64,000 bases of DNA. Origin: Paludibacteraceae bacterium. Its GTDB lineage: Bacteria > Bacteroidota > Bacteroidia > Bacteroidales > Paludibacteraceae. The position numbers and the translations under genes were made by a program. The first letter of the stretch is position 1; every line of letters begins with the position of its first letter. Shown here piece by piece: positions 1 through 64,000 of this stretch. The DNA lies in the NCBI GenBank assembly GCA_017551675.1, contig JAFZLC010000007.1:1-64000 (forward strand). Reading direction: 5' to 3'. The notes under the pieces are model-generated. The model was not told where the DNA came from. It searched no databases and worked only from the letters and a program-made list of their open reading frames with translations.

Positions 1-507
1 AAATTGACACGACAGAAGGAATCTAATGCTTTCGTACGATTCTATATGCGCCTATACGGGATAATCGGCGCTATAATTGCCTTTTTAATGTTAATCGAAT
101 TAGGCTTTTGGCATTTTAGAAGAGGTGAAATGGTAGCCGAAGACTCTAATTACATTATCAGGAGAGTGCATCAGGGCATAATTATCTCGATTGATCCTGA
201 TTTGTTTAAGCTGTATGAAAAACATGGCGTTTTCGAACGGTATGTCACCACATTAACTTCAGATCATTTCATATACGATATGAAGTCGGTTCAATTTCAT
301 GAAGATTTGTCTGCCGTTTCCTTCAAATTAGAATTGACGGAAGCGTGGAAAAAAGAGTGGTCTGGACCTGAATATTCAGAATCTGATACAGCATCCATCT
401 ACAAAGTTGTACCTATCCATGAGGAGGAGTTCGACCGCCATCGCCAAGAAATCGACAGCTTAAAAAAGAGTCTTAATAGTTTGCAAGAGAATAAAGAACT
501 AGATTGA
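1..507 (+). CDS. Unrecognised membrane-anchored protein, 5' end cut by the window
   Basis: The reading frame is open at the first base, so the true start may lie upstream; a TTG at 4 is the only candidate inside the window. A hydrophobic segment at about residues 18-36 (IIGAIIAFLMLIELGFW) predicts one membrane helix near the N-terminus, followed by a soluble domain and a charged C-terminal stretch (about residues 140-160, REIDSLKKSLNSLQ) that looks like a short coiled coil. I do not recognise a family. Downstream is a non-coding stretch with its own promoter, so it is probably the last gene of its unit. Confidence 0.6.
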   Translation, partial: KLTRQKESNAFVRFYMRLYGIIGAIIAFLMLIELGFWHFRRGEMVAEDSNYIIRRVHQGIIISIDPDLFKLYEKHGVFERYVTTLTSDHFIYDMKSVQFHEDLSAVSFKLELTEAWKKEWSGPEYSESDTASIYKVVPIHEEEFDRHRQEIDSLKKSLNSLQENKELD

Positions 508-581
508 TGTCATAACCTACGGTGTTGTCAATTTGCGGGTAATTTTGAACCATATATTTTCCCCCTTCATAAATAATTTTC

Positions 582-589
582 TATATTTG
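582..589 (+). promoter_or_regulatory. Bacteroidetes -7 box for the small ORF cassette
   Basis: TATATTTG matches the TAnnTTTG -7 consensus. No clear -33 TTTG is present at the usual distance. Transcription would begin near 595 and run straight into the hairpin at 605-658. Confidence 0.5.
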
Positions 590-604
590 CACAAGGGGAA
601 AATA

Positions 605-658
605 AAAACCATCCATGCGATAAAGGCAACTTATATAGTCCTTTTGGTGGATGGTTTT
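605..658 (+). other. Leader hairpin (11-bp perfect inverted repeat)
   Basis: AAAACCATCCA at 605-615 is the exact complement of TGGATGGTTTT at 648-658, with a 32-nt loop. It sits between the predicted start of transcription and the ATG at 702. The T run after the stem is short and broken (ATTTTCTTC), so it could be a weak terminator/attenuator or a protein-binding leader; the sequence does not decide. Confidence 0.5.
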
Positions 659-701
659 ATTTTCTTCTGTAATCAAAATGGGTCATTTAATATTTACGGC
701 T

Positions 702-905
702 ATGGCGACAATAACATTAAATTATAATGGAAGAAACAAGATAGCAAAAGCAATCGTTAAAATGATTGTAGACTCAGGCTTGTTTAGAGTGCTTACAGAT
801 GACGAACCAAACGTAACAACAAAGCGAGCAATAAAAGATGCAAAGGAGGGGAGAACATATAAGGCGGAGAATTTGGATGACCTTGTTAAATATTTAAATT
901 CGTAA
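702..905 (+). CDS. Small antitoxin-like protein (67 aa)
   Basis: Starts at ATG 702 (MATITLNYNGRNKIAK); the in-frame codons further upstream lie in the leader hairpin region and look non-coding. The layout, a short beta-strand/helix start (ITLNYNGRN) followed by an acidic/basic tail ending DAKEGRTYKAENLDDLVKYL, resembles small Bacteroidetes proteins that often sit beside RelE/YafQ-type toxins; this is from memory of the pattern, not a search. It lies 2 nt before the next ORF, so the two are probably co-translated. No toxin gene is recognisable next to it. Alternative: an unrelated small DNA-binding protein. Confidence 0.55.
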   Translation: MATITLNYNGRNKIAKAIVKMIVDSGLFRVLTDDEPNVTTKRAIKDAKEGRTYKAENLDDLVKYLNS

Positions 906-907
906 TT

Positions 908-1045
908 ATGAGAAAATTGGGTGAGTCTAAAACAGAAAAAAACAAAATCACAAAAAGTCCATATAACCCTAATTTTGTGGAAAAAATAAAACGTAGTGCA
1001 AAAAGCAGGGGTAAAGCTATAAAAACAGAAGATTTATGGAAGTGA
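908..1045 (+). CDS. Tiny antitoxin-like protein (45 aa)
   Basis: ATG 908 follows the preceding stop by two bases, so translation is probably coupled. The protein is very basic. Its core SPYNPNFVEKIKRS and end GKAIKTEDLWK match a motif pair I associate with small Bacteroidetes antitoxins that precede a toxin gene; here nothing toxin-like follows. At 45 residues it is too short to hold a separate DNA-binding domain. It may be an orphan, a truncated remnant, or the partner of the 67-residue protein. Confidence 0.5.
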   Translation: MRKLGESKTEKNKITKSPYNPNFVEKIKRSAKSRGKAIKTEDLWK

Positions 1046-1112
1046 TGTGTTTTACACATAGGCATTGTAGAGACGCACGATCGACAAACGTAGTCTTCAT
1101 AAAAAAACAACA

Positions 1113-1253
1113 ATGAGTGCAGAAAATACAAATAATCATGTGAAATTCCTTTCCAAAGCATGTCTAGTTTTGGGAATACCTGCAACCATCTTGGCTGCAT
1201 TCAGAATTAGCTATGGCGCTTTTTATTCTCGGTATTTTTGTTTTTCTACATGA
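1113..1253 (+). CDS. Possible 46-aa hydrophobic peptide or gene remnant
   Basis: An ORF with an ATG at 1113 and a hydrophobic centre (KACLVLGIPATILAAF). The +1 frame continues the hydrophobic character from an ATG at 1213 (MALFILGIFVFLHEI), as if a small membrane protein had been frameshifted. Nothing else supports expression. It may be a decayed relative of the small membrane proteins at 3.0 and 4.7 kb. Confidence 0.2.
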   Translation: MSAENTNNHVKFLSKACLVLGIPATILAAFRISYGAFYSRYFCFST

Positions 1254-1311
1254 AATAAAAGTTCTGCCCTGAAAATTTCAATAACTCTTTTCTATAATGA
1301 AATTTTTTTTA

Positions 1312-1319
1312 TACGTTTG
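1312..1319 (+). promoter_or_regulatory. -7 box for the 26-residue-repeat surface protein
   Basis: TACGTTTG fits TAnnTTTG. It lies about 70 nt upstream of the ATG at 1389. An AT-only inverted repeat (AAAATTTCA at 1273-1281 region, TGAAATTTT at 1298-1306) just before it may end transcription from upstream. Confidence 0.5.
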
Positions 1320-1388
1320 TGTTCAATAAGGCAATTAATGGGGGGTGAGAACTCGTTTTGATTAATTTATAATAAAAAAGACAATACC

Positions 1389-2951
1389 ATGAAGAAAATT
1401 TTCTCAATGATTATGGTTATTTGCGTCGCTTGTATGGCGAATGCAGCCAATTATTTAACGTTTACAGCCGAAGAAGACAGTTCTTCGTTTGGAATGCAAG
1501 AAACTCCGGATCTTTGGTACTCTTTGGATGACGGAGCAACATGGAACGCCCTTGAGGATGGTGATATGGTTGTTTTGAAGAAGAAGGGTGACAAAGCATT
1601 GTTGAAGGGTGTTAATAGCGATGGAATAACATTTATGGATTCCAAATCAGATTTCAAGACATATTTTTTGATGACTGGAAAAATTGCAGCGAGTGGAAGT
1701 GTGATGAGCTTAATTGATGGAGTGGGAGAAACCACAGTTGTTCCAAGTATTGATTGTTTTGCTAGACTGTTCTTCAATTGTGCTAGTTTGACGCAAGCAC
1801 CAGAATTGACTGCCACGACATTGGCGGAGGATTGTTATTATCAGATGTTCTCAGGTTGTACTAGTTTGACAAAATCGCCAGAGTTGCCTGCTAAAACTTT
1901 GGTACATGGTTGTTACCTTTTTATGTTCAGTGAATGTACAAATTTGACACAAGTACCTGACCTGTTGGCTACTACAATGGCTGAGATTTGTTGCAAAGGT
2001 ATGTTTGAGGGTTGTACTAGTCTGACACAAGCGCCAGAATTACCTGCCATGACATTGGCAGAAAATTGTTATGATAACATGTTTAATCGATGCCGTAATT
2101 TGACAAAAGCGCCAAGTCTGCCAGCAACAACATTGGCGAGTGGTTGTTATAATGAAATGTTCAGTGGATGTGAGAGCTTAACGCAAGCACCTGAGTTGCC
2201 CGCTAAAGCATTGGCTCCAGGTTGCTATTACAGAATGTTTTATAATTGTGAAAATCTAACCAAAGCACCTGAATTAAATGCTACGGTATTGGCTAACGGT
2301 TGTTATTCGTATATGTTTGATGGATGTCCGAACTTATCCGAAGTAAAAGTTTCCTTCACCGAGTGGGGTGGATACGCCAAGGGAATGAAAACAATGAGAT
2401 GGCTTCCTGATGTTCCATCAACAGGTCTCTTTATATGTCCAGCAAGTTTACCTCTTGAATTTAATGATAGTAGAATTCCTAAAGGATGGAATGTAAAGTA
2501 TTTAGAAGTGGAGGAAGTTGAGAATCCTAACTGTCTGACCTTTATAGACAAAAAAGATGGCTCTGTGCTGGGATATGTAAACGTAGGGAAAGCATCTTCC
2601 ATTTCCTACTCTTTAGATGAGGGAGAGACATGGGTTCCTATTCCAGAAGGCGAATGGAATGTTCTGGTGAATGATGACGATATAATAATGCTGAAAGGTG
2701 TCGAAAGTGCGTTTCAGAGGGGCGAATGGGCAGGTGTGTCATCTGCATTCGCTGGAAAAACAATGGTCTGGACGGAAGGACGAGATATCTATGTGAGTGG
2801 CGCAAATGGTAAGGTCTCCCTCTATGATTTCTCTGGTAGATGTGTTTCAACTTCTATTGTGATTTCGGATCTTCATACGTTGACAGCCCCTGCACAAGGA
2901 ATCTATTTCATCAAGACGGAAAAAGAGACATTCTCTGTTTTGGTTCGATAG
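1389..2951 (+). CDS. Secreted BspA-like 26-residue-repeat protein with T9SS-type C-terminal tail
   Basis: 520 residues. A signal peptide covers about residues 1-20 (cleavage after MANA). Residues 133-314 are seven tandem repeats of exactly 26 residues, consensus SLTQAPELPATTLAxGCYxxMFSGCT, the DUF285/BspA-type surface repeat. Each unit carries Cys at positions 17 and 25. The repeats are flanked by two copies of a related module: residues 22-75 (YSLDDGATW, LLKGV) and 382-438 (YSLDEGETW, MLKGV). The last about 55 residues (NGKVSLYDFSGR ... GIYFIKTEKETFSVLV) have the pattern of a type IX secretion sorting domain. Inference: exported by signal peptide to the periplasm, then by T9SS to the surface; the T9SS core genes lie at 15.7-21.5 kb. 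Ligand unknown. A strong terminator follows. Confidence 0.85.
   Translation: MKKIFSMIMVICVACMANAANYLTFTAEEDSSSFGMQETPDLWYSLDDGATWNALEDGDMVVLKKKGDKALLKGVNSDGITFMDSKSDFKTYFLMTGKIAASGSVMSLIDGVGETTVVPSIDCFARLFFNCASLTQAPELTATTLAEDCYYQMFSGCTSLTKSPELPAKTLVHGCYLFMFSECTNLTQVPDLLATTMAEICCKGMFEGCTSLTQAPELPAMTLAENCYDNMFNRCRNLTKAPSLPATTLASGCYNEMFSGCESLTQAPELPAKALAPGCYYRMFYNCENLTKAPELNATVLANGCYSYMFDGCPNLSEVKVSFTEWGGYAKGMKTMRWLPDVPSTGLFICPASLPLEFNDSRIPKGWNVKYLEVEEVENPNCLTFIDKKDGSVLGYVNVGKASSISYSLDEGETWVPIPEGEWNVLVNDDDIIMLKGVESAFQRGEWAGVSSAFAGKTMVWTEGRDIYVSGANGKVSLYDFSGRCVSTSIVISDLHTLTAPAQGIYFIKTEKETFSVLVR
1785..2330 (+). repeat. Seven 78-bp coding repeats
   Basis: In-frame tandem units of 78 bp encoding the 26-residue repeats (residues 133-314 of the protein). 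They are diverged at DNA level, so recent slippage is not evident, but every unit has exactly the same length. Confidence 0.85.
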
Positions 2952-2962
2952 TATATAATTTT

Positions 2963-3001
2963 ATCACAGGCGGGATTTCATACCTGCCTGTGATTTTTTT
3001 T
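2963..3001 (+). terminator. Rho-independent terminator of the repeat-protein gene
   Basis: 12-bp stem (2963-2974 with 2983-2994, one G-U pair), 8-nt loop, then seven T residues. Starts 11 nt after the stop codon. Confidence 0.88.
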
Positions 3002-3010
3002 ATGTTGCTT

Positions 3011-3457
3011 ATGGAAAGTCACACAACTTCTCAATGCGAGGAAAATCAACAGTTCGAAGGTAACCTACGGAACTTGTTGATCTGTTACCTTGTGCTCACA
3101 GCATGTAAGGTGCTCGTGTTGGGATTGCTTATTTTTATCGTTGTGGAGTTGGCTGGATTTGGAGCACAGAGATTTGGGCATCCCAATTATATTTTTTTGA
3201 TGGTTGTCTCTGCCTTGCTGGCAGTGTTTAATGCCATAGTCTTTTATCATATATATCGCGCATATAAAGGGAACGTGAAATCAGTGAAATTTCTGATTGC
3301 CGTAATGGGGATTGATGCTGTGATTATTCTCGTGACGTCTGTTTTGATGTCCGTTAGCTTAGGTTCCATTCCTCTTATAATCGGATTCTTGGTAGTCGTT
3401 GGCTGTGGCGCATTGGCAGCAAGCCTCAATAAAGAGATTTCTCAAAATAAACGGTAA
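3011..3457 (+). CDS. Four-helix membrane protein, unrecognised
   Basis: Start chosen at ATG 3011 (MESHTTSQ); ATG 3002 is possible but touches the terminator T run. After a polar N-terminus of about 20 residues there are four hydrophobic segments, the last near the C-terminus (IIGFLVVVGCGALAAS). The loop and helix around IYRAYKGNVKSVKFLIAVMG resemble NVRALEGKLQSVNWLIAANV of the protein at 4746-5120, so the two are probably distant paralogues. It has no recognisable catalytic motif. Function unknown; inner-membrane location inferred. It lies 10 nt before a lipoprotein gene and may be co-transcribed with it. Confidence 0.65.
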   Translation: MESHTTSQCEENQQFEGNLRNLLICYLVLTACKVLVLGLLIFIVVELAGFGAQRFGHPNYIFLMVVSALLAVFNAIVFYHIYRAYKGNVKSVKFLIAVMGIDAVIILVTSVLMSVSLGSIPLIIGFLVVVGCGALAASLNKEISQNKR

Positions 3458-3467
3458 TAAATACATT

Positions 3468-4244
3468 ATGAAAAAAGAATTTTTAATTTTTGTGGTAGCA
3501 GGCTTTCTCTACTCAAGCTGTTCTTCAACCACCTCTCAGCAAAATGGTACAAATGCGACAGACACTTGTACGCTAAATGATTCGATAACGATTGATCCTA
3601 GTTCGTCTTCAGCCGACAATCAGGAATTTAATTCTGATTCGACGGATGATGGTATGCAGAATATTAAAAAGGATCCCTTTACATCGGTCGACCGACAACT
3701 CTTCGACGCATGTGGGGATGTGTCTGAATTGCGCATTGAAAAGTTCAAATGCGACTCTACATGGGGTGGGAATTTGGAACATGAAAATTGGCTTGACGAG
3801 AAATATACGTTTGACAAAAAAGGAATGGTCTCTTATGATCCAAAAGAGAAAATCAGACTTTCCCGCAATGAAAAGGGATTTCTTACTAAGAAAGAAGTTT
3901 ATGTAGGGGAGTTTGGCATTTGGACGTCTGAAGAATACGTTTATAATGAACAAGGCATGTTGGATACGTTAAAAACCAAAGGAATGGAGTGGGGTGGTGA
4001 GAAATCATTTCAGTATGATAAGTATTTGAATTGCATTTCTTCTAATGAACCATCGGTCGGTGAGGGTACTTATACCTATACGAACAATATTGAATATTTC
4101 AAAATTGTGGAATGGGATAGTCATGGTAACTGGACAAAACGACAAGTGAAGGTTGTTTCTAACTATTCCAACGATATGAAAACAATAGAAAAAGAGGAGG
4201 TCAACTATCGAATTGAGACAAGGTCGATAGCTTATTATGAATAA
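3468..4244 (+). CDS. Lipoprotein with YD-like repeat character
   Basis: Start at ATG 3468 gives a lipoprotein signal (MKKEFLIFVVAGFLYSSC) with Cys18 as the lipidation site; upstream in-frame codons overlap the previous gene. A Ser/Thr/Asn-rich linker of about 45 residues follows, then a domain with short repeated elements (YTFDKKGMV, YVYNEQGML, WDSHGNWTKR) like the YD-type repeats of Bacteroidales lipoproteins. Length is 258 residues. Probably a periplasmic or surface lipoprotein; no enzyme motif seen and function unknown. Confidence 0.75.
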   Translation: MKKEFLIFVVAGFLYSSCSSTTSQQNGTNATDTCTLNDSITIDPSSSSADNQEFNSDSTDDGMQNIKKDPFTSVDRQLFDACGDVSELRIEKFKCDSTWGGNLEHENWLDEKYTFDKKGMVSYDPKEKIRLSRNEKGFLTKKEVYVGEFGIWTSEEYVYNEQGMLDTLKTKGMEWGGEKSFQYDKYLNCISSNEPSVGEGTYTYTNNIEYFKIVEWDSHGNWTKRQVKVVSNYSNDMKTIEKEEVNYRIETRSIAYYE

Positions 4245-4343
4245 CAAAGTCATTTATAAAGGTTCTCTTTTTAATCACTATGATCTTTCATGTGCGTCTG
4301 TTCACGCACTAACAGAAGAATGGTAACAAAAAAATATTGCGAT

Positions 4344-4688
4344 ATGAAAAAAATAGTCACATTCATGTTTTTGTTATTTTTGTGCGGTTCTGTTCACGCG
4401 CAGGTTAAAATCAGCAAATCCGATTGTAGTGTAACCGTCAATGGCAAGACGTTTCCTCTTTCGGGTAAGGTGAAGATAGTGGAAAGTTTTCCTGATATCA
4501 AGGTTCAGATAGTGGAGAGTTTCCCTGATGTGGAGATAAAGCTCACAGACAGTTCGTGGCCAAAGTGTTGCGAATGGAAGATGGTGGAATCGTTTCCCGA
4601 TGTTAAAATTCAGTTTGTCAACTCTTTCCCCGATATTAAGGTTAAGTTTGTCAACTCCTTCCCTAAAGTGGTGAAGGAAAAGAAATGA
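4344..4688 (+). CDS. Exported protein built of 11-residue ESFPD repeats
   Basis: Start at ATG 4344 gives a clean signal peptide (MKKIVTFMFLLFLCGSVHAQ). After a short region with one Cys, the rest is a chain of about six imperfect 11-residue units: KIVESFPDIKV, QIVESFPDVEI, a diverged unit with WPKCCEW, KMVESFPDVKI, QFVNSFPDIKV, KFVNSFPKVVK. Regular alternation of beta-type residues with a conserved S-F-P-D turn suggests an elongated beta structure or solenoid. 114 residues in all. I do not know a named family for it. It stands alone between a lipoprotein and a membrane protein. Periplasmic or extracellular location inferred from the signal peptide. Confidence 0.7.
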   Translation: MKKIVTFMFLLFLCGSVHAQVKISKSDCSVTVNGKTFPLSGKVKIVESFPDIKVQIVESFPDVEIKLTDSSWPKCCEWKMVESFPDVKIQFVNSFPDIKVKFVNSFPKVVKEKK

Positions 4689-4745
4689 CAACTTTTCCAT
4701 CTATATCGTTTGGAATATCACTTAATTGTTGTATGTTTGTTGTAA

Positions 4746-5120
4746 ATGAATAAGACTTTAAAGGGAATATTAATAGCGTTCGTCATCTATTCAGGATTAA
4801 AGATGAGCGGGTGGGTAATAGCCATTGCTATAGAGACATTCGCAAGGTTGATGGCGTCGCAAAAATCCACTCAGCATTTTGCACCTTTGATAATTTTTAC
4901 AGTTTTGGTGTTTACTTTTTATATTGTTACCATAATCCAGAATGTTCGTGCGTTAGAGGGTAAATTGCAATCCGTGAATTGGTTGATCGCTGCAAATGTG
5001 ATTAGCGTTATATTTAGCATTTTTGCGATTATAAAAATCCATCCATATTTTGCTTTGTTGCTTATTGCCAGTTTGGTATTTGGGGCATTGCTCTTTATAT
5101 ATAAAAATAAGGTTACCTAA
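4746..5120 (+). CDS. Four-helix membrane protein, likely paralogue of the one at 3.0 kb
   Basis: 124 residues with four hydrophobic segments (about 8-30, 46-64, 77-95, 100-117) and a short basic tail (YKNKVT). Spacing of helices and the central loop (NVRALEGKLQSVNWLIAANV) match the protein encoded at 3011-3457. No catalytic motif. Start at ATG 4746 is the only good choice. Function unknown; integral inner-membrane protein is inferred from hydrophobicity only. Confidence 0.7.
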   Translation: MNKTLKGILIAFVIYSGLKMSGWVIAIAIETFARLMASQKSTQHFAPLIIFTVLVFTFYIVTIIQNVRALEGKLQSVNWLIAANVISVIFSIFAIIKIHPYFALLLIASLVFGALLFIYKNKVT

Positions 5121-5166
5121 TACGATTTATACAATTCACAGAAAAAAGATAGAGTAAACAGACATA

Positions 5167-5820
5167 ATGAAAATTATAAGTTATAATATCAATTCATGTA
5201 CACAGTGGAAGGTGGATCGGTTATTCGAAGAGAATGCGGATGTTTATGTCGTCCCTGAAGTAGCAGAGGGAATAAAGATTCCTGATGATTTTGAAATGAA
5301 ATGGATCGGCAAGTATTCATCAAAAGGTCTTGGTGTGATTTGGCGTAAGGAACAGGGCATTGTGCCTGATTGGTATAACGATAAACTATCATATGCCATT
5401 CCGATGATTTATAATGATGTTTTTATTCTAGGATTTTGGCCTACCAAAATTGGAAACGAAACATATACACAAATTGCCAAAGAAATCCTTGAATATTACT
5501 TGAATTACCTTAAAAAGTATGAACAGTGTATTGTGACGGGTGATTTTAATTTGTTTCACAAAAAAGATAATACGAACAAAGCGGCTGATATTCTGAAAGC
5601 AGATGAGTTGTTGAAATCGTGTGGATTGTCAAGCGTGTATCATACTATAACTGCTCAGGCAATGGGGGCTGAATCACAATTTACGTATTATCATCAACGA
5701 CATAGTGATAATCCGTTCTTCTTAGATTATACATATTCAAAGTTGCCTGTGAAGAAATATTCCTTGGAACCGTGGGATAGCAAGATGAGCGACCATGTAT
5801 GCCAGGTAATAGAGATTTAG
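5167..5820 (+). CDS. Endonuclease/exonuclease/phosphatase-fold hydrolase
   Basis: 217 residues, no signal peptide, so cytoplasmic. The order of motifs is that of the EEP superfamily (DNase I, AP endonuclease, inositol phosphatase): SYNIN with Asn7, Glu31 in VVPEV as metal ligand, GDFNLF at 125-130 (Asp126, Asn128), Asp187 in LDYTY, and SDH at 208-210 with the catalytic His. All expected active-site residues are present, so a metal-dependent phosphodiesterase activity is likely; the substrate cannot be read from sequence. It stands among unknown membrane and lipoprotein genes. Shorter than ExoIII-type AP endonucleases (about 260-270). Confidence 0.8.
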   Translation: MKIISYNINSCTQWKVDRLFEENADVYVVPEVAEGIKIPDDFEMKWIGKYSSKGLGVIWRKEQGIVPDWYNDKLSYAIPMIYNDVFILGFWPTKIGNETYTQIAKEILEYYLNYLKKYEQCIVTGDFNLFHKKDNTNKAADILKADELLKSCGLSSVYHTITAQAMGAESQFTYYHQRHSDNPFFLDYTYSKLPVKKYSLEPWDSKMSDHVCQVIEI

Positions 5821-5906
5821 AATTCTTGTCAACGAGGCTTCTTATCATTTTTATCTCTTGCATGACAAAAATAATAACACATAACAAACATAAAACATAA
5901 AAAAGC

Positions 5907-6653
5907 ATGAAGAATTTAAAATTAATGGTGATAGGATTGGGCTTTCTTTCATTCCTATCGTGTAAGCAAACTAGTCAGTACGCCGTTGAAAAGTATGTTG
6001 AAGGGGAGAATGCGAAATTGCCCGTTGATGTGACAGCGTATATGTCGTACGATAGTATAAAATGTGATAAAGAAGGAAACAAGGTCGTTATGTACTTTGC
6101 CGTATTCAATGATTTGGTTATAAAGGGGTTGCAACAGACAGATGTTGAATCATCTAAAATGGTGATGATAGACATGTTGCAGAAAGACGCGAAAACACAA
6201 ACTCTTTTGAGTGTGGTGAAGGAAGCAGGTTATTCCATTGCTATAACTTATCTGACAAAAGAAAGTGAAAAGATACTGGATGTCACGATTGACCCTGAAG
6301 AGTTTGACAAAAAAGTGGACGCTTCACAATCGGAAAATAATTTAAGGAATAAAATCGATGCAGACCTTAAGACAATTAAGTCCCTTTGCCCAAGAGAACT
6401 TGATGAGGTCACTATTCTAAAGGATGCGGAAATGGATTGGGATAATATGAGGTTTACTTATATGTATCAGTTGCATGATATAGAGATTGAAGATAAGGAA
6501 ATGGCAAAGGAGAGTTTGAGGGAACAACTGATGCCAACTATGTTAGGTCCTGCAATGAGTGTCTTCAGAGAGTCTAATATTACCATTGTCTATCAATACG
6601 AGTTGGGCGATGATACAATAAGAGTAGTCTTTATGCCTGAAGATTACAAATAA
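5907..6653 (+). CDS. Lipoprotein with two tandem copies of one domain
   Basis: Lipoprotein signal MKNLKLMVIGLGFLSFLSC with Cys19. The two halves look alike: one (about residues 50-130) runs from a VMYFAVFND strand through a helix to YSIAITYLTKESEKILDVTIDPEEF, the other (about 165-248) from RFTYMYQLHD through a helix to ITIVYQYELGDDTIRVVFMPEDY. This suggests an internal duplication of an alpha/beta domain ending in a paired strand. 248 residues. Function not recognised. A terminator follows at once. Confidence 0.72.
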   Translation: MKNLKLMVIGLGFLSFLSCKQTSQYAVEKYVEGENAKLPVDVTAYMSYDSIKCDKEGNKVVMYFAVFNDLVIKGLQQTDVESSKMVMIDMLQKDAKTQTLLSVVKEAGYSIAITYLTKESEKILDVTIDPEEFDKKVDASQSENNLRNKIDADLKTIKSLCPRELDEVTILKDAEMDWDNMRFTYMYQLHDIEIEDKEMAKESLREQLMPTMLGPAMSVFRESNITIVYQYELGDDTIRVVFMPEDYK

Positions 6654-6666
6654 AGAGGAAAAATAA

Positions 6667-6709
6667 AAGGAAAGAGGATGAGTCCGATGGATGCATCCTC
6701 TTTCTTTTG
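6667..6709 (+). terminator. Terminator of the duplicated-domain lipoprotein gene
   Basis: GAAAGAGGATG (6670-6680) pairs with CATCCTCTTTC (6694-6704), followed by TTTT. It lies directly next to the 3' end of the convergent tRNA-Gly gene and may serve both strands. Confidence 0.75.
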
Positions 6710-6782
6710 AGCGGTAAACGGGACTCGAACCCGCGACCCCCAGCTTGGGAAGCTAGTGCTCTACCAACTGAGCTATTGCCGC
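6710..6782 (-). tRNA. tRNA-Gly (anticodon CCC)
   Basis: The minus strand folds into a complete 73-nt cloverleaf: 7-bp acceptor stem (one C-A mismatch), D arm with AGTTGGTA loop, anticodon stem CTAGC/GCTGG around loop TTCCCAA (anticodon CCC, codon GGG), T arm GCGGG-TTCGAGT-CCCGT and discriminator U. CCA is not encoded. A -7 box lies 35 nt upstream. Confidence 0.95.
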
Positions 6783-6816
6783 AAGCTTATTAGCATTCTT
6801 TTGCCTTATGGTATTG

Positions 6817-6824
6817 CAAAGGTA
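6817..6824 (-). promoter_or_regulatory. -7 box of tRNA-Gly
   Basis: Minus-strand TACCTTTG, the same octamer as in front of tRNA-Gln and valS. Predicted transcription start about 6810. Confidence 0.7.
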
Positions 6825-6880
6825 ATCTTTTTTCGGATTTGAAGTATCGGGTAGGGAATAAAATTGTGATTACATATAAT

Positions 6881-6931
6881 AAAAAACAGGAAGAATGTGG
6901 ACATTCACACACATCCTTCCTTCTGTTTTTT
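6881..6931 (-). terminator. Terminator of the transglutaminase-like pair
   Basis: On the minus strand GGAAGGATGTG pairs with CACATTCTTCC and AAAAAACA with TGTTTTTT, with a 3-nt bulge between; the U run ends the structure. Starts 11 nt after the stop of the 723-residue gene. Confidence 0.8.
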
Positions 6932-6941
6932 GTGGGGTGGA

Positions 6942-9113
6942 TTATTTGCTTAGAACGACGGATTTGTTGTAGAAATCATCGTATGCATTGAAAATCTCCA
7001 ATAAACTGTTCCAATCCTGAGCAGGGTATTCTACGTCGTTGATATCCCATTCGACGGAGAGAGTCAATTTGTCGTTTTCAACTCTTGCTGTGGAACTGAA
7101 TAATCCGCATTTGTTCGTGACAGCGCTTTCAAGAGTTGACAAGTTCTCCACTTTGTAGCCGTTGGGTATATTAAGACTTATTTTATAGATAACTTGTGAG
7201 GTGCTGTTAAAGACAATATTTGATTTCCGCTCTTTCCTTAATGCGGAAATACCTATATTTTTGAGCAGGTATCCTATACTGACGATTTTGCTGTTGGAAG
7301 AAGTCCGCACCATTTCTCCCACTTTGGTCGAGGAGGTGTATGTGAATAGAGGTTGGTCGGTGAATAATCCGTAGGATTTTATGCTGTATTGCTGCAATTT
7401 TTTTACGGGATTGTTGAAATATTCCTCTGCTTCACATTCAAATGCTTTTTCTTGGAAGTAGGGTTCTAACTCGAAGTAAGATGTGAATCGGTCGATTAAC
7501 GCTTGGTCCATTCCATTTTCCTTTGCACTCTCTTCGTATGTTTGAGTAATATTAAAGTGTTTGCGCATAATGGAATCCCATTGGAGAAAAGTTCCCAAAT
7601 CTTTACGGATGTCAATTTTATTAGTTCCGAGAATTGAAACTGTTCGATCTACGTTAAGAGCGTTGATGTCTGTGTCGTCCAATGTTGCATTGATAACATA
7701 TTCAGATCGGTTTTTGTTGGCGGGTGTAATGTCGATTTTCTTTCGCGTAAGTTTGTTGTAATCGGTACCGTATTTGTATTTCAATGGTTTGTTAGCTGCA
7801 TCAATCATAATAGCTTCCATGCCTTCATAAATAGAAGGTTGGTCTATGGCACATGGAAGACTGTAGTCACATGGGTAGTAACAAGTGCCATCTTTTAATT
7901 TTATGACTGAATTATAAGTATCTTCGAAGAGGCGGTTTTCCCAATTCCCAACATATCTGTTGTTTACTATTCCGTATGTACGTGTTATGCCTAATTTGGT
8001 AATTATGACAGAGAAGAAAGTCCAGAAGTCGTCAGGCGCGATAGAAATATTATTCCCGTTTCGAGCAAAACATAGATAATTGTAAACCTCGTCGGCTATT
8101 TGTTTCTCGGACAAGTTCGGATGCTGAGCCAAGTATTTTTTCAAATAGCTGAAAGTTCTGTTGTAGAATTTTTTGTATTCTTTCAAGGTGGTTGCATGAA
8201 TCTTGGAATAATAATATGCGTGATTTTCCATTATCCCGTTGATTTTGTTTCCTTCTGTTTGCTTTGTCATGCGGTTTATTCTGTCGAATTTCTTGATTAG
8301 AGGTGCATTAGAACAACCTGATACGAATTTGTTATACCATATTTTTAAACGAGGTTCGTCTCTATATGGAGCATTGAATACTTCTTGGGGTTGTTTGTCG
8401 ATGTCCGTAAGTTCAAAATCTAAATGTGTTTTGTCTTTGTCGTTTATCTCTTTTGCTTTTATATAACTGGGCAGCCAATACCAAGATGTCAGATTGAAAT
8501 AAGGTGTTGTCATGTCTCCGTGAAAACGATATCTTTGAATTGGAGCAAAGTCGTTGAGTTGATATTCAAATTGCCTGCTGCTAAACATGTCTAATTCTTG
8601 ATAAATGAAATAATCAACGATGTCTCCTTTTTGCAAATTAGGCACAGCAATTTTTGACACATTTCTTTTGGTATTCTTTCCTTTTAGGTTTGTGCCGACT
8701 TTGATATAATCATTGGGGTTTAATTCGACAAGAGTGCCATCCTGTTTGTGAATACGGATACCCACAACGCTTTTTTGTGTCTGTGAATAATTTTGGTATT
8801 CGATTTCTGAAATGGATTTAATCGCACGGTTGTCATTTATCTTCACGAGACATCGAGATAGTTTCGTGATGGTTATCGGATATTCGTTGCCAGTAATGAT
8901 GGCCCTCTTTAGGGCTATGAATTCATCATATTTTGCAAGAAATATGATGGGTTCATTTTTGTATTTTTCTTTTACAGTGAAATCGTTGAATTCCGGCATG
9001 TCGGTACGAGCCCATATTTCATTAATCTTTTTTTCTTCATTGAGCGGTCTTCTTCTCGCCTGGGAAGGAAGAACGAGTAGTAGAGCTACTATAATTGCTA
9101 TGTATTTTTTCAT
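6942..9113 (-). CDS. DUF3857/transglutaminase-type exported protein, active site apparently lost
   Basis: 723 residues with a signal peptide (MKKYIAIIVALLLVLPSQA). The N-terminal half has the DUF3857 pattern (YQNYSQTQKSVVGIRIHKQDGTLVEL, KGDIVDYFIYQE); the middle aligns by order with a transglutaminase-like core and the C-terminal part is a beta domain. The core lacks the expected residues: where the family has GDC-x-D-h the protein has SIAPDDFWTFFSVIITKLGI (about 357-376), so the nucleophilic Cys is missing, and where NHA is expected it has DTYNSVIKL (about 398-406). Second gene of a two-gene operon, 37 nt behind the paralogue that keeps the triad. Inference: a non-catalytic partner or substrate-binding periplasmic protein. 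Confidence 0.78.
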   Translation of the reverse strand: MKKYIAIIVALLLVLPSQARRRPLNEEKKINEIWARTDMPEFNDFTVKEKYKNEPIIFLAKYDEFIALKRAIITGNEYPITITKLSRCLVKINDNRAIKSISEIEYQNYSQTQKSVVGIRIHKQDGTLVELNPNDYIKVGTNLKGKNTKRNVSKIAVPNLQKGDIVDYFIYQELDMFSSRQFEYQLNDFAPIQRYRFHGDMTTPYFNLTSWYWLPSYIKAKEINDKDKTHLDFELTDIDKQPQEVFNAPYRDEPRLKIWYNKFVSGCSNAPLIKKFDRINRMTKQTEGNKINGIMENHAYYYSKIHATTLKEYKKFYNRTFSYLKKYLAQHPNLSEKQIADEVYNYLCFARNGNNISIAPDDFWTFFSVIITKLGITRTYGIVNNRYVGNWENRLFEDTYNSVIKLKDGTCYYPCDYSLPCAIDQPSIYEGMEAIMIDAANKPLKYKYGTDYNKLTRKKIDITPANKNRSEYVINATLDDTDINALNVDRTVSILGTNKIDIRKDLGTFLQWDSIMRKHFNITQTYEESAKENGMDQALIDRFTSYFELEPYFQEKAFECEAEEYFNNPVKKLQQYSIKSYGLFTDQPLFTYTSSTKVGEMVRTSSNSKIVSIGYLLKNIGISALRKERKSNIVFNSTSQVIYKISLNIPNGYKVENLSTLESAVTNKCGLFSSTARVENDKLTLSVEWDINDVEYPAQDWNSLLEIFNAYDDFYNKSVVLSK

Positions 9114-9150
9114 TATATATAAGAATTGTGGATGGGGTTATCAATATGAT

Positions 9151-11031
9151 TTATTTCTCTAAGATGAGCATCTCTAGATAAGCGGATTTCAATTTCTCAA
9201 GATCCTTATTCCACTCACTCAGCTGCTCTAAAGGAATTGTTTGTTCCTTGAGCGTAATAGACCTTTTGTAGAGGATTTTATTTCCTGTTAGTTCGTATTT
9301 TATTTCAAATTTGTACTTCTGCTTATCTATTTTCAGATCGGCCGGTTTGTAGGTCACCTTGTAGCCAGAAGGTATTGTCAGTTCAGAAGTGCAGGCATCT
9401 ACTGCTTTGTAGTTGAAGTATAGGTTGGTCTTCTTTTTGCCTTCGTCTGTTTCTAACGATAAAAATCTGTGGGTGATGTCCATGGATATATAATATTTGT
9501 TATCTGATTTGACAACTGGCTTTTCCATGATGTAAGGATATTCCACGACCACTTCCGAATCCGCTGCTGTTACACCAGATAGCTCTACCTGCTCATTGTT
9601 AGGTGGAAGTCCTTGGAATCCTCTCCTTTGCAGTGATTTCAAAATGTCGGAGAAGTCGTCGTTGAAATAGTAGAGGAACTTGATTTTATCCTCACCTCTT
9701 TGAATGTTTTTGTATTTACCCTCTAATCCTTTATCTGTTATTGACATGGATATATATGTGCTATCCAAATTGTCGTGAGGATGATTGTCGGGTACGTGGG
9801 TGAGAATACAGTTGTTCCCGTTCTCCATCATTACAGGACGACCGGCGATAGAACTAGGATATTCTTTCATGGCAGCATATTCACAAGTGGCATCAAGATA
9901 TATGGTGTCTCTCCCTATGATAGTAGCGCAGATGGCATGATTGTCCACTGCCAGTGAAGGGGTGGAGTAGTCATAAGGGAGAGTGTTAGTTCCTAACCAG
10001 ACCATTCTGCTATCGATACCTTCACATCTTAGCATGTTACGAAGAAGATTAGCCATGCCTTTACAATCACCATATTTGTCGTCCAATACCTTGCTGGCAA
10101 GTTGAGGCTTGAAGCCTGCAATACCATTTTCGAAAGCTATGTAACGGATATTTTTTTGAACCCATTGATAAAGAGAGGCGACTTTTTCGTAGTCGTCCTT
10201 GCTGTGGGCTACAATCTTATGGGTTTCCTTGCATATACTATCGGTGTTTTCGACGATTTGTGCCATTAGTTGATTGTACCATTGGTATTGATCTTGTGCA
10301 GTGGAAAACAATGTCATTTCTTTGTCGTTGGATAAAGTTGCAGATTTATAGACAAATAGCAGACTAGGGAAGGTGTATAATGGCGGTTGTGTGTGACTTT
10401 CCTCACGAAGAGGTTTCACGTTTTCCATTGTGTATGTGTACGTGTTTTTTTTGTCGTCAGGTTTTGTTGTTTTGGTCACCTTCCCGTTGAAGTTGAATTC
10501 CTTGATTTCCATGTTTAGCCAAGAAGGTACTTCCACGATGATAGTGTGCTTGCCGATAAATTCTGATTCTGCGAAAACGGCTTTTGATAGATATAAAGCA
10601 TTGTTGTAGTTTTGGTCGTATGCGAAATTCGCTTTCCCTCCAGCATCTTTCAGATTGGTTTCGCAGTTGCATATGTTCAAGCCATCAAAAAAGATGCCAT
10701 TGTTATCTAAGTTAGATGAGAAGAAATAGGAGACATGTTCTGACTTGATGTTAGTTAGTTTGGAATCCTCTTGATTATAATAAATTTGGAATTCGTGGTT
10801 GGCTCCATACCTACGGTTCATGTATTGGGCTTTTACAGAGCGTGTGGCGGAAATGCCCGATGAGTTTCGAGAGTAGGAGATGGTTTCTACTTTTTCCGTG
10901 ATAATGATGTCGTCTTCAGGTTCGAGGAAACTTTCGTATTGAGCTAATTCATTGTTCGCTGCATAAATAGAGGCATGTATGCCTAATCCGAGAAAGAATA
11001 GCGATGTGATAAATTTCAATTTTTTCTTCAT
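9151..11031 (-). CDS. DUF3857 + transglutaminase-like periplasmic protein, triad intact
   Basis: 626 residues. Signal peptide about 1-24 (FFLGLGIHASIYAA). An N-terminal DUF3857-like beta region is followed by a papain-fold transglutaminase-like core at about 285-400 with the catalytic set Cys323 (KYGDCKGMANLL), His365 (DNHAICA) and Asp380 (YLDATC), then a C-terminal beta domain (about 430-626). The family includes peptidases and cross-linking enzymes; the substrate is unknown. First gene of an operon with the larger degenerate paralogue, from a -7 box only 15 nt before the start codon. Exported, probably periplasmic. Confidence 0.85.
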   Translation of the reverse strand: MKKKLKFITSLFFLGLGIHASIYAANNELAQYESFLEPEDDIIITEKVETISYSRNSSGISATRSVKAQYMNRRYGANHEFQIYYNQEDSKLTNIKSEHVSYFFSSNLDNNGIFFDGLNICNCETNLKDAGGKANFAYDQNYNNALYLSKAVFAESEFIGKHTIIVEVPSWLNMEIKEFNFNGKVTKTTKPDDKKNTYTYTMENVKPLREESHTQPPLYTFPSLLFVYKSATLSNDKEMTLFSTAQDQYQWYNQLMAQIVENTDSICKETHKIVAHSKDDYEKVASLYQWVQKNIRYIAFENGIAGFKPQLASKVLDDKYGDCKGMANLLRNMLRCEGIDSRMVWLGTNTLPYDYSTPSLAVDNHAICATIIGRDTIYLDATCEYAAMKEYPSSIAGRPVMMENGNNCILTHVPDNHPHDNLDSTYISMSITDKGLEGKYKNIQRGEDKIKFLYYFNDDFSDILKSLQRRGFQGLPPNNEQVELSGVTAADSEVVVEYPYIMEKPVVKSDNKYYISMDITHRFLSLETDEGKKKTNLYFNYKAVDACTSELTIPSGYKVTYKPADLKIDKQKYKFEIKYELTGNKILYKRSITLKEQTIPLEQLSEWNKDLEKLKSAYLEMLILEK

Positions 11032-11045
11032 GGTGTGTTTTTTTG

Positions 11046-11053
11046 CAAATATA
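11046..11053 (-). promoter_or_regulatory. -7 box of the transglutaminase-like operon
   Basis: Minus-strand TATATTTG, 15 nt from the ATG, predicting a leader of only about 8-10 nt. Confidence 0.6.
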
Positions 11054-11202
11054 GAATATAAAAAAGTAAAATACGAAAAATGAATATGAGATGACTGAAA
11101 ATCTGTTGCCCTTTTGAGAATCCCTAAATCTTTAAATGCTAATAAATATATAAAAAAAAGACTCTGAATCGAATGAATGTCTGGAATCGGATGTCGTTGT
11201 GG

Positions 11203-11856
11203 TTATTTTATATTGCGTATCTCACACAAGTATTCGTATGCCTCTTTGATGTTTCGAAACTTCTCTACGGCATCTTCTTTCTCTTTCTCTGATAGGGTGG
11301 CAGGAAGTCTATCAGGGTGGTATCTCTTTACCAACGAGCGGAATTGCTCTTTAATCTGCATGTCAGAACAATCGGAAGGTAATTCCAATACTTTATAGGC
11401 ATTCTCCAGTTTGTATTGGTAGATGTTTTTGTTGTCGAAGGTCTTTCGCTCTTTTTCTTGCTGATTGGTTCTGCATTCGAACTGGTATTCAAGCGAGATA
11501 AGATCCCAATTTTGTATGAGGAGGTATCGGGCGATGTTCTGCAAAAGCTCCAGTTCCTCATCGTCCACACCATTGCTTTCATAGGCGATTTCGAATAAGG
11601 AGGATAAGATTTTAAGTCGCTCGTCATATTTAACTTTGGACTCTACCAAAGCGAGACAGAGAACTCGGTAATTCTTTTTCTTGCCAGACGTCTCCTTTTT
11701 TGCATGAACATCGGCTACTAATTTTTTTAGATTTTTGATGGTCTTTTCTTTTTCCTCGTCTTCCCAATTTCTTTCTTCTGCCTCATCCTCTTTAAATATA
11801 TACGAGAGGATCGCCACTACCAAGTAAATTATTAATTTAAAAATAGCTTTTCCCAT
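11203..11856 (-). CDS. DjlA-like J-domain protein
   Basis: 217 residues. The N-terminus has a short hydrophobic segment (IFKLIIYLVVAILSYIF, about 4-20), predicting a membrane anchor. Residues about 60-130 form a helical region with acidic metal-site-like residues (NGVDDEELELL) as in TerB-like domains. The C-terminal 70 residues are a J domain: YKVLELPSDCSD, then YHPDRLP with the HPD motif needed to stimulate DnaK ATPase. Architecture (anchor, TerB-like, J) matches DjlA-type co-chaperones. Monocistronic as far as visible, with a possible 21-residue leader ORF 12 nt upstream. Confidence 0.85.
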   Translation of the reverse strand: MGKAIFKLIIYLVVAILSYIFKEDEAEERNWEDEEKEKTIKNLKKLVADVHAKKETSGKKKNYRVLCLALVESKVKYDERLKILSSLFEIAYESNGVDDEELELLQNIARYLLIQNWDLISLEYQFECRTNQQEKERKTFDNKNIYQYKLENAYKVLELPSDCSDMQIKEQFRSLVKRYHPDRLPATLSEKEKEDAVEKFRNIKEAYEYLCEIRNIK

Positions 11857-11868
11857 GGAAATTTGTAA

Positions 11869-11934
11869 TTAGTTTGTCATTTCTAGTACTATTACAAGCA
11901 AGATCCCTGAAATTATTCCCACAAAACTTCCCAT
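11869..11934 (-). CDS. Possible 21-aa hydrophobic leader peptide
   Basis: ATG at 11934 on the minus strand opens a 21-codon ORF whose product is a single hydrophobic helix (VGIISGILLVIVLE) ending 12 nt before the J-domain gene. Could be a small membrane peptide, an upstream regulatory ORF, or chance. Confidence 0.22.
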   Translation of the reverse strand: MGSFVGIISGILLVIVLEMTN

Positions 11935-11980
11935 AATTGTAAGGTGTCCGTTTTAATTTAGGGATAATTTAGATAGGGAT

Positions 11981-12016
11981 AAAAAAAATAACCTGCTGAA
12001 AAATTAGCAGGTTATT
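11981..12016 (-). terminator. Terminator of tRNA-Gln
   Basis: Perfect 11-bp inverted repeat AATAACCTGCT (11987-11997) / AGCAGGTTATT (12006-12016) with an 8-nt loop; the A run at 11981-11988 becomes the U tract on the minus strand. Starts 10 nt after the tRNA. Confidence 0.88.
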
Positions 12017-12026
12017 CTGTCAAATG

Positions 12027-12097
12027 TTGTCTCACGAGGATTCGAACCTCGACAGACAGTACCAAAAACTGTAGTGCTACCATTACACCATGAGACA
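12027..12097 (-). tRNA. tRNA-Gln (anticodon TTG)
   Basis: 71-nt cloverleaf on the minus strand: acceptor TGTCTCA/TGAGACA, D arm with AATGGTA, anticodon stem ACAGT/ACTGT with loop TTTTGGT (anticodon TTG, codon CAA), T arm CGAGG-TTCGAAT-CCTCG, discriminator A. The 5' U of the acceptor and the TTG anticodon agree with glutamine identity. Confidence 0.94.
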
Positions 12098-12128
12098 ATC
12101 CTCAGTTGCTTCCTTTTCGAAAGCGTTG

Positions 12129-12136
12129 CAAAGGTA
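12129..12136 (-). promoter_or_regulatory. -7 box of tRNA-Gln
   Basis: Minus-strand TACCTTTG, 32 nt upstream of the tRNA. The box lies between an 8-bp inverted repeat, AAAGCGTT (12120-12127) and AACGCTTT (12167-12174). Confidence 0.7.
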
Positions 12137-12231
12137 TAACCTTTTTTCTTAACTCCAAAATTTCGAAACGCTTTTTTTGCTTGTTTAAAGTCTGAAAAAG
12201 CAAGGAGTTTCTATTCTTGTTTGAAATTCAA

Positions 12232-13527
12232 TTATTTAGCAATGATTAAATAATAGTTCTTTTTGCCTCGTTGAACAAGGATATATTTGTTGTTAAGCAA
12301 AGAACTGCTATTAATGATGCCATCAGCCTCTGTGATTTTCTCCTTATTTACGGATACACCACCGCCTTGTACAAGTTTTCTCATCTCACCTTTAGAAGGG
12401 AAGATGGCAGCTTTCTCGGTCATAAGATCAGCCGCTTTCACACCAGCTTCGATGTCAGACAATGCGACTTCGAATTGAGGCACACCTTCAAATACGGATA
12501 GGAGAGTTTCTTCGTCCAATTTTTTCAGTGCGTCGGATGTGGCATTTCCGAATAAGATGTTAGAAGCCTCTACCGCAGCGTCGTAGTCTTCTTGAGAATG
12601 AACCATGATGGTGATTTCTTTGGCCAATCTTTTTTGAAGCGGACGTAAGTGAGGAGCCTCTTTTTGTTCCTGAATGAGGGCGTCAATTTCATCATGAGGA
12701 AGACTGGTGAAAATTTTGATGTATTTCTCAGCATCTTCGTCGGAGACGTTCAACCAGAATTGATAGAACTTGTAAGGAGAGGTATATTTCTTATCCAACC
12801 AAACATTACCAGATTCTGTTTTGCCGAATTTCTTTCCGTCAGCTTTTGTGATAAGAGGGCAGGTGAGGGCGAAGGCTTCGTTGCCGGTTACCTTTCTGAT
12901 CATCTCCGTACCCGTTGTGATGTTACCCCATTGGTCTGCACCACCCAATTGCAGTTTGCAGTTTTTGTGGCTGTTGAGGTATACGAAGTCATATCCCTGA
13001 AGAAGTTGGTATGAAAACTCAGTGAATGACATACCGTCAGCTCCGTTTTCGCCAGTGAAACGACGTTTTACAGAGTCTTTAGACATCATATAATTGACGG
13101 TGATTAGTTTACCTACGTTTCTGATGAAATCGAGGAAGGTAAAGTCTTTCATCCAGTCATAGTTGTTGACCAATTCAGCAGCATTCTCTGCGTTGCTGTT
13201 GAAGTCGAGGAATTTCTCGAGTTGTTTTTTGATGCACTCTTGGTTGTGACGTAGTCTAGGTTCGTCGATGAGCACACGTTCTTGAGATTTGCCAGAAGGG
13301 TCACCGATCATACCCGTTGCACCACCGATAAGTGCGATAGGCTTGTGACCGCTACGTTGGAAATGACGGAGCATCATTACGCCGACAAGGTGACCAATAT
13401 GGAGAGAATCAGCAGTTGGGTCAATACCTAGGTAGGCAGTGGTCATCTCTTTTTTTAATTGTTCTTCAGTACCAGGCGTCATGTCTTGAATCATGCCACG
13501 CCATTTGAGTTCTTCAACAAAATTCAT
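12232..13527 (-). CDS. tyrS: Tyrosyl-tRNA synthetase
   Basis: 431 residues, the usual length for bacterial TyrRS. Class I Rossmann domain with HIGH at 43-46 (SLHIGHLVG), the [13 protein letters not shown] loop, [10 protein letters not shown] tyrosine/ATP-site motif at about 193-202, and KFGKT at 233-237 in place of KMSKS, as is common in this enzyme. The C-terminal part (about 360-431, [13 protein letters not shown]) is an S4 RNA-binding domain. Charges tRNA-Tyr in the cytoplasm. Single gene; its promoter lies about 85 nt upstream, divergent from efp. Start at ATG 13527 gives the standard N-terminus [11 protein letters not shown]. Confidence 0.97.
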
Positions 13528-13612
13528 CGTTTATATAATTCTTTTCGTTATAATTTCGATATTCATTTACCCTGTTATAATTAAGGAGTAAACAAGAGTA
13601 AAAATTGCGGTG

Positions 13613-13620
13613 CAAAGATA
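13613..13620 (-). promoter_or_regulatory. -7 box of tyrS
   Basis: Minus-strand TATCTTTG. Leader of about 80 nt to the start codon. Confidence 0.65.
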
Positions 13621-13705
13621 AAGAATCTTTCTGTTATTCTTTTAATATTTAGGTGAATTCTAAACATAACTTACTGAAGAATGAAACTTTTTATGACGTT
13701 ACTAT

Positions 13706-13735
13706 TTTGAAATTTACAGAATTACACTAACTTTG
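13706..13735 (+). promoter_or_regulatory. Promoter of efp
   Basis: -33 TTTG at 13706-13709 and -7 TAACTTTG at 13728-13735, 18 nt apart. It is a well-formed promoter in front of the interrupted gene, so transcription is probably intact. Confidence 0.75.
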
Positions 13736-13784
13736 CAGTTTGAAAATGAAATTGATAATTTATTAATAAAGAAAGCGATTTAAT

Positions 13785-14351
13785 ATGATTAATGCACAAG
13801 ACATTAAGAATGGTACTTGCATTCGAATGGATGGCTAGCTCTATTTTTGTATTGAATTCCTGCATGTAAAGCCAGGAAAAGGAAATACATTTATGCGTAC
13901 AAAGTTGAAAAATGTTGTCAACGGACTTGTGGTTGAGAAACGTTTCAACATTGGTGAGAAATTGGAAGATGTTCGTGTTGAGCGTCGTGAACACCAATAT
14001 TTGTACAAAGAGGGTGAGGATTATATCTTCATGAACAATGAGACATACGAGCAAGTTCCTATCGCTCACGATTTGATTACAGGAGTTGATTTCATGAAAG
14101 AGAGTGATATTGTTGAAGTAGTGTTCGATGCATCTACAGAAACAGTTCTTTTTGCTGAAATGCCAATTAAGACTCCATTGAAGATTACTTACACAGAGCC
14201 TGGATTGAAGGGTGATACAGCAACTAACACATTGAAGCCAGCTACTGTTGAGACAGGTGCTACTGTAAGAGTTCCATTGTTTATCAACGAGGGAGAGACT
14301 ATCTTGGTTGACACTCGCGATGGATCTTACATTGAGCGTGTTAAGGAATAA
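13785..14351 (+). pseudogene. efp: Elongation factor P interrupted by an in-frame TAG at codon 18
   Basis: From ATG 13785 the frame reads MINAQDIKNGTCIRMDG, then TAG at 13836-13838, then [18 protein letters not shown] and the rest of EF-P to the stop at 14349-14351: 188 codons, exactly the family length, with no frameshift. The codon normally encodes Gln or Lys, so a single CAG or AAG to TAG change explains it. The PGKG loop with the conserved Lys (codon 32) lies after the stop but before the next ATG at 13893. Restarting there gives 152 residues without domain I's key loop, which would not function as EF-P. The rest of the gene is perfectly conserved, so the change is recent, read through, or a sequence error. 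EF-P relieves ribosome stalling at proline runs. Promoter and terminator are intact. Confidence 0.85.
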
Positions 14352-14376
14352 TTTTACACAAGATAAGATGAGAATC

Positions 14377-14412
14377 GGAGGGGGCTGTGTAAATGTCCCC
14401 TCTAATTTTTTT
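14377..14412 (+). terminator. Terminator of efp
   Basis: GAGGGG (14378-14383) pairs with CCCCTC (14397-14402), followed by TAATTTTTTT. Its position argues against ATG 14393 as start of the next gene. Confidence 0.7.
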
Positions 14413-14416
14413 AGTT

Positions 14417-15199
14417 ATGCGTTGTTTTTGGCAATATATCAAGTATTTTTTTCGGTCTAAGCATTGGAGAGGGTATGGTGTTCATTCCCCTTATATGTTT
14501 TATTTGGTGACGATGATTATAGAGGATAAAAATTCCTTTTATCGTTTTAGCCAGATTGAGAACATGCGTAAAATATTAAAGAAAACAACAAAGAAGATTA
14601 AAATAGAGGAAGGCGGAGTAGAGAAGGAGGTGGGGATTTCCTCCTTATTAAAGAAAGGAGTTATTTCGCCGACCTATGATCAATTACTCTTTCGGCTGAT
14701 AAAGTTTTTCCATCCTAAGAACATATTAGAGATTGGCACTTCCGCAGGAGTGACGAGCATGTATATGGCAGCACCCTATTCAGACACCAAAGTGTGTACG
14801 GTGGAGAATCAGAAGGAGGTGGCCAAGTTGGCAAGGTTGAGTTTTCAGAGAGCGGAGTTTCATAATATAGAGGTATATAATCCGAAGGAGGATGGGACTC
14901 GGTATGACAAGAAGATAAAGGAGACTGACTTTGATTTATACTATTTCGGACGAGAAAGTACGGTTGCAGAGATAAAAGAGGTTTTGACTCGAGATTCCGG
15001 TAAGTTTACAGGGAATACAGTTATTATTATGTCGGATATCTATAAGAGTGAAGAGAAGGAGCTGTTGTGGAGTGAGATGAAGCAGATACGAGGCGTGAGG
15101 GTGAGTTTGGAGCTGTTCTTTTATGGCATATTAATATTTAATGAAGATTTACGACCAGAGTCATACAATTTGTTCTTTATTCCTCCGTTATTCAGGTAG
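14417..15199 (+). CDS. Class I SAM-dependent methyltransferase-like protein
   Basis: 260 residues from ATG 14417; an earlier ATG (14393) lies inside the efp terminator and is unlikely. N-terminus RSKHWRGYGVHSPYMFYLV is a sequence seen in a Bacteroidetes-specific methyltransferase group. The Rossmann core begins with ILEIGTSAGVTSMYMA (motif I, glycine-rich SAM loop) and CTVENQKEVAKLAR (acidic end of strand 2, Glu). The later part is less conserved. Substrate unknown; cytoplasmic. Confidence 0.72.
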   Translation: MRCFWQYIKYFFRSKHWRGYGVHSPYMFYLVTMIIEDKNSFYRFSQIENMRKILKKTTKKIKIEEGGVEKEVGISSLLKKGVISPTYDQLLFRLIKFFHPKNILEIGTSAGVTSMYMAAPYSDTKVCTVENQKEVAKLARLSFQRAEFHNIEVYNPKEDGTRYDKKIKETDFDLYYFGRESTVAEIKEVLTRDSGKFTGNTVIIMSDIYKSEEKELLWSEMKQIRGVRVSLELFFYGILIFNEDLRPESYNLFFIPPLFR

Positions 15200-15267
15200 C
15201 GAAAATAAAAAATTACGGTTGTTCACTAATTTTTTTTAAAAATTGTTGTTGGCACGAAAAAAAATTA

Positions 15268-15275
15268 TATTTTTG
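15268..15275 (+). promoter_or_regulatory. -7 box of the DUF2795 gene
   Basis: TATTTTTG, followed after the predicted start by a 5-7-bp stem closed by a GAAA tetraloop (CTACG at 15282-15286 with CGTAG at 15291-15295). Confidence 0.6.
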
Positions 15276-15331
15276 CAAACCTCTACGGAAACGTAGGGAG
15301 AAAAATAAAGTTGTAACAAAAACTGATTGCA

Positions 15332-15553
15332 ATGTATTGGACGTTAGAATTAGCTTCGAAATTGGAAGATGCACCGTGGCCAGCAACGAAAGACGAGTTG
15401 GTTGATTTCGCAGTGAGATCAGGTGCTCCGTTAGAGGTGATTGAAAATCTCCAAGAAATGGAAGATGAAGGTGATATATACGAGAGTATTGAAGATATAT
15501 GGCCAGATTATCCAAGCAAAGAGGATTTTTTCTTTAACGAGGAGGAATACTAA
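15332..15553 (+). CDS. DUF2795 family protein
   Basis: 73 residues, acidic, starting MYWTLELASKLEDAPWPATKDEL and ending in an acidic tail (EDFFFNEEEY). I recognise this as the conserved DUF2795 protein of Bacteroidetes, which is short, cytoplasmic and of unknown function. The sequence is nearly invariant in the phylum as far as I recall. It has its own promoter and a probable AT-rich hairpin (15566-15614) after the stop, so it is likely monocistronic, between a methyltransferase gene and the T9SS operon. Confidence 0.88.
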   Translation: MYWTLELASKLEDAPWPATKDELVDFAVRSGAPLEVIENLQEMEDEGDIYESIEDIWPDYPSKEDFFFNEEEY

Positions 15554-15616
15554 AGAGTTGAAAATGAGAGCTGTTGAAAAAAAATAAGTAAAAAATGCTT
15601 AATTTTTTGCTCTCTA

Positions 15617-15648
15617 TTTGTAAATTATTGTAAAAAATACTAATATTG
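15617..15648 (+). promoter_or_regulatory. Probable promoter of the T9SS operon
   Basis: TTTG at 15617-15620 and TAATATTG (one mismatch to TAnnTTTG) at 15641-15648, 20 nt apart. Transcription would start near 15654, just before the GTG at 15664. Confidence 0.5.
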
Positions 15649-15663
15649 TAGTTGTTTTTAATT

Positions 15664-16656
15664 GTGACTAAGTTGCGAAATAAAAAGGGGGTTATAGCGA
15701 TCCTGATTGCATTGAGTATTTCGGTTATCGATGCTCTTGCGCAGAAAAGTCCGCAGTTTAGTCAATACATGGAATATCAATCAGCAATTAACCCAGCGGC
15801 GGTTGCGGCGGATGAGATGATGAGTGTTGGAGGCGTGTATAGGTTGCAATGGGTTGGATTTGACGATGCACCAAAGAATTTATTCTTCTCGATGGACTAT
15901 CCGTTCAGAATAGGAGATACAAGACATGGTGTTGGTTTGATTTTTTCGAGTGATGATATAGGTTTGTTTAAAAACCAAAGCGTTCTTTTACAATATTCAT
16001 ATAAATTCGCTTTACCGAAAGGGGAGATGAGTTTAGGATTGAATGTGGGGTTTATCAACCAGAAGTTTGACAAAGAAGGAGTTGATTTGACGGGAGGTGA
16101 TGGAGAGTTGATGGAAGGAGATGAATATCATCAGACGTCAGATCCGTTTATAGATGGATTTACGGCGGAAGATATTAGTGATGTAACTTTTGATGCTTCA
16201 TTTGGTTGTATGTACAAGACTGATTCTTATTATGTAGGATTTTCGATGTTGCATATAATGGAACCGAAGATTGATTTAGGAACAGAGCAGTATATGATGT
16301 ATATTCCTCGGTCTTATCATTTAATGGGTGGGTATACATTCAACACAAACAATCCGGAGTGGACTGTTACACCATCGGCATATATAAAGACAGATTTGTC
16401 GACGTGGCAGGTAGATGTAACAGGACTTCTTGAATATTCTAAAAGAATTAGAGGTGGAATTTCTTATAGGTTCGGAGATGCTTTCGTATTCCTGTTTGGA
16501 ATCGACATAATACAAGGTCTTCGTTTAGGTTATTCTTATGATTTGCCAACTTCGAAAATGATAAGGTCGGGGGGAAGTCATGAAGTCTCTTTGCATTATT
16601 ATTTCAAACCACAATTTGCTAAGAAAAATAAATATAAGAGTGATCGAATTTTATAG
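15664..16656 (+). CDS. PorP/SprF family outer-membrane protein of the type IX secretion system
   Basis: No ATG precedes the signal peptide, so a GTG (15664, MTKLRNKKG) or TTG start must be used; GTG fits the promoter. Signal peptide ends near ISVIDALA-Q. The mature part shows PorP/SprF features: SPQFSQYMEYQSAINPA at the N-terminus, then alternating beta-strands of an outer-membrane barrel, with a C-terminal aromatic strand (VSLHYYF). 330 residues. In Porphyromonas and Flavobacterium such proteins dock GldK/PorK-type rings or PorE at the outer membrane. First gene of the operon, 44 nt before gldK. Confidence 0.9.
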   Translation: MTKLRNKKGVIAILIALSISVIDALAQKSPQFSQYMEYQSAINPAAVAADEMMSVGGVYRLQWVGFDDAPKNLFFSMDYPFRIGDTRHGVGLIFSSDDIGLFKNQSVLLQYSYKFALPKGEMSLGLNVGFINQKFDKEGVDLTGGDGELMEGDEYHQTSDPFIDGFTAEDISDVTFDASFGCMYKTDSYYVGFSMLHIMEPKIDLGTEQYMMYIPRSYHLMGGYTFNTNNPEWTVTPSAYIKTDLSTWQVDVTGLLEYSKRIRGGISYRFGDAFVFLFGIDIIQGLRLGYSYDLPTSKMIRSGGSHEVSLHYYFKPQFAKKNKYKSDRIL

Positions 16657-16700
16657 TGTAAATAACAAAAAAAATGATAAAGATAAAAGTAGTGTATATC

Positions 16701-18104
16701 ATGAAAAAGCTGTTAATTATTTCATTAGTCGCCGTCCTTCTCGCTGGATGTAGTGGAGAAAATGGAGAATTGGTGGGAGTTTACAACAAGTCCTGGAAGG
16801 AGCCCGTTCCATACGGAATGCTTTACATTAAGAGAGGTTCCTTTACAATGGGTCAAAATGACCAAGACGCAAACTGGGCGATGACTTCGCAATCGCGTAC
16901 GGTGTCTGTTGACGCATTCTGGATGGATGAGACAGAGATCACCAATGGTGAGTACAAGCAATTTGTAGAGTGGGTGAAAGACTCCGTTGCTCGCGAGCAT
17001 TTGTCAGATGTTGACGAAACGTACAAAATTTTCCAGGACAAGAATGGAAATGAGTTGGAAAAACCAATCTTGAACTACAAGAAAAAAATTCCTTGGGACA
17101 AGCCAACAGAGGATCAAAAGATGGCTTTGGATAGTTTGTTCTATCAAGGTGAAGATAAGATTGACTTCGCAGCTGAGTTCAATTCAACGGTTTTGATGTA
17201 TAAGTATTCTTGGGTTGACTACATTCAGGCAGCTAAGAAGGAAAACAAGTTTGATCCATTGTTGGGTCGTTACAACCGTAGCATCGCAGGTTTAGGTAAG
17301 ACAAAAGATAGTGCTGATGTGATGGTCAGAAAAGATACTACAGTTTATAACGAGAAAGGTGAAATCGAAAACATCACTGTTTATCGTGAATTGAAACACA
17401 GATCTGACTTCGTATCTCAAAAACGTGTTAATATTTATCCTGATACATTGTGCTGGATACGTGATTATACCTATGCATACAATGAGCCATACATGAAATT
17501 GTATTTCTCTCACCCAGGTTATGGAGAATATCCTGTAGTAGGTGTTTCTTGGGAACAAGCTCAAGCATTCTGCCACTGGAGAACTTTCTTGTTCAACTCT
17601 TATCAAATTGCTCATAAGGGTGTTCGTGTACAAGACTTCCGTCTTCCAACTGAGGCTGAGTGGGAATATGCTGCTCGTGGTGGTAAAGATTTGTCTATGT
17701 ATCCTTGGGGTGGTAATTACATCCGTACAGCTAAAGGTTGTTTCTTGGCTAACTTTAAGCCTCAAAGAGGTAACTATACAGACGATGGTTATTTGATCTC
17801 TGCAAAGGTTGCTTCTTACCCACCAAATGATTTTGGTTTGTATGATATGGCAGGTAACGTTTCAGAGTGGACATCTTCTGCATATCATGAGTCTAATTAT
17901 TCATTCGTTCATGACTTGAACCCAAGTTATGAGTATAATGCAAAAAGTTCTGATAAGGACGTGATGAGAAGAAAAGTTATTCGCGGTGGTTCTTGGAAAG
18001 ATGTTGGAATTTTCTTACAGTGTGGTGTGCGTACTTACGAATATCAGAATGAAAATAGATCTTTCTTAGGATTTAGATGCGTACGTACTTATATCGGAGA
18101 ATAA
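16701..18104 (+). CDS. gldK: GldK/PorK, T9SS outer-membrane ring lipoprotein
   Basis: Start at ATG 16701 gives a lipoprotein signal with lipobox LLAGC (Cys17). The rest is a formylglycine-generating-enzyme-like (SUMF1) domain: GMLYIKRGSFTMG, DAFWMDETEITNGEYKQF, PTEAEWEYAARGG, YDMAGNVSEW, RGGSW and GFRCVR, with a long insertion at about 100-280 typical of GldK. The fold is kept for structure, not enzymatic activity. With GldN it forms the periplasmic ring under the outer membrane. 467 residues. Second in porP-gldK-gldL-gldM-gldN. Confidence 0.95.
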   Translation: MKKLLIISLVAVLLAGCSGENGELVGVYNKSWKEPVPYGMLYIKRGSFTMGQNDQDANWAMTSQSRTVSVDAFWMDETEITNGEYKQFVEWVKDSVAREHLSDVDETYKIFQDKNGNELEKPILNYKKKIPWDKPTEDQKMALDSLFYQGEDKIDFAAEFNSTVLMYKYSWVDYIQAAKKENKFDPLLGRYNRSIAGLGKTKDSADVMVRKDTTVYNEKGEIENITVYRELKHRSDFVSQKRVNIYPDTLCWIRDYTYAYNEPYMKLYFSHPGYGEYPVVGVSWEQAQAFCHWRTFLFNSYQIAHKGVRVQDFRLPTEAEWEYAARGGKDLSMYPWGGNYIRTAKGCFLANFKPQRGNYTDDGYLISAKVASYPPNDFGLYDMAGNVSEWTSSAYHESNYSFVHDLNPSYEYNAKSSDKDVMRRKVIRGGSWKDVGIFLQCGVRTYEYQNENRSFLGFRCVRTYIGE

Positions 18105-18152
18105 TTAAAGAAACAAATTAACAATATTATTAACTTTTAATACAGTATTAAA

Positions 18153-18998
18153 ATGGCAGAAAAGAAAGCATTTCAAGACAATCCGGGTTATCAGAAGTTT
18201 ACTGGATTAGCTTATGGTTTGGGTGCATCAGTCGTAATTATTGGTGCGTTGTTTAAAATTATGCACTGGCCAGGTGCAGGTATCGTGTTGACAATTGGTA
18301 TGTGTACTGAAGCATTCCTTTTCGCATTGTCAGCATTTGATAAACCTCATAAAGAGTGGAACTGGTCTTTGGTTTATCCAGAGTTGGCTTCAGAAGATGA
18401 GGAGACAGGAAGTAATAGAAAAAGTGGTTTGAAGAAAGCTGAGGAAGAAGATAATACATTACCTCAAATTCAAGAAGTTCGTAAGTTGGTTAACGAAGAA
18501 ATGTCTAAGTTGACTGGCGGTATCCAAAGATTGAACGAAACAGCTGGACAATTGAACTCTTTGTCTTCTGCTGCTGCAGTATCTGAGGATTATACTAAGA
18601 ATTTGGCTATGGCTTCTTCTGCTGCTGGTGCTTTCGCTGCATCTCAAAAGAGCTTGAAGGATTCTTCAGATTCTTTGGTTTCTTCTTATCAAAATATCGC
18701 TGCTAGCATTGGTTCTGCTTCTCAAGGTTCTAAGAACTTCGCAGATCAAATCGATGGCATCAACAAGAACATTTCAACAATTAATTCAGTATTCGAACTT
18801 CAAGTTAAGTCTGTTAACGAGCAAAACGAAGCTATGAAGACTTTGGCTTCTGCTGTTAAGACTATCGAAGCTTCTTTGAATGGTTCAGCTGCTGAGGCTG
18901 AGGAGTACAAGAAACAAGTTGCTATCTTGGCTTCTCAATTGAAGAGCTTGAACTCAGTATATGGAAATATGCTTAATGCAATGACCCTTAGAAACTAA
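18153..18998 (+). CDS. gldL: GldL/PorL, T9SS inner-membrane motor stator
   Basis: 281 residues. Two membrane helices near the N-terminus (about 15-34 and 40-62) with the GldL signature LFKIMHWPGAG between them; the rest is a long cytoplasmic helical part rich in Ser, Ala and Lys. GldL and GldM form a 5:2 proton-driven motor that powers T9SS. 48 nt after gldK, 53 nt before gldM. Confidence 0.96.
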   Translation: MAEKKAFQDNPGYQKFTGLAYGLGASVVIIGALFKIMHWPGAGIVLTIGMCTEAFLFALSAFDKPHKEWNWSLVYPELASEDEETGSNRKSGLKKAEEEDNTLPQIQEVRKLVNEEMSKLTGGIQRLNETAGQLNSLSSAAAVSEDYTKNLAMASSAAGAFAASQKSLKDSSDSLVSSYQNIAASIGSASQGSKNFADQIDGINKNISTINSVFELQVKSVNEQNEAMKTLASAVKTIEASLNGSAAEAEEYKKQVAILASQLKSLNSVYGNMLNAMTLRN

Positions 18999-19051
18999 TT
19001 CTTTGGTGAGTTAATTGTTTAGTGTTTAATTAATTTAAAGAATAGTTTACT

Positions 19052-20626
19052 ATGGGTGGTGCAAAAAATTGTCCGGAGACCCCGAGACAGAAGATGATAT
19101 CCATGATGTACTTGGTGTTGACAGCAATGCTTGCATTGAACGTGTCTGCCCAAATCTTGAATGGATACCAGTTGGTAAATGAATCCATGCAGAAGAGTAT
19201 TAAGATTAGCGACGGTAAGTTGGCTAACTTGTCTGGAGAATTTGGTTCTCTTTTGCACTCAGATTCTATCAAGGCTAATTTGATGAAACCAAAAGTGGAT
19301 AGCGTGATTGCACAATCTGATGCATTCTGCGAATACATTGATGGTTTGGAGAAAAAGATCATCACTACTATCATGGGTGACCCTAACGCTACTGAGTTGG
19401 AAGAGTCTATGAACGGTGATTTGAACGTTGCTAGTCAAATTGGTTTGGTTGATAAGGTAGATGGTAAAACAAACGGTAAAATCTTGGCTGAGAAAATGGC
19501 TGAATACCGCGAGTTTATGGCTACTATCGATACATCTAAAGCAGAGTCTATCAAAAACACTTTCGCTACAGATGAGCTTAAATCAAAAGATGGTGATAAG
19601 AGAAACTGGGAGAACGGTGTATTCGAGGATATGCCTGCAATCGCTACTCTTGCCGTTTTGAACAAAATCAAGAATGACGTTAAGATGACAGAGGCTGAAG
19701 CTCTTGCTTATTTGATCGGTGCTATGGATGCTGGTGACTTCCGTGTTAACAAGATCCAAGCATTGGCAATTCCAAACTCCAGCTACATTATGCGTGGTAA
19801 TAAGTACTCTGCTCACATTATCTTGGCTGCAACTGACTCTACTAAAGAGCCTGAGATCATCATTGGTGGTAAACCATTGCCTGCAGGTAAAGATCGTTAC
19901 GAATTCGTTTGTAACTCTGTAGGTAACCAAAAATATTCTGGTAAGATGGTTCTTACTAAGAAAGATGGTGAGAAGATTGAATATCCATTCACTAGTGAGT
20001 ATACTGTAGGTGAACCTACTGCTACTGTATCTGCTGACTTGATGAACGTTCTTTACGCTGGATTTGATAACCCTGTCAGCGTTTCTGTTCCAGGTTGTGC
20101 TCAATCTGATATCAGCATCAGCGTATCTAACAGTAGAAGCCATTCTAAAACTAGTAAGGGATGGAGCATCAAACCTCAAACGGTTGGTCAACCTTGTATT
20201 ATCTCTGTAAATGCTGTAGTAGATGGTAAGTCTACATTTATCGCAAAGAAAGAGTTCCGTGTAAAGAAATTGCCAGATCCATTAGCAATGCTTGAAGTTA
20301 CCAAGGAAAATGGTTCTAAAGATTACTATGATGGTAAGAAGACAATCAACAAGAAACTTTTGCTTACTGCTAAGAAACTTGTTGCAAGACTTCCAGATGC
20401 AGACTTGGATGTTAAGTACAGAGTCCTTGATTTCTGCTTGTATTACACAGACTCAATGGGTAATATCATCGTTGAAAAGTCAAATAGTGACCAATTAACC
20501 GATCGTCAGCTTGAAGTATTCAAGAAGATGGTAAGAGGTAAGAATGTGTTCGTTACTAACACCAATTGTATCGGTCAAGATAATATAAAACGTATCTTGC
20601 CAGTAATGGAGGTTAAGATTCCATAA
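19052..20626 (+). CDS. gldM: GldM/PorM, T9SS motor shaft
   Basis: 524 residues. N-terminus GGAKNCPETPRQKMISMMYL leads into a single membrane helix (LVLTAMLALNVSAQIL), followed by a long periplasmic part made of a helical D1 region and beta domains (for instance SSYIMRGNKYSAHIILAA, PTATVSADLMNVLYAGFDNP). This is the GldM layout; the shaft spans the periplasm from GldL to the GldK/GldN ring. Length agrees with the family (about 510-520). Confidence 0.96.
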   Translation: MGGAKNCPETPRQKMISMMYLVLTAMLALNVSAQILNGYQLVNESMQKSIKISDGKLANLSGEFGSLLHSDSIKANLMKPKVDSVIAQSDAFCEYIDGLEKKIITTIMGDPNATELEESMNGDLNVASQIGLVDKVDGKTNGKILAEKMAEYREFMATIDTSKAESIKNTFATDELKSKDGDKRNWENGVFEDMPAIATLAVLNKIKNDVKMTEAEALAYLIGAMDAGDFRVNKIQALAIPNSSYIMRGNKYSAHIILAATDSTKEPEIIIGGKPLPAGKDRYEFVCNSVGNQKYSGKMVLTKKDGEKIEYPFTSEYTVGEPTATVSADLMNVLYAGFDNPVSVSVPGCAQSDISISVSNSRSHSKTSKGWSIKPQTVGQPCIISVNAVVDGKSTFIAKKEFRVKKLPDPLAMLEVTKENGSKDYYDGKKTINKKLLLTAKKLVARLPDADLDVKYRVLDFCLYYTDSMGNIIVEKSNSDQLTDRQLEVFKKMVRGKNVFVTNTNCIGQDNIKRILPVMEVKIP

Positions 20627-20661
20627 TATTATTGCATGATTTGACTAAAAAGTTTAAAGTT

Positions 20662-21552
20662 ATGAGTAAGTTTTTTAGATTATTGTTTGTTGGATTTGCT
20701 GCATTTTCTGTTAATTCAGTTTTTGCGCAAGTAGAGGAAGATGCTTTTTTTGACGACTTAGGGGAAGTGTCAACAGAAGTTGCCGCTAATATGCCAACAA
20801 GTGGTCCGAAAGAAGGTCTTGAGCCAATAGAAATGCCAAATCCCCGCGCGGATGATATTTTCTGGCAAAAGGTTGTCTATAGGACTATCGATTTACGTGA
20901 GAAAATGAATTTCCCTTTGTATTATCCTGAAGAAGCACAAGACAACAGACAAAGTTTCTTTACTCTGATTTTTAGACTTGTTCAGGATGGTAAGATTAAT
21001 GTGTATGAATATCTTGATACTCGTGAAATCTTTACTGACGAGCACATCGTTACTTTTAAAGATTTGATCGACAAATTCGATATCATTCATACTATTAAAG
21101 CTGATTCTCTTACTAACGACTCTGTTATCGTAGTTGACGAATCTGATGTTCCTAACCGTGATATCGTTAAGTTTTATGTAAAAGAGGTTTGGTATTTCGA
21201 TAAAATCACCTCTACATTTAACGCTAGAATCATCGCATTCTGCCCTATCATGCTTAAGAATACTGAGGATATGGGTCTTCAAAAATTCCCATTGTTCTGG
21301 GTTCCTTTCGAGACTTTAAGACCATTCTTGGCTCAAACTGAAGTCTTGATCACAGACAAAAACAATGGTGCTAGACCTTCTTTTGATGATATCTTCATCA
21401 AGAGACGTTTCTCAAGCTACATCTACAAAGAGTCAAATATCCAAAACAGAAACTTGTTGGAGTACAACATCAGTGCAGAGGATATTAGACGTGATCAGCA
21501 AAGAGTTAAGACTCTTTTGTCTAACTTCGAAAACGATTTATGGGAGTATTAA
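20662..21552 (+). CDS. gldN: GldN/PorN, T9SS ring component
   Basis: Start chosen at ATG 20662 (signal peptide MSKFFRLLFVGFAAFSVNSVFA); the in-frame ATG at 20632 would add residues before the signal. The mature protein contains the conserved run RADDIFWQKVVYRTIDLREK, the long FYVKEVWYFDKITSTFNARI segment and FPLFWVPFETLRPFLA, all typical of GldN. 296 residues. It partners GldK in the periplasmic ring. Last gene of the operon, closed by a strong terminator. Confidence 0.95.
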   Translation: MSKFFRLLFVGFAAFSVNSVFAQVEEDAFFDDLGEVSTEVAANMPTSGPKEGLEPIEMPNPRADDIFWQKVVYRTIDLREKMNFPLYYPEEAQDNRQSFFTLIFRLVQDGKINVYEYLDTREIFTDEHIVTFKDLIDKFDIIHTIKADSLTNDSVIVVDESDVPNRDIVKFYVKEVWYFDKITSTFNARIIAFCPIMLKNTEDMGLQKFPLFWVPFETLRPFLAQTEVLITDKNNGARPSFDDIFIKRRFSSYIYKESNIQNRNLLEYNISAEDIRRDQQRVKTLLSNFENDLWEY

Positions 21553-21569
21553 TTTCTCTATAAATTCTT

Positions 21570-21602
21570 AAAAAGGAGACCTTCTCGGTCTCCTTTTTTT
21601 TT
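21570..21602 (+). terminator. Terminator of the T9SS operon
   Basis: Perfect 12-bp stem (21570-21581 with 21587-21598), loop TTCTC, then a T run. Confidence 0.93.
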
Positions 21603-21609
21603 GTCGCTA

Positions 21610-21640
21610 TTTGTCTTTTCTATGAAAAACTGTAACTTTG
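21610..21640 (+). promoter_or_regulatory. Promoter of leuS
   Basis: TTTG at 21610-21613, TAACTTTG at 21633-21640, 19 nt apart. Leader of about 12-14 nt. Confidence 0.75.
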
Positions 21641-21659
21641 CAAAAAAAATAAAATTCTG

Positions 21660-24416
21660 ATGGAATACAATTTTGTTGAGATTGAAAAGAATTGGCGTCA
21701 ATATTGGCAGTCAAATAAGGTTTATCAGGTTAATGTAGATAAGAACAAACCAAAATATTATGTGTTGGACATGTTCCCGTACCCTTCTGGCGCGGGCTTG
21801 CATGTGGGTCACCCATTGGGTTATATCGCATCTGATATTTTTAGTCGTTACAAACGTTTGTGTGGCTTCAATGTTTTACACCCTATGGGCTATGACTCCT
21901 ATGGACTCCCTGCAGAACAATATGCCATCCAAACAGGTCAGCATCCTGCTATTACTACAGAAAATAATATAAATCACTATAGAGAACAATTAGATAAAAT
22001 TGGTTTCTCTTTCGATTGGAACAGAGAAGTCCGTACTTGTGATCCTTCTTTCTACAAGTGGACTCAGTGGGCTTTCATCCAAATGTTCCAGTCTTATTAT
22101 GATAATGACAAACAAAAAGCATTGCCTATTACAAATCTGATCCAACACTTTGCTAAACAAGGATCAGAAAACCTTAATGTGGCTTGCTCGGAAGAAAAAT
22201 CGTTCTCTGCTGCAGAATGGAATTCCATGTCGGAAAAAGATCAGCAGAATCTCTTGATGAACTATAGAATCGCATACTTGTCCGATACAAAAGTAAATTT
22301 CTGTCCGGAACTAGGTTGCGTATTGGCAAATGATGAAATTAGTGAAGGCCTCTCTGTTCGTGGTGGCTACCCTGTTGAACAACGTGTTATGAGACAGTGG
22401 AGCTTGAGAGTATCTGCTTACGCTCAGCGTCTTTTGGATGGTTTGGAAACCATCGATTGGACAGACTCGTTGAAAGAGACTCAAAGAAACTGGATAGGAC
22501 GAAGTGAAGGTACTGAACTCCGATTCCAAATCAAAGGCTTGGACGAGACTTTCACCATCTTCACGACACGTGTTGATACTATTTTTGGTGTCACCTTCAT
22601 GGTGTTGGCTCCAGAATCAGAATATGTTCAGAAAGTAACCACTTCATCTTGCCAAAAAGAGGTGCAAGATTATTTGGATATGGTGAAGAGAAGAACAGAA
22701 AGAGAAAGAATTTCAGATCGTAATGTTTCGGGTGTTTTCACAGGTTCTTATGCGATCAATCCAATTACAGGGAAAGAAATTCCAATTTGGGTGAGTGACT
22801 ATGTGCTTTCAGGATATGGAACAGGTGCTATCATGGCTGTTCCTGCTCATGATTCACGCGACTATGCATTTGCAAAAAAATTCAACTTGCCAATCATCCC
22901 TTTGATCGAAGGTTGTGATGTTAGTGAATCAAGTTTCGATGCAAAAGAGGGTATCTTAACTAATTCAGGCTTCTTGAATGGTTTATCGGTGAAGGATGCC
23001 ATAAAGAAAGCGAAGGAATATGTGAAAGAGAATAACTTGGGACGTATTAAGGTTAACTACAGGTTGCGCGACGCTATTTTTAGTCGCCAGAGATACTGGG
23101 GTGAACCGTTCCCAATCTATTATAAGGATGGCATACCATATCCATTGTCAGAAGACAAGTTGCCATTGGAATTGCCTGATGTGAAGGATTTCAAACCGAC
23201 AGAAAAGGGTGAACCTCCATTAGGACATGCAGAGAACTGGCATACAGAGGAGGGCTATCCATACGAATTGAATACAATGCCAGGTTTTGCTGGATCGTCT
23301 GCTTACTATTTACGATACATGGATCCGCATAATAATAACGCATTGGTTGGTAAAGAAGAAAATGCATACTGGCAAAATGTGGATCTCTATTTGGGTGGAT
23401 CTGAGCATGCTACAGGACACTTGATTTATAGTAGATTCTGGAATAAGTTCTTGTATGATTTAGGTTATGTGGTAAAAGACGAACCATTCCAAAAATTGAT
23501 TAATCAAGGAATGATTCAGGGACGATCCAACTTTGTTTACCGTGTGAAAGGTACTAACACGTTTGTTTCGTTAGGATTGAAAGATCAATATGATACTACT
23601 CCTATTCATGTGGATGTAAATATTGTTAGCAATGATATTCTTGACACGGAAGCATTTAAGAAATGGAAGCCAGAGTATCAGACAGCAGACTTCATACTAG
23701 AAGATGGTAAGTATGTGTGTGGATGGGCTGTGGAGAAGATGTCTAAGAGTATGTTTAATGTGGTTAATCCAGACGACATCGTAGAGCGTTATGGAGCAGA
23801 CACATTACGTTTGTATGAAATGTTCTTAGGCCCAATTGAACAATCCAAACCATGGGATACGAATGGTATCGATGGAGTACACCGATTCTTGAAAAAGTTC
23901 TGGGGACTCTTCTTTGAGGGAGATCAGTTTGCAGTTGTTGATAAAGAGCCATCAAAAGAGGAGTTGAAGTCGCTTCATAAGTTGATAAAGAAGGTAACAT
24001 ACGATATTGAACATTTTTCATACAACACATCAGTAGCTGCGTTCATGATATGCGGTGGTGAGTTGGCTTCGTTGAAATGTAGAACTAAGAGCATATTGGA
24101 ACAAATGGTTATCTTGATTGCACCATTTGCACCACATATAGCAGAAGAGTTGTATCATCGTATGGGACATGAAGAGTCCGTATGTGATGCGAAATGGCCA
24201 TCTTACGACGAGTCGTATTTGAAAGAAGATGAGGTGAAATACCCAATATCCTTCAACGGTAAGGTTCGTTTCTCACTGATGTTGCCTAGCACAATGTCAA
24301 AAGAAGAGGTAGAGAAGGTGGCTTTGGCAAACGAGCAGACTGCTAAGTTCTTGGATGGCAAACCGTTAAAGAAGGTTATTGTTGTGCCAGGTAAAATTGT
24401 AAACATAGTTTTCTGA
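21660..24416 (+). CDS. leuS: Leucyl-tRNA synthetase
   Basis: 918 residues. Class I synthetase with HVGH at 48-51 ([10 protein letters not shown]), editing (CP1) domain with [12 protein letters not shown] and the Thr-rich site plus [20 protein letters not shown]-like [10 protein letters not shown], and KMSKS at 693-697 ([11 protein letters not shown]). The C-terminal anticodon-binding helices end in a short LeuRS C-domain. Cytoplasmic; charges tRNA-Leu and edits non-cognate amino acids. Single gene between the T9SS operon and rplS. Confidence 0.97.
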
Positions 24417-24431
24417 AAATCGAAAGAAACT

Positions 24432-24463
24432 TTTGGTGAAAAAGAAAATTAATTGTAATTTTG
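24432..24463 (+). promoter_or_regulatory. Promoter of rplS
   Basis: TTTG at 24432-24435 and TAATTTTG at 24456-24463, 20 nt apart. Leaves a leader of about 70 nt before the rplS start. Confidence 0.72.
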
Positions 24464-24465
24464 CA

Positions 24466-24514
24466 ACGTTTTTGCGTAATCTCTTATGAAACGTAGGTGT
24501 TCGTAATATTACGC
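24466..24514 (+). promoter_or_regulatory. Possible structured rplS leader
   Basis: GCGTAAT (24474-24480) is the exact complement of ATTACGC (24508-24514). ACGTTT (24466-24471) could also pair with AAACGT (24489-24494), which would interlock the two stems as a pseudoknot, though the first arm is close to or before the predicted transcription start. Ribosomal protein leaders commonly bind their own product; assignment here is inference. Confidence 0.3.
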
Positions 24515-24541
24515 TAAGTTTTATATAAATTAGGAACAAAG

Positions 24542-24889
24542 ATGGATTTAATTAAAGTTGCAGAGCAAGCATTTGCTTGTGGCAAGGAACTTCCAAAGTT
24601 CAAGAGTGGAGACACTGTTACAGTTGCATACAAGATTGTTGAAGGTAACAAGGAAAGAATTCAGCAATTCCGTGGTGATGTAATCCGTATTAGTGGACAC
24701 GAGGAGAAAAAACGTTTTACGGTACGTAAGATTTCAGGTGGTGTAGGTGTTGAAAGAATTTTCCCTATGAATTCACCATTTATCGAATCAGTTACAGTAA
24801 ACAAAATTGGTAAGGTTCGCAGAGCTAAATTGTATTATTTGCGTGAGCTTACAGGTAAGAAAGCAAGAATCAGAGAGAAAAAGTTCTGA
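24542..24889 (+). CDS. rplS: 50S ribosomal protein L19
   Basis: 115 residues, standard length. [21 protein letters not shown] and RVEK-like [18 protein letters not shown] with the basic end [20 protein letters not shown] identify L19, which sits at the 30S/50S interface near bridge B8. Own promoter and terminator, separate from trmD/rpsP, as is common in this phylum. Confidence 0.97.
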
Positions 24890-24900
24890 TTACGGCATAA

Positions 24901-24935
24901 AGAAGAGAGGTTTTTTAACCTCTCTTTCTTTTTTT
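24901..24935 (+). terminator. First terminator after rplS
   Basis: AAGAGAGGTT (24903-24912) pairs with AACCTCTCTT (24917-24926), 4-nt loop, then CTTTTTTTT-type tract. Confidence 0.9.
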
Positions 24936-24937
24936 AC

Positions 24938-24972
24938 TTACGTTTCGCTTAGAGTGAAACGTAATTTTTTTT
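24938..24972 (+). terminator. Second, tandem terminator-like hairpin
   Basis: TTACGTTTCGCT (24938-24949) pairs with AGTGAAACGTAA (24953-24964, one G-U), 3-nt loop, followed by eight T. The T run abuts the -7 box of the next operon at 24972. Confidence 0.8.
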
Positions 24973-24979
24973 ATATTTG
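24972..24979 (+). promoter_or_regulatory. -7 box of the envelope-biogenesis operon
   Basis: TATATTTG, about 40 nt before the ATG at 25021. The preceding hairpin occupies the -10 to -40 region, so hairpin DNA and promoter overlap. Confidence 0.6.
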
Positions 24980-25020
24980 TACGTTGATTTATAAGTGTGT
25001 TCACTTTTTTAGTTTATAGT

Positions 25021-26964
25021 ATGATACGTAGATTTTTTTCAGTTTTGAGTTTTGCTTGTGTAGCATTGTTCTCATCAAATGCTCAGGATCCGGTAGTGAT
25101 GACAATAGCAGGTGAGGATGTGTATAAGTCTGAGTTCGAATATATATATAACAAAAATAATACAGTCTCTACATCAGATAGGAAGTCGTTGGATGAGTAC
25201 GTCGAATTGTTTGTAAACTATAAGTTGAAGGTGGCGGAGGCAAAACGACAAGGTTATGATACGAGGGAACAATATACGAAGGAGTATGAGCAATACAGAC
25301 TTCAGTTGTCTGCTCCTTATTTGAAAGACGAAGAGACAGAAAATGAGATAATAGAGGAGGCTTTTGAAAGATATAAAACAAGTATCTTGACTAGTCATAT
25401 TTTAATAAAGTTTTCTGAGGATTCCACTGAGGCATGGAAAAAGATTAACGATATATACAATAGGCTTAAGCAAGGAGAAGATTTTGCAACTTTAGCCAAA
25501 CAATATTCTGAATGTCCATCGAAAGAGAATGGAGGATCTTTGGGATATGTGAATGTGTTTGATATGGTGTATGATTTTGAAAATGTTGTTTATTCTACAC
25601 CGATAGGTACTATTAGCAAACCATTCCGCACGCGTTTTGGATATCATATTGTGAAAACATTCGATAAAATAGAGAATTACAAAGATTGGAGAATCTCTCA
25701 CATCATGATAAAAAATGATGGGAGTAAAAGTGCGGATAAAGCGGATTCTATTTTTAGTTTAGCAAAGAAAGGAGTTGATTTTGAAAAATTGGTTGCCGAT
25801 TTTTCAGAAGATGTTCCAACAAAGTCAAAGGGTGGTGATTTAGGATTTGTCTCCAAGGGATATTTCCCACCTCAGATCACATCGCAAGTGAAACTGTTAA
25901 AGCATGTGGGAGATGTCGGTATGGCAGGTACTGCATTTGGATATCATATTATCAAGGTGACAGAGATTGTTCCGTTTACGAATATTGAAGATTTAAAGCC
26001 ATACATCAAGAGTAAGTTGGCAAAATCAGATCGTATGGAGATTACCTCTGAGAAGTTTATGAAAAAGTTACAGAGTAAATATGGAGTCTCTGTATTTGAA
26101 AATGCGCTTACCATTTTTGAGAAATTGGTGGACGAACCTTCGCGTGAAGGTAGAGAAAATCTTTATCGTCTTATGACAGAACCATTGTATACTTTGTATG
26201 GAAATGTATATCCTCAGAGTGCTTTCTATCCATATATGAATCAGAGATTGCCAATATTTGGAAGAGGATTGGACAAGGACAAAAAGGTGATTAACTTCAT
26301 TGACACGAAGCAAGAAGGTATGAGAGTGGGAGATGAAGTTTATATAGCATTCAATGGATACATCTTGAATGAAATTGTAGAGAAGGAGCTTGAGTATGTA
26401 AAGAATACCAATTCAGATTATAGAAACTTATTGAAAGAGTATAGTGATGGATTGTTACTATTTGAGATAAGTTCTGATAAAGTATGGAACGTGGCTTCAT
26501 CTAGCGGAAAGAAATTAGAGGCGTATTTTGAAGCACACAAAGATAAATATGTATGGTCGGAGCCTCGATATAAAGGCATAGTCGTTTCTTGTGCGAACAA
26601 AGACGTATACGATCGTGTGGAGAAAATTCTAAAGACTAACACGGAGGCTGATGCTGAAGATTTAATCAGAAAAGAGTTCTTGAATAATAAGGTTACTTTG
26701 GTGAAGATAGAAAAAGGTGTTTTCCCTAAAGGTGTTAATTTGGCTGTTGATGATAAAATCTATCAAACGGCAACCTATTCAAACTATGCTTATCCATTTG
26801 TCTCTACGCGTGGTGCTGTGATATCAGCTCCTCAGACATATATGGATGTGAAAGGTCTTGTGACAGCTGATTATCAGACGTATTTGGAAGAAGAATGGGT
26901 GAAACAACTTCGTAAAAAATATGATGTGATTATTAATAAGGAGGTTCTTAAGACGATTAAATAA
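25021..26964 (+). CDS. Periplasmic parvulin-type peptidyl-prolyl isomerase with two PPIC domains
   Basis: 647 residues. Start at ATG 25021 gives signal peptide MIRRFFSVLSFACVALFSSNAQ; the longer frame adds nine residues without signal character. An N-terminal SurA-type region (about 20-110) is followed by two parvulin domains: about 113-220 (TSHILIKFSE, GGSLGYVNV, FGYHIVK) and about 225-330 (ISHIMIKNDG, GGDLGFVSKG, FGYHIIKV). A C-terminal domain of about 300 residues is unassigned. Role: folding of outer-membrane and secreted proteins. First of seven closely spaced genes; its stop overlaps the next start by one base. Confidence 0.9.
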   Translation: MIRRFFSVLSFACVALFSSNAQDPVVMTIAGEDVYKSEFEYIYNKNNTVSTSDRKSLDEYVELFVNYKLKVAEAKRQGYDTREQYTKEYEQYRLQLSAPYLKDEETENEIIEEAFERYKTSILTSHILIKFSEDSTEAWKKINDIYNRLKQGEDFATLAKQYSECPSKENGGSLGYVNVFDMVYDFENVVYSTPIGTISKPFRTRFGYHIVKTFDKIENYKDWRISHIMIKNDGSKSADKADSIFSLAKKGVDFEKLVADFSEDVPTKSKGGDLGFVSKGYFPPQITSQVKLLKHVGDVGMAGTAFGYHIIKVTEIVPFTNIEDLKPYIKSKLAKSDRMEITSEKFMKKLQSKYGVSVFENALTIFEKLVDEPSREGRENLYRLMTEPLYTLYGNVYPQSAFYPYMNQRLPIFGRGLDKDKKVINFIDTKQEGMRVGDEVYIAFNGYILNEIVEKELEYVKNTNSDYRNLLKEYSDGLLLFEISSDKVWNVASSSGKKLEAYFEAHKDKYVWSEPRYKGIVVSCANKDVYDRVEKILKTNTEADAEDLIRKEFLNNKVTLVKIEKGVFPKGVNLAVDDKIYQTATYSNYAYPFVSTRGAVISAPQTYMDVKGLVTADYQTYLEEEWVKQLRKKYDVIINKEVLKTIK

Positions 26965-27821
26965 TGATGTTGAAACAAGTTACATGTAGTTTGTTCTTGA
27001 TACTTCTTGTTGCTTCCTGTTCGATGGACTCTTCTTTTCTGAAAAGGAGATCAAATGAGGTGATAGCAGAAGTTGGAAATGAAAAACTTTTACGAGATGA
27101 TTTAACAAGAAACGTAAACTTTAAGAACTTGAGTGAGTCGGACAGTCTATTGGTTGCGGATTCATACATAAAAAATTGGGTGTCGGATCGTTTGATGTAC
27201 AATAAGGCGAAGTCTTCTATAGAGAACATCAAAGAGGTAGACTCGTTAGTTGATGTGTATAAACGTTCTCTTATTATATACGAATATGAATCTCAATTAG
27301 TGAATGAGCATCTCTCAGACCAAATGTCGGATGCTCAGTTGAGAATTTACTACAAGGAGAATTCCTCTTTATTTACATTGACAGAACCTTTGGTGCGAGG
27401 TATGCTTCTTGTGGCATATTCAGACGTTCCAGATCTGCAGGTTTTGGAGTCCTTGATGACAAATCCAACGGAAAATAATCTAGACCTAATCTCATCTGTA
27501 AGTGTGAAGAATGCAGCTAAGTTTGAATACTTTGTGGATAATTGGATGCCTCTGTCTGAAGTGCAGAAAAATTCTCCCGTGTCATTGAGGGATAAGGAAT
27601 TGAGAGCAGGTCACATGGTGTCTGTCTCAGATTCTGTACACACTGTTTTTTTATATGTCCAAGAATCTAAGGAAGCAGGCGATTTACAGCCTTTTGAATA
27701 TACAAAATCACGTATACGTTCTATTTTGACAGAGCAAAGTAAAAACGAATACTTGCGCAACTATCGAAAGGGATTGTATGAGATAGGAATACAAAAAGGT
27801 GACGCTAAACGGTATAAATAA
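26964..27821 (+). CDS. SurA/PpiC-like lipoprotein without isomerase domain
   Basis: 285 residues with a lipoprotein signal (LLVASC, Cys19). The region EVIAEVGNEKLLRDDLTRN resembles the N-terminal chaperone segment of SurA/PrsA-type foldases, and the helical stretch up to about 140 (LRIYYKENSSLFT) continues that similarity, but no parvulin motif (HILI, GGxLG, GYH) follows. The start codon shares one base with the previous stop (TAATG), so translation is coupled. Inferred to be a holdase-like accessory of the flanking PPIases. Confidence 0.78.
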   Translation: MMLKQVTCSLFLILLVASCSMDSSFLKRRSNEVIAEVGNEKLLRDDLTRNVNFKNLSESDSLLVADSYIKNWVSDRLMYNKAKSSIENIKEVDSLVDVYKRSLIIYEYESQLVNEHLSDQMSDAQLRIYYKENSSLFTLTEPLVRGMLLVAYSDVPDLQVLESLMTNPTENNLDLISSVSVKNAAKFEYFVDNWMPLSEVQKNSPVSLRDKELRAGHMVSVSDSVHTVFLYVQESKEAGDLQPFEYTKSRIRSILTEQSKNEYLRNYRKGLYEIGIQKGDAKRYK

Positions 27822-27830
27822 TAATTGATC

Positions 27831-29177
27831 ATGAAAAAAATATATATAAGTTCCATCCTCCTTTCTTTGTTTTTGGGCGCTTCATACGCTCAAAATAATA
27901 TTGTGGATGAGGTTGCATGGATTGTTGGTGATGAAGCCATTTTAAAATCAGATGTGGAGGAATACCGACAAAGATTGAGATATGAAGGAACAGAATTGGA
28001 GGGGGATCCGTATTGTGTGATTCCCGAGCAGTTGGCTCTGCAGAAATTGTATTTGGATCAGGCTAAGATAGATAGTGTTTATGCAGATGAGAAGTCGGTT
28101 CAAACACAGGTTGAAATGCGTATTAGTTACATGATTGGTCAAATCGGTTCAAAAGAGAAATTGGAAGAATATTTTGGGCAGAAAGTCTCTGATCTTCGGG
28201 AAGATTTGACAGAAATGATTTCAAACCAACAGATAATTCAACAGATGCAGAAGAAAATCGTTGGTAATGTGAAGATTACCCCTGCTGAAGTTGAAAAATT
28301 CTATAAATCCATTCCTTCTGATAGTATTCCTACCATTCCAACACAAGTAGAAGTTCAAATTTTAACAGTGGAACCTGTTGTTAGTGCAGAAGCGAAGGAT
28401 GCAGTAAAGGAAAAGTTGAGAGATCTACAAACGAGAATAGAATCGGGTGAATCGGAGTTCTCTACAATGGCTATTCTCTATTCAGAGGATACCGAGTCTG
28501 CAAAACAGGGAGGTGAGTTAGGTTATATGGGTAAGGCTCAGTTGGTCCCAGAGTTCGCAAATGTGGCATTCTCCCTTTCAGACCCTAAGCGTGTTTCTAA
28601 AATTGTAGAATCTGAATTTGGATTCCATATCATTCAATTGATAGATAAGCAGGGGGATAAGGTTAATTGTCGCCATATCTTGATGAAACCGAAAGTATCA
28701 CTTGTAGAAAAAAATGCAGCTAAAAGTAGAATCGATAGTATCGCTTTGGCTCTCAATAATAAGGAATTGACATTTGAACAGGCTGTTCCTTTGTATTCAG
28801 TAGATAAAAACACCAAAAATAGTTTCGGATTACTGACCAATCATAAGAATGGTTCGTCTAAGTTTGAAATGCAAGACTTGCCTCCAGAAGTGGCTCGTGC
28901 TGTATATGATCTGAAAGAGGGTGAGACGTCAAAAGTCTTTTCTATGATCGATTCAAAAGGAAGAGAAGTATATGCTATTGCAAAAGTTAAATCATTAACG
29001 AAGTCACATAAAGCATCTGTGGAATCTGATTACATGTTGATAAAAGCAGCTTATCAGGAGAAAAAGAATCAGGAAGTTATACAGGAGTGGATTCGTAAAA
29101 AGCAAAAAGAGATTTATGTGAAGATTGATGAGAAGTGGCGTAGCTGCTCTTTCCAATATCCTGGTTGGATTAAGTAA
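27831..29177 (+). CDS. SurA-like periplasmic chaperone with parvulin domains
   Basis: 448 residues from ATG 27831; signal peptide MKKIYISSILLSLFLGASYA. The mature N-terminus NIVDEVAWIVGDEAILKSDVEEY is the hallmark SurA start. First parvulin domain about 170-280 (EVQILTVEP, GGELGYMGKAQLVPEF, FGFHIIQLID); a second, shorter one follows from CRHILMKPK (about 283-390), with FGLL in place of the usual glycine loop, so it may be weak. Delivers outer-membrane barrels to the BAM complex. Gaps of 9 and 10 nt to neighbours indicate one operon. Confidence 0.9.
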   Translation: MKKIYISSILLSLFLGASYAQNNIVDEVAWIVGDEAILKSDVEEYRQRLRYEGTELEGDPYCVIPEQLALQKLYLDQAKIDSVYADEKSVQTQVEMRISYMIGQIGSKEKLEEYFGQKVSDLREDLTEMISNQQIIQQMQKKIVGNVKITPAEVEKFYKSIPSDSIPTIPTQVEVQILTVEPVVSAEAKDAVKEKLRDLQTRIESGESEFSTMAILYSEDTESAKQGGELGYMGKAQLVPEFANVAFSLSDPKRVSKIVESEFGFHIIQLIDKQGDKVNCRHILMKPKVSLVEKNAAKSRIDSIALALNNKELTFEQAVPLYSVDKNTKNSFGLLTNHKNGSSKFEMQDLPPEVARAVYDLKEGETSKVFSMIDSKGREVYAIAKVKSLTKSHKASVESDYMLIKAAYQEKKNQEVIQEWIRKKQKEIYVKIDEKWRSCSFQYPGWIK

Positions 29178-29187
29178 TAGAAAGTGT

Positions 29188-30696
29188 ATGAAGCGACATT
29201 TCTTTACGTTATATTTCATTCTTCTTTTTTCTTCTCTTGCATTCTCGCAAAAGAAGACGAATGTGATATTGGAAGGATGTGAGGAGTTGGCGTTCGATAA
29301 GCAGTCTGGCAGAGATTGCCAAGTATTGCGAGGAAATGTGCGTTTCCGCCATGAAGATGTCTTAATGTTTTGTGATAGCGCCTATTTTTACGATGGTACG
29401 AATTCTTTTGATGCCTTCGGACATGTTAGGGTGATTCAAAATGAGGAGACGTCCATGTATTCTGATAGTATGTTCTACGATGGAAATACTACGTTGATGA
29501 GAGCACGTGGCGCTGTGGAATTAAGGGCAGGGAAATCTTCCTTGAAGACTCATTTCCTAGATTTTTTCCGAAACCAGAATTATGGTTATTACTATGCCGG
29601 TGGAGAGGTTTATGATACGGATTATCATATAACTTCCAAACAAGGATATTATTATACGGAAAGCAAGTCCTATTTGTTCAAGGATTCTGTCACTTTGGTT
29701 CACCCGAACTACATCATTAATGGGGATTCGTTGCGATACAATCAAAACAGTAGTTTGGCAACTTTGTTAGGCCCTTCTGTGATTTATGGTAATTCATATA
29801 AGGTTCATACGACGAAGGGGTGGACCTACACGAATTCCAGCATAGGAAGATTGTACAACTATTCTGTTATAGATTATAAAGATGGAAGACGCATGACGGC
29901 AGATTCCATGTTTTTTGATGCTAATTTAGGGAAAGTCAAGGCATATCATGATGCAGAGGTTCATGATTCAACGCAAAAGGTGATTATTCGTGCGCAGTAT
30001 ATGGAATGTGATAGTACGAAGCCTGCGTATGTGTTGGCTCATGGCAATCCTTATATGATTGATTATTCTGATGCGGATAGTTTCTTTATGCGAGCAGATA
30101 CATTCCGTTATTGTGAGATAGATTCTACTCATGACGAGATAAGAGCATATAATGCGGTTCGGTTCTATCGGAATGATATGCAAGGGAAATGCGATTCGTT
30201 GGTCTATTATGTTCAAGACTCTATGGCAGTTATGTATTCTGAACCTGTGATATGGTCCGAAAGGAATCAGATGACGGGTGCAAAAAGAATAGATATTTAC
30301 ATGAAAAATAAATCGCCTGAGAAAATAGTTATACCTGAGAAAGCGTTTATTATATCAGATGAAGGTGATGAACAGTACAATCAGTTGTCGGGTAAAAAGG
30401 CGAATGCTTATATCGTTAATAATAAGTTAAGTCGTGTCGATCTGATTGGGGAGGCTACTTCGCTGTATTATTCGAAAGATGATCGAGACTTGTTGATTGG
30501 TGTGAATAAAGCGAGGGGAACAGAAATGTCAATCTATTTGACGAAAAGGAATAAGTTGGATAAGATTATTATGACTCCTGATTCTGAGGGGGTTATGTAT
30601 CCACCAGATAGGGTTCCAGAAGAGGAAAGATTATTAAAGAATTTCTCATGGAGAGAATCTGAACGTCCAAGATCCAAAGAGGATATAATAAAATAA
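29188..30696 (+). CDS. OstA/LptA-like periplasmic LPS-transport protein
   Basis: 502 residues from ATG 29188; signal peptide MKRHFFTLYFILLFSSLAFS. The mature part is a long series of beta-strand pairs of the OstA/LptA jellyroll type (VLRGNVRFRHEDVLMFCDSAYFY, ADSMFFDANLGKVKAYHDAEV, DEIRAYNAVRFYRNDMQGKCDSL). It is much longer than enterobacterial LptA (about 185), as is usual for Bacteroidetes OstA-like proteins. Probable bridge or adaptor for lipopolysaccharide to LptD. Sits 10 nt after the surA-like gene and 16 nt before the receptor gene. Confidence 0.87.
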   Translation: MKRHFFTLYFILLFSSLAFSQKKTNVILEGCEELAFDKQSGRDCQVLRGNVRFRHEDVLMFCDSAYFYDGTNSFDAFGHVRVIQNEETSMYSDSMFYDGNTTLMRARGAVELRAGKSSLKTHFLDFFRNQNYGYYYAGGEVYDTDYHITSKQGYYYTESKSYLFKDSVTLVHPNYIINGDSLRYNQNSSLATLLGPSVIYGNSYKVHTTKGWTYTNSSIGRLYNYSVIDYKDGRRMTADSMFFDANLGKVKAYHDAEVHDSTQKVIIRAQYMECDSTKPAYVLAHGNPYMIDYSDADSFFMRADTFRYCEIDSTHDEIRAYNAVRFYRNDMQGKCDSLVYYVQDSMAVMYSEPVIWSERNQMTGAKRIDIYMKNKSPEKIVIPEKAFIISDEGDEQYNQLSGKKANAYIVNNKLSRVDLIGEATSLYYSKDDRDLLIGVNKARGTEMSIYLTKRNKLDKIIMTPDSEGVMYPPDRVPEEERLLKNFSWRESERPRSKEDIIK

Positions 30697-30712
30697 TGAA
30701 ATACAATAGGTT

Positions 30713-33139
30713 ATGCGTAGATTTTTCATAGGGTTTGTTATGATGATTGTTGGAGGACTGCTGACACAGGTGGTTGGACGTCCTTTCAAGATTCAGGGTA
30801 ACGTATATGATGAGTCGCATAAACCTATGCAGTATGTGCATGTGTTGGTGAAGACGACAGGTCAGGGTACCGTGACGAATGAGAAGGGTGAATTTTCATA
30901 TGAATGTGAGGTGAGTGGAGATACGGTGAATGTGCTATTTTCGTATGTGGAGTTTGAAGAGAAGCAGATGAGATTTACGCCTAATAGTAAGACGACGGGA
31001 CTTGTCGTGGTTATGAAAGAAAAGAATATAGAGTTGAGCACATTCGAACTGAACGCAATTAGGAAACAAACTAGCACGTCAGATTCAATCGATATTTCAA
31101 AGGTGAAAATTATGCCAAGTGCCTCAGGTGGAGGAATCGAAACGTTGATTTCTATGCAAGCGGGTGTCTCCATGAAAAACGAATTGAGTTCGCAATATTC
31201 TGTTAGAGGTGGAAATTACGATGAGAATAGTGTCTATGTCAATTCCATAGAGGTCTATCGTCCGATGTTAATTCGTTCTGCAGAACAGGAGGGTTTGTCA
31301 TTCGTGAACCCAGATATGGTTAAGTCGGTCTCTTTTTCTTCGGGAGGATTTAGTGTGGAATACGGTGATAAAATGTCATCGGTATTGGATATTCAATATA
31401 AACAACCTACACATTTCGAAGGTTCTGCATCCATAAGTTTGTTGGGTGCAACAGCCTATGTGGGACATTCCACATCCAAATTTTCACAAATGCATGGATT
31501 TCGATATAAAACATCTTCCTATATGTTGGGTGCGTTGAAAGATGCGTATGCCACATACGATCCGAATTATATCGATTATCAAACCTATCTGACATGTGAT
31601 TTTTCAAAAAAGTGGAAACTGTCATTTTTGGGAAATTTGTCGAGAAATGAGTACTTGTATAGACCCGATTCCAGTTCCACCTGTTTCGGAACATCAGATA
31701 CACCGAAGGAGTTGAAAACTTATTTTGAGGGTCAGGAAGATGATTTGTTCTTAACATGCTTCGGCGCTCTGACATTGTCATACGAGCCTTCTATGAAAAC
31801 GAAATTTGAGTTGAGCTCTTCTTCGTATATAGCATCAGAAAAAATAGGTTATGACATCACTGGTGATTATCTTATAGGAGATGTTACATTTTCAGATAAT
31901 GTAAGGAAGATAGCCAATGTTGAAGGAGTTGGAGGTTATCATGAGCATGCACGGAATCAGTTGGGGATGAAGGTGACGAATATTTCGTTTGCGAGCACTC
32001 ATAAACTGCCGTTTAATCAGTTGAAGTGGAGAATGACTTATCAGAGGGAGCGAATCGATGATGTCGTTTCCGAGTGGAATCTGATTGATTCTGCTGGATA
32101 TTCGCTACCTACCAATAACACCCGTATCGTCATGGAAGAGAACTTATCTTCGGATGTGGATTTGGAGAGCAATAGATTGATGGGTTATATTCAAGACACG
32201 TACGTTCGAAATTATTTGAAAGGTAAGTTGACATTGGTTGGTGGCGTACGTCTGTCTTATTGGGATTTTAACAAGGAACTGTTGGTAAGTCCACGTCTTT
32301 CACTTGCATGGTTCCCTGAGAAGTATCCTAATTGGGGTATTCGAGTGGCAACGGGAATCTATTATCAATCATTGATGTACAAGGAGTTTAGGGAGATAGT
32401 GAAAGATGAGTATGATAATAGTACAGTGACGTTGAATGACAAGGTGAAATCACCAAGGTCGTTCCAGTTGCTTTTGGCTTCTGATTATTATTTTAAGATA
32501 AAACAACGTCCGTTCAAGTTCTCCACAGAGTTATATGGAAAGTATATAGACCGAATCATTCCATATTCGGTTGACAATTCCCAAGTTGTGTATAAAGGAC
32601 GAAATTGTGCAGATGGTTTTGCGGTAGGAGCTGATTTTAAATTGTTTGGAGAAATTGTTCCTGGAACAGACTCTTGGATTTCTCTCTCGTTGATGAAAAC
32701 AAAGGAAAATATATATGGGGATGATGTCTCTTATATAGATAGACCGATGGATCAGGTATATAATATCTCCTTTTTTTATCAGGATTATTTCCCTGGGTAC
32801 GACAAACTTAAGTTTAATCTGAAGTTTATTTGGGCTGATGGATTTCCATTTGGTCCTCCTGATAGTGATAAATATAAGTCTTTCTTTAGGATGAATGATT
32901 ATCGAAGAGTTGATATTGGTGCCGTATTCCAGTTAAGACATGGCGTAGATAAGGTAATGGATAGAAAGTTTTTTTCGTGGATGAAAACTTTATCATTAAA
33001 TTTGGATGTGTTTAATTTGTTGGGTATATACAATGTCAGTTCATATAATTATGTGAAGGTTGTTTCTGGTGTACAATATGCAGTGCCGAACCATCTGACA
33101 GGCCGACGTGTTAATTTTAAAATACAAGTTGATTTTTAA
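30713..33139 (+). CDS. TonB-dependent receptor with carboxypeptidase-regulatory-like N-terminal domain
   Basis: 808 residues. Signal region 1-23; residues about 26-105 form a CarboxypepD_reg-like beta sandwich (IQGNVYDESHKPMQYVHVLV, GTVTNEKGEFSYE). The plug follows (about 130-235: GGGIETLISMQAGVSMKNE, SQYSVRGGNYDENSVYVN, GGFSVEYGDKMSSVLDI) and then the 22-strand barrel to the C-terminus (NFKIQVDF). Substrate unknown; no SusD partner is adjacent. Conserved position behind LptA/SurA-type genes suggests a role in envelope biogenesis more than nutrient import, but this is inference. Confidence 0.92.
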   Translation: MRRFFIGFVMMIVGGLLTQVVGRPFKIQGNVYDESHKPMQYVHVLVKTTGQGTVTNEKGEFSYECEVSGDTVNVLFSYVEFEEKQMRFTPNSKTTGLVVVMKEKNIELSTFELNAIRKQTSTSDSIDISKVKIMPSASGGGIETLISMQAGVSMKNELSSQYSVRGGNYDENSVYVNSIEVYRPMLIRSAEQEGLSFVNPDMVKSVSFSSGGFSVEYGDKMSSVLDIQYKQPTHFEGSASISLLGATAYVGHSTSKFSQMHGFRYKTSSYMLGALKDAYATYDPNYIDYQTYLTCDFSKKWKLSFLGNLSRNEYLYRPDSSSTCFGTSDTPKELKTYFEGQEDDLFLTCFGALTLSYEPSMKTKFELSSSSYIASEKIGYDITGDYLIGDVTFSDNVRKIANVEGVGGYHEHARNQLGMKVTNISFASTHKLPFNQLKWRMTYQRERIDDVVSEWNLIDSAGYSLPTNNTRIVMEENLSSDVDLESNRLMGYIQDTYVRNYLKGKLTLVGGVRLSYWDFNKELLVSPRLSLAWFPEKYPNWGIRVATGIYYQSLMYKEFREIVKDEYDNSTVTLNDKVKSPRSFQLLLASDYYFKIKQRPFKFSTELYGKYIDRIIPYSVDNSQVVYKGRNCADGFAVGADFKLFGEIVPGTDSWISLSLMKTKENIYGDDVSYIDRPMDQVYNISFFYQDYFPGYDKLKFNLKFIWADGFPFGPPDSDKYKSFFRMNDYRRVDIGAVFQLRHGVDKVMDRKFFSWMKTLSLNLDVFNLLGIYNVSSYNYVKVVSGVQYAVPNHLTGRRVNFKIQVDF

Positions 33140-33167
33140 CGAACGAAATTATTTATAATCTTTAGTT

Positions 33168-34598
33168 ATGGAAGGAAACGATTCTAGAAAGTATTTGTTG
33201 TCGTTGGTGTCATTAACCACGTTGTTTTTTATGTGGGGATTCATCACTTGTCTAAATGACATTCTGATTCCTTATTTGAAAGATGTATTTGCATTGAATT
33301 ATAAAGAATCCAATTTGGTAGTGATGGCCTTTTTTGTGGCCTATTTTGTTATCTCCTTTTTGTACTTCCTTGTATCCGCATTATTCAAAGATCCGATATT
33401 GAAGATAGGATATAAAAACACCATCGTACTGGGTTTGATGATATCAGCCATCGCTTGCTTCCTGTTTTTTATAGAAGCTAGTTCTGATACACCCACCTTC
33501 TCTTTCTTCTTGTTTTCATTATTCCTATTGGGTGCTGGTTTCACGTTCTTGCAGATTGCGGCTAATCCATTGGTTGCCGTGTTAGGTACTCCGGAAACAT
33601 CTTCCAGCCGATTGAACCTTTCACAGGCGTTTAACTCTTTGGGAACAACATTAGCTCCAATAATTGGAGGTTATGTCATTTTTAAATTGATGGCAGGTGA
33701 TTCTGTTGAAGAGGTGGCAAAAGACCCTTCTGCGGTTCAAATACCTTATCTGTTTTTATCCAGTGTATTATTGATTTTGGCAGGTGTCATCTTCTTTACG
33801 AATATTCCGAATGTGATGCCTGAGTCAAATAACAAAGAGGTGAGTCGTATAGGTGCACTGAAATACCCACATTTGGTATTTGGTATGCTGGCTATCTTCT
33901 TTTATGTAGGAGCAGAAGTGGCAATAGGTAGTAATCTTGTGAATTATATGCGAGGCTCGTTGTCCATTCAAAGTCATATGGCAAGTGCTCTTCTCTCCTT
34001 TTATTGGGGTGGTGCTATGATAGGACGTTTTGTCGGCTCTATCTCCATGAGTCAAATGAATTTTTCGAAAAAATGCCTGCTGATGGCTGTTACGGCGATA
34101 GGTTCATTGTTGTTGATATTCTTTGCTTTTTCAAAGTCGATGCACTTTGACATGGCGCAGATGAAAGAATTTTTTGTTAGTGGAAATGTGCACTATTTCT
34201 TCTTCTCCGTGATTTTGAATTACGTGTTGTTCCTGGCTGCTAAATCGGCACCATCGAGGACGTTAGGTATTTTTGCATTCGCCAATATTGTATTGTTAAT
34301 TGTGATGCTGTTGACTGATGGTAGTATATCTTTGTGGGCTGTTCTTTCTATTGGTTTGTTCAACTCGATTATGTTTTCAAATGTATTTACGTTGGCAATT
34401 AGTAAATTAGGGAAGTACACGTCGCAAGGTTCCTCCTTGTTGGTTATGATGATATTGGGTGGTGCTATTATGCCAATATTACAGGGTATGTTAGCTGATG
34501 CATATTCAATCCATATGTCGTTTGTTCTGCCAATTCTATGCTACGTCTATTTGGTGTGGTACGGATTTTATGGATATAAAGTAAGAGAAGTAAAATAA
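33168..34598 (+). CDS. MFS sugar transporter, FucP/glucose-galactose type
   Basis: 476 residues with about 12 membrane helices. N-terminus FFMWGFITCLNDILIPYLK is the FucP/GluP family signature, and RLNLSQAFNSLGTTLAPIIGG in helix 4-5 is the second. Proton-coupled uptake of a hexose (L-fucose, glucose or galactose) across the inner membrane is expected; the adjacent sugar kinase 18 nt downstream favours glucose. Expressed behind the receptor gene (28-nt gap). Confidence 0.92.
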   Translation: MEGNDSRKYLLSLVSLTTLFFMWGFITCLNDILIPYLKDVFALNYKESNLVVMAFFVAYFVISFLYFLVSALFKDPILKIGYKNTIVLGLMISAIACFLFFIEASSDTPTFSFFLFSLFLLGAGFTFLQIAANPLVAVLGTPETSSSRLNLSQAFNSLGTTLAPIIGGYVIFKLMAGDSVEEVAKDPSAVQIPYLFLSSVLLILAGVIFFTNIPNVMPESNNKEVSRIGALKYPHLVFGMLAIFFYVGAEVAIGSNLVNYMRGSLSIQSHMASALLSFYWGGAMIGRFVGSISMSQMNFSKKCLLMAVTAIGSLLLIFFAFSKSMHFDMAQMKEFFVSGNVHYFFFSVILNYVLFLAAKSAPSRTLGIFAFANIVLLIVMLLTDGSISLWAVLSIGLFNSIMFSNVFTLAISKLGKYTSQGSSLLVMMILGGAIMPILQGMLADAYSIHMSFVLPILCYVYLVWYGFYGYKVREVK

Positions 34599-34616
34599 TT
34601 AAAAATATTCTGATAT

Positions 34617-35588
34617 ATGAAAAGTGATTTGAAACCCAATGTAGTTGGTATCGATATTGGTGGTACCAATACTGTTTTTGGTATTGTTGACCAAAAAGGT
34701 AATGTGTTAGCTTCTAATTCCATCAAAACTCAGGCATACAAGGAATTGGATGATTATATGAATGCATTGTGTGATGGTATCGCGCAATTGGTGAAGAACA
34801 ATTGTGGCATGGATAAGATTCAAGGTATAGGTGTTGGCGCTCCTAACGCTAATTTCTATTCTGGCAATATTGAATATGCTGCAAATTTGCCATGGAAAGG
34901 TATCGTTCCTTTTGCTAAAATGATGTCAGAGAAATTGGGCGTTCCTGTTGCTCTTACTAACGATGCGAATGCGGCAGCTATTGGTGAAATGACTTATGGT
35001 GCAGCTCGTGGAGTTAAGGATTTTATCATGATTACATTAGGTACAGGTGTTGGTAGCGGTGTGGTTGCCAATGGTCAGTTGATTTATGGTCATGATGGAT
35101 TTGCAGGTGAGTTGGGACACGTGATCGTTCGTCGTGAAAACGGTCGTCCATGTGGTTGTGGAAACAAAGGTTGTTTGGAAACCTATACATCTGCTACGGG
35201 TGTGGCTCGTACGGCTCGTGAGTTCTTGGAGAAACGTGCAAATGAGGATTCTTTGCTTCGTAAGATCCCTGCAGATCAAATCACTTCTAAGGATGTGTTT
35301 GATGCTGCTAAGGCTGGCGATCAGATTGCAAAGGACATCTTTGCTTTCACTGGTCAAATCTTGGGTGAGGCATTGGCAGACTTTATTAAGTTCAGTAGTC
35401 CGAAAATCATCGTTCTTTTCGGTGGCTTGGCTAAATCAGGAGATTTGTTGATGGTTCCATTAAAAAAGGCAATGGAAGACAATCTAATGCCAATCTTCAG
35501 AAATAAGGTAAATGTAGTATTCTCAGAAATGAAAGATGCTGATGCTGCAGTATTAGGAGCTTCAGCTTTGGGCTGGGATGCAAAATAA
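34617..35588 (+). CDS. ROK family sugar kinase, probable glucokinase
   Basis: 323 residues. ATP-binding phosphate loop VVGIDIGGTNTVFGIVD at the N-terminus, ALTNDANAAAIGEMTYG (substrate-contacting Asn-Asp), GTGVGSG, the GELGHVIV sugar-binding Glu-His, and the ROK zinc motif CGCGNKGCLE. No N-terminal helix-turn-helix, so an enzyme and not a ROK repressor. Phosphorylates incoming glucose (inferred from the coupled FucP-type transporter); cytoplasmic. Last gene of the unit; terminator follows. Confidence 0.93.
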   Translation: MKSDLKPNVVGIDIGGTNTVFGIVDQKGNVLASNSIKTQAYKELDDYMNALCDGIAQLVKNNCGMDKIQGIGVGAPNANFYSGNIEYAANLPWKGIVPFAKMMSEKLGVPVALTNDANAAAIGEMTYGAARGVKDFIMITLGTGVGSGVVANGQLIYGHDGFAGELGHVIVRRENGRPCGCGNKGCLETYTSATGVARTAREFLEKRANEDSLLRKIPADQITSKDVFDAAKAGDQIAKDIFAFTGQILGEALADFIKFSSPKIIVLFGGLAKSGDLLMVPLKKAMEDNLMPIFRNKVNVVFSEMKDADAAVLGASALGWDAK

Positions 35589-35618
35589 GATAAGTGTCCG
35601 TTAGGGCATGATAACATA

Positions 35619-35668
35619 GAAACGACCTACAGGTGCAGATTTGCAGTTGTGGGTCGTTTTCTTCTTTT
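35619..35668 (+). terminator. Terminator of the 25-35.6 kb operon
   Basis: AAACGACCTACA pairs with TGTGGGTCGTTT (one G-U pair) around an inner GTGCA/TGCAG hairpin, followed by a TTTTCTTCTTTT tract. Confidence 0.82.
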
Positions 35669-35697
35669 GTTTCACAAAAACATTTTATCTATGTTTG
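35666..35697 (+). promoter_or_regulatory. Promoter of the broken BspA-like gene
   Basis: TTTG at 35666-35669 and TATGTTTG at 35690-35697, 20 nt apart. A good promoter remains in front of an interrupted gene. Confidence 0.65.
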
Positions 35698-35753
35698 CCT
35701 GTCATAAAAACAAAAATTTTTATAGCTTTACGATGTTGTTTAATCCATAATCT

Positions 35754-36893
35754 ATGAGTGTTCGTTCCATCAAAATATATGTTGTACTAATCTTCTGTAT
35801 GTTACCCATACTATGTATGGCAGAAGAAAGTGTTTCCAATCTTATTCAAATAGAACAAGATTCATTGGTTTATTAACTCAATCCTAAAACTCGTACGGCA
35901 AAATTAGTGAATGGAAGGAATAGTAAAGAGAAAGTGATAATTCCCAATACGATAAAGAGAAAGACGAAAAGATATAAAGTGACAGAAATTGGAGATAGAG
36001 CTTTTGAGAGTAATCGGAAATTGAAGTCAATCACAATTGGGGACGAGGTGACTCGCATAGGGAAACTGGCGTTTTATGATTGTGGAAATCTAGACTCCAT
36101 TCAGTTTACAGATAAAACTAAACTTGATACTATTTGTGAAAAGGCATTGGATGAATGTTATCATTTGGAATATATGTCGTTGCCTAAAGATTTCTATTCT
36201 ATAGCATACAATGATATGGATATTATGCAAAGATTTTTGGAAATCAACTATAACATTCTAACGCAAAAGAAATACCCCAATTGGGTGGATGTTAATCATG
36301 AAACTATTACGTCGGATGATGATGAGAATCCTATGGGTTTAGAGGTATTCGAAATGAAAGGATACAGAGACAAATACATCTATATGTATCTAAGTAAGGA
36401 TGTTTCAATGTATGAAACCTATGTCATTTCTGATTCATTACACATTCAATTTACAGGAGATGGTGATCATATAGTATATTATTATGATTATGGAGGTGAT
36501 TGGATTGGTCAATTAAATGACACCACAGGATTGATTAAATTAGGATGTCAATTTTCTGGCCAGGCTATGGATCATGTGTGGGAAAGAGAGGAGGTGGTAT
36601 TTTTTGCGGTAAGCCCACATAAAATACAAATTATCACAGAACTTGATTATTACTCGAATCATTGCTACGAGGAAGATGAAGATGAGGATGGAAATGGAAC
36701 CTCGGAAGATGAAGATGGAAATATACATTGTGAAACTGACTATTTTTCCTATTCGATTAGTAATCGAGAAACCAATGGGTTTTATGAAATTGACATGTTA
36801 ATGAAAAGAGGAGACGAAGATGAAAAACACAAGTCAACAATCTATTATGATGGTAAAAAGTTTGTGGAACGTGAGAATAAGACGAGTGAATAG
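35754..36893 (+). pseudogene. BspA-like leucine-rich-repeat protein interrupted by an in-frame TAA
   Basis: ATG 35754 opens a signal peptide (MSVRSIKIYVVLIFCMLPILCMA) and 17 more codons, then TAA at 35874-35876 stops the frame. The same frame continues NPKTRTAKLVNG into LRR_5-type repeats (YKVTEIGDRAFESNRKLKSI, VTRIGKLAFYDCGNLDSI, LDTICEKALDECYHLEYM) and about 200 further residues with an acidic patch (YEEDEDEDGNGTSEDEDG), to the stop at 36893. Translation could restart at ATG 35907 but the product would lack a signal peptide. Intact it would be 379 codons. Most likely an exported surface protein inactivated by one base change. Confidence 0.72.
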
Positions 36894-36916
36894 TTATTTC
36901 ATGCATTGTCAAATGT

Positions 36917-36958
36917 ATGTCCGTTAAACAAAGGTGTCCACCCCTGTTTAACGGACAT
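36917..36958. repeat. 14-bp perfect inverted repeat between convergent genes
   Basis: ATGTCCGTTAAACA (36917-36930) and its complement (36945-36958); the 14-nt interior can itself pair (GGTG/CACC), giving a nearly continuous 18-bp hairpin with a small internal loop. No T run follows on either strand. It lies between the broken BspA-like gene and the helicase stop codon, so a bidirectional terminator is the simplest role. Confidence 0.6.
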
Positions 36959-36986
36959 TATGTTACGGACTATTGTCATATTATCT

Positions 36987-39446
36987 TCAATCTCCTTGCT
37001 TGTCAGCCATTTGCCATTGAGCTAGTCTGATCTCATTGTACGAATATTCTTCCTTTAAATCGTTATACATTGCGGAGAACTCCTTTAAATCAGGATGTGT
37101 CTGGATGTACTCTTTTAAAACATCCAACCTTTCTTGTGTTGTGATGGTCTCTATTGGTAGCTGCTCCCTTTGGATCAGTTTGAAAACATGACTCTCTATA
37201 GTGGAATTGACTAACCCGCGTTGTTTTGCAATTTGCTCGATTGATAACCCTTCGTTTAATAATTGAAGGGTGACTTCGAAGGTGCTTACCTTACCTTTCT
37301 CTGTGCCTATTTTAGATCTCTCCCTTTTGTGTGGTTGAATGGAAGTGAAGTCTGTTTTCTCATAATCATATTGGATGATACATGCATCAACGATTTGCAG
37401 AATATCCCTGCCATATTTTTCTGCAGTTTTTTCGCCTATACCAGAGATGAGTAGTAATTCTTTGTCATTGTTAGGTAGAAGATTACTGATGTTTATCAGT
37501 GCACTTTGTGATAAAACAGTATATGCGGGCATTTTTAGCTCGTCGGCTTTCTCCTTTCTCCATTGACGAAGTTGATTGAACAACTCTATGTGTTGAATGT
37601 CATTAGATGCAGACTGTGCCTTTTTCTTCTCAGTCCTCTTCCTTGTATTATACAGACTGTCTATTTCAGCATTGTTTTTAGCTTTGAAGTATGCATGGAT
37701 GTTGAATCCGTTCTCGCAGGTTGCCAATGCGGAGAGTTTCACTGTCACATCTGATTTCGTTTGACTGAGTCTGTCTGCCAACTTTTTGGAAGTCTCTTTG
37801 TTGTCACTTTCCACGCCAAAACAGCTTTCAAGTATAGGAAGAACGAGTTGCTCGCATTTCTCAGAAAAGTAGGACCCGGCTTTGCGAACGCGCTCGTTAA
37901 GGGCGGACTGTTCTCCTGCAATTAATGTTTTTAACTGCGTTTGAAACTTGTTTGCAATAGAAATGACTTCTCGATTAAAGTTTCCTTTGAAAAGATCTAT
38001 CTCTTCGATAAGTTTCGGATAATCTTTTGATAGATATTCAATCAAGATCCTTTGAAAGAGAGAGATGTCGTTGGCAATATCACTGAAAGAAAATAGTTCG
38101 TTGAGTATTTCTAATTGATAATCCTTTTTTAATAGAGACAACTGATTGTCGTCGGGCATCAATTTCTCTGTCAGTGTGTTAAATGATTCGACACGGATGT
38201 CGTGCTTAATTGAAGTAAGCGAAAGAGGAGAACTAAGTACCATACCCTCGAGTGTCTTGCAACGACTGAGTGCCACATAGACCTGTCCGTGCGAGAAAGA
38301 ATCCTTTGCATCGATGATTGCTTTTTCGAAGGTGAGTCCCTGACTCTTGTGGATGGTGATCGCCCAGGCTGTTTTGAGGGGGAATTGAGAGAAGGTGCCA
38401 TCTAATTCAGTTGTGATTTCATTGTTTTCCTGATTGATGGTGTAACGAACATTTTCCCAAACCTCTCGACTAACAGTAATTTCTTCCGTTTTATCGGTGA
38501 TGATGATAGAGTCGTCGCTCAATGATTTTACCCATCCGATTTTTCCGTTGTAGAATTTCTTTTCAGGAGAAGAGTCGTTTTTTATGAACATTACTTGCGC
38601 TCCTTCTTTCAGATGAAGTTCAAAGTCGGTAGGGTAGTTGTTTTCTGGAAACGAACCAGATATCATTGCCGTATAAGTTTTCTCTTTGCCATGAAGTGCA
38701 GTGAGACGCTGACTGTTAATTCTCTGTGCGGAGAAATTGTGTGTGGTCAGCTGAATGTACCCCTCATCGTCTTTGGGTTGAAAATTGGGACGGAAATGAG
38801 AGTTGAGTTCGTCGATGATTTGTTGATTGGCGGTGTTCTCTCGAATGTGGTTGAGTAGTTGTATGAAGTGTTGGTCTTCTTGGCGGAAGATGGTTTTAAG
38901 TTCCACACAAGCATACTCTGTTTTTTTCAGAGCGGTGCTACTGAAAAAGTAGGGGTTTTCGTAGGTGGATGAGAGAATCGCCCATTCATCATCTTTTACG
39001 ACAGGTGTCAGCTGTTGAGTGTCACCGATCATTAGAAGTTGCACGCCGCCAAAAGGTTTTGTGTTCCTTCTGATCCTTTGGAGTACATCGTTGATCGCAT
39101 CAAGGAGGTCGGCTCTCACCATACTGATTTCATCAATAACAAGCAGATCGAGTGTTCGGATGATTCCGATTTTCTCTTTTCTGATTTTTTGAAGTTCCAA
39201 AGCTTTTTGTCCAGGCAGGTATGGACCAAAGTTGATTTGAAAAAAAGAATGAATAGTCATTCCACCTGCGTTGATGGCAGCAACACCGGTAGGGGCGACG
39301 ACCACCATCCTTTTGGATGAGGTCTCCCGTATGTGTTTTAAAAAAGTTGTTTTACCGGTACCTGCCTTTCCTGTAAGAAACAGGTGGCGATTAGTTTCTG
39401 AGATGATAGTCTCAGCCAATTCAAATTCTGGTGTTTTTTGTATCAT
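36987..39446 (-). CDS. Pif1-family helicase with HRDC and RecQ-type helix-turn-helix domains
   Basis: 819 residues. SF1B helicase core at about 1-430: Walker A FLTGKAGTGKTTFL (Lys32), PTGVAAINAGG, Walker B LLVIDEISM (about 100-108), GDTQQLTPV, TIFRQED, and a late motif TIHKSQGLTFEKAIID with VYVALSRC. A linker of about 180 residues leads to an HRDC domain (about 615-685, LLLISGIGEKTAEKYG) and a C-terminal HTH_40-like domain (about 720-770, LLNEGLSIEQIAKQRGL). HRDC plus HTH are usually in RecQ. Cytoplasmic DNA helicase, probably acting in recombination or on structured DNA. Downstream of prmA by 31 nt in one transcript. Confidence 0.9.
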   Translation of the reverse strand: MIQKTPEFELAETIISETNRHLFLTGKAGTGKTTFLKHIRETSSKRMVVVAPTGVAAINAGGMTIHSFFQINFGPYLPGQKALELQKIRKEKIGIIRTLDLLVIDEISMVRADLLDAINDVLQRIRRNTKPFGGVQLLMIGDTQQLTPVVKDDEWAILSSTYENPYFFSSTALKKTEYACVELKTIFRQEDQHFIQLLNHIRENTANQQIIDELNSHFRPNFQPKDDEGYIQLTTHNFSAQRINSQRLTALHGKEKTYTAMISGSFPENNYPTDFELHLKEGAQVMFIKNDSSPEKKFYNGKIGWVKSLSDDSIIITDKTEEITVSREVWENVRYTINQENNEITTELDGTFSQFPLKTAWAITIHKSQGLTFEKAIIDAKDSFSHGQVYVALSRCKTLEGMVLSSPLSLTSIKHDIRVESFNTLTEKLMPDDNQLSLLKKDYQLEILNELFSFSDIANDISLFQRILIEYLSKDYPKLIEEIDLFKGNFNREVISIANKFQTQLKTLIAGEQSALNERVRKAGSYFSEKCEQLVLPILESCFGVESDNKETSKKLADRLSQTKSDVTVKLSALATCENGFNIHAYFKAKNNAEIDSLYNTRKRTEKKKAQSASNDIQHIELFNQLRQWRKEKADELKMPAYTVLSQSALINISNLLPNNDKELLLISGIGEKTAEKYGRDILQIVDACIIQYDYEKTDFTSIQPHKRERSKIGTEKGKVSTFEVTLQLLNEGLSIEQIAKQRGLVNSTIESHVFKLIQREQLPIETITTQERLDVLKEYIQTHPDLKEFSAMYNDLKEEYSYNEIRLAQWQMADKQGD

Positions 39447-39477
39447 GTTAAAGTTATTAATAGTTAGAAAATCAATT

Positions 39478-40317
39478 CTATTCTTTGGTAAATTGTACAG
39501 CTACCCAATTGTTGTCCATTTCGTATGATTTTTTAATCAATCCATATTTATTGCATTCTTCTTCAATCAAACAGATATCAGACTCATAAAATCCACTTAA
39601 GATTAGAGTGCCAGGCGTATTCAGTACTTTGGCATATTTGTGGATGTCGTTAAGTAGAATGTTTCGGTTGATGTTAGCTAAAATCACATCATAAGAGTTG
39701 GAGTTTAGTAATTCCGCCCCACCGCATTGCACGTTGATTTGAGGTTCGTTGTTGAGGCGGATGTTTTCAACAGCGTTGTTGTAGGCCCATTCATCGATGT
39801 CGATGGCGGTGATTGGGGATGCCCCTCTTTTGGCAGCGAGGATAGCCAGGATGGCGGTGCCACATCCCATGTCGAGAAGCGATTTTCCCGTTAAGTTTGT
39901 GCTTAGAATGGCACGAACCATTAGAGAAGTGGTGGAGTGGTGACCAGTTCCGAATGCCATTTTAGGGTCGATCAGCAGGTCGTATTTCGCTTTAGGGTAG
40001 TCTTTGTGGAAAGTACTGTGGATTACACATTCATTTCCAATGATGATAGGTTGGAAGAAATTTTTCTCCCATTCTTCGTTCCAGTCTTTATCTTCCGCCT
40101 CTTCGATGCGAAAGGATATACCTTTATCGTATTCAAAATGGTCGATTAGGTTTTGTAATTCGGAAGGGTTGAAAGACTCTTTTTGAATGTAACCGATAAG
40201 TTCGTCAGCGTCGTCGACAAAACTTTCGAACCCGATTTCCGCCATTTGTGCGGTCAAAATATCCTTAACAAAAGCTTCTTTAGAGGGAATATTCAGGTGA
40301 ACTTCTAAAAATTTCAT
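39478..40317 (-). CDS. prmA: Ribosomal protein L11 methyltransferase
   Basis: Start at ATG 40317 (MKFLEVHLNIPSKEAF) gives 279 residues; the longer frame of 302 adds leader codons near the promoter. N-terminal L11-recognition domain, then DWNEEWEKNFFQPI, DPKMAFGTGHHSTT (conserved linker), SAM motif I LLDMGCGTAILAILAAKRGA and ILANINRNIL, the PrmA form of the catalytic NPP-like motif. Trimethylates L11. First gene of a two-gene minus-strand operon with the helicase; divergent from the Ser-rich protein gene. Confidence 0.94.
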   Translation of the reverse strand: MKFLEVHLNIPSKEAFVKDILTAQMAEIGFESFVDDADELIGYIQKESFNPSELQNLIDHFEYDKGISFRIEEAEDKDWNEEWEKNFFQPIIIGNECVIHSTFHKDYPKAKYDLLIDPKMAFGTGHHSTTSLMVRAILSTNLTGKSLLDMGCGTAILAILAAKRGASPITAIDIDEWAYNNAVENIRLNNEPQINVQCGGAELLNSNSYDVILANINRNILLNDIHKYAKVLNTPGTLILSGFYESDICLIEEECNKYGLIKKSYEMDNNWVAVQFTKE

Positions 40318-40401
40318 ATTAATTTTGTTTGATTCGTCGATAAAAAACGAAGATTCGTATATTTTTTTTAGGACAATGTAGCACAAGTGCTATCTTTACC
40401 G

Positions 40402-40409
40402 CAAAGTTA
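40402..40409 (-). promoter_or_regulatory. -7 box of prmA
   Basis: Minus-strand TAACTTTG, back to back with the plus-strand box at 40441-40448 (31 bp between). Confidence 0.65.
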
Positions 40410-40440
40410 AAAAAGATAATTAAGAAAATGTTTTTTTTCT

Positions 40441-40448
40441 TATCTTTG
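40441..40448 (+). promoter_or_regulatory. -7 box of the Tyr/Ser/Gly-rich protein gene
   Basis: TATCTTTG. Predicted start near 40455; a clear AGGAGGA ribosome-binding site at 40488-40494 precedes the ATG at 40502. Confidence 0.65.
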
Positions 40449-40501
40449 TATGCTTTCTATTGAAAAATAATTTGTTCATCATAAAAATAGGAGGACTGCT
40501 T

Positions 40502-41896
40502 ATGAAAATGGTAAATAAACTTCGATTCTTTTTGATTCCAATCATTGGATTGGTATCGATAAGTTCCAGTTTCGCTTATGATGACATCTATGAATCTGCG
40601 AAAAAGGGAGGGCAAGAATATGCTCAGAAGACAAAACAACATTCTCAGGGAAAAGCAGATGCGAACGCACAAAAGGAGATAGACAAACAGAGAAATATGA
40701 TTATCATAAAATCTCCAAATGTTGAACGTTACGATTTGGTTTCGAATGAGTTTATCGCAGTCATTGATACAACACTCAAGAAAGACGATGCGTATGTATT
40801 GGATACAATTCGTATCATGGATGAGTTTGGCGATCTGGAGAAAACTTTGATGTTGAAAACCAAGGGAAAACAAAATGTGTACTTTGACAATGGTGCCATT
40901 GTCATTGAAGACTCAGCTTCTGTTGCATCAGGAAATTTTGTTACAGACACGTTGGTTTCTGTGGATAATGGTGATAATGAATACACCAAGAGGTTGAATA
41001 AGTATCATGGTACAGACTACAATGTTGTATCAGTGGATGATAATAATGCCGCAGAAACAAGTGTAGAATCGTCAAACACGACGGTTTATGTAGGCCTTGG
41101 TTATCCTTATCACCGCTACTATGGATGGTGGAGTTATCCTTACTATACAGGATATTACGATCCATACTGGGGTTACTATGATCCATATTGGGGATATTAT
41201 GGCTACTATGGATATTATAGTCCATATCGCTACTCATATTATTATCACCCATATCATCATTATTATTGGCATGCTCCTATTTATCATCATGGTCATGGCG
41301 GTAGATATAGCGCATCCAACGGATCTTATGGAAAGGGTAGAACAGACGGTACTCGCGTTTCTCGTGGTAGCTCATCTCCTACAAGAAGCGTTGCCGGTAC
41401 AAGAACTATCGAGAGATCATCAACTCGTAGTGCAACAACAGGCAGAACAACTACGTTGTCAAGAGCACAAGGATCTTCTTCTAGACCATCTGCATCGACT
41501 TCGTCCACTACGTTGAGAAGATCGGCATCTCCTAGTTCGTCTTCTTCTGCAAGAACTTCTTCTGGAAATTCTCGCTCATACAGTTCTGGTTCTTCAGTAA
41601 GAGGTAATTCTTCTGGATCATCATCTTCTTATAGCGGAAGATCATCTTATTCAGCACCTCGTTCTTCAGGTTCTAGTACGAGAAGTTCAGGTTCATCCTC
41701 TTCAAGATCTTCTTCTTACGGATCTTATAGTGGATCATCTAGAAGTAGTGGATCATCTTCTAGCGGAAGTTACTCTTCTGGTTCTTCTCGCTCTGGAGGA
41801 TATAGTTCAGGATCATCAAATAGCGGATCACGTTCATCCGGTGGTGGCTCATCTTCATCAAGAGGTGGAAGTCACTCAGGAGGAGGTCGCCGCTAA
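40502..41896 (+). CDS. Exported protein with Tyr-rich and Ser/Gly/Arg-rich low-complexity regions
   Basis: 464 residues from ATG 40502, supported by AGGAGGA 8 nt upstream. Signal peptide about 1-26 (LIPIIGLVSISSSFA). A normal domain (about 27-185) follows, then a Tyr/Pro/Trp/His-rich block at about 195-270 (PYYTGYYDPYWGYYDPYW), then a long tail of Ser, Gly, Arg and Thr (about 270-464) ending SHSGGGRR. Such composition suggests an unfolded or phase-separating surface or periplasmic protein. No known family is certain. Codons in the tail are mixed (TCT, TCA, AGT), so it is not a simple DNA repeat. Followed by a hairpin and a FadL-like gene. Confidence 0.75.
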   Translation: MKMVNKLRFFLIPIIGLVSISSSFAYDDIYESAKKGGQEYAQKTKQHSQGKADANAQKEIDKQRNMIIIKSPNVERYDLVSNEFIAVIDTTLKKDDAYVLDTIRIMDEFGDLEKTLMLKTKGKQNVYFDNGAIVIEDSASVASGNFVTDTLVSVDNGDNEYTKRLNKYHGTDYNVVSVDDNNAAETSVESSNTTVYVGLGYPYHRYYGWWSYPYYTGYYDPYWGYYDPYWGYYGYYGYYSPYRYSYYYHPYHHYYWHAPIYHHGHGGRYSASNGSYGKGRTDGTRVSRGSSSPTRSVAGTRTIERSSTRSATTGRTTTLSRAQGSSSRPSASTSSTTLRRSASPSSSSSARTSSGNSRSYSSGSSVRGNSSGSSSSYSGRSSYSAPRSSGSSTRSSGSSSSRSSSYGSYSGSSRSSGSSSSGSYSSGSSRSGGYSSGSSNSGSRSSGGGSSSSRGGSHSGGGRR

Positions 41897-41906
41897 TGTG
41901 AAATAC

Positions 41907-41936
41907 AAAAGGAGACTTTGAAAAAGGTCTCCTTTT
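41907..41936 (+). terminator. Hairpin after the Ser-rich protein gene
   Basis: AAAAGGAGAC (41907-41916) pairs with GTCTCCTTTT (41927-41936) plus three inner pairs. The T run is short, so termination may be partial and the next gene may be read through. Confidence 0.65.
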
Positions 41937-41991
41937 CAAGGAGATAGTTAACGGGTTATTACCTATAATATAAATAGAAATCGTATATAGT

Positions 41992-43404
41992 ATGAAAAAG
42001 TATATAATGACATTAGGAGCCATGGCTATCGCTGCTGCCGGCTTCTCACAGAGTGCATATGATGCATTAAACTATAATCAGTTAGACCCTGTAATGGGTA
42101 CTGCAAGATACTCTGCTATGGCAGGTGCTTTCGGTGCATTGGGCGGAAACCCTTCAGTGACGAAAGATAACCCTGCTGGTATAGGTGTCTATAAACGTTG
42201 TGATTTGACCTTCTCTCCGAACGTATATGTGGACAATACAAAAGATGCTCATGCATGTTTGAATAACTTCGCATTTGTCATCAATTTTAGAGAACACGAG
42301 GCTGAGAGTGGTTATATAACTTCCTCATTGGGAATTTCCTATAATCGTTTGAGAAATTTCAATCGTTACTCTTCTACTAAGAGCTATGATTACTCTGGAC
42401 TCTCTTTGACCGACTATATGTGCAAAGAGGCTGCTCCTGATTATATCTTTAATGAAGCAAATGAGATGGGACTAATTAGCGATGAAGGTTCTTCTGAGTT
42501 CTATTCTCGTTTTGATAGAAGAGATAACTTTGACAAACAAACTAGATACACTGAAAGTGGTCATGTCGGACAATGGGATATCTCTTATGGTATGAACATC
42601 AGTAATCGCGTCTATTTAGGTGCAGCTTTGGGTATTTCTGTTTTGGATTACAAACAAAAAGCTTTGTATGACGAGTCTTCAGTTAATTCTCAGATAGGTA
42701 GTTACTATTTGGATAATTACTATGATGTTGATGGTGTCGGAGTTAATTTTAAATTAGGTGCAATCGTTAAACCGGTAGATTTCATGCGTATTGGTCTCGC
42801 AATTCATACAAGAACATTGTATGATATATTTGAAACTTATTCTGTTGACTTCGATTACAACGATCAATATTCTAATCAACCAGAAGTTGATCATGGTGAA
42901 TGCTCTTATAAACTTAAGACTCCGTTCAAAATGCAAGGTAGCTTGGGCTTCGTAATTGCAAACAAAGCTTTAATCGGTCTTGAATATAATCTCGATAACT
43001 ATTCAGCGATGAGAATGTCAGACTATGACGGAGATTTGGTTGCACAAAACGACCAAATGAAAGAGGAATTCAATGCAGTTCACACATTTAAGTTGGGTGC
43101 TGAGTATAAGGTTATCGATGAATTCTCTTTACGTGCTGGTTTCGCATTCATGACAAGCCCTATTGATTATGACAAAAATTTGGGTGAAGAACTTTATTTG
43201 TTCAGACCATTATCTTTGCCACAACAAACTCACTACATAACAGGTGGTGCTGGTTATGAGGGTGACAAGTTCTATTGTGATTTGGCATACGTGTTCAGAA
43301 ATCAAAAGGCTAATTTCTATGGCATGTTGCCTCAAGATGAGACTGCTAGCAGTTTGAATCTGAAGAATCATAACATTATTGCTACTATTGGTTGGAGATT
43401 CTAA
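41992..43404 (+). CDS. OmpP1/FadL-like outer-membrane transport protein
   Basis: 470 residues with a signal peptide (MKKYIMTLGAMAIAAAGFSQ). N-terminal MGTARYSAMAGAFGALGGNPSV and KDNPAGIGVY are the FadL/TodX hatch motifs; the remainder alternates in barrel strands and ends in IIATIGWRF with terminal Phe. Probably imports hydrophobic compounds through the outer membrane; the actual ligand is unknown. Followed by aqpZ 47 nt away. Confidence 0.85.
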   Translation: MKKYIMTLGAMAIAAAGFSQSAYDALNYNQLDPVMGTARYSAMAGAFGALGGNPSVTKDNPAGIGVYKRCDLTFSPNVYVDNTKDAHACLNNFAFVINFREHEAESGYITSSLGISYNRLRNFNRYSSTKSYDYSGLSLTDYMCKEAAPDYIFNEANEMGLISDEGSSEFYSRFDRRDNFDKQTRYTESGHVGQWDISYGMNISNRVYLGAALGISVLDYKQKALYDESSVNSQIGSYYLDNYYDVDGVGVNFKLGAIVKPVDFMRIGLAIHTRTLYDIFETYSVDFDYNDQYSNQPEVDHGECSYKLKTPFKMQGSLGFVIANKALIGLEYNLDNYSAMRMSDYDGDLVAQNDQMKEEFNAVHTFKLGAEYKVIDEFSLRAGFAFMTSPIDYDKNLGEELYLFRPLSLPQQTHYITGGAGYEGDKFYCDLAYVFRNQKANFYGMLPQDETASSLNLKNHNIIATIGWRF

Positions 43405-43451
43405 TTGTTTAACTATAAAATCAGAGAGTAGTAACATGCTCTCATACTAAA

Positions 43452-44114
43452 ATGAAAAAGTATTTAGCAGAAATGTTTGGTACCATGGTGTTGGTACTTA
43501 TGGGCTGTGGTACTGCAGTCAGCCTTAGTTGCGGTACAGATACTGCAAGTGTAGTGGGTACGGCTTTTGCTTTCGGCTTGGCTGTCGTTGCAATGGCTTA
43601 TACTATCGGTGGCATCAGCGGTTGCCATATTAACCCTGCAATCACAATGGGTTGCCTTTTGACAAAACGTATCAGTGCGAAAGATGCTGGAATGTATATG
43701 CTCTTCCAAGTTATTGGTGCATTTGTCGGTTCTGCTCTTCTTTTCTTGTTGACAAAGAATACAGAATTGGCAGGAACTGGTGCTAATGATCTACAATCAG
43801 GGGTTTCTCCTATCGGCGGATTCTTGGCAGAGATCATATTTACATGTGTCTTTGTGTTTACTGTATTAGGTACGACAGACTCTAAAAAAGGTGCTGGAAA
43901 CTTTGCTGGATTGGCTATCGGTCTTTGCTTGGTTTTGGTTCATTTGGCTTGCATTCGTTACACTGGTACATCAGTAAATCCAGCTCGTTCTATCGCTCCT
44001 GCTATTTTCCAAGGAGGTTCTGCATTGTCTAATATTTGGATCTTTATTTTGGGTCCATTCATTGGTGCAGCTATTGCAGCTTTCGCTTGGAAAGCCATTG
44101 CAGATGATAAATGA
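43452..44114 (+). CDS. aqpZ: Aquaporin Z-like water channel
   Basis: 220 residues with six membrane helices and two NPA half-helices: GCHINPAITMG and TSVNPARSIAPA. The selectivity filter is of water-channel type: Phe in the first half, His in LVHLACIRYTGTSVNPAR, small residue, and Arg after the second NPA. This matches AqpZ more than glycerol facilitators (GlpF), which have Gly/Asp near NPARD. Inner membrane; osmotic water flow. Terminator follows. Confidence 0.94.
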   Translation: MKKYLAEMFGTMVLVLMGCGTAVSLSCGTDTASVVGTAFAFGLAVVAMAYTIGGISGCHINPAITMGCLLTKRISAKDAGMYMLFQVIGAFVGSALLFLLTKNTELAGTGANDLQSGVSPIGGFLAEIIFTCVFVFTVLGTTDSKKGAGNFAGLAIGLCLVLVHLACIRYTGTSVNPARSIAPAIFQGGSALSNIWIFILGPFIGAAIAAFAWKAIADDK

Positions 44115-44138
44115 TAAAACAAACTCCTTTATATATGG

Positions 44139-44176
44139 AAAAGGTGACTGGATTTTCTAGTCACCTTTTTCTTTTT
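44139..44176 (+). terminator. Terminator of aqpZ
   Basis: AAAAGGTGACT (44139-44149) pairs with AGTCACCTTTT (44159-44169), then TCTTTTTCT. The 190 bases that follow up to the acyltransferase gene show no gene or clear signal. Confidence 0.88.
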
Positions 44177-44369
44177 CTCATTTGATGTGTTTGCTATGGA
44201 ATACACTCTAATACGATTTCAAATTAGTTCAAAACATTATGAAATCATCTGAATTTATAATCTGCTTTAGGGAGACAATTCAGTTCGTGGAATCTTTGGA
44301 TTTATTCTATATCGTCTCTATCGTAATTAGTTTGTAGTTCATTAGAATTCTCTGAACGAGAGGTCGTAG

Positions 44370-45422
44370 TTATTCCTTTTTCCCTCTTAGACGTACAAGT
44401 AGATTCTGTATAGGATTTAACAGAACAATATCTGCTAAATAACTCAAAATTATACTGCAGATGAATGCCAGTAAGACGTTGATGAGGTAAAATAAGACAA
44501 CGGGAAGTTCTTTCCATTGCTCAGGGGTGATTCTCACAACACCTAATATGGCTATCATGTGGACAAGATATATGCCAAAAGAACGTTTTCCTAAAAAGTT
44601 GATAACCTTTTTTGCTTTCTCTGACCATGACTCTACATTGATTTCCTGAAGAAGAATGTAAATCATAATACTGAAGAATGTGAAGGATGGCATTACGTCA
44701 TGTAAGTATCTCTTATATGGAAAGAATAGCGTTTTTAGAATGATGATGCTCAATCCAATAACACCTAGTATGATTGCTATTTTTTTATCCCGTGGTGTCG
44801 TGATTATCTTATCAATACAACCTCCAATGTAAAAGTAGATTGACCATTGAGCGAAGGGGTAGGTCCATATATATTCAACGTCGGTAAAGTAAGGTGTATA
44901 GGCATAGATTGTATTATGCAATATTCCCAGTCCGACAAACACAAGAGCCATGTTTTTGGAAATTCCGTTGATTGCTTTTGCCATAAATGGAGCAATGAGT
45001 ATATTTCCGACAAGTACGATGACAAACCAAAAAGGAGTTTTTACATGATTGAAAAGAATATCTGAAATGATTGTAGATGCAAGTCCGTCTAGTGAGAATC
45101 CATAGTCTTTGAAGTGTTTCAAAGCCGTTTGAAGAACCATATAGAAAACAATTGGTAATATAAGGTATATGGCCTTTTTGAAATAAAAAGTTTTGTATTC
45201 CTCGTCAGCGTTTAATATTTTCCGCAAAGCAAATTTCCCACTTAGAAAAAAGAATAGTGCGACACCAGTTTGGGATAAGAGCATTACGGGACTAAGATAT
45301 TGATGGATGGGATTCTCTAGTGGAATGATTCCAGATGTGTGGTTGCATACAATAAAAAAGATGCTGAGAATCCGAATCAATTCATATTTACAGTCTCTTT
45401 GTTGAGAAATGGAATTCGTCAT
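44370..45422 (-). CDS. Acyltransferase-3 family membrane protein
   Basis: 350 residues from ATG 45422 (MTNSISQQRD); an upstream ATG at 45437 lies inside the -7 box, so it cannot be used. About ten hydrophobic segments. N-terminal YELIRILSIFFIVCNHTSG carries the catalytic His of the family (R-x10-H pattern), and FWFVIVLVGNILIAPF and SFGIYLVHM are further marks. Transfers acyl groups (often O-acetyl) to carbohydrates of polysaccharide or glycolipids at the inner membrane. Stands alone, with no glycan cluster nearby, so the substrate is open. Confidence 0.88.
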   Translation of the reverse strand: MTNSISQQRDCKYELIRILSIFFIVCNHTSGIIPLENPIHQYLSPVMLLSQTGVALFFFLSGKFALRKILNADEEYKTFYFKKAIYLILPIVFYMVLQTALKHFKDYGFSLDGLASTIISDILFNHVKTPFWFVIVLVGNILIAPFMAKAINGISKNMALVFVGLGILHNTIYAYTPYFTDVEYIWTYPFAQWSIYFYIGGCIDKIITTPRDKKIAIILGVIGLSIIILKTLFFPYKRYLHDVMPSFTFFSIMIYILLQEINVESWSEKAKKVINFLGKRSFGIYLVHMIAILGVVRITPEQWKELPVVLFYLINVLLAFICSIILSYLADIVLLNPIQNLLVRLRGKKE

Positions 45423-45434
45423 AATGTTTTTTTG

Positions 45435-45442
45435 CAAATCTA
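45435..45442 (-). promoter_or_regulatory. -7 box of the acyltransferase gene
   Basis: Minus-strand TAGATTTG overlapping ATG 45437; it fixes the true start at 45422. Confidence 0.65.
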
Positions 45443-45473
45443 AAACTTTTTACACTTCATACAATACAAAAGA

Positions 45474-45510
45474 AGAAAAAAAGACCCGCAGTTGACACTA
45501 CGGATCTTTT
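45474..45510 (-). terminator. Terminator of valS
   Basis: On the minus strand AAAAGATCCGTAG pairs with CTGCGGGTCTTTT (two G-U pairs), 6-nt loop, then a U tract. Begins 22 nt after the valS stop. Confidence 0.85.
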
Positions 45511-45531
45511 ATGGAGCATATAAAATCTGGA

Positions 45532-48207
45532 TTATTTTAATTTTGAGATATTCTCCTTTAGAGTGGCAATCTTGCTTTCAGCATCAGCCTTTTTCTTCCT
45601 TTCGTTTTCTACAACTTCGGGTTTTGCATTAGCGACGAACTTTTCGTTGCCCAATTTTTTGTTGACAGAAACAAGGAATCCTTCGAGGTATTTAATCTCT
45701 TCTTCCATCTTTTTGATTTCTTCCTCCACATTGACATTGTTGCCTAATGGAATAGAGATTTCGATGGTTCCGACCATAAATGTAGCGGCAGAGCCAGTGA
45801 TGTTGCCTTTGTTTTCTGAGATCAGATTGATGTTGGCCAGTTTTTGAATGATGGCATCGTTCTTGTCATCCCATTCACCTTTATAATATAGGTCGAATGT
45901 CTCACGAGGGGAGATACCCTTGTTGGCACGAATGTTTCTGATACCAGCAATAATCTGTTTTGTGCTCTCCATTCTGTTGATGTTCTTCTCGCAGAAATCA
46001 TCAGCTTTAGGAAGAAGACTCACCATGATGCTGTCTTTTACGTCGCGCTCCTTTATGTTTTGATACAACTCCTCTGTGATGAACGGCATGAAAGGATGCA
46101 AAAGTTTCAACAATGTTTCAAAATAAGAAAGGGTGGCATCGTAGGTGGTTTTGTCTATTGGCTGCTGATAAGCAGATTTTACCATCTCTAGGTACCATGA
46201 AGAGAACTCATCCCAAAATAATTTGTAGACAGCCATGAGCGCTTCACTGATACGGTATTTTTCGAAGCAGTCGTTGATCTCAATGATTGTCTTATTCAAT
46301 TGTTGTTGGAACCATTTCACAGCTTTTTGTGCGGATGCCGGTTGTTCCATCTCTTTTACTTCCCAACCTTTTACCAAACGGAATGCATTCCATATTTTAT
46401 TGTTGAAGTTACGGCCTTGTTCGCATAATGCTTCATCGAACAAGATGTCATTACCAGCTGGAGCGGATAACATCATACCCATACGCACGCCATCAGCACC
46501 AAATCTGTCGATGAGATCCAATGGGTCAGGAGAGTTACCCAAAGATTTAGACATTTTTCTTCCTAGTTTGTCGCGAACGATACCAGTGAAGTATACGTTT
46601 CTGAAAGGCATATCACCTTCATATTCATAACCTGCCATGATCATACGAGCGACCCAGAAGAAGATGATGTCCGGACCAGTAACCAAGTCGCTGGTTGGAT
46701 AGTAGTATTTAATCTCTTCGTTTCCTGGATTGTTGATTCCGTCGAACAGAGAGATAGGCCAAAGCCAAGAAGAGAACCATGTGTCCAAGCAGTCTTCGTC
46801 TTGACGAAGATCGTTGATGGTTAGGTTAGCGTTTCCGCTTTTCTGTTTTGCTAATTCCAATGCTTTTTCTTCAGATTCAGCAACAACATATCCACCTTCA
46901 GGGAGGAAGTAAGCAGGAATTCTGTGTCCCCACCATAATTGGCGACTGATACACCAGTCTTTGATGTTTTCAAGCCAGTTGCGGTAGGTGTTTTTATATT
47001 TAGCAGGGTAGAACTTAAGTTCATCCTTCATAACAGGGTCTAATGCTATCTTAGCAAGGTGTTCCATTTTGAGGAACCATTGCATAGAAAGTTTAGGCTC
47101 GATAACGACGTTGGTTCTTTCAGAGTAACCCACTTTGTTTGTGTAGTCTTCTGTCTTTTCCAACAAGTTAGCCGCAGCTAGGTCTTTCTCAATTTGTTTC
47201 CTGACATCGAAACGGTCTTGTCCGATATACATGCCAGCAGCTTCACTGATGCTACCATTGTCGTTGAAGATGTCGATAGTTTGCAGGTTGTATTTCTCAC
47301 CTAGCATATAGTCGTTCACGTCGTGAGCAGGAGTAACCTTCAAACAACCAGTACCAAATTCGATATCAACATATTCGTCTTCGATAACAGGAATAACTCT
47401 GTTAACTAATGGAACGATTACTTTTTTACCGCTTAGCCATCTGTTCTTAGGATCTTTAGGGTTGATACACATAGCGGTATCACCCATGATGGTTTCAGGA
47501 CGAGTGGTAGCAACGACTGCATATCGTCCTTTAGCATCTTTGTGGATGACTTCTTGTTCTGATCCAGTAGAACCAGACATGTCGTCATCAGCAACATAAT
47601 ATTTAAGGTAGTAAAGTTTGCTATGCTCTTCCTTATAGATAACCTCTTCGTCGGAAAGAGCAGTTAAAGCCTTAGGGTCCCAGTTAACCATACGTACGCC
47701 GCGGTAGATGAGACCTTTATTGTAGAGGTCGCAAAATACTTTGATGACGCTTTTGCTGCGAGTTTCATCCATGGTGAAACCGGTTCTGTCCCAGTCGCAA
47801 GAAGCTCCAAGTTTTTTCAATTGTTCAAGGATGATGCCACCATGTTTGCGAGTCCATTCCCAAGCATGTTCCAAGAATTGTTCGCGAGTGAGGTCAGTTT
47901 TCTTGATACCCTCTTGAGCCAGTTTGTTAACCACTTTAGCTTCAGTTGCGATAGAAGCGTGGTCGGTACCAGGCACCCAACAAGCATTTTTGCCCAACAT
48001 ACGAGCTCTGCGGACGAGGATGTCTTGGATTGTATTGTTTAACATGTGACCCATGTGAAGGACGCCTGTCACATTAGGAGGGGGAATAACAATTGTATAA
48101 GGTTCACGACCATCCGGTTTTGATTTAAAGAAACCGTTATCCAACCAATATTGATACCACTTAGATTCGACATCAGTGGGGTTGTACTTGTTAGCTAATT
48201 CTTGCAT
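45532..48207 (-). CDS. valS: Valyl-tRNA synthetase
   Basis: 891 residues. Class I enzyme: HMGH at 51-54 ([13 protein letters not shown]), [14 protein letters not shown], editing domain with [15 protein letters not shown] and [27 protein letters not shown] at about 551-555 ([16 protein letters not shown]), and a C-terminal coiled coil (about 830-891, [19 protein letters not shown]) that contacts the tRNA elbow. Single gene with own promoter, divergent from rpsL. Confidence 0.97.
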
Positions 48208-48259
48208 GAATGTATCTTAATTTTTTTGTTTTTTATACCTTATATATATAAATTGGGTG

Positions 48260-48267
48260 CAAAGGTA
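48260..48267 (-). promoter_or_regulatory. -7 box of valS
   Basis: Minus-strand TACCTTTG, about 53 nt before the start codon; same octamer as at both tRNA genes. Confidence 0.7.
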
Positions 48268-48376
48268 ATAAAAATTTGAGAAATAAGATAGTAATTGAAG
48301 TAATGTGAGGGTAGGAATAGGAAAAAGAAAGTGCAGAATGAGAATGAGTTAAGAAGGAGAAAAAAAATAAAAAAAA

Positions 48377-48408
48377 TTTGTGAGAGAGAAAAATAAGTTC
48401 TAATTTTG
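48377..48408 (+). promoter_or_regulatory. Promoter of the str-S10-spc ribosomal array
   Basis: TTTG at 48377-48380 and TAATTTTG at 48401-48408, 20 nt apart; leader of about 50 nt before rpsL. Confidence 0.78.
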
Positions 48409-48467
48409 CGCCACAATTAGTATAGTGTCTAAATTTAAAGTTAAAATATTAAAAATTAAAAAACGAA

Positions 48468-48872
48468 ATGCCTACAATTCAGCAATTAGTTAGAAAAGGA
48501 AGGGCTACTCTTACAGACAAGAGCAAATCTCCAGCATTGGATTCTTGTCCACAGAGAAGAGGTGTATGTGTTCGTGTATACACCACCACTCCTAAGAAGC
48601 CTAACTCTGCAATGCGTAAAGTTGCCAGAGTACGTTTGACGAACCAAAAAGAGGTGAATGCTTATATTCCTGGAGAAGGACATAACTTGCAAGAGCACTC
48701 AATCGTAATGGTACGTGGAGGACGTGTTAAGGACCTTCCAGGTGTACGTTATCACATTGTACGTGGATCATTGGATACTGCAGGTGTAAATGGTCGTACA
48801 CAACGTCGTTCTAAGTATGGAGCAAAGAGACCTAAACCAGGTCAAGCAGCACCAGCAAAAGGAAAGAAATAA
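48468..48872 (+). CDS. rpsL: 30S ribosomal protein S12
   Basis: 134 residues. [11 protein letters not shown] start, [38 protein letters not shown] and [17 protein letters not shown]. The lysines at the usual streptomycin-resistance sites (TPKKPNS and RVKDLPG) are wild type. Located at the decoding centre. First gene of the str cluster; 134-nt gap to rpsG. Confidence 0.98.
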
Positions 48873-49006
48873 GAACGATAAGAGTAAAAATTAAGTAGAA
48901 CAAGTTTTAGTTTTACTGGTGGCACTTCAAGGTTGAGTAAATGACTTAGCGTAGTCGTTGAAGCAACAAAGCAACCAAAACAAAAACGAAAAATTTTTGA
49001 GTTAAA

Positions 49007-49483
49007 ATGAGAAAAGCAAAACCAAAGAAAAGGGTCATATTACCAGATCCTGTCTTTAATGAAGTAATGGTTACAAGATTTGTTAACCACTTAATGTACG
49101 ATGGAAAAAAATCTATCGCATACGATATATTCTATACAGCTTTGGATAATGTAAAGTCAAAACTTCCTAATGAGGATAAGACACCTCTTGAGATTTGGAA
49201 GAAGGCTTTAGAGAACATCACACCACAAGTGGAAGTTAAGTCACGCCGTGTAGGTGGTGCTACTTTCCAAGTTCCTACCGAAATCCGCCCAGAAAGAAAA
49301 GAGTCCATCTCAATGAAAAATTTGATATTGTTCTCTCGTAAGAGAAGTGGACACTCAATGGCTGAGAAATTAGCTGCTGAGATTGCAGATGCTTTCAATA
49401 ACCAAGGTGGAGCATTCAAGAAGAAAGAAGATATGCACAAAATGGCTGAAGCAAACCGTGCTTTTGCTCATTTCAGATTTTAA
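49007..49483 (+). CDS. rpsG: 30S ribosomal protein S7
   Basis: 158 residues. [55 protein letters not shown] and the terminal FAHFRF identify S7, the primary binder of the 16S 3' major domain. Gap of 21 nt to fusA. The 134-nt space upstream has no clear promoter; a short CTTCAA/TTGAAG pairing is possible. Confidence 0.98.
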
Positions 49484-49504
49484 TCCCTTTAAAGAATTAT
49501 TCAA

Positions 49505-51628
49505 ATGGCTAAAGCAGATTTACATTATACAAGAAACATCGGTATCATGGCTCACATCGATGCTGGTAAGACAACTACGTCTGAGCGTATTTTGTTCTAC
49601 ACTGGTTTGACTCACAAGATTGGTGAGGTTCATGATGGTGCAGCTACGATGGACTGGATGGCACAGGAGCAAGAGAGAGGTATCACTATTACTTCTGCAG
49701 CTACCACTACATATTGGAAATATAACGATAAGAAATACAAGATCAACTTGATTGATACTCCGGGACACGTTGACTTCACTGTTGAGGTTGAGCGTTCTCT
49801 TCGTATCTTGGATGGTGCTGTTGCTACTTTCTGTGCAGTTGGTGGTGTTGAGCCTCAATCTGAAACAGTATGGAGACAAGCTGACAAGTACCACGTTCCT
49901 CGTATTTGTTACGTAAACAAGATGGACCGTTCTGGTGCTAACTTCTTTGATGTTGTAACACAAGTTAAGGAAGTTTTGGGTGCTAATCCATGTCCTATTC
50001 AAATTCCTATCGGAGCAGAAGATTCTTTCAAGGGAGTTGTTGATTTGATCCGTATGAAAGCTATTCTTTGGCATGATGAAACAATGGGTGCTGAGTATTC
50101 AATTGAGGAAATCCCAGCTGATTTGGTTGATGAGGCTAAAGAGTGGAGAGATAAGATGTTGGAGTCAGTTGCTGAGTGCGACGATGCTTTGATGGAGAAA
50201 TTCTTCGATGATCCTAGTACTATTACAGAAGAGGAAATTAAAGTTGCTCTTAGAAAAGGTACTATCGCAATGAAGATATATCCAATGATTTGTGGTTCTT
50301 CATTTAAGAACAAAGGTGTTCAAACTATGTTGGACGCAGTTTGTGCTTATTTGCCTAGCCCATTGGATACAGCTGATATCATTGGTACAGCAGTAGATGA
50401 TCCTGAGAAACAAATTGTTCGTCACCCAAGTGAGGACGAGCCTTTGTGTGCATTGGCATTTAAGATTGCAACAGACCCATTCGTAGGTCGTCTTTGCTAC
50501 TTCCGTGTATACTCTGGTAAAGTTGACGCAGGATCTTATATCTTCAACACTCGTTCAGGAAAGAAAGAGCGTATCTCTCGTCTATTCCAAATGCACTCTA
50601 ACCACCAAAATCCAGTTGATGTAATCTCTGCTGGTGATATCGGTGCAGGTGTAGGTTTCAAGGATATTCGTACAGGTGATACATTGTGTGGTGAAGATGA
50701 GAAAGACCACATGGTATTGGAGTCAATCGACTTCCCAGATCCAGTGATCGGTATCGCTATCGAGCCTAAGTCTCAAGCAGATGTTGATAAGTTGGGTAAT
50801 GGTTTGGCTAAGTTGGCAGAAGAGGATCCAACCTTTACTGTTAGAACAGATGAGCAATCAGGTCAAACAGTTATCTCAGGTATGGGTGAGTTGCACTTGG
50901 ATATCATTATCGACCGTTTGAAACGTGAGTTCAAAGTTGAATGTAATCAAGGTCGTCCTCAAGTTAACTACAAGGAGGCTATTACTAAGACAGTTGAACA
51001 CCGTGAGTTATATAAGAAGCAATCTGGAGGTCGTGGTAAGTATGCAGATATCGTTGTATCTGTTGGACCAGCAGACGAAGGATTCGAAGGCAGCTTGCAA
51101 TTCGAAGATGTTGTTAAGGGTGGTAATATTCCAAAGGAATTCATTCCATCTATTCAAAAAGGATTCCAATCAGCAATGCGCAATGGTGTGTTAGCAGGAT
51201 TCCCATTGGAGAAAATGAAAGTTGTCGTAATGGATGGTTCATATCACCCAGTAGACTCTGACCAGTTGTCATTTGAAATCTGTGCAAACTTGGCATTCAA
51301 GGAGGCATGTGCAAAGGCAAAACCAGTGTTGATGGAACCAATCATGAAGTTGGAAGTTATCACACCAGAGGAGAACATGGGAGATGTAATCGGAGACTTG
51401 AACAAACGTCGTGGTCAAGTTGAAGGTATGGAAACTAGCCGTTCTGGAGCACGTATTGTAAAGGCTAAGGTGCCTTTGGCAGAGATGTTTGGATACGTAA
51501 CAGACTTGCGTACTATCACATCAGGTCGTGCAACTTCATCAATGGAGTTCTCTCATTATGCAGAAGTTTCTTCTTCTATTGCAAAAGCAGTAGTAGCAGA
51601 GGCTAAAGGTAAAGTAGAATTATTGTAA
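49505..51628 (+). CDS. fusA: Elongation factor G
   Basis: 707 residues. GTPase motifs [13 protein letters not shown] (G1), [14 protein letters not shown] (switch I), [15 protein letters not shown] (G3) and [10 protein letters not shown] (G4); later domains II-V with [26 protein letters not shown] and a C-terminal [13 protein letters not shown]. Catalyses translocation of tRNAs and mRNA. tuf does not follow; rpsJ comes next, 24 nt away, the arrangement usual for Bacteroidetes. Confidence 0.98.
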
Positions 51629-51652
51629 TTAATTTATATAAGATTCAAAGAG

Positions 51653-51955
51653 ATGAGTCAGAAAATTAGAATTAAATTAAAGTCATACGATCACAGCTTG
51701 GTTGACAAGTCTGCAGAAAAGATCGTTAAGACAGTTAAGAATACTGGTGCAGTTGTAAGTGGTCCAATTCCATTGCCAACACACAAACGTATCTTTACAG
51801 TTAACCGCTCTACATTCGTAAATAAGAAATCGAGAGAGCAATTCCAACTTTCATCATACAAGAGATTGATCGATATCTATAGCTCAACCTCTAAGACAAT
51901 TGATGCGTTGATGAAGTTAGAGTTGCCAAGTGGAGTAGAAGTAGAAATTGCATAG
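51653..51955 (+). CDS. rpsJ: 30S ribosomal protein S10
   Basis: 100 residues: [59 protein letters not shown]. Standard S10 (NusE), also a transcription antitermination partner of NusB. First gene of the S10 cluster, ends in TAG. Confidence 0.98.
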
Positions 51956-51973
51956 TAATTAATATTTATTGAA

Positions 51974-52591
51974 ATGCCAGGATTATTAGGAAAAAAAATC
52001 GGAATGACATCCGTTTTCAGTGCCGAGGGAAAGAATATTCCATGCACTGTTGTCGAAGTAGGTCCTTGTGTGGTTACTCAAATTAAGACTATCGAGAAAG
52101 ATGGTTATGAGGCAGTCCAAGTTGGTTTTGAAGAGAAGAAAGAAAAGAACACTACAAAACCAGAAATGGGACACTTCAAGAAAGCGTCAGTAGCCCCAAT
52201 GAGACACTTGGCCGAGTTCAAGGGTTTTGAGACCGAGTACAAATTAGGAGATCAGATTACAGTAGATTTGTTCGCTGATTCTAAGTTTGTAGATGTAGTG
52301 GGAACCTCTAAAGGTAAAGGATTCCAAGGTGTAGTAAAACGTCACGGATTTGGCGGTGTGCAACAAAGTACACACGGTCAGCACAACCGTTTGAGAGCAC
52401 CAGGATCAATTGGAGCATGTTCTTACCCTGCAAAAGTATTCAAAGGAATGCGTATGGCAGGTCGCTTGGGTGGAGAGTCTGTTACAGTTCAGAATCTTCA
52501 AGTTTTAAAAGTTATTCCTGAAAATAATCTTTTGATTTTGAAAGGTTCATTGCCAGGAGCTAAAGGTTCAATCGTAATTGTAAATAAGTAA
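51974..52591 (+). CDS. rplC: 50S ribosomal protein L3
   Basis: 205 residues: [19 protein letters not shown], then the extended loop [20 protein letters not shown] that reaches toward the peptidyl transferase centre, and [18 protein letters not shown]. The stop overlaps the rplD start by one base (TAATG), a sign of coupled translation. Confidence 0.98.
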
Positions 52592-53220
52592 TGGAACTTA
52601 GTGTATATAATATTAAAGGCCAAGATACTGGAAGAAAGGTCTCTGTGAGCGATAGCATCTTTGGTATTGAACCAAATGAACATGTAATGTACTTGGATGT
52701 AAAGCAATACTTGGCAAACAAACGTCAAGGTACGCACAAATCTAAGGAAAGAAGTGAATTGTCTGGTAGTACCAGAAAGTTAGGACGCCAAAAAGGAGGA
52801 GGAGGAGCACGTCGTGGTGATATCAACTCTCCAGTATTGGTAGGTGGTGCACGTGTATTTGGTCCTGTACCACGTGATTATAGCTTCAAGTTGAACAAAA
52901 AGACAAAGCAATTGGCACGTAAGTCAGCTTTGTCTGCAAAGGTCAAAGACAATGCAATCATCGTTATTGAGAATGTGTCATTTGATGCACCAAAGACGAA
53001 GGATTTCGTGTCATTGATGAAAGATTTCAACATTGCAGATAAGAAATCACTTTTAATTTTGTCAGAACCAAATAAAAACGTATATTTGTCCGCTCGAAAT
53101 ATTCAGAACGCTGGAGTTGTTTTGTCCTCAGACTTAAACACTTACAGAATTTTGGACGCTTCATGTTTATTGTTAACAGAGGGCGCTTTGGCGAATATTG
53201 AGAATAATTTAAAAGATTAG
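52591..53220 (+). CDS. rplD: 50S ribosomal protein L4
   Basis: 209 residues. [20 protein letters not shown] start, the tunnel loop with [20 protein letters not shown], and the globular part [19 protein letters not shown]. Its start shares one base with the rplC stop. In enterobacteria L4 represses its own operon; no matching leader was recognised here. Ends in TAG, followed by AGGAGG that serves rplW. Confidence 0.98.
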
Positions 53221-53232
53221 GAGGTTGAAAGG

Positions 53233-53526
53233 ATGGGAATCATAATTAAACCGATAATAACCGAGAAAGCAACAAACCTTGGCGAGAAGTATTCTCGCTA
53301 TGGTTTTCGTGTTTCCCCAAAGGCTAACAAAATTGAGATAAAGAAGGCCATTGAGGAAATGTATAACGTGCAAGTCGTTTCTGTCAACACAATGCAAGTT
53401 GAGGGAAAGGCAAAATGTCGTTATACAAAGACTGGTATCCTAAAGGGAAATGCCCCTTCATATAAGAAGGCATATGTTACCTTGAAGGAAGGTGAAGTAA
53501 TAGATTTTTATAGCAATATTCAATAA
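53233..53526 (+). CDS. rplW: 50S ribosomal protein L23
   Basis: 97 residues, [20 protein letters not shown] with [20 protein letters not shown]. Preceded by an AGGAGG site directly after the rplD stop, one of the few strong Shine-Dalgarno sequences in the window. L23 surrounds the tunnel exit and docks SRP and trigger factor. Two nt before the rplB start codon. Confidence 0.98.
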
Positions 53527-53528
53527 AA

Positions 53529-54353
53529 ATGGCTGTTCGTAAATTTATGCCCACAACACCAGGGCAAAGACACAAAGTTATTGGAACATTTGAGACAATT
53601 ACCTCAAGTGTGCCAGAGAAATCTCTTGTAAGAGGAATGATAAAGACCGGTGGACGTAATAACACAGGTAAGATGACCATGCGTTATATCGGAGGCGGTC
53701 ACAAGAGAAAGTACAGAGTAATTGACTTCAAAAGAGACAAAGATGGTGTTCCAGCAGTAGTAAAAACAATCGAGTATGATCCAAACAGATCAGCACGTAT
53801 TGCATTGTTATTTTACGCTGATGGAGAGAAACGTTACATTCTTGCACCTAACGGTTTGCAGGTAGGACAGGAGTTGATGTCAGGAAATGAGGCATCTCCT
53901 GAAGTAGGTAATGCATTACCACTGCAAAACATCCCATTAGGAACTGTAATTCACAATTTGGAATTGCGTCCGGGCCAAGGAGCTGCTTTGGTTCGTTCAG
54001 CAGGAACATTTGCGCAGTTGACTTCGAGAGAAGGAAAGTATGCAATCGTAAAATTACCTTCTGGTGAAACTAGAATGATTCTTTGTACTTGTAAAGCAAC
54101 AATTGGTACAGTAGGAAACTCTGATCATGCGTTGGAGCGTTCAGGAAAAGCAGGACGTTCACGTTGGTTAGGTCGTCGTCCTAGAAACCGTGCTGTAGTA
54201 ATGAACCCAGTAGATCACCCAATGGGTGGTGGTGAAGGCCGTCAATCTGGAGGTCATCCAAGATCAAGAAAGGGTCTTTTGGCTAAGGGTTACAAGACAA
54301 GAGCACCAAAGAATACTTCTAATAAGTATATAGTTGAAAGAAGGAAAAAGTAA
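53529..54353 (+). CDS. rplB: 50S ribosomal protein L2
   Basis: 274 residues. [40 protein letters not shown], and [19 protein letters not shown] with His230, the position studied for peptidyl transferase activity. Basic C-terminus [16 protein letters not shown]. Core 50S protein. Confidence 0.98.
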
Positions 54354-54370
54354 TTTAAAAGGTAATTTTT

Positions 54371-54640
54371 ATGAGTCGTTCATTAAAAAAAGGTCCATTT
54401 ATAAGTGTAAAACTGGAGAAGAAGGTTTTAGCCATGAATGAGAGCGGAAAGAAGTCTGTAATAAAGACTTGGTCACGCGCTTCAATGATATCTCCAGACT
54501 TTGTGGGTCATACTATTGCAGTTCATAACGGAAATAAATTTATTCCTGTGTACGTTACCGAAAATATGGTAGGTCATAAACTTGGAGAATTTTCGTTGAC
54601 TCGTACATTTAGAGGACACGGTGGAAATAAGAAGAAATAA
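54371..54640 (+). CDS. rpsS: 30S ribosomal protein S19
   Basis: 89 residues, [40 protein letters not shown] and [16 protein letters not shown]. Standard S19 in the head of the 30S subunit, 17 nt after rplB. Confidence 0.98.
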
Positions 54641-54674
54641 ACCGTGAAAAGAAAATTAAAAAAAAGTAAATAAA

Positions 54675-55085
54675 ATGGGTGTAAGAAAGAAAAACTCGGC
54701 AACAGCATTAAAAGAAGCTCGTCAGTCGCTTTACTTCGCTAAATTAAACGATGTTCCTACATCACCACGCAAGATGCGTCTTGTCGCAGATATGATAAGA
54801 GGAATGGAAGCTTACAGAGCACTTAGTGTTTTGAAGTTTTCAAAGAAGGATGCTTCTAACCGCTTAGAGAAATTACTTCGTTCTGCTATCGCTAACTGGG
54901 AGCAGAAGAATGATAAGAAAGCTGATAGCGGTGAGTTGTATATTAGCAAAATTTTCGTAGACGAAGGAAAAACATTAAAGAGACTTCGTCCAGCTCCACA
55001 GGGAAGAGGTTACAGAATTCGTAAACGTTCTAACCATGTGACTATATTTGTAGATTCTATTAATTCAAATGCTAACCAAAATTAA
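54675..55085 (+). CDS. rplV: 50S ribosomal protein L22
   Basis: 136 residues, longer than the enterobacterial protein (110) by an N-terminal extension. [20 protein letters not shown] and the tunnel loop [20 protein letters not shown] are typical; this loop is the site of macrolide resistance changes and here looks normal. Confidence 0.97.
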
Positions 55086-55092
55086 TTGTTAG

Positions 55093-55821
55093 ATGGGACA
55101 GAAAGTAAATCCAATTAGTAACCGTTTAGGAATCATCAAAGGATGGGATTCCAACTGGTTCGGAGGAAAAAATTATGGCGATACTATCTTGGAAGATGCT
55201 AAGATTAGAAAGTATCTGAATGCCCGTCTTGCAAAGGCTAGCGTTTCAAAAATAGTTATCGAACGTACCTTGAAATTAGTTACCATTACTGTATGTACTG
55301 CACGTCCAGGAATCATCATCGGTAAAGGTGGACAAGAGGTAGAGAAATTAAAAGAAGAGTTGAAAGGTGTAACTGACAAAGATGTTCAAATCAACATCTT
55401 CGAGGTTAAGAAACCTGATTTAGACGCAATGATCGTAGCAAATAACATTGCTCGTCAGATAGAGGGAAAAATTGCATACCGTCGTGCAACAAAAATGGCT
55501 ATCGCCTCTACTATGCGTATGGGTGCTGAGGGTATTAAAGTTCAAGTATCTGGTCGTTTGAATGGTGCTGAAATGGCACGTTCTGAGATGTATAAAGAGG
55601 GAAGAACTCCACTTCATACATTTAGAGCAGATATCGACTACGCTCAGGCTGAAGCTTTGACTAAGGTTGGATTAATTGGTATTAAAGTTTGGATTTGCCG
55701 TGGAGAAGTTTACGGTAAGAAAGATTTGGCACCTAATTTTGCTGCAACTAAAGAAGTAAACAGAAGCGGTAACGCTCCTGCAGCAGGAAAACAACAAGGC
55801 TTCAAGAGAAAAAGAAAATAA
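55093..55821 (+). CDS. rpsC: 30S ribosomal protein S3
   Basis: 242 residues, [20 protein letters not shown] start. KH domain with [20 protein letters not shown] (GKGG loop), then [20 protein letters not shown]-type region and [20 protein letters not shown]. Lys-rich tail. Part of the mRNA entry-channel helicase of the 30S subunit. Confidence 0.98.
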
Positions 55822-55846
55822 TTCTGTTAATTTGATTTAAGGAAAG

Positions 55847-56281
55847 ATGTTACAACCTAAGAAAACAAAATTCAGAAGACAACAGAAAGGTCGTATGAAG
55901 GGTAACGCACAACGCGGAAACCAATTAGCTTTTGGATCTTTCGGTATTAAAGTCTTGGAGTCAAAGTGGATTACAGGTCGCCAAATCGAAGCAGCTCGTG
56001 TTGCAGTAACACGTTATATGCAAAGACAAGGACAAATATGGATTAGAATATTTCCTGATAAACCTATCACTAAGAAGCCAGCAGAGGTTCGTATGGGTAA
56101 AGGAAAAGGTAACCCAGAGGGATTTGTTGCGCCCGTTACTCCAGGAAGAGTGGTAATTGAAGTAGAAGGTGTACCTTTTGAAGTAGCAAAAGAAGCATTA
56201 CGCTTGGCTGCACAAAAGTTGCCAGTAACTACTAAGTTTATTGTTAGACGAGATTTTGATGCTCAAAACCAAAACGCGTGA
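55847..56281 (+). CDS. rplP: 50S ribosomal protein L16
   Basis: 144 residues, [59 protein letters not shown]. Binds near the A-site tRNA. The Arg residue (FRRQ ... [15 protein letters not shown]) regions are regular. Six nt before rpmC. Confidence 0.98.
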
Positions 56282-56287
56282 TAGATT

Positions 56288-56479
56288 ATGAAAATAGCAG
56301 AAATTAAAGAGTTAACAACTCAAGAGTTAAAGGAAAGACTCGCAGCAGAGGAGGATGCTTTGATTCGTATGAAATTAAACCATGCGGTTTCTCCGTTGGA
56401 TAACCCTTCTCAAATTAAGGCTATTCGTAAGAATATTGCTCGTATAAACACAGAGTTGAGTCTGAGAGATAATAAATAA
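56288..56479 (+). CDS. rpmC: 50S ribosomal protein L29
   Basis: 63 residues, all helical: KIAEIKELTTQELKERLAAE and DNPSQIKAIRKNIARINTEL. Typical L29 at the tunnel exit beside L23. Confidence 0.97.
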   Translation: MKIAEIKELTTQELKERLAAEEDALIRMKLNHAVSPLDNPSQIKAIRKNIARINTELSLRDNK

Positions 56480-56498
56480 TTAATTGAGCTTGATCAAA

Positions 56499-56750
56499 AT
56501 GAGAAACTTAAGAAAAGAAAGACAAGGTGTTGTTTCTAGTAACAAAATGGATAAAACCATCACTGTTACAATTAAGTATAAGGAAATGCACCCTATTTAT
56601 CAAAAGTTCGTCAACAAGACGAAGAAATATCACGCTCACGACGAGAAAAACGAGTGCAATGTTGGTGATACTGTAAGAATTATGGAAACTCGCCCATTGA
56701 GCAAAACTAAGAGATGGAGATTAGTAGAAATCATCGAAAGAGCTAAGTAA
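56499..56750 (+). CDS. rpsQ: 30S ribosomal protein S17
   Basis: 83 residues from ATG 56499 ([12 protein letters not shown]). An earlier in-frame TTG at 56484 would add five residues that do not match S17. [19 protein letters not shown] and [20 protein letters not shown] identify the OB-fold protein that binds 16S helix 11. Confidence 0.96.
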
Positions 56751-56751
56751 T

Positions 56752-57117
56752 ATGATACAACAAGAGTCAAGATTAGTCGTAGCTGATAACAGTGGAGCAA
56801 GAGAGGCGTTATGTATTCGCGTTCTTGGTGGTACTGGTAAACGTTATGCTACTGTAGGGGATATTATCGTGGTAGCGGTAAAAAATGTGATCCCTTCAAG
56901 TGATATGAAAAAAGGTACGGTTTCTAAGGCAGTTGTTGTTAGAACCAATAAGGAGATTAGACGTCAAGACGGTTCTTATATTCGCTTTGATGATAATGCA
57001 TGTGTTCTTTTGAATGGTGCAGGTGAAATGAGAGCGAGCCGTATATTCGGTCCAGTTGCCAGAGAGCTCCGTGCTACTAACATGAAAATTGTTTCATTAG
57101 CACCCGAAGTGCTTTAA
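56752..57117 (+). CDS. rplN: 50S ribosomal protein L14
   Basis: 121 residues: [51 protein letters not shown]. Stop of rpsQ is one nt before the start. L14 forms bridge B8 with 16S and contacts L19. Confidence 0.98.
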
Positions 57118-57134
57118 TTTCTAATTTTACAAAG

Positions 57135-57455
57135 ATGAGTAAATTAAATATTAAGAAGGGTGATATGGTTTACGTGAACGCAGGTTCCGACAAAGGAAAA
57201 ACTGGTCGCGTGTTAAGAGTCATCGTTAAAGAGGAACGTGCCGTTGTAGAAGGTATCAACATCGTTTCTAAGAGCTCTAAGCCAAGCGCAAAGAACCCTC
57301 AAGGTGGTATCGTTAAACAAGAAGCACCTATCCATATTTCTAATCTGAATTTGATCGACCCTAAGAGTGGTAAGCCTACTCGTATTGGACGTCGTAAAAA
57401 TGAGGAAGGAAAAACGGTTCGCTATTCTAAAAAATCAGGGGAGGTAATTGAGTAA
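57135..57455 (+). CDS. rplX: 50S ribosomal protein L24
   Basis: 106 residues with an N-terminal KOW motif ([21 protein letters not shown]) and [19 protein letters not shown]. An assembly initiator protein of the 50S subunit. A single base separates its stop from the rplE ATG at 57457. Confidence 0.98.
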
Positions 57456-57456
57456 T

Positions 57457-58008
57457 ATGAATACAGCTAGTTTAAAGAAAGAGTACGCTGAGCGTATTGT
57501 TCCTTCCTTGATGAAGGAGTTCAACTACAAGTCTGTAATGCAAGTTCCAGTTCTTGAGAAGATTGTTATCAATGAAGGATTAGGACAAGCCGTAGCAGAT
57601 AAGAAGATTATCGAAGTTGCAATCAACGAGTTGACTGCTATCACAGGTCAAAAGGCAGTTCCAACTTTGTCTAAGAAAGATATCTCTAACTTCAAAGTTC
57701 GTAAGAAAATGCCTATCGGTGTTCGCGTAACTTTGAGAAGAGAGAAAATGTATGAGTTCTTAGAGAGATTGATTCGTGTTTCTCTTCCTCGTATCCGTGA
57801 CTTCAAGGGAATCGAGTCTAAGTTTGATGGTATGGGTAACTATACACTAGGTATCGATGAGCAAATCATCTTCCCTGAAATAAATATTGATTCTATACAG
57901 AAAATGTTAGGAATGAATATTACCTTTGTAACTTCAGCAAAGACAGACGAAGAGGGATATGCTTTGTTGAGAGAATTTGGATTACCTTTTAAAAACATTA
58001 AAAGATAA
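57457..58008 (+). CDS. rplE: 50S ribosomal protein L5
   Basis: 183 residues from ATG 57457; a TTG at 57448 inside rplX is the only longer alternative. [40 protein letters not shown] and [20 protein letters not shown] identify L5, the 5S rRNA-binding protein. Four nt before rpsN. Confidence 0.98.
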
Positions 58009-58012
58009 GATC

Positions 58013-58282
58013 ATGGCAAAAGAATCAATGAAAGCCCGTGAGGTTAAAAGGGCTAAACTTTGCGCCAAGTATGCAGAAAAGAGAGCTAAATTGAAAGCTG
58101 AGGGTAACTACGAGGCTTTGCAAGCTCTTCCAAAGAACGCATCTCCTGTACGTAAACACAATCGTTGTAAGTTGACAGGAAGACCTAAGGGTTATATGCG
58201 TCAATTCGGCATCTCTCGTATTCAATTTAGAGAGATGGCTTCTGCTGGTTTGATTCCTGGTGTAAAGAAAGCAAGCTGGTAA
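58013..58282 (+). CDS. rpsN: 30S ribosomal protein S14
   Basis: 89 residues from ATG 58013. Long form without the zinc-binding CxxC pairs: [59 protein letters not shown]. An upstream in-frame start at 57977 lies inside rplE and is not used. The zinc-free form means it does not depend on zinc. Confidence 0.97.
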
Positions 58283-58337
58283 AAAATTAGTGTTAAATAT
58301 TGTCAGGTTTACCTGATCAATTTAATTTATTTTTATT

Positions 58338-58736
58338 ATGACAGATCCAATAGCAGATTATCTGACGAGAATGAGGAACGCTATTCAAGCTAAACACAGA
58401 GTGCTTGAAGTTCCTGCTTCAAATTTGAAGAAAGAAATCACTAAGATATTGCTCGATAAGGGCTATATCTTGAATTACAAATTCGAGGGCGAAGGTACTA
58501 CGAAAGGCTCAATAAAGATTGCCTTGAAGTATGATCCAGTCAACAAAGTAAACGCTATCAAGGGATTGAAGAGAATCTCTTCTCCTGGTATGCGTAAGTA
58601 TGTTGGTTACAAGGATATGCCTAAAGTATTGAATGGTTTGGGAATTGCCATCGTTTCAACATCAAAGGGCGTTATGACCGATAAGGAAGCTCGTGATTTG
58701 AAAATCGGTGGTGAAGTTTTATGTTACATCTATTAA
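58338..58736 (+). CDS. rpsH: 30S ribosomal protein S8
   Basis: 132 residues: [59 protein letters not shown]. In enterobacteria S8 represses the spc operon; the mRNA site was not recognised here. An AGGAGGAG site follows its stop and serves rplF. Confidence 0.98.
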
Positions 58737-58753
58737 TTTAGGAGGAGTTGTAA

Positions 58754-59308
58754 ATGTCAAGAATAGGAAAATTACCAATTAGTATTCCTTCAGGAGTTAC
58801 AGTTTCTGTAAAGGATGATGTTGTAACAGTAAAAGGTCCTAAGGGTGAGTTGACTCAAGCCATCAACCCTAACATTAAGATGGAAGTAAAAGATGGTGAA
58901 GTATCATTCACTCGTCCATCTGATGAACCAGAAATGCGTTCAATGCATGGTTTGTATCGTGCTCTAGTGAATAACATGATCGTTGGAGTATCTCAAGGTT
59001 ATAAAAAGGAATTAGAGTTGGTCGGAGTTGGATACCGTGTATCTAACCAAGGTCAAGTTATTGAATTTGCTTTAGGATATACTCATAATATCTTCTTGCA
59101 GTTGCCAAAAGAGATCAAGATTGAAACGAAGAGTGAAAGAAATCAAAATCCGTTGGTAATACTTGAAAGTTGTGATAAACAATTATTAGGTCAGGTTTGT
59201 GCAAAGATTCGTTCTTTCCGTAAGCCAGAACCTTATAAGGGTAAAGGTGTTAAGTTCGTTGGCGAGCAGATTCGTCGTAAGGCTGGTAAGTCAGCTGGTG
59301 CTAAGTAA
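58754..59308 (+). CDS. rplF: 50S ribosomal protein L6
   Basis: 184 residues: MSRIGKLPISIPSGVTVSV, MHGLYRALVNNMIVGVSQGY, ELVGVGYRVSNQGQVIEFAL, and basic C-terminus FVGEQIRRKAGKSAGAK. Strong Shine-Dalgarno AGGAGGAG at about 58739-58746. Located at the factor-binding site. Confidence 0.98.
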   Translation: MSRIGKLPISIPSGVTVSVKDDVVTVKGPKGELTQAINPNIKMEVKDGEVSFTRPSDEPEMRSMHGLYRALVNNMIVGVSQGYKKELELVGVGYRVSNQGQVIEFALGYTHNIFLQLPKEIKIETKSERNQNPLVILESCDKQLLGQVCAKIRSFRKPEPYKGKGVKFVGEQIRRKAGKSAGAK

Positions 59309-59329
59309 TTTAATTAAAAAAGAATTATT

Positions 59330-59725
59330 ATGACTTCAAAAATAGAAAGAAGATTAAAAATCAAAAGGGGTATCCGAGCAAAGATCTCTGGTTCTGCTGA
59401 GCGTCCTCGTATGACTGTTTTCAGAAGCAATAAGCAGATTTATGTTCAGTTGATCAATGACGAAGCTAAGAGTGTTGTTAACAAAGACAAAGATGGAAGA
59501 GAATTTACTTCTTTAGTTGGTGCAACAATCGTATCTGCTTCTTCTGTCGGAATTACTGACAAAATTTCTAAGAAAGAAATCGCTGCTAAAGTTGGTGAAG
59601 ATATTGCTAAAAAAGCAATTGCAGCAGGAATTAAAGAAGTGGTATTTGACCGTAACGGTTACTTATACCATGGTAGAGTAAAAGAATTAGCTGACGCTGC
59701 TCGTAAGGGTGGACTTAAATTTTAA
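59330..59725 (+). CDS. rplR: 50S ribosomal protein L18
   Basis: 131 residues: [40 protein letters not shown] and the C-terminal [28 protein letters not shown]-type end. Binds 5S rRNA with L5. The stop shares one base with an ATG at 59725 (TAATG), though rpsE more likely starts at 59731. Confidence 0.97.
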
Positions 59726-59730
59726 TGGTT

Positions 59731-60249
59731 ATGGCAGAAAATAATAATAAAGTTAAATCGACTAACGATTTGGAATTAAAAGATAGATTGGTTGCCATTA
59801 ATCGTGTAACTAAGGTAACTAAAGGTGGTCGTACATTTAGTTTCGCAGCTATCGTTGTTGTTGGTAATGAGGACGGTGTTGTTGGTTTCGGACTTGGTAA
59901 GGCTGGTGAAGTAACAGCAGCTATTGCTAAAGGTGTAGAAGCAGCAAAGAAGAATTTGGTTAAAGTTCCTGTATTAAAGGGTACTATCCCTCATGAACAA
60001 GAGGCTAAGTTCGGTGGTGCTCAGGTGTTATTGAGACCTGCATCTCATGGTACGGGTGTAAAAGCTGGAGGTGCTATGCGTGCTGTACTTGAAAGTGTTG
60101 GAGTAACAGACGTGTTGGCAAAATCTAAGGGTTCTTCAAATCCTCACAACTTGGTAAAGGCTACTATTTTGGCTTTGTCTGAGTTGCGTGATGCTTATAC
60201 GGTTGCACAGAATCGTGGTGTTTCAATGGAAAAAGTGTTTAAAGGTTAA
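59731..60249 (+). CDS. rpsE: 30S ribosomal protein S5
   Basis: 172 residues from ATG 59731 ([10 protein letters not shown]); ATG 59725 adds only Met-Val and overlaps the rplR stop, so either is possible. [40 protein letters not shown] and [18 protein letters not shown] mark S5, a fidelity and entry-channel protein. Confidence 0.97.
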
Positions 60250-60260
60250 TTTTGAAAATT

Positions 60261-60437
60261 ATGGCAAAAATTAAAATTAAACAAGTAAGAAGTAAAATCG
60301 GTTGTCCTAAGCAGCAAAAGGCTACTTTGGAAGCATTGGGACTCAAGAAAATCAACTCAGTTGTTGAACACGAAGACAGCCCAGTCATTTTAGGCATGGT
60401 TGAAGCAGTTAAACATCTTGTGGTAGTTGAAAAGTAA
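60261..60437 (+). CDS. rpmD: 50S ribosomal protein L30
   Basis: 58 residues from ATG 60261: MAKIKIKQVRSKIGCPKQQK and LKKINSVVEHEDSPVILGMV. The in-frame TTG at 60252 would add three residues only. Typical short L30. Confidence 0.96.
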   Translation: MAKIKIKQVRSKIGCPKQQKATLEALGLKKINSVVEHEDSPVILGMVEAVKHLVVVEK

Positions 60438-60465
60438 TTATTTAATCGTATAAATATATAAAGAA

Positions 60466-60918
60466 ATGGATTTAAGTAATTTAAAACCTGCAGCAGGTTC
60501 CGTTAAGACAAGAAAGAGAATTGGTCGTGGACCAGGATCTGGATTGGGTGGAACTTCTACTCGTGGTCATAAAGGTGCGAAGTCTCGTTCTGGTTATTCT
60601 AAGAAGATCGGTTTCGAGGGTGGTCAAATGCCATTGCAACGTCGCTTGCCTAAATATGGTTTCAAGAATATCAATCACGTAGAATACAAGGCAATTAATA
60701 TTGCTACTCTTCAAAGTTTGGCAGATAGCAATAAAATTGATTCAATCGATATCAATACATTGATTGAGGCTGGTGTTGCTTCAAAAAAGAACTTGATTAA
60801 GATTTTGGGTTCAGGTACATTGACTTCTAAATTAACTGTTTCTGCTCACGCATTTTCAGAGTCAGCTAAGGCTGCTATTGAGGCTGCTGGTGGTTCAGTT
60901 GTAATTCTTGAAAAATGA
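60466..60918 (+). CDS. rplO: 50S ribosomal protein L15
   Basis: 150 residues: MDLSNLKPAAGSVKTRKRIG, GPGSGLGGTSTRGHKGAKSR, GFEGGQMPLQRRLPKYGFKN. Its stop overlaps the secY start (ATGA), so SecY synthesis is coupled to L15. Confidence 0.98.
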   Translation: MDLSNLKPAAGSVKTRKRIGRGPGSGLGGTSTRGHKGAKSRSGYSKKIGFEGGQMPLQRRLPKYGFKNINHVEYKAINIATLQSLADSNKIDSIDINTLIEAGVASKKNLIKILGSGTLTSKLTVSAHAFSESAKAAIEAAGGSVVILEK

Positions 60919-62267
60919 AAAAACTGATTGAAACAATTAAAAACATCTTTAGAATCGAGGACCTTCGTACTCGAATCTTGATTACATTTTTATTTGTTTT
61001 GATATATCGCTTTGGTTCATTTGTTGTCCTTCCTGGTATTGATCCCAACGCATTGACAGAATTGAGCAACCAAACGAGTACTGGATTGATGGCCCTCTTG
61101 GATATGTTTTCAGGAGGAGCCTTCTCCAATGCTTCTATCTTTGCTTTAGGTATTATGCCGTATATCTCGGCTTCCATTGTTATGCAGTTGTTGACAATCG
61201 CTGTTCCTTCTTTCCAGAAGAAACAAAACGAAGGTGAAAGTGGCCGTAAGAAAATCCAACAATATACGAGATATCTAACAGTAGGTATCTTGTTATTACA
61301 AGGACCTTCTTACTTGGTGAACCTTTCTATTCAAATGCAACAGGCGGGTGCCGCATTGCCTCCAGGTGTGTGGTTCAAAATCTATTCCACAATCATCTTA
61401 TGTGCAGGTAGCATGTTCGTGATGTGGTTAGGTGAACGTATCACGGATAAAGGTGTTGGAAATGGTATTTCATTTATCATTTTAGTTGGTATTATTGCAC
61501 GTTTCCCAAGTGCTATTTCTCAAGAGTTTGTTTCATGCTACAGTTCTCAAGGTGGAGGTGGTTTGGTTAAGTTCTTACTTGAAATCATCGCTCTTTTTGT
61601 TGTTGCTGCAGCTGCAATTCTTTTGGTACAAGGAATCAGAAAAGTTCCTGTACAATATGCTAAAAGAATGGAAAACGGCAAGACAAGTCCTGTTGGAGTA
61701 CGTAATTATATTCCATTGAAGGTCAATGCTGCTGGTGTAATGCCAATCATCTTTGGTCAAGCTATTATGTTCATTCCGTTGGCTGTTATGCCATGGGTAA
61801 TGTCTCAAGATAGTTCTTCTAACTTCTTCTTGGACATGTTGCGTAATACAAATGGATTCTGGTATAACTTCATTTTTGCTGTGTTAATTATTTTGTTTAC
61901 GTATTTGTATACGGCAATCACGATTAACCCAACGAGAATGGCTGATGATATGAAGCGTAACAATGGATTTATTCCTGGTGTAAAACCTGGAACTCCAACT
62001 GCTGAGTATATCGATTCAATCATGTCTAAGATTACTTTACCAGGTTCTATTTTCTTAGCATTGATTGCTATCTTGCCTGCATTCATCAGTAAGGCTGGTG
62101 TGACTGATCAATTCTCACATTTCTTTGGAGGTACATCTCTATTGATTATTGTGGGTGTTGTTTTGGATACATTACAACAAGTGGAGAGCCATTTGTTGAT
62201 GCATCACTATGATGGCTTGATGGAGTCTGGTCATATTCAAGGACGTTCTGGTTTATCCGCTTATTGA
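60915..62267 (+). CDS. secY: SecY, protein translocase channel
   Basis: 450 residues with ten membrane helices. RILITFLFVLIYRFGSFVVL (TM1), the plug region after it (GLMALLDMFSGGAFSNASIF), GIMPYISASIVMQLL (lateral gate), the cytoplasmic loops with QQYTRYLTVG and AKRMENGKTSPVG, and LPGSIFLALIAILPAF near the end. Main pore for Sec-dependent export, including all signal-peptide proteins noted in this window. ATGA overlap with rplO; 8 nt before map. Confidence 0.98.
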   Translation: MKKLIETIKNIFRIEDLRTRILITFLFVLIYRFGSFVVLPGIDPNALTELSNQTSTGLMALLDMFSGGAFSNASIFALGIMPYISASIVMQLLTIAVPSFQKKQNEGESGRKKIQQYTRYLTVGILLLQGPSYLVNLSIQMQQAGAALPPGVWFKIYSTIILCAGSMFVMWLGERITDKGVGNGISFIILVGIIARFPSAISQEFVSCYSSQGGGGLVKFLLEIIALFVVAAAAILLVQGIRKVPVQYAKRMENGKTSPVGVRNYIPLKVNAAGVMPIIFGQAIMFIPLAVMPWVMSQDSSSNFFLDMLRNTNGFWYNFIFAVLIILFTYLYTAITINPTRMADDMKRNNGFIPGVKPGTPTAEYIDSIMSKITLPGSIFLALIAILPAFISKAGVTDQFSHFFGGTSLLIIVGVVLDTLQQVESHLLMHHYDGLMESGHIQGRSGLSAY

Positions 62268-62275
62268 TATTTGTG

Positions 62276-63058
62276 ATGATATATCTTAAAACAGACGAGG
62301 AGATAGAGTTGTTGCGCATCAGTAATTTAATAGTTGCGCGCACATTGGCTGAAGTGGGAAAAGCCATCAAGCCAGGTGTTACAACATTAGCTCTTGATAA
62401 GTTGGCGGAAGAGTTCATTCGTTCCAATGATGCAGTCCCAAGTTTTTTAGGATATGGAGGATTCCCTAATTCAATATGTACATCCGTTAATGATCAGATA
62501 GTACACGGTATCCCTTCCAATTATGAATTGAAAGATGGCGATATTGTTTCGGTCGATTGCGGAGCATATAAGAATGGATTTCATGGAGATTCTTGCTACA
62601 CATTTTGTGTGGGTGAGGTGTCTCCTGAGGTTCTTTCTCTACTTAAGACCACGAAAGAGGCTCTATACAAAGGTATAGAAGCAGCAAAAGTAGGTGGAAG
62701 ATTAGGAGATATAGGAAGTGCAGTGCAAACACATTGTGAATCCAACGGATATTCGGTGGTTCGCGAATTTGTAGGTCATGGCGTAGGTCATGATATGCAT
62801 GAAGAACCAATGGTACCCAATTATGGGAGACGAGGCAATGGACCGATGTTGAAAGACGGAATGGTCATAGCGATAGAGCCCATGATAAATCTAGGAAAGA
62901 AGGATTGTTATTTAGAATCAGACGGATGGACGGCGGTTACATCGGATCATAAGTATGCAGCACATTATGAACATACAATAGCTATTCGTAAAGGTGGTGC
63001 AGATATCTTATCGTCGTTTGAGTATGTCGAGCAAGTTTTAGGAAATAAAGCGATATAG
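62276..63058 (+). CDS. map: Methionine aminopeptidase type I
   Basis: 260 residues from ATG 62276. Metal ligands of the pita-bread fold are all visible: two Asp in DIVSVDCGAYKNGFHGD, His in FVGHGVGHDMHEEP, Glu in IAIEPMINLG and Glu in AAHYEHTIAI. The His of VNDQIVHGIP binds substrate. Removes the initiator Met of new proteins. Sits between secY and infA, as in many bacteria. Confidence 0.97.
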   Translation: MIYLKTDEEIELLRISNLIVARTLAEVGKAIKPGVTTLALDKLAEEFIRSNDAVPSFLGYGGFPNSICTSVNDQIVHGIPSNYELKDGDIVSVDCGAYKNGFHGDSCYTFCVGEVSPEVLSLLKTTKEALYKGIEAAKVGGRLGDIGSAVQTHCESNGYSVVREFVGHGVGHDMHEEPMVPNYGRRGNGPMLKDGMVIAIEPMINLGKKDCYLESDGWTAVTSDHKYAAHYEHTIAIRKGGADILSSFEYVEQVLGNKAI

Positions 63059-63061
63059 TAT

Positions 63062-63280
63062 ATGGCTAAACAAGCAGCAATAGAGCAAGACGGAACAATA
63101 GTAGAGGCATTGTCGAATGCTATGTTTCGCGTTGAGTTAGAAAATGGACATGAGATAACTGCTCATATTTCTGGAAAAATGCGTATGCATTATATAAAAA
63201 TTCTTCCAGGAGATAAAGTAAGAGTCGAGATGTCTCCGTATGACTTGTCAAAAGGTCGTATTGCATTCAGATACAAATAA
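63062..63280 (+). CDS. infA: Translation initiation factor IF-1
   Basis: 72 residues, the exact family length: [61 protein letters not shown]1-like OB fold, binds the 30S A site. Three nt after map. Confidence 0.98.
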
Positions 63281-63292
63281 TTAAGTACAGAT

Positions 63293-63409
63293 ATGAAAGT
63301 AAGAGCATCTTTAAAAAAACGTACCCCAGAGTGTAAAATTGTAAGAAGAAAGGGACGTTTGTATGTAATTAATAAGAAAAATCCTAAGTATAAGCAACGT
63401 CAAGGATAA
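63293..63409 (+). CDS. rpmJ: 50S ribosomal protein L36
   Basis: 38 residues: [20 protein letters not shown] and [18 protein letters not shown]. Only one Cys is present, so this is the zinc-independent form, agreeing with the zinc-free S14. It lies 12 nt after infA; the smallest gene of the array. Confidence 0.96.
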
Positions 63410-63419
63410 AAATTTTTAT

Positions 63420-63427
63420 TATCTTTG
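63420..63427 (+). promoter_or_regulatory. -7 box in front of rpsM
   Basis: TATCTTTG 19 nt before the rpsM ATG gives a leader of only about 10-14 nt. It would start a separate alpha-type transcript (rpsM, rpsK and onward). Confidence 0.6.
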
Positions 63428-63446
63428 CAAAAATTTTAGTTTATAT

Positions 63447-63827
63447 ATGGCTATAAGAATTGTCGGAGTAGATTTGCCTCAGAATAAGAGAGGAGAAATC
63501 GGTTTAACCTATATTTATGGTATAGGTCGCAGTAGTGCAAATAAGATTCTTTCAAAAGCAGGTGTTGATAAAGACATCAAGGTAAAGGATTGGACAGATG
63601 ATCAAGCATCTAAAATTCGTGAGATTATAGGTGCAGAGTTCAAAGTCGAAGGAGATCTTCGTTCAGAAGTACAATTGAACATCAAGAGATTGATGGATGT
63701 TGGATGCTACAGAGGTATTCGTCATCGTATTGGATTGCCTTTGCGTGGACAAAGTACGAAAAACAATGCACGTACTCGTAAGGGTAAGAAGAAGACTGTT
63801 GCAAACAAGAAGAAAGCAACTAAGTAA
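63447..63827 (+). CDS. rpsM: 30S ribosomal protein S13
   Basis: 126 residues: [61 protein letters not shown] and a Lys-rich tail. Contacts P-site tRNA and bridges to the 50S. First gene of the alpha cluster, with its own promoter. Confidence 0.98.
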
Positions 63828-63859
63828 AAGTTAGCTAACGCTATTAATTAATAAAAGAT

Positions 63860-64000
63860 ATGGCAAAAAAAGCAGTAGCAACCAAAAAAAAGGTAGTAAA
63901 AGTTGACGCAATTGGACAATTGCATGTACATTCATCTTTTAACAATATCATAGTTTCATTAGCAAACTCTGAGGGTCAGATTATTTCATGGTCATCAGCT
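63860..64000 (+). CDS. rpsK: 30S ribosomal protein S11 (3' end outside the window)
   Basis: The first 47 codons are present: [20 protein letters not shown], then [20 protein letters not shown] and IISWSSA, which is the S11 N-terminus. The frame stays open to the last base. 32 nt after rpsM. rpsD, rpoA and rplQ would be expected next but lie beyond the window. Confidence 0.95.

Follow-up and report, generated by a model that had tools for sequence, protein, structure and literature searches.

The window analysed here is the 64,000-nucleotide stretch at positions 1 to 64,000 of contig JAFZLC010000007.1, and near its start the following elements were located by inspection of the sequence where the original prediction had placed them: a promoter-like box TATATTTG (582-589), a leader with a perfect 11-bp stem, a 67-residue reading frame (ORF1, 702-905), a gap of 2 nt and a 45-residue reading frame (ORF2, 908-1045), all on the plus strand. 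The box resembles the -7 box of a Bacteroidetes-type promoter, and the same box is found shortly 5' of the antitoxin start in related loci. Since the pattern TAnnTTTG is frequent in the window (61 occurrences on the plus strand and 33 on the minus strand, 94 on both) and no -33 box matching the consensus is seen for it, the box is weak when taken alone.

Downstream of the box, positions 594 to 668 (approximately) are predicted to fold into a stem-loop of 22 pairs with one bulge and an inner stem on top, having a folding energy of -33.6 kcal/mol and a z-score of -3.89, with none of 200 shuffled sequences being equally stable. Its perfect 11-bp core is formed by 605-615 pairing with 648-658. The window contains 7 perfect stems of at least 11 bp with a loop of 3 to 60 nt, where 20 shuffled versions average 0.85, and when the region 502-701 is shuffled, such a stem appears in 5 of 400 trials; the leader stem exceeds chance. 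Moreover, a 52-nt segment of this hairpin (607-658) is copied in a prophage-like contig of a sister species (G015:C12:33481-33532, 98% identity) and in another contig of the same genome (C3:101-155, 95%), the identity to the latter being 84% over 573-658 of the window. The hairpin is present in 2 of 358 genomes of the family, with three copies known, and those outside the window lie at unrelated places, so that it does not accompany the homologous loci in which the original prediction had proposed to look for it. Relative to the leader of the antitoxin gene of G015:C12, the hairpin is extra sequence. Immediately 3' of it, the window reads TTTTATTTTC, whereas both other copies read TTTTTTG, as in an intrinsic terminator; a scan of positions 400-1400 for intrinsic terminators with loops of 3 to 8 nt gave none. 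Searches of Rfam with the whole window and with 500-1120 left the hairpin without a family (the best hit, a microRNA family, had an E value of 0.15, far under the cut-off), and the leader (600-665) had no match in phage and plasmid records or, as a pattern, in IMG/VR. A two-codon reading frame within the hairpin (ATGCGATAA, 615-623) was considered and dropped, its stop codon being missing from both other copies. Also, at about 33.5-33.7 kb of G015:C12 (L071, about 4980-5170, minus strand), a TATATTTG box precedes a putative structured RNA, about 170 nt in length and closed by a long stem, whose last part is the hairpin of the window's leader; this RNA has no convincing match in Rfam.

The first gene, ORF1, joins a conserved N-terminal half (MATITLNYNGRN...) to a tail like those of YafQ partners. 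Its frame is open already from an ATG at 651, yet 15 of 15 aligned relatives begin at MATITL, and its first eight residues agree with the family consensus. The leader directly 5' of this start (686-701) resembles that of the G015:C12 antitoxin, a likeness that is partly A/T-rich and weak alone. The best identity among relatives, 44% over residues 1-53, is to an antitoxin (G002:C91) whose neighbor is a YafQ toxin (Pfam, E 1.6e-28). Also, residues 36-67 are 53% identical to a RelB/DinJ antitoxin from an Acidiphilium plasmid, where YafQ adjoins it (E 0.07), and a comparison with the PDB points to DinJ (E 0.066). No family model, DinJ/RelB included, is above its cut-off for ORF1, and its AlphaFold2 model is poor, with a mean pLDDT of 60.6. 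By this moderate identity and a tail match at E ~0.07, ORF1 would be a full-length antitoxin of the kind (DinJ/RelB-like) that pairs with YafQ. Among its relatives, the N-terminal half is constant, and the tail and the toxin vary, being of the YafQ type at nine loci (L005, L006, L008, L009, which is broken, L011, L013, L016, L017, and L019) and of the YoeB type at three (L007, L018, and L049); at L010, the contig end cuts the locus 278 bases past the match. Thus, ORF1 resembles DinJ/RelB-YafQ type II modules in its tail and in having close relatives that precede YafQ, but differs in that its N-terminal half is of the MATITL type shared with YoeB-type antitoxins and no toxin adjoins it.

ORF2, in turn, matches positions 27-66 of the 66 positions of DUF2683 (PF10884) with an E value of 1.7e-10 and 41.4 bits, above the cut-off of 27, so that only part of the domain is present. 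Profile searches with both peptides, as proposed in the original prediction, were successful for ORF2 and gave nothing above a cut-off for ORF1, and the suspected likeness to Bacteroidetes antitoxins is borne out for both peptides. In its relatives, the ORF2-like segment forms the C-terminus of a protein of ~65 residues that starts with MATITL..YN.RN, whose gene overlaps that of a following YoeB/Txe toxin, and full-length relatives with the MATITL... half and the ORF2-like tail in one gene are found, for example, in G015:C12 (2133-2330) and G004:C12. The YoeB and YafQ identities of the relatives' toxins were confirmed by Pfam. On Flavobacterium plasmids, DUF2683 and Txe/YoeB are annotated as neighbors; in the literature searched, DUF2683 occurs by name only. 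ORF2 retains the invariant Y, V, and W of the family tail, and its end overlaps ATGGAAGTG (1036-1044, plus strand), which in relatives is the start site of the YoeB gene (MEV..) and in the window is followed by unrelated sequence. However, this is weak evidence because the codons for LWK and the stop dictate most of its letters. Judged by sequence, ORF2 is the C-terminal part (YoeB/Txe type) of a longer antitoxin gene and no independent small gene. It is alike to the DUF2683-Txe/YoeB module of the Flavobacterium plasmids and G015:C12 in the C-terminal 40 profile positions, and differs from it in that both the N-terminal half and the toxin are missing.

ORF2 is closest to the tail of the G015:C12 antitoxin, with 69% identity in protein and, as the best DNA match, 83% between 935-1046 and the 3' part of that gene. 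The start of ORF2, MRKLG, aligns with an internal IRKSG of this antitoxin, with ATG in place of ATT, and from the DNA and protein alignments it follows that ORF2 corresponds to that gene minus its first ~24 codons. Moreover, window positions 686-747 are 82% identical to G015:C12:2117-2178, the 5' part of the same gene. Because this 5' similarity is partly family-wide (other loci show 80-93% over 28-46 nt), it does not discriminate between the insertion of a gene and the collapse of two modules.

G015:C12 encodes an integrase, a phage-type repressor, an O/DnaD-like replication protein, a methyltransferase, a lysozyme, and an M15 endolysin; the antitoxin and YoeB sit between integrase and repressor, and the twin of the hairpin lies at 33.5 kb. 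As two independent best matches fall on one phage-like contig, a phage origin is likely, and the locus is probably reshuffled phage-borne toxin-antitoxin material. Direct searches among phages found none with ORF1 and none with ORF2, PADLOC returned no match for either, PHROGs gave no family for ORF2 and just function-unknown ones for ORF1 (best E 3.8e-4), and MATITLNY was not found in IMG/VR. Two routes can be proposed: recombination could have placed a YafQ-type antitoxin midway within a YoeB-type antitoxin gene, or a deletion could have collapsed two adjacent modules, with both toxins gone in either case. Neighboring toxin-antitoxin modules do occur in relatives (L062 and L063). A former internal isoleucine codon of the DUF2683 antitoxin would have become the start codon of ORF2, and the 52-nt hairpin of a related prophage would have landed between the promoter and the start codon. 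On the same contig of the sister species, a second small gene of the MAT.. kind (G015:C12:1751-1960, L073) has a promoter and leader nearly as those of the DUF2683 antitoxin; its relative on contig C3 of the window's own genome precedes a 148-aa ORF, which looks like a PIN toxin and is missing at L073.

No toxin gene follows the pair, as originally claimed: YoeB and YafQ profiles built in this analysis find none in positions 1-2402 of the window (L001), with no toxin adjoining. The YafQ model PF15738, which detects 3 of 3 YafQ toxins of relatives, gave no match in the genome, an absence that is not absolute in an assembly of 58 contigs. The YoeB model PF06769 gave one match, at contig C19, where a DUF2683 antitoxin of its own precedes it; the tail of that antitoxin shares 35% identity with ORF2. 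It could be argued that the toxin is an unrecognised one, either ORF2 itself, which lies 2 nt behind ORF1 with a toxin-like spacing, or the small ORF with a hydrophobic stretch that comes next. Nonetheless, ORF2 is homologous to the tail of an antitoxin and not to a toxin, and the 46-aa ORF, 67 bases further on, matches no family at an E value under 0.15, which makes a functional system of this kind very improbable; the unusual toxin-antitoxin system contemplated at first is left with no toxin candidate. The 46-aa ORF (1113-1253, plus strand) is perhaps a gene fragment, and the sequence 3' of ORF2 (1040-1112) has no repeat within the genome.

By homology to antitoxins of complete pairs with no toxin adjoining, both ORFs are orphan antitoxins, YafQ adjoining a relative of ORF1 (L019) and an intact YoeB adjoining 13 of 23 relatives of ORF2. 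The working definition given in the available part of PMC7192599 (50-150 aa, 75% identity, and 50 aa aligned) is narrower, and neither falls within it, ORF2 having 45 aa, under the 50-aa limit, and a best identity of 69%, and ORF1 having 67 aa and 44%. Orphan antitoxins are already described as abundant in the accessible text of PMC7192599 and PMC11541004, with proposals that they counter the toxins brought by incoming elements or represent decayed pairs (PMC7192599 and PMC12548467, in the portions available). The window is alike to such orphans and anti-addiction modules in its antitoxin genes without a toxin, but it differs from them in placing two specificities side by side, one of them a 45-aa tail without its N-terminal half.

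The anatomy of the locus can be stated with high confidence: two antitoxin genes, rearranged, lacking toxins and probably derived from a phage. That this pair was assembled out of phage-borne toxin-antitoxin material is the reading we favor as rather probable. What is new in the cassette is the presence of two specificities behind one leader with one antitoxin pared to its tail, and this novelty is moderate because orphan antitoxins have been described in large numbers elsewhere. A partial parallel is found in the yefM-yoeB locus of S. pneumoniae, in which, according to the available part of PMC4803016, a dispersed stem-loop, an upstream BOX element that adds a promoter, has likewise entered the regulatory region of a YoeB-type antitoxin gene, the toxin being present. 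In the window, by contrast, the element lies within the putative transcribed leader and has just 3 known copies.

Antitoxins that outlive their toxin are frequent among the relatives of ORF2. In a set of 300 genomes of the family, 24 tails were found, and once the window itself is omitted, the remaining 23 comprise 13 with an intact YoeB adjoining, five with a broken or deleted one, and five with none (L050, L053, L065, L066, and L067); thus, 10 of 23 family relatives are without an intact YoeB. A set of 393 genomes of the order gave 25 rows, from which the window and the C19 locus of its own genome (already in the family set) were omitted; in the 23 further tails, YoeB is intact in 16, partial or frameshifted in three (L097, L108, and L109), absent in three (L096, L100, and L107), and cut by a contig end in one (L117). 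The possibility that an orphan tail serves a toxin elsewhere in the genome was rejected for five of the eight genomes checked for YoeB, in which a toxinless antitoxin coexists with zero copies (G002, G026, G028, and two genomes with the antitoxin at a CRISPR locus, G006 and G082). In the other three, the only YoeB of G004 carries a stop, G015, a toxin-bearing comparison, has two, and G061, for which this possibility was not rejected, has four.

These losses bear on whether the locus is simply a dead remnant of toxin-antitoxin modules, functionless and with frames open by youth alone, a reading to which we give a little less than an even chance. Every step of such a decay is visible in relatives, as an in-frame stop (L049), a deletion leaving a C-terminal scrap (L055), or a truncation (L054, L057, and L068), and in the window ORF2 is truncated, the toxin lost, and the hairpin inserted in the leader. 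Also, the pair is not conserved: behind the 23 relatives of ORF1 (14 from one search and nine rows from another, excluding the window's own genome), a tail-only ORF occurs in none, which is the lack of conserved synteny that the original prediction had named as refuting it. Its orphan or decaying alternatives fit a pair of antitoxins without a toxin; a conserved cassette is not supported. However, both frames are intact and abutting, the consensus start of ORF1 and the invariant residues of ORF2 are preserved, and antitoxins of this family repeatedly outlive their toxins, one even being fused to another gene.

Between ORF2 and the G015 tail (L048), there are 5.5 synonymous differences over 16 sites and 6.5 nonsynonymous over 71 (Fisher p 0.008), but the window branch carries three nonsynonymous and one synonymous change, as expected without constraint, which counts toward decay. 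Past selection on ORF2 is visible and present selection is not, and the low nonsynonymous rate may predate the loss of the toxin.

An antidote function of the ORF1-ORF2 cassette is a tentative reading, somewhat under an even chance. A transcript would start from the box at 582, and the leader hairpin may damp or stabilise it; the N-terminal half of ORF1 would serve for dimerisation, with ORF1 perhaps acting as a repressor of the promoter, and the tails of both proteins could wrap around RNases of the YafQ and YoeB types that arrive with incoming elements, so that expression of the cassette, binding of the toxins and protection would together make a passive anti-addiction antidote. In YefM-YoeB, the toxin is bound by the C-terminal peptide of the antitoxin (PMC4803016, in the part available), which makes a tail-only antidote plausible. 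Counting against it, the resident YoeB already has an antitoxin of its own. If ORF1 was instead retained to regulate transcription from its own promoter or from others, ORF2 would be a passenger; type II antitoxins repress their own promoters, and the accessible text of PMC7192599 proposes that orphans turn regulators. Nonetheless, no operator-like repeat common to the relatives was found and the hairpin interrupts the leader, so this role is quite unlikely.

If the cassette works, it would be a minimal two-specificity antidote, its 45-residue tail being among the smallest natural antitoxins, and the question of orphan antitoxins as immunity or litter would become testable by a simple rescue. 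If not, it offers a clear snapshot of decay, toxin first and antitoxin last, and of the reshuffling of phage toxin-antitoxin cassettes in Bacteroidales. A more general idea, which we regard as unlikely, is that the YoeB-type tail, freed from its N-terminal half and its toxin, has been kept as cheap immunity against plasmid or phage addiction, as a free peptide (ORF2 and a 47-residue ORF in G061), in an acyltransferase fusion (G004), and, its N-terminal half present or absent, in CRISPR-Cas9 loci (G006 and G082). Given these sister cases at CRISPR arrays, a test of the immunity reading would be worthwhile.

In these last cases, from two genera, a cas9-cas1-cas2 locus holds a DUF2683 antitoxin gene, with no toxin, in the interval from cas2 to the CRISPR array (G006:C49, L025 790-993, minus strand, also L123; and G082:C67, L066 1453-1620, plus strand, also L122). 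In G006, the gene occupies a giant 'spacer', its last codons being inside the repeat. The literature searched on orphan and CRISPR-array antitoxins describes CreTA-type RNA antitoxins and no antitoxin protein encoded between cas2 and the array, which is no proof of absence in print. The fusion is found in G004:C4 (L067 415-1605), where a DUF2683 tail is joined to the C-terminus of an acyltransferase (PF01757), with no toxin behind.

Finally, a 36-bp repeat, whose inverted ends read GTTTTTA...TAAAAAC, is present 16 times at 336-8456 of contig C3 of the window's own genome (L072 and L120), and its copies are separated by stretches of 206-1657 bp that contain small genes as well as segments with 98.9% identity to the G015:C12 prophage. 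This series is a cassette array of the CRISPR-, integron- or dif-like kind, and two more copies of the same repeat are found in G004:C21.
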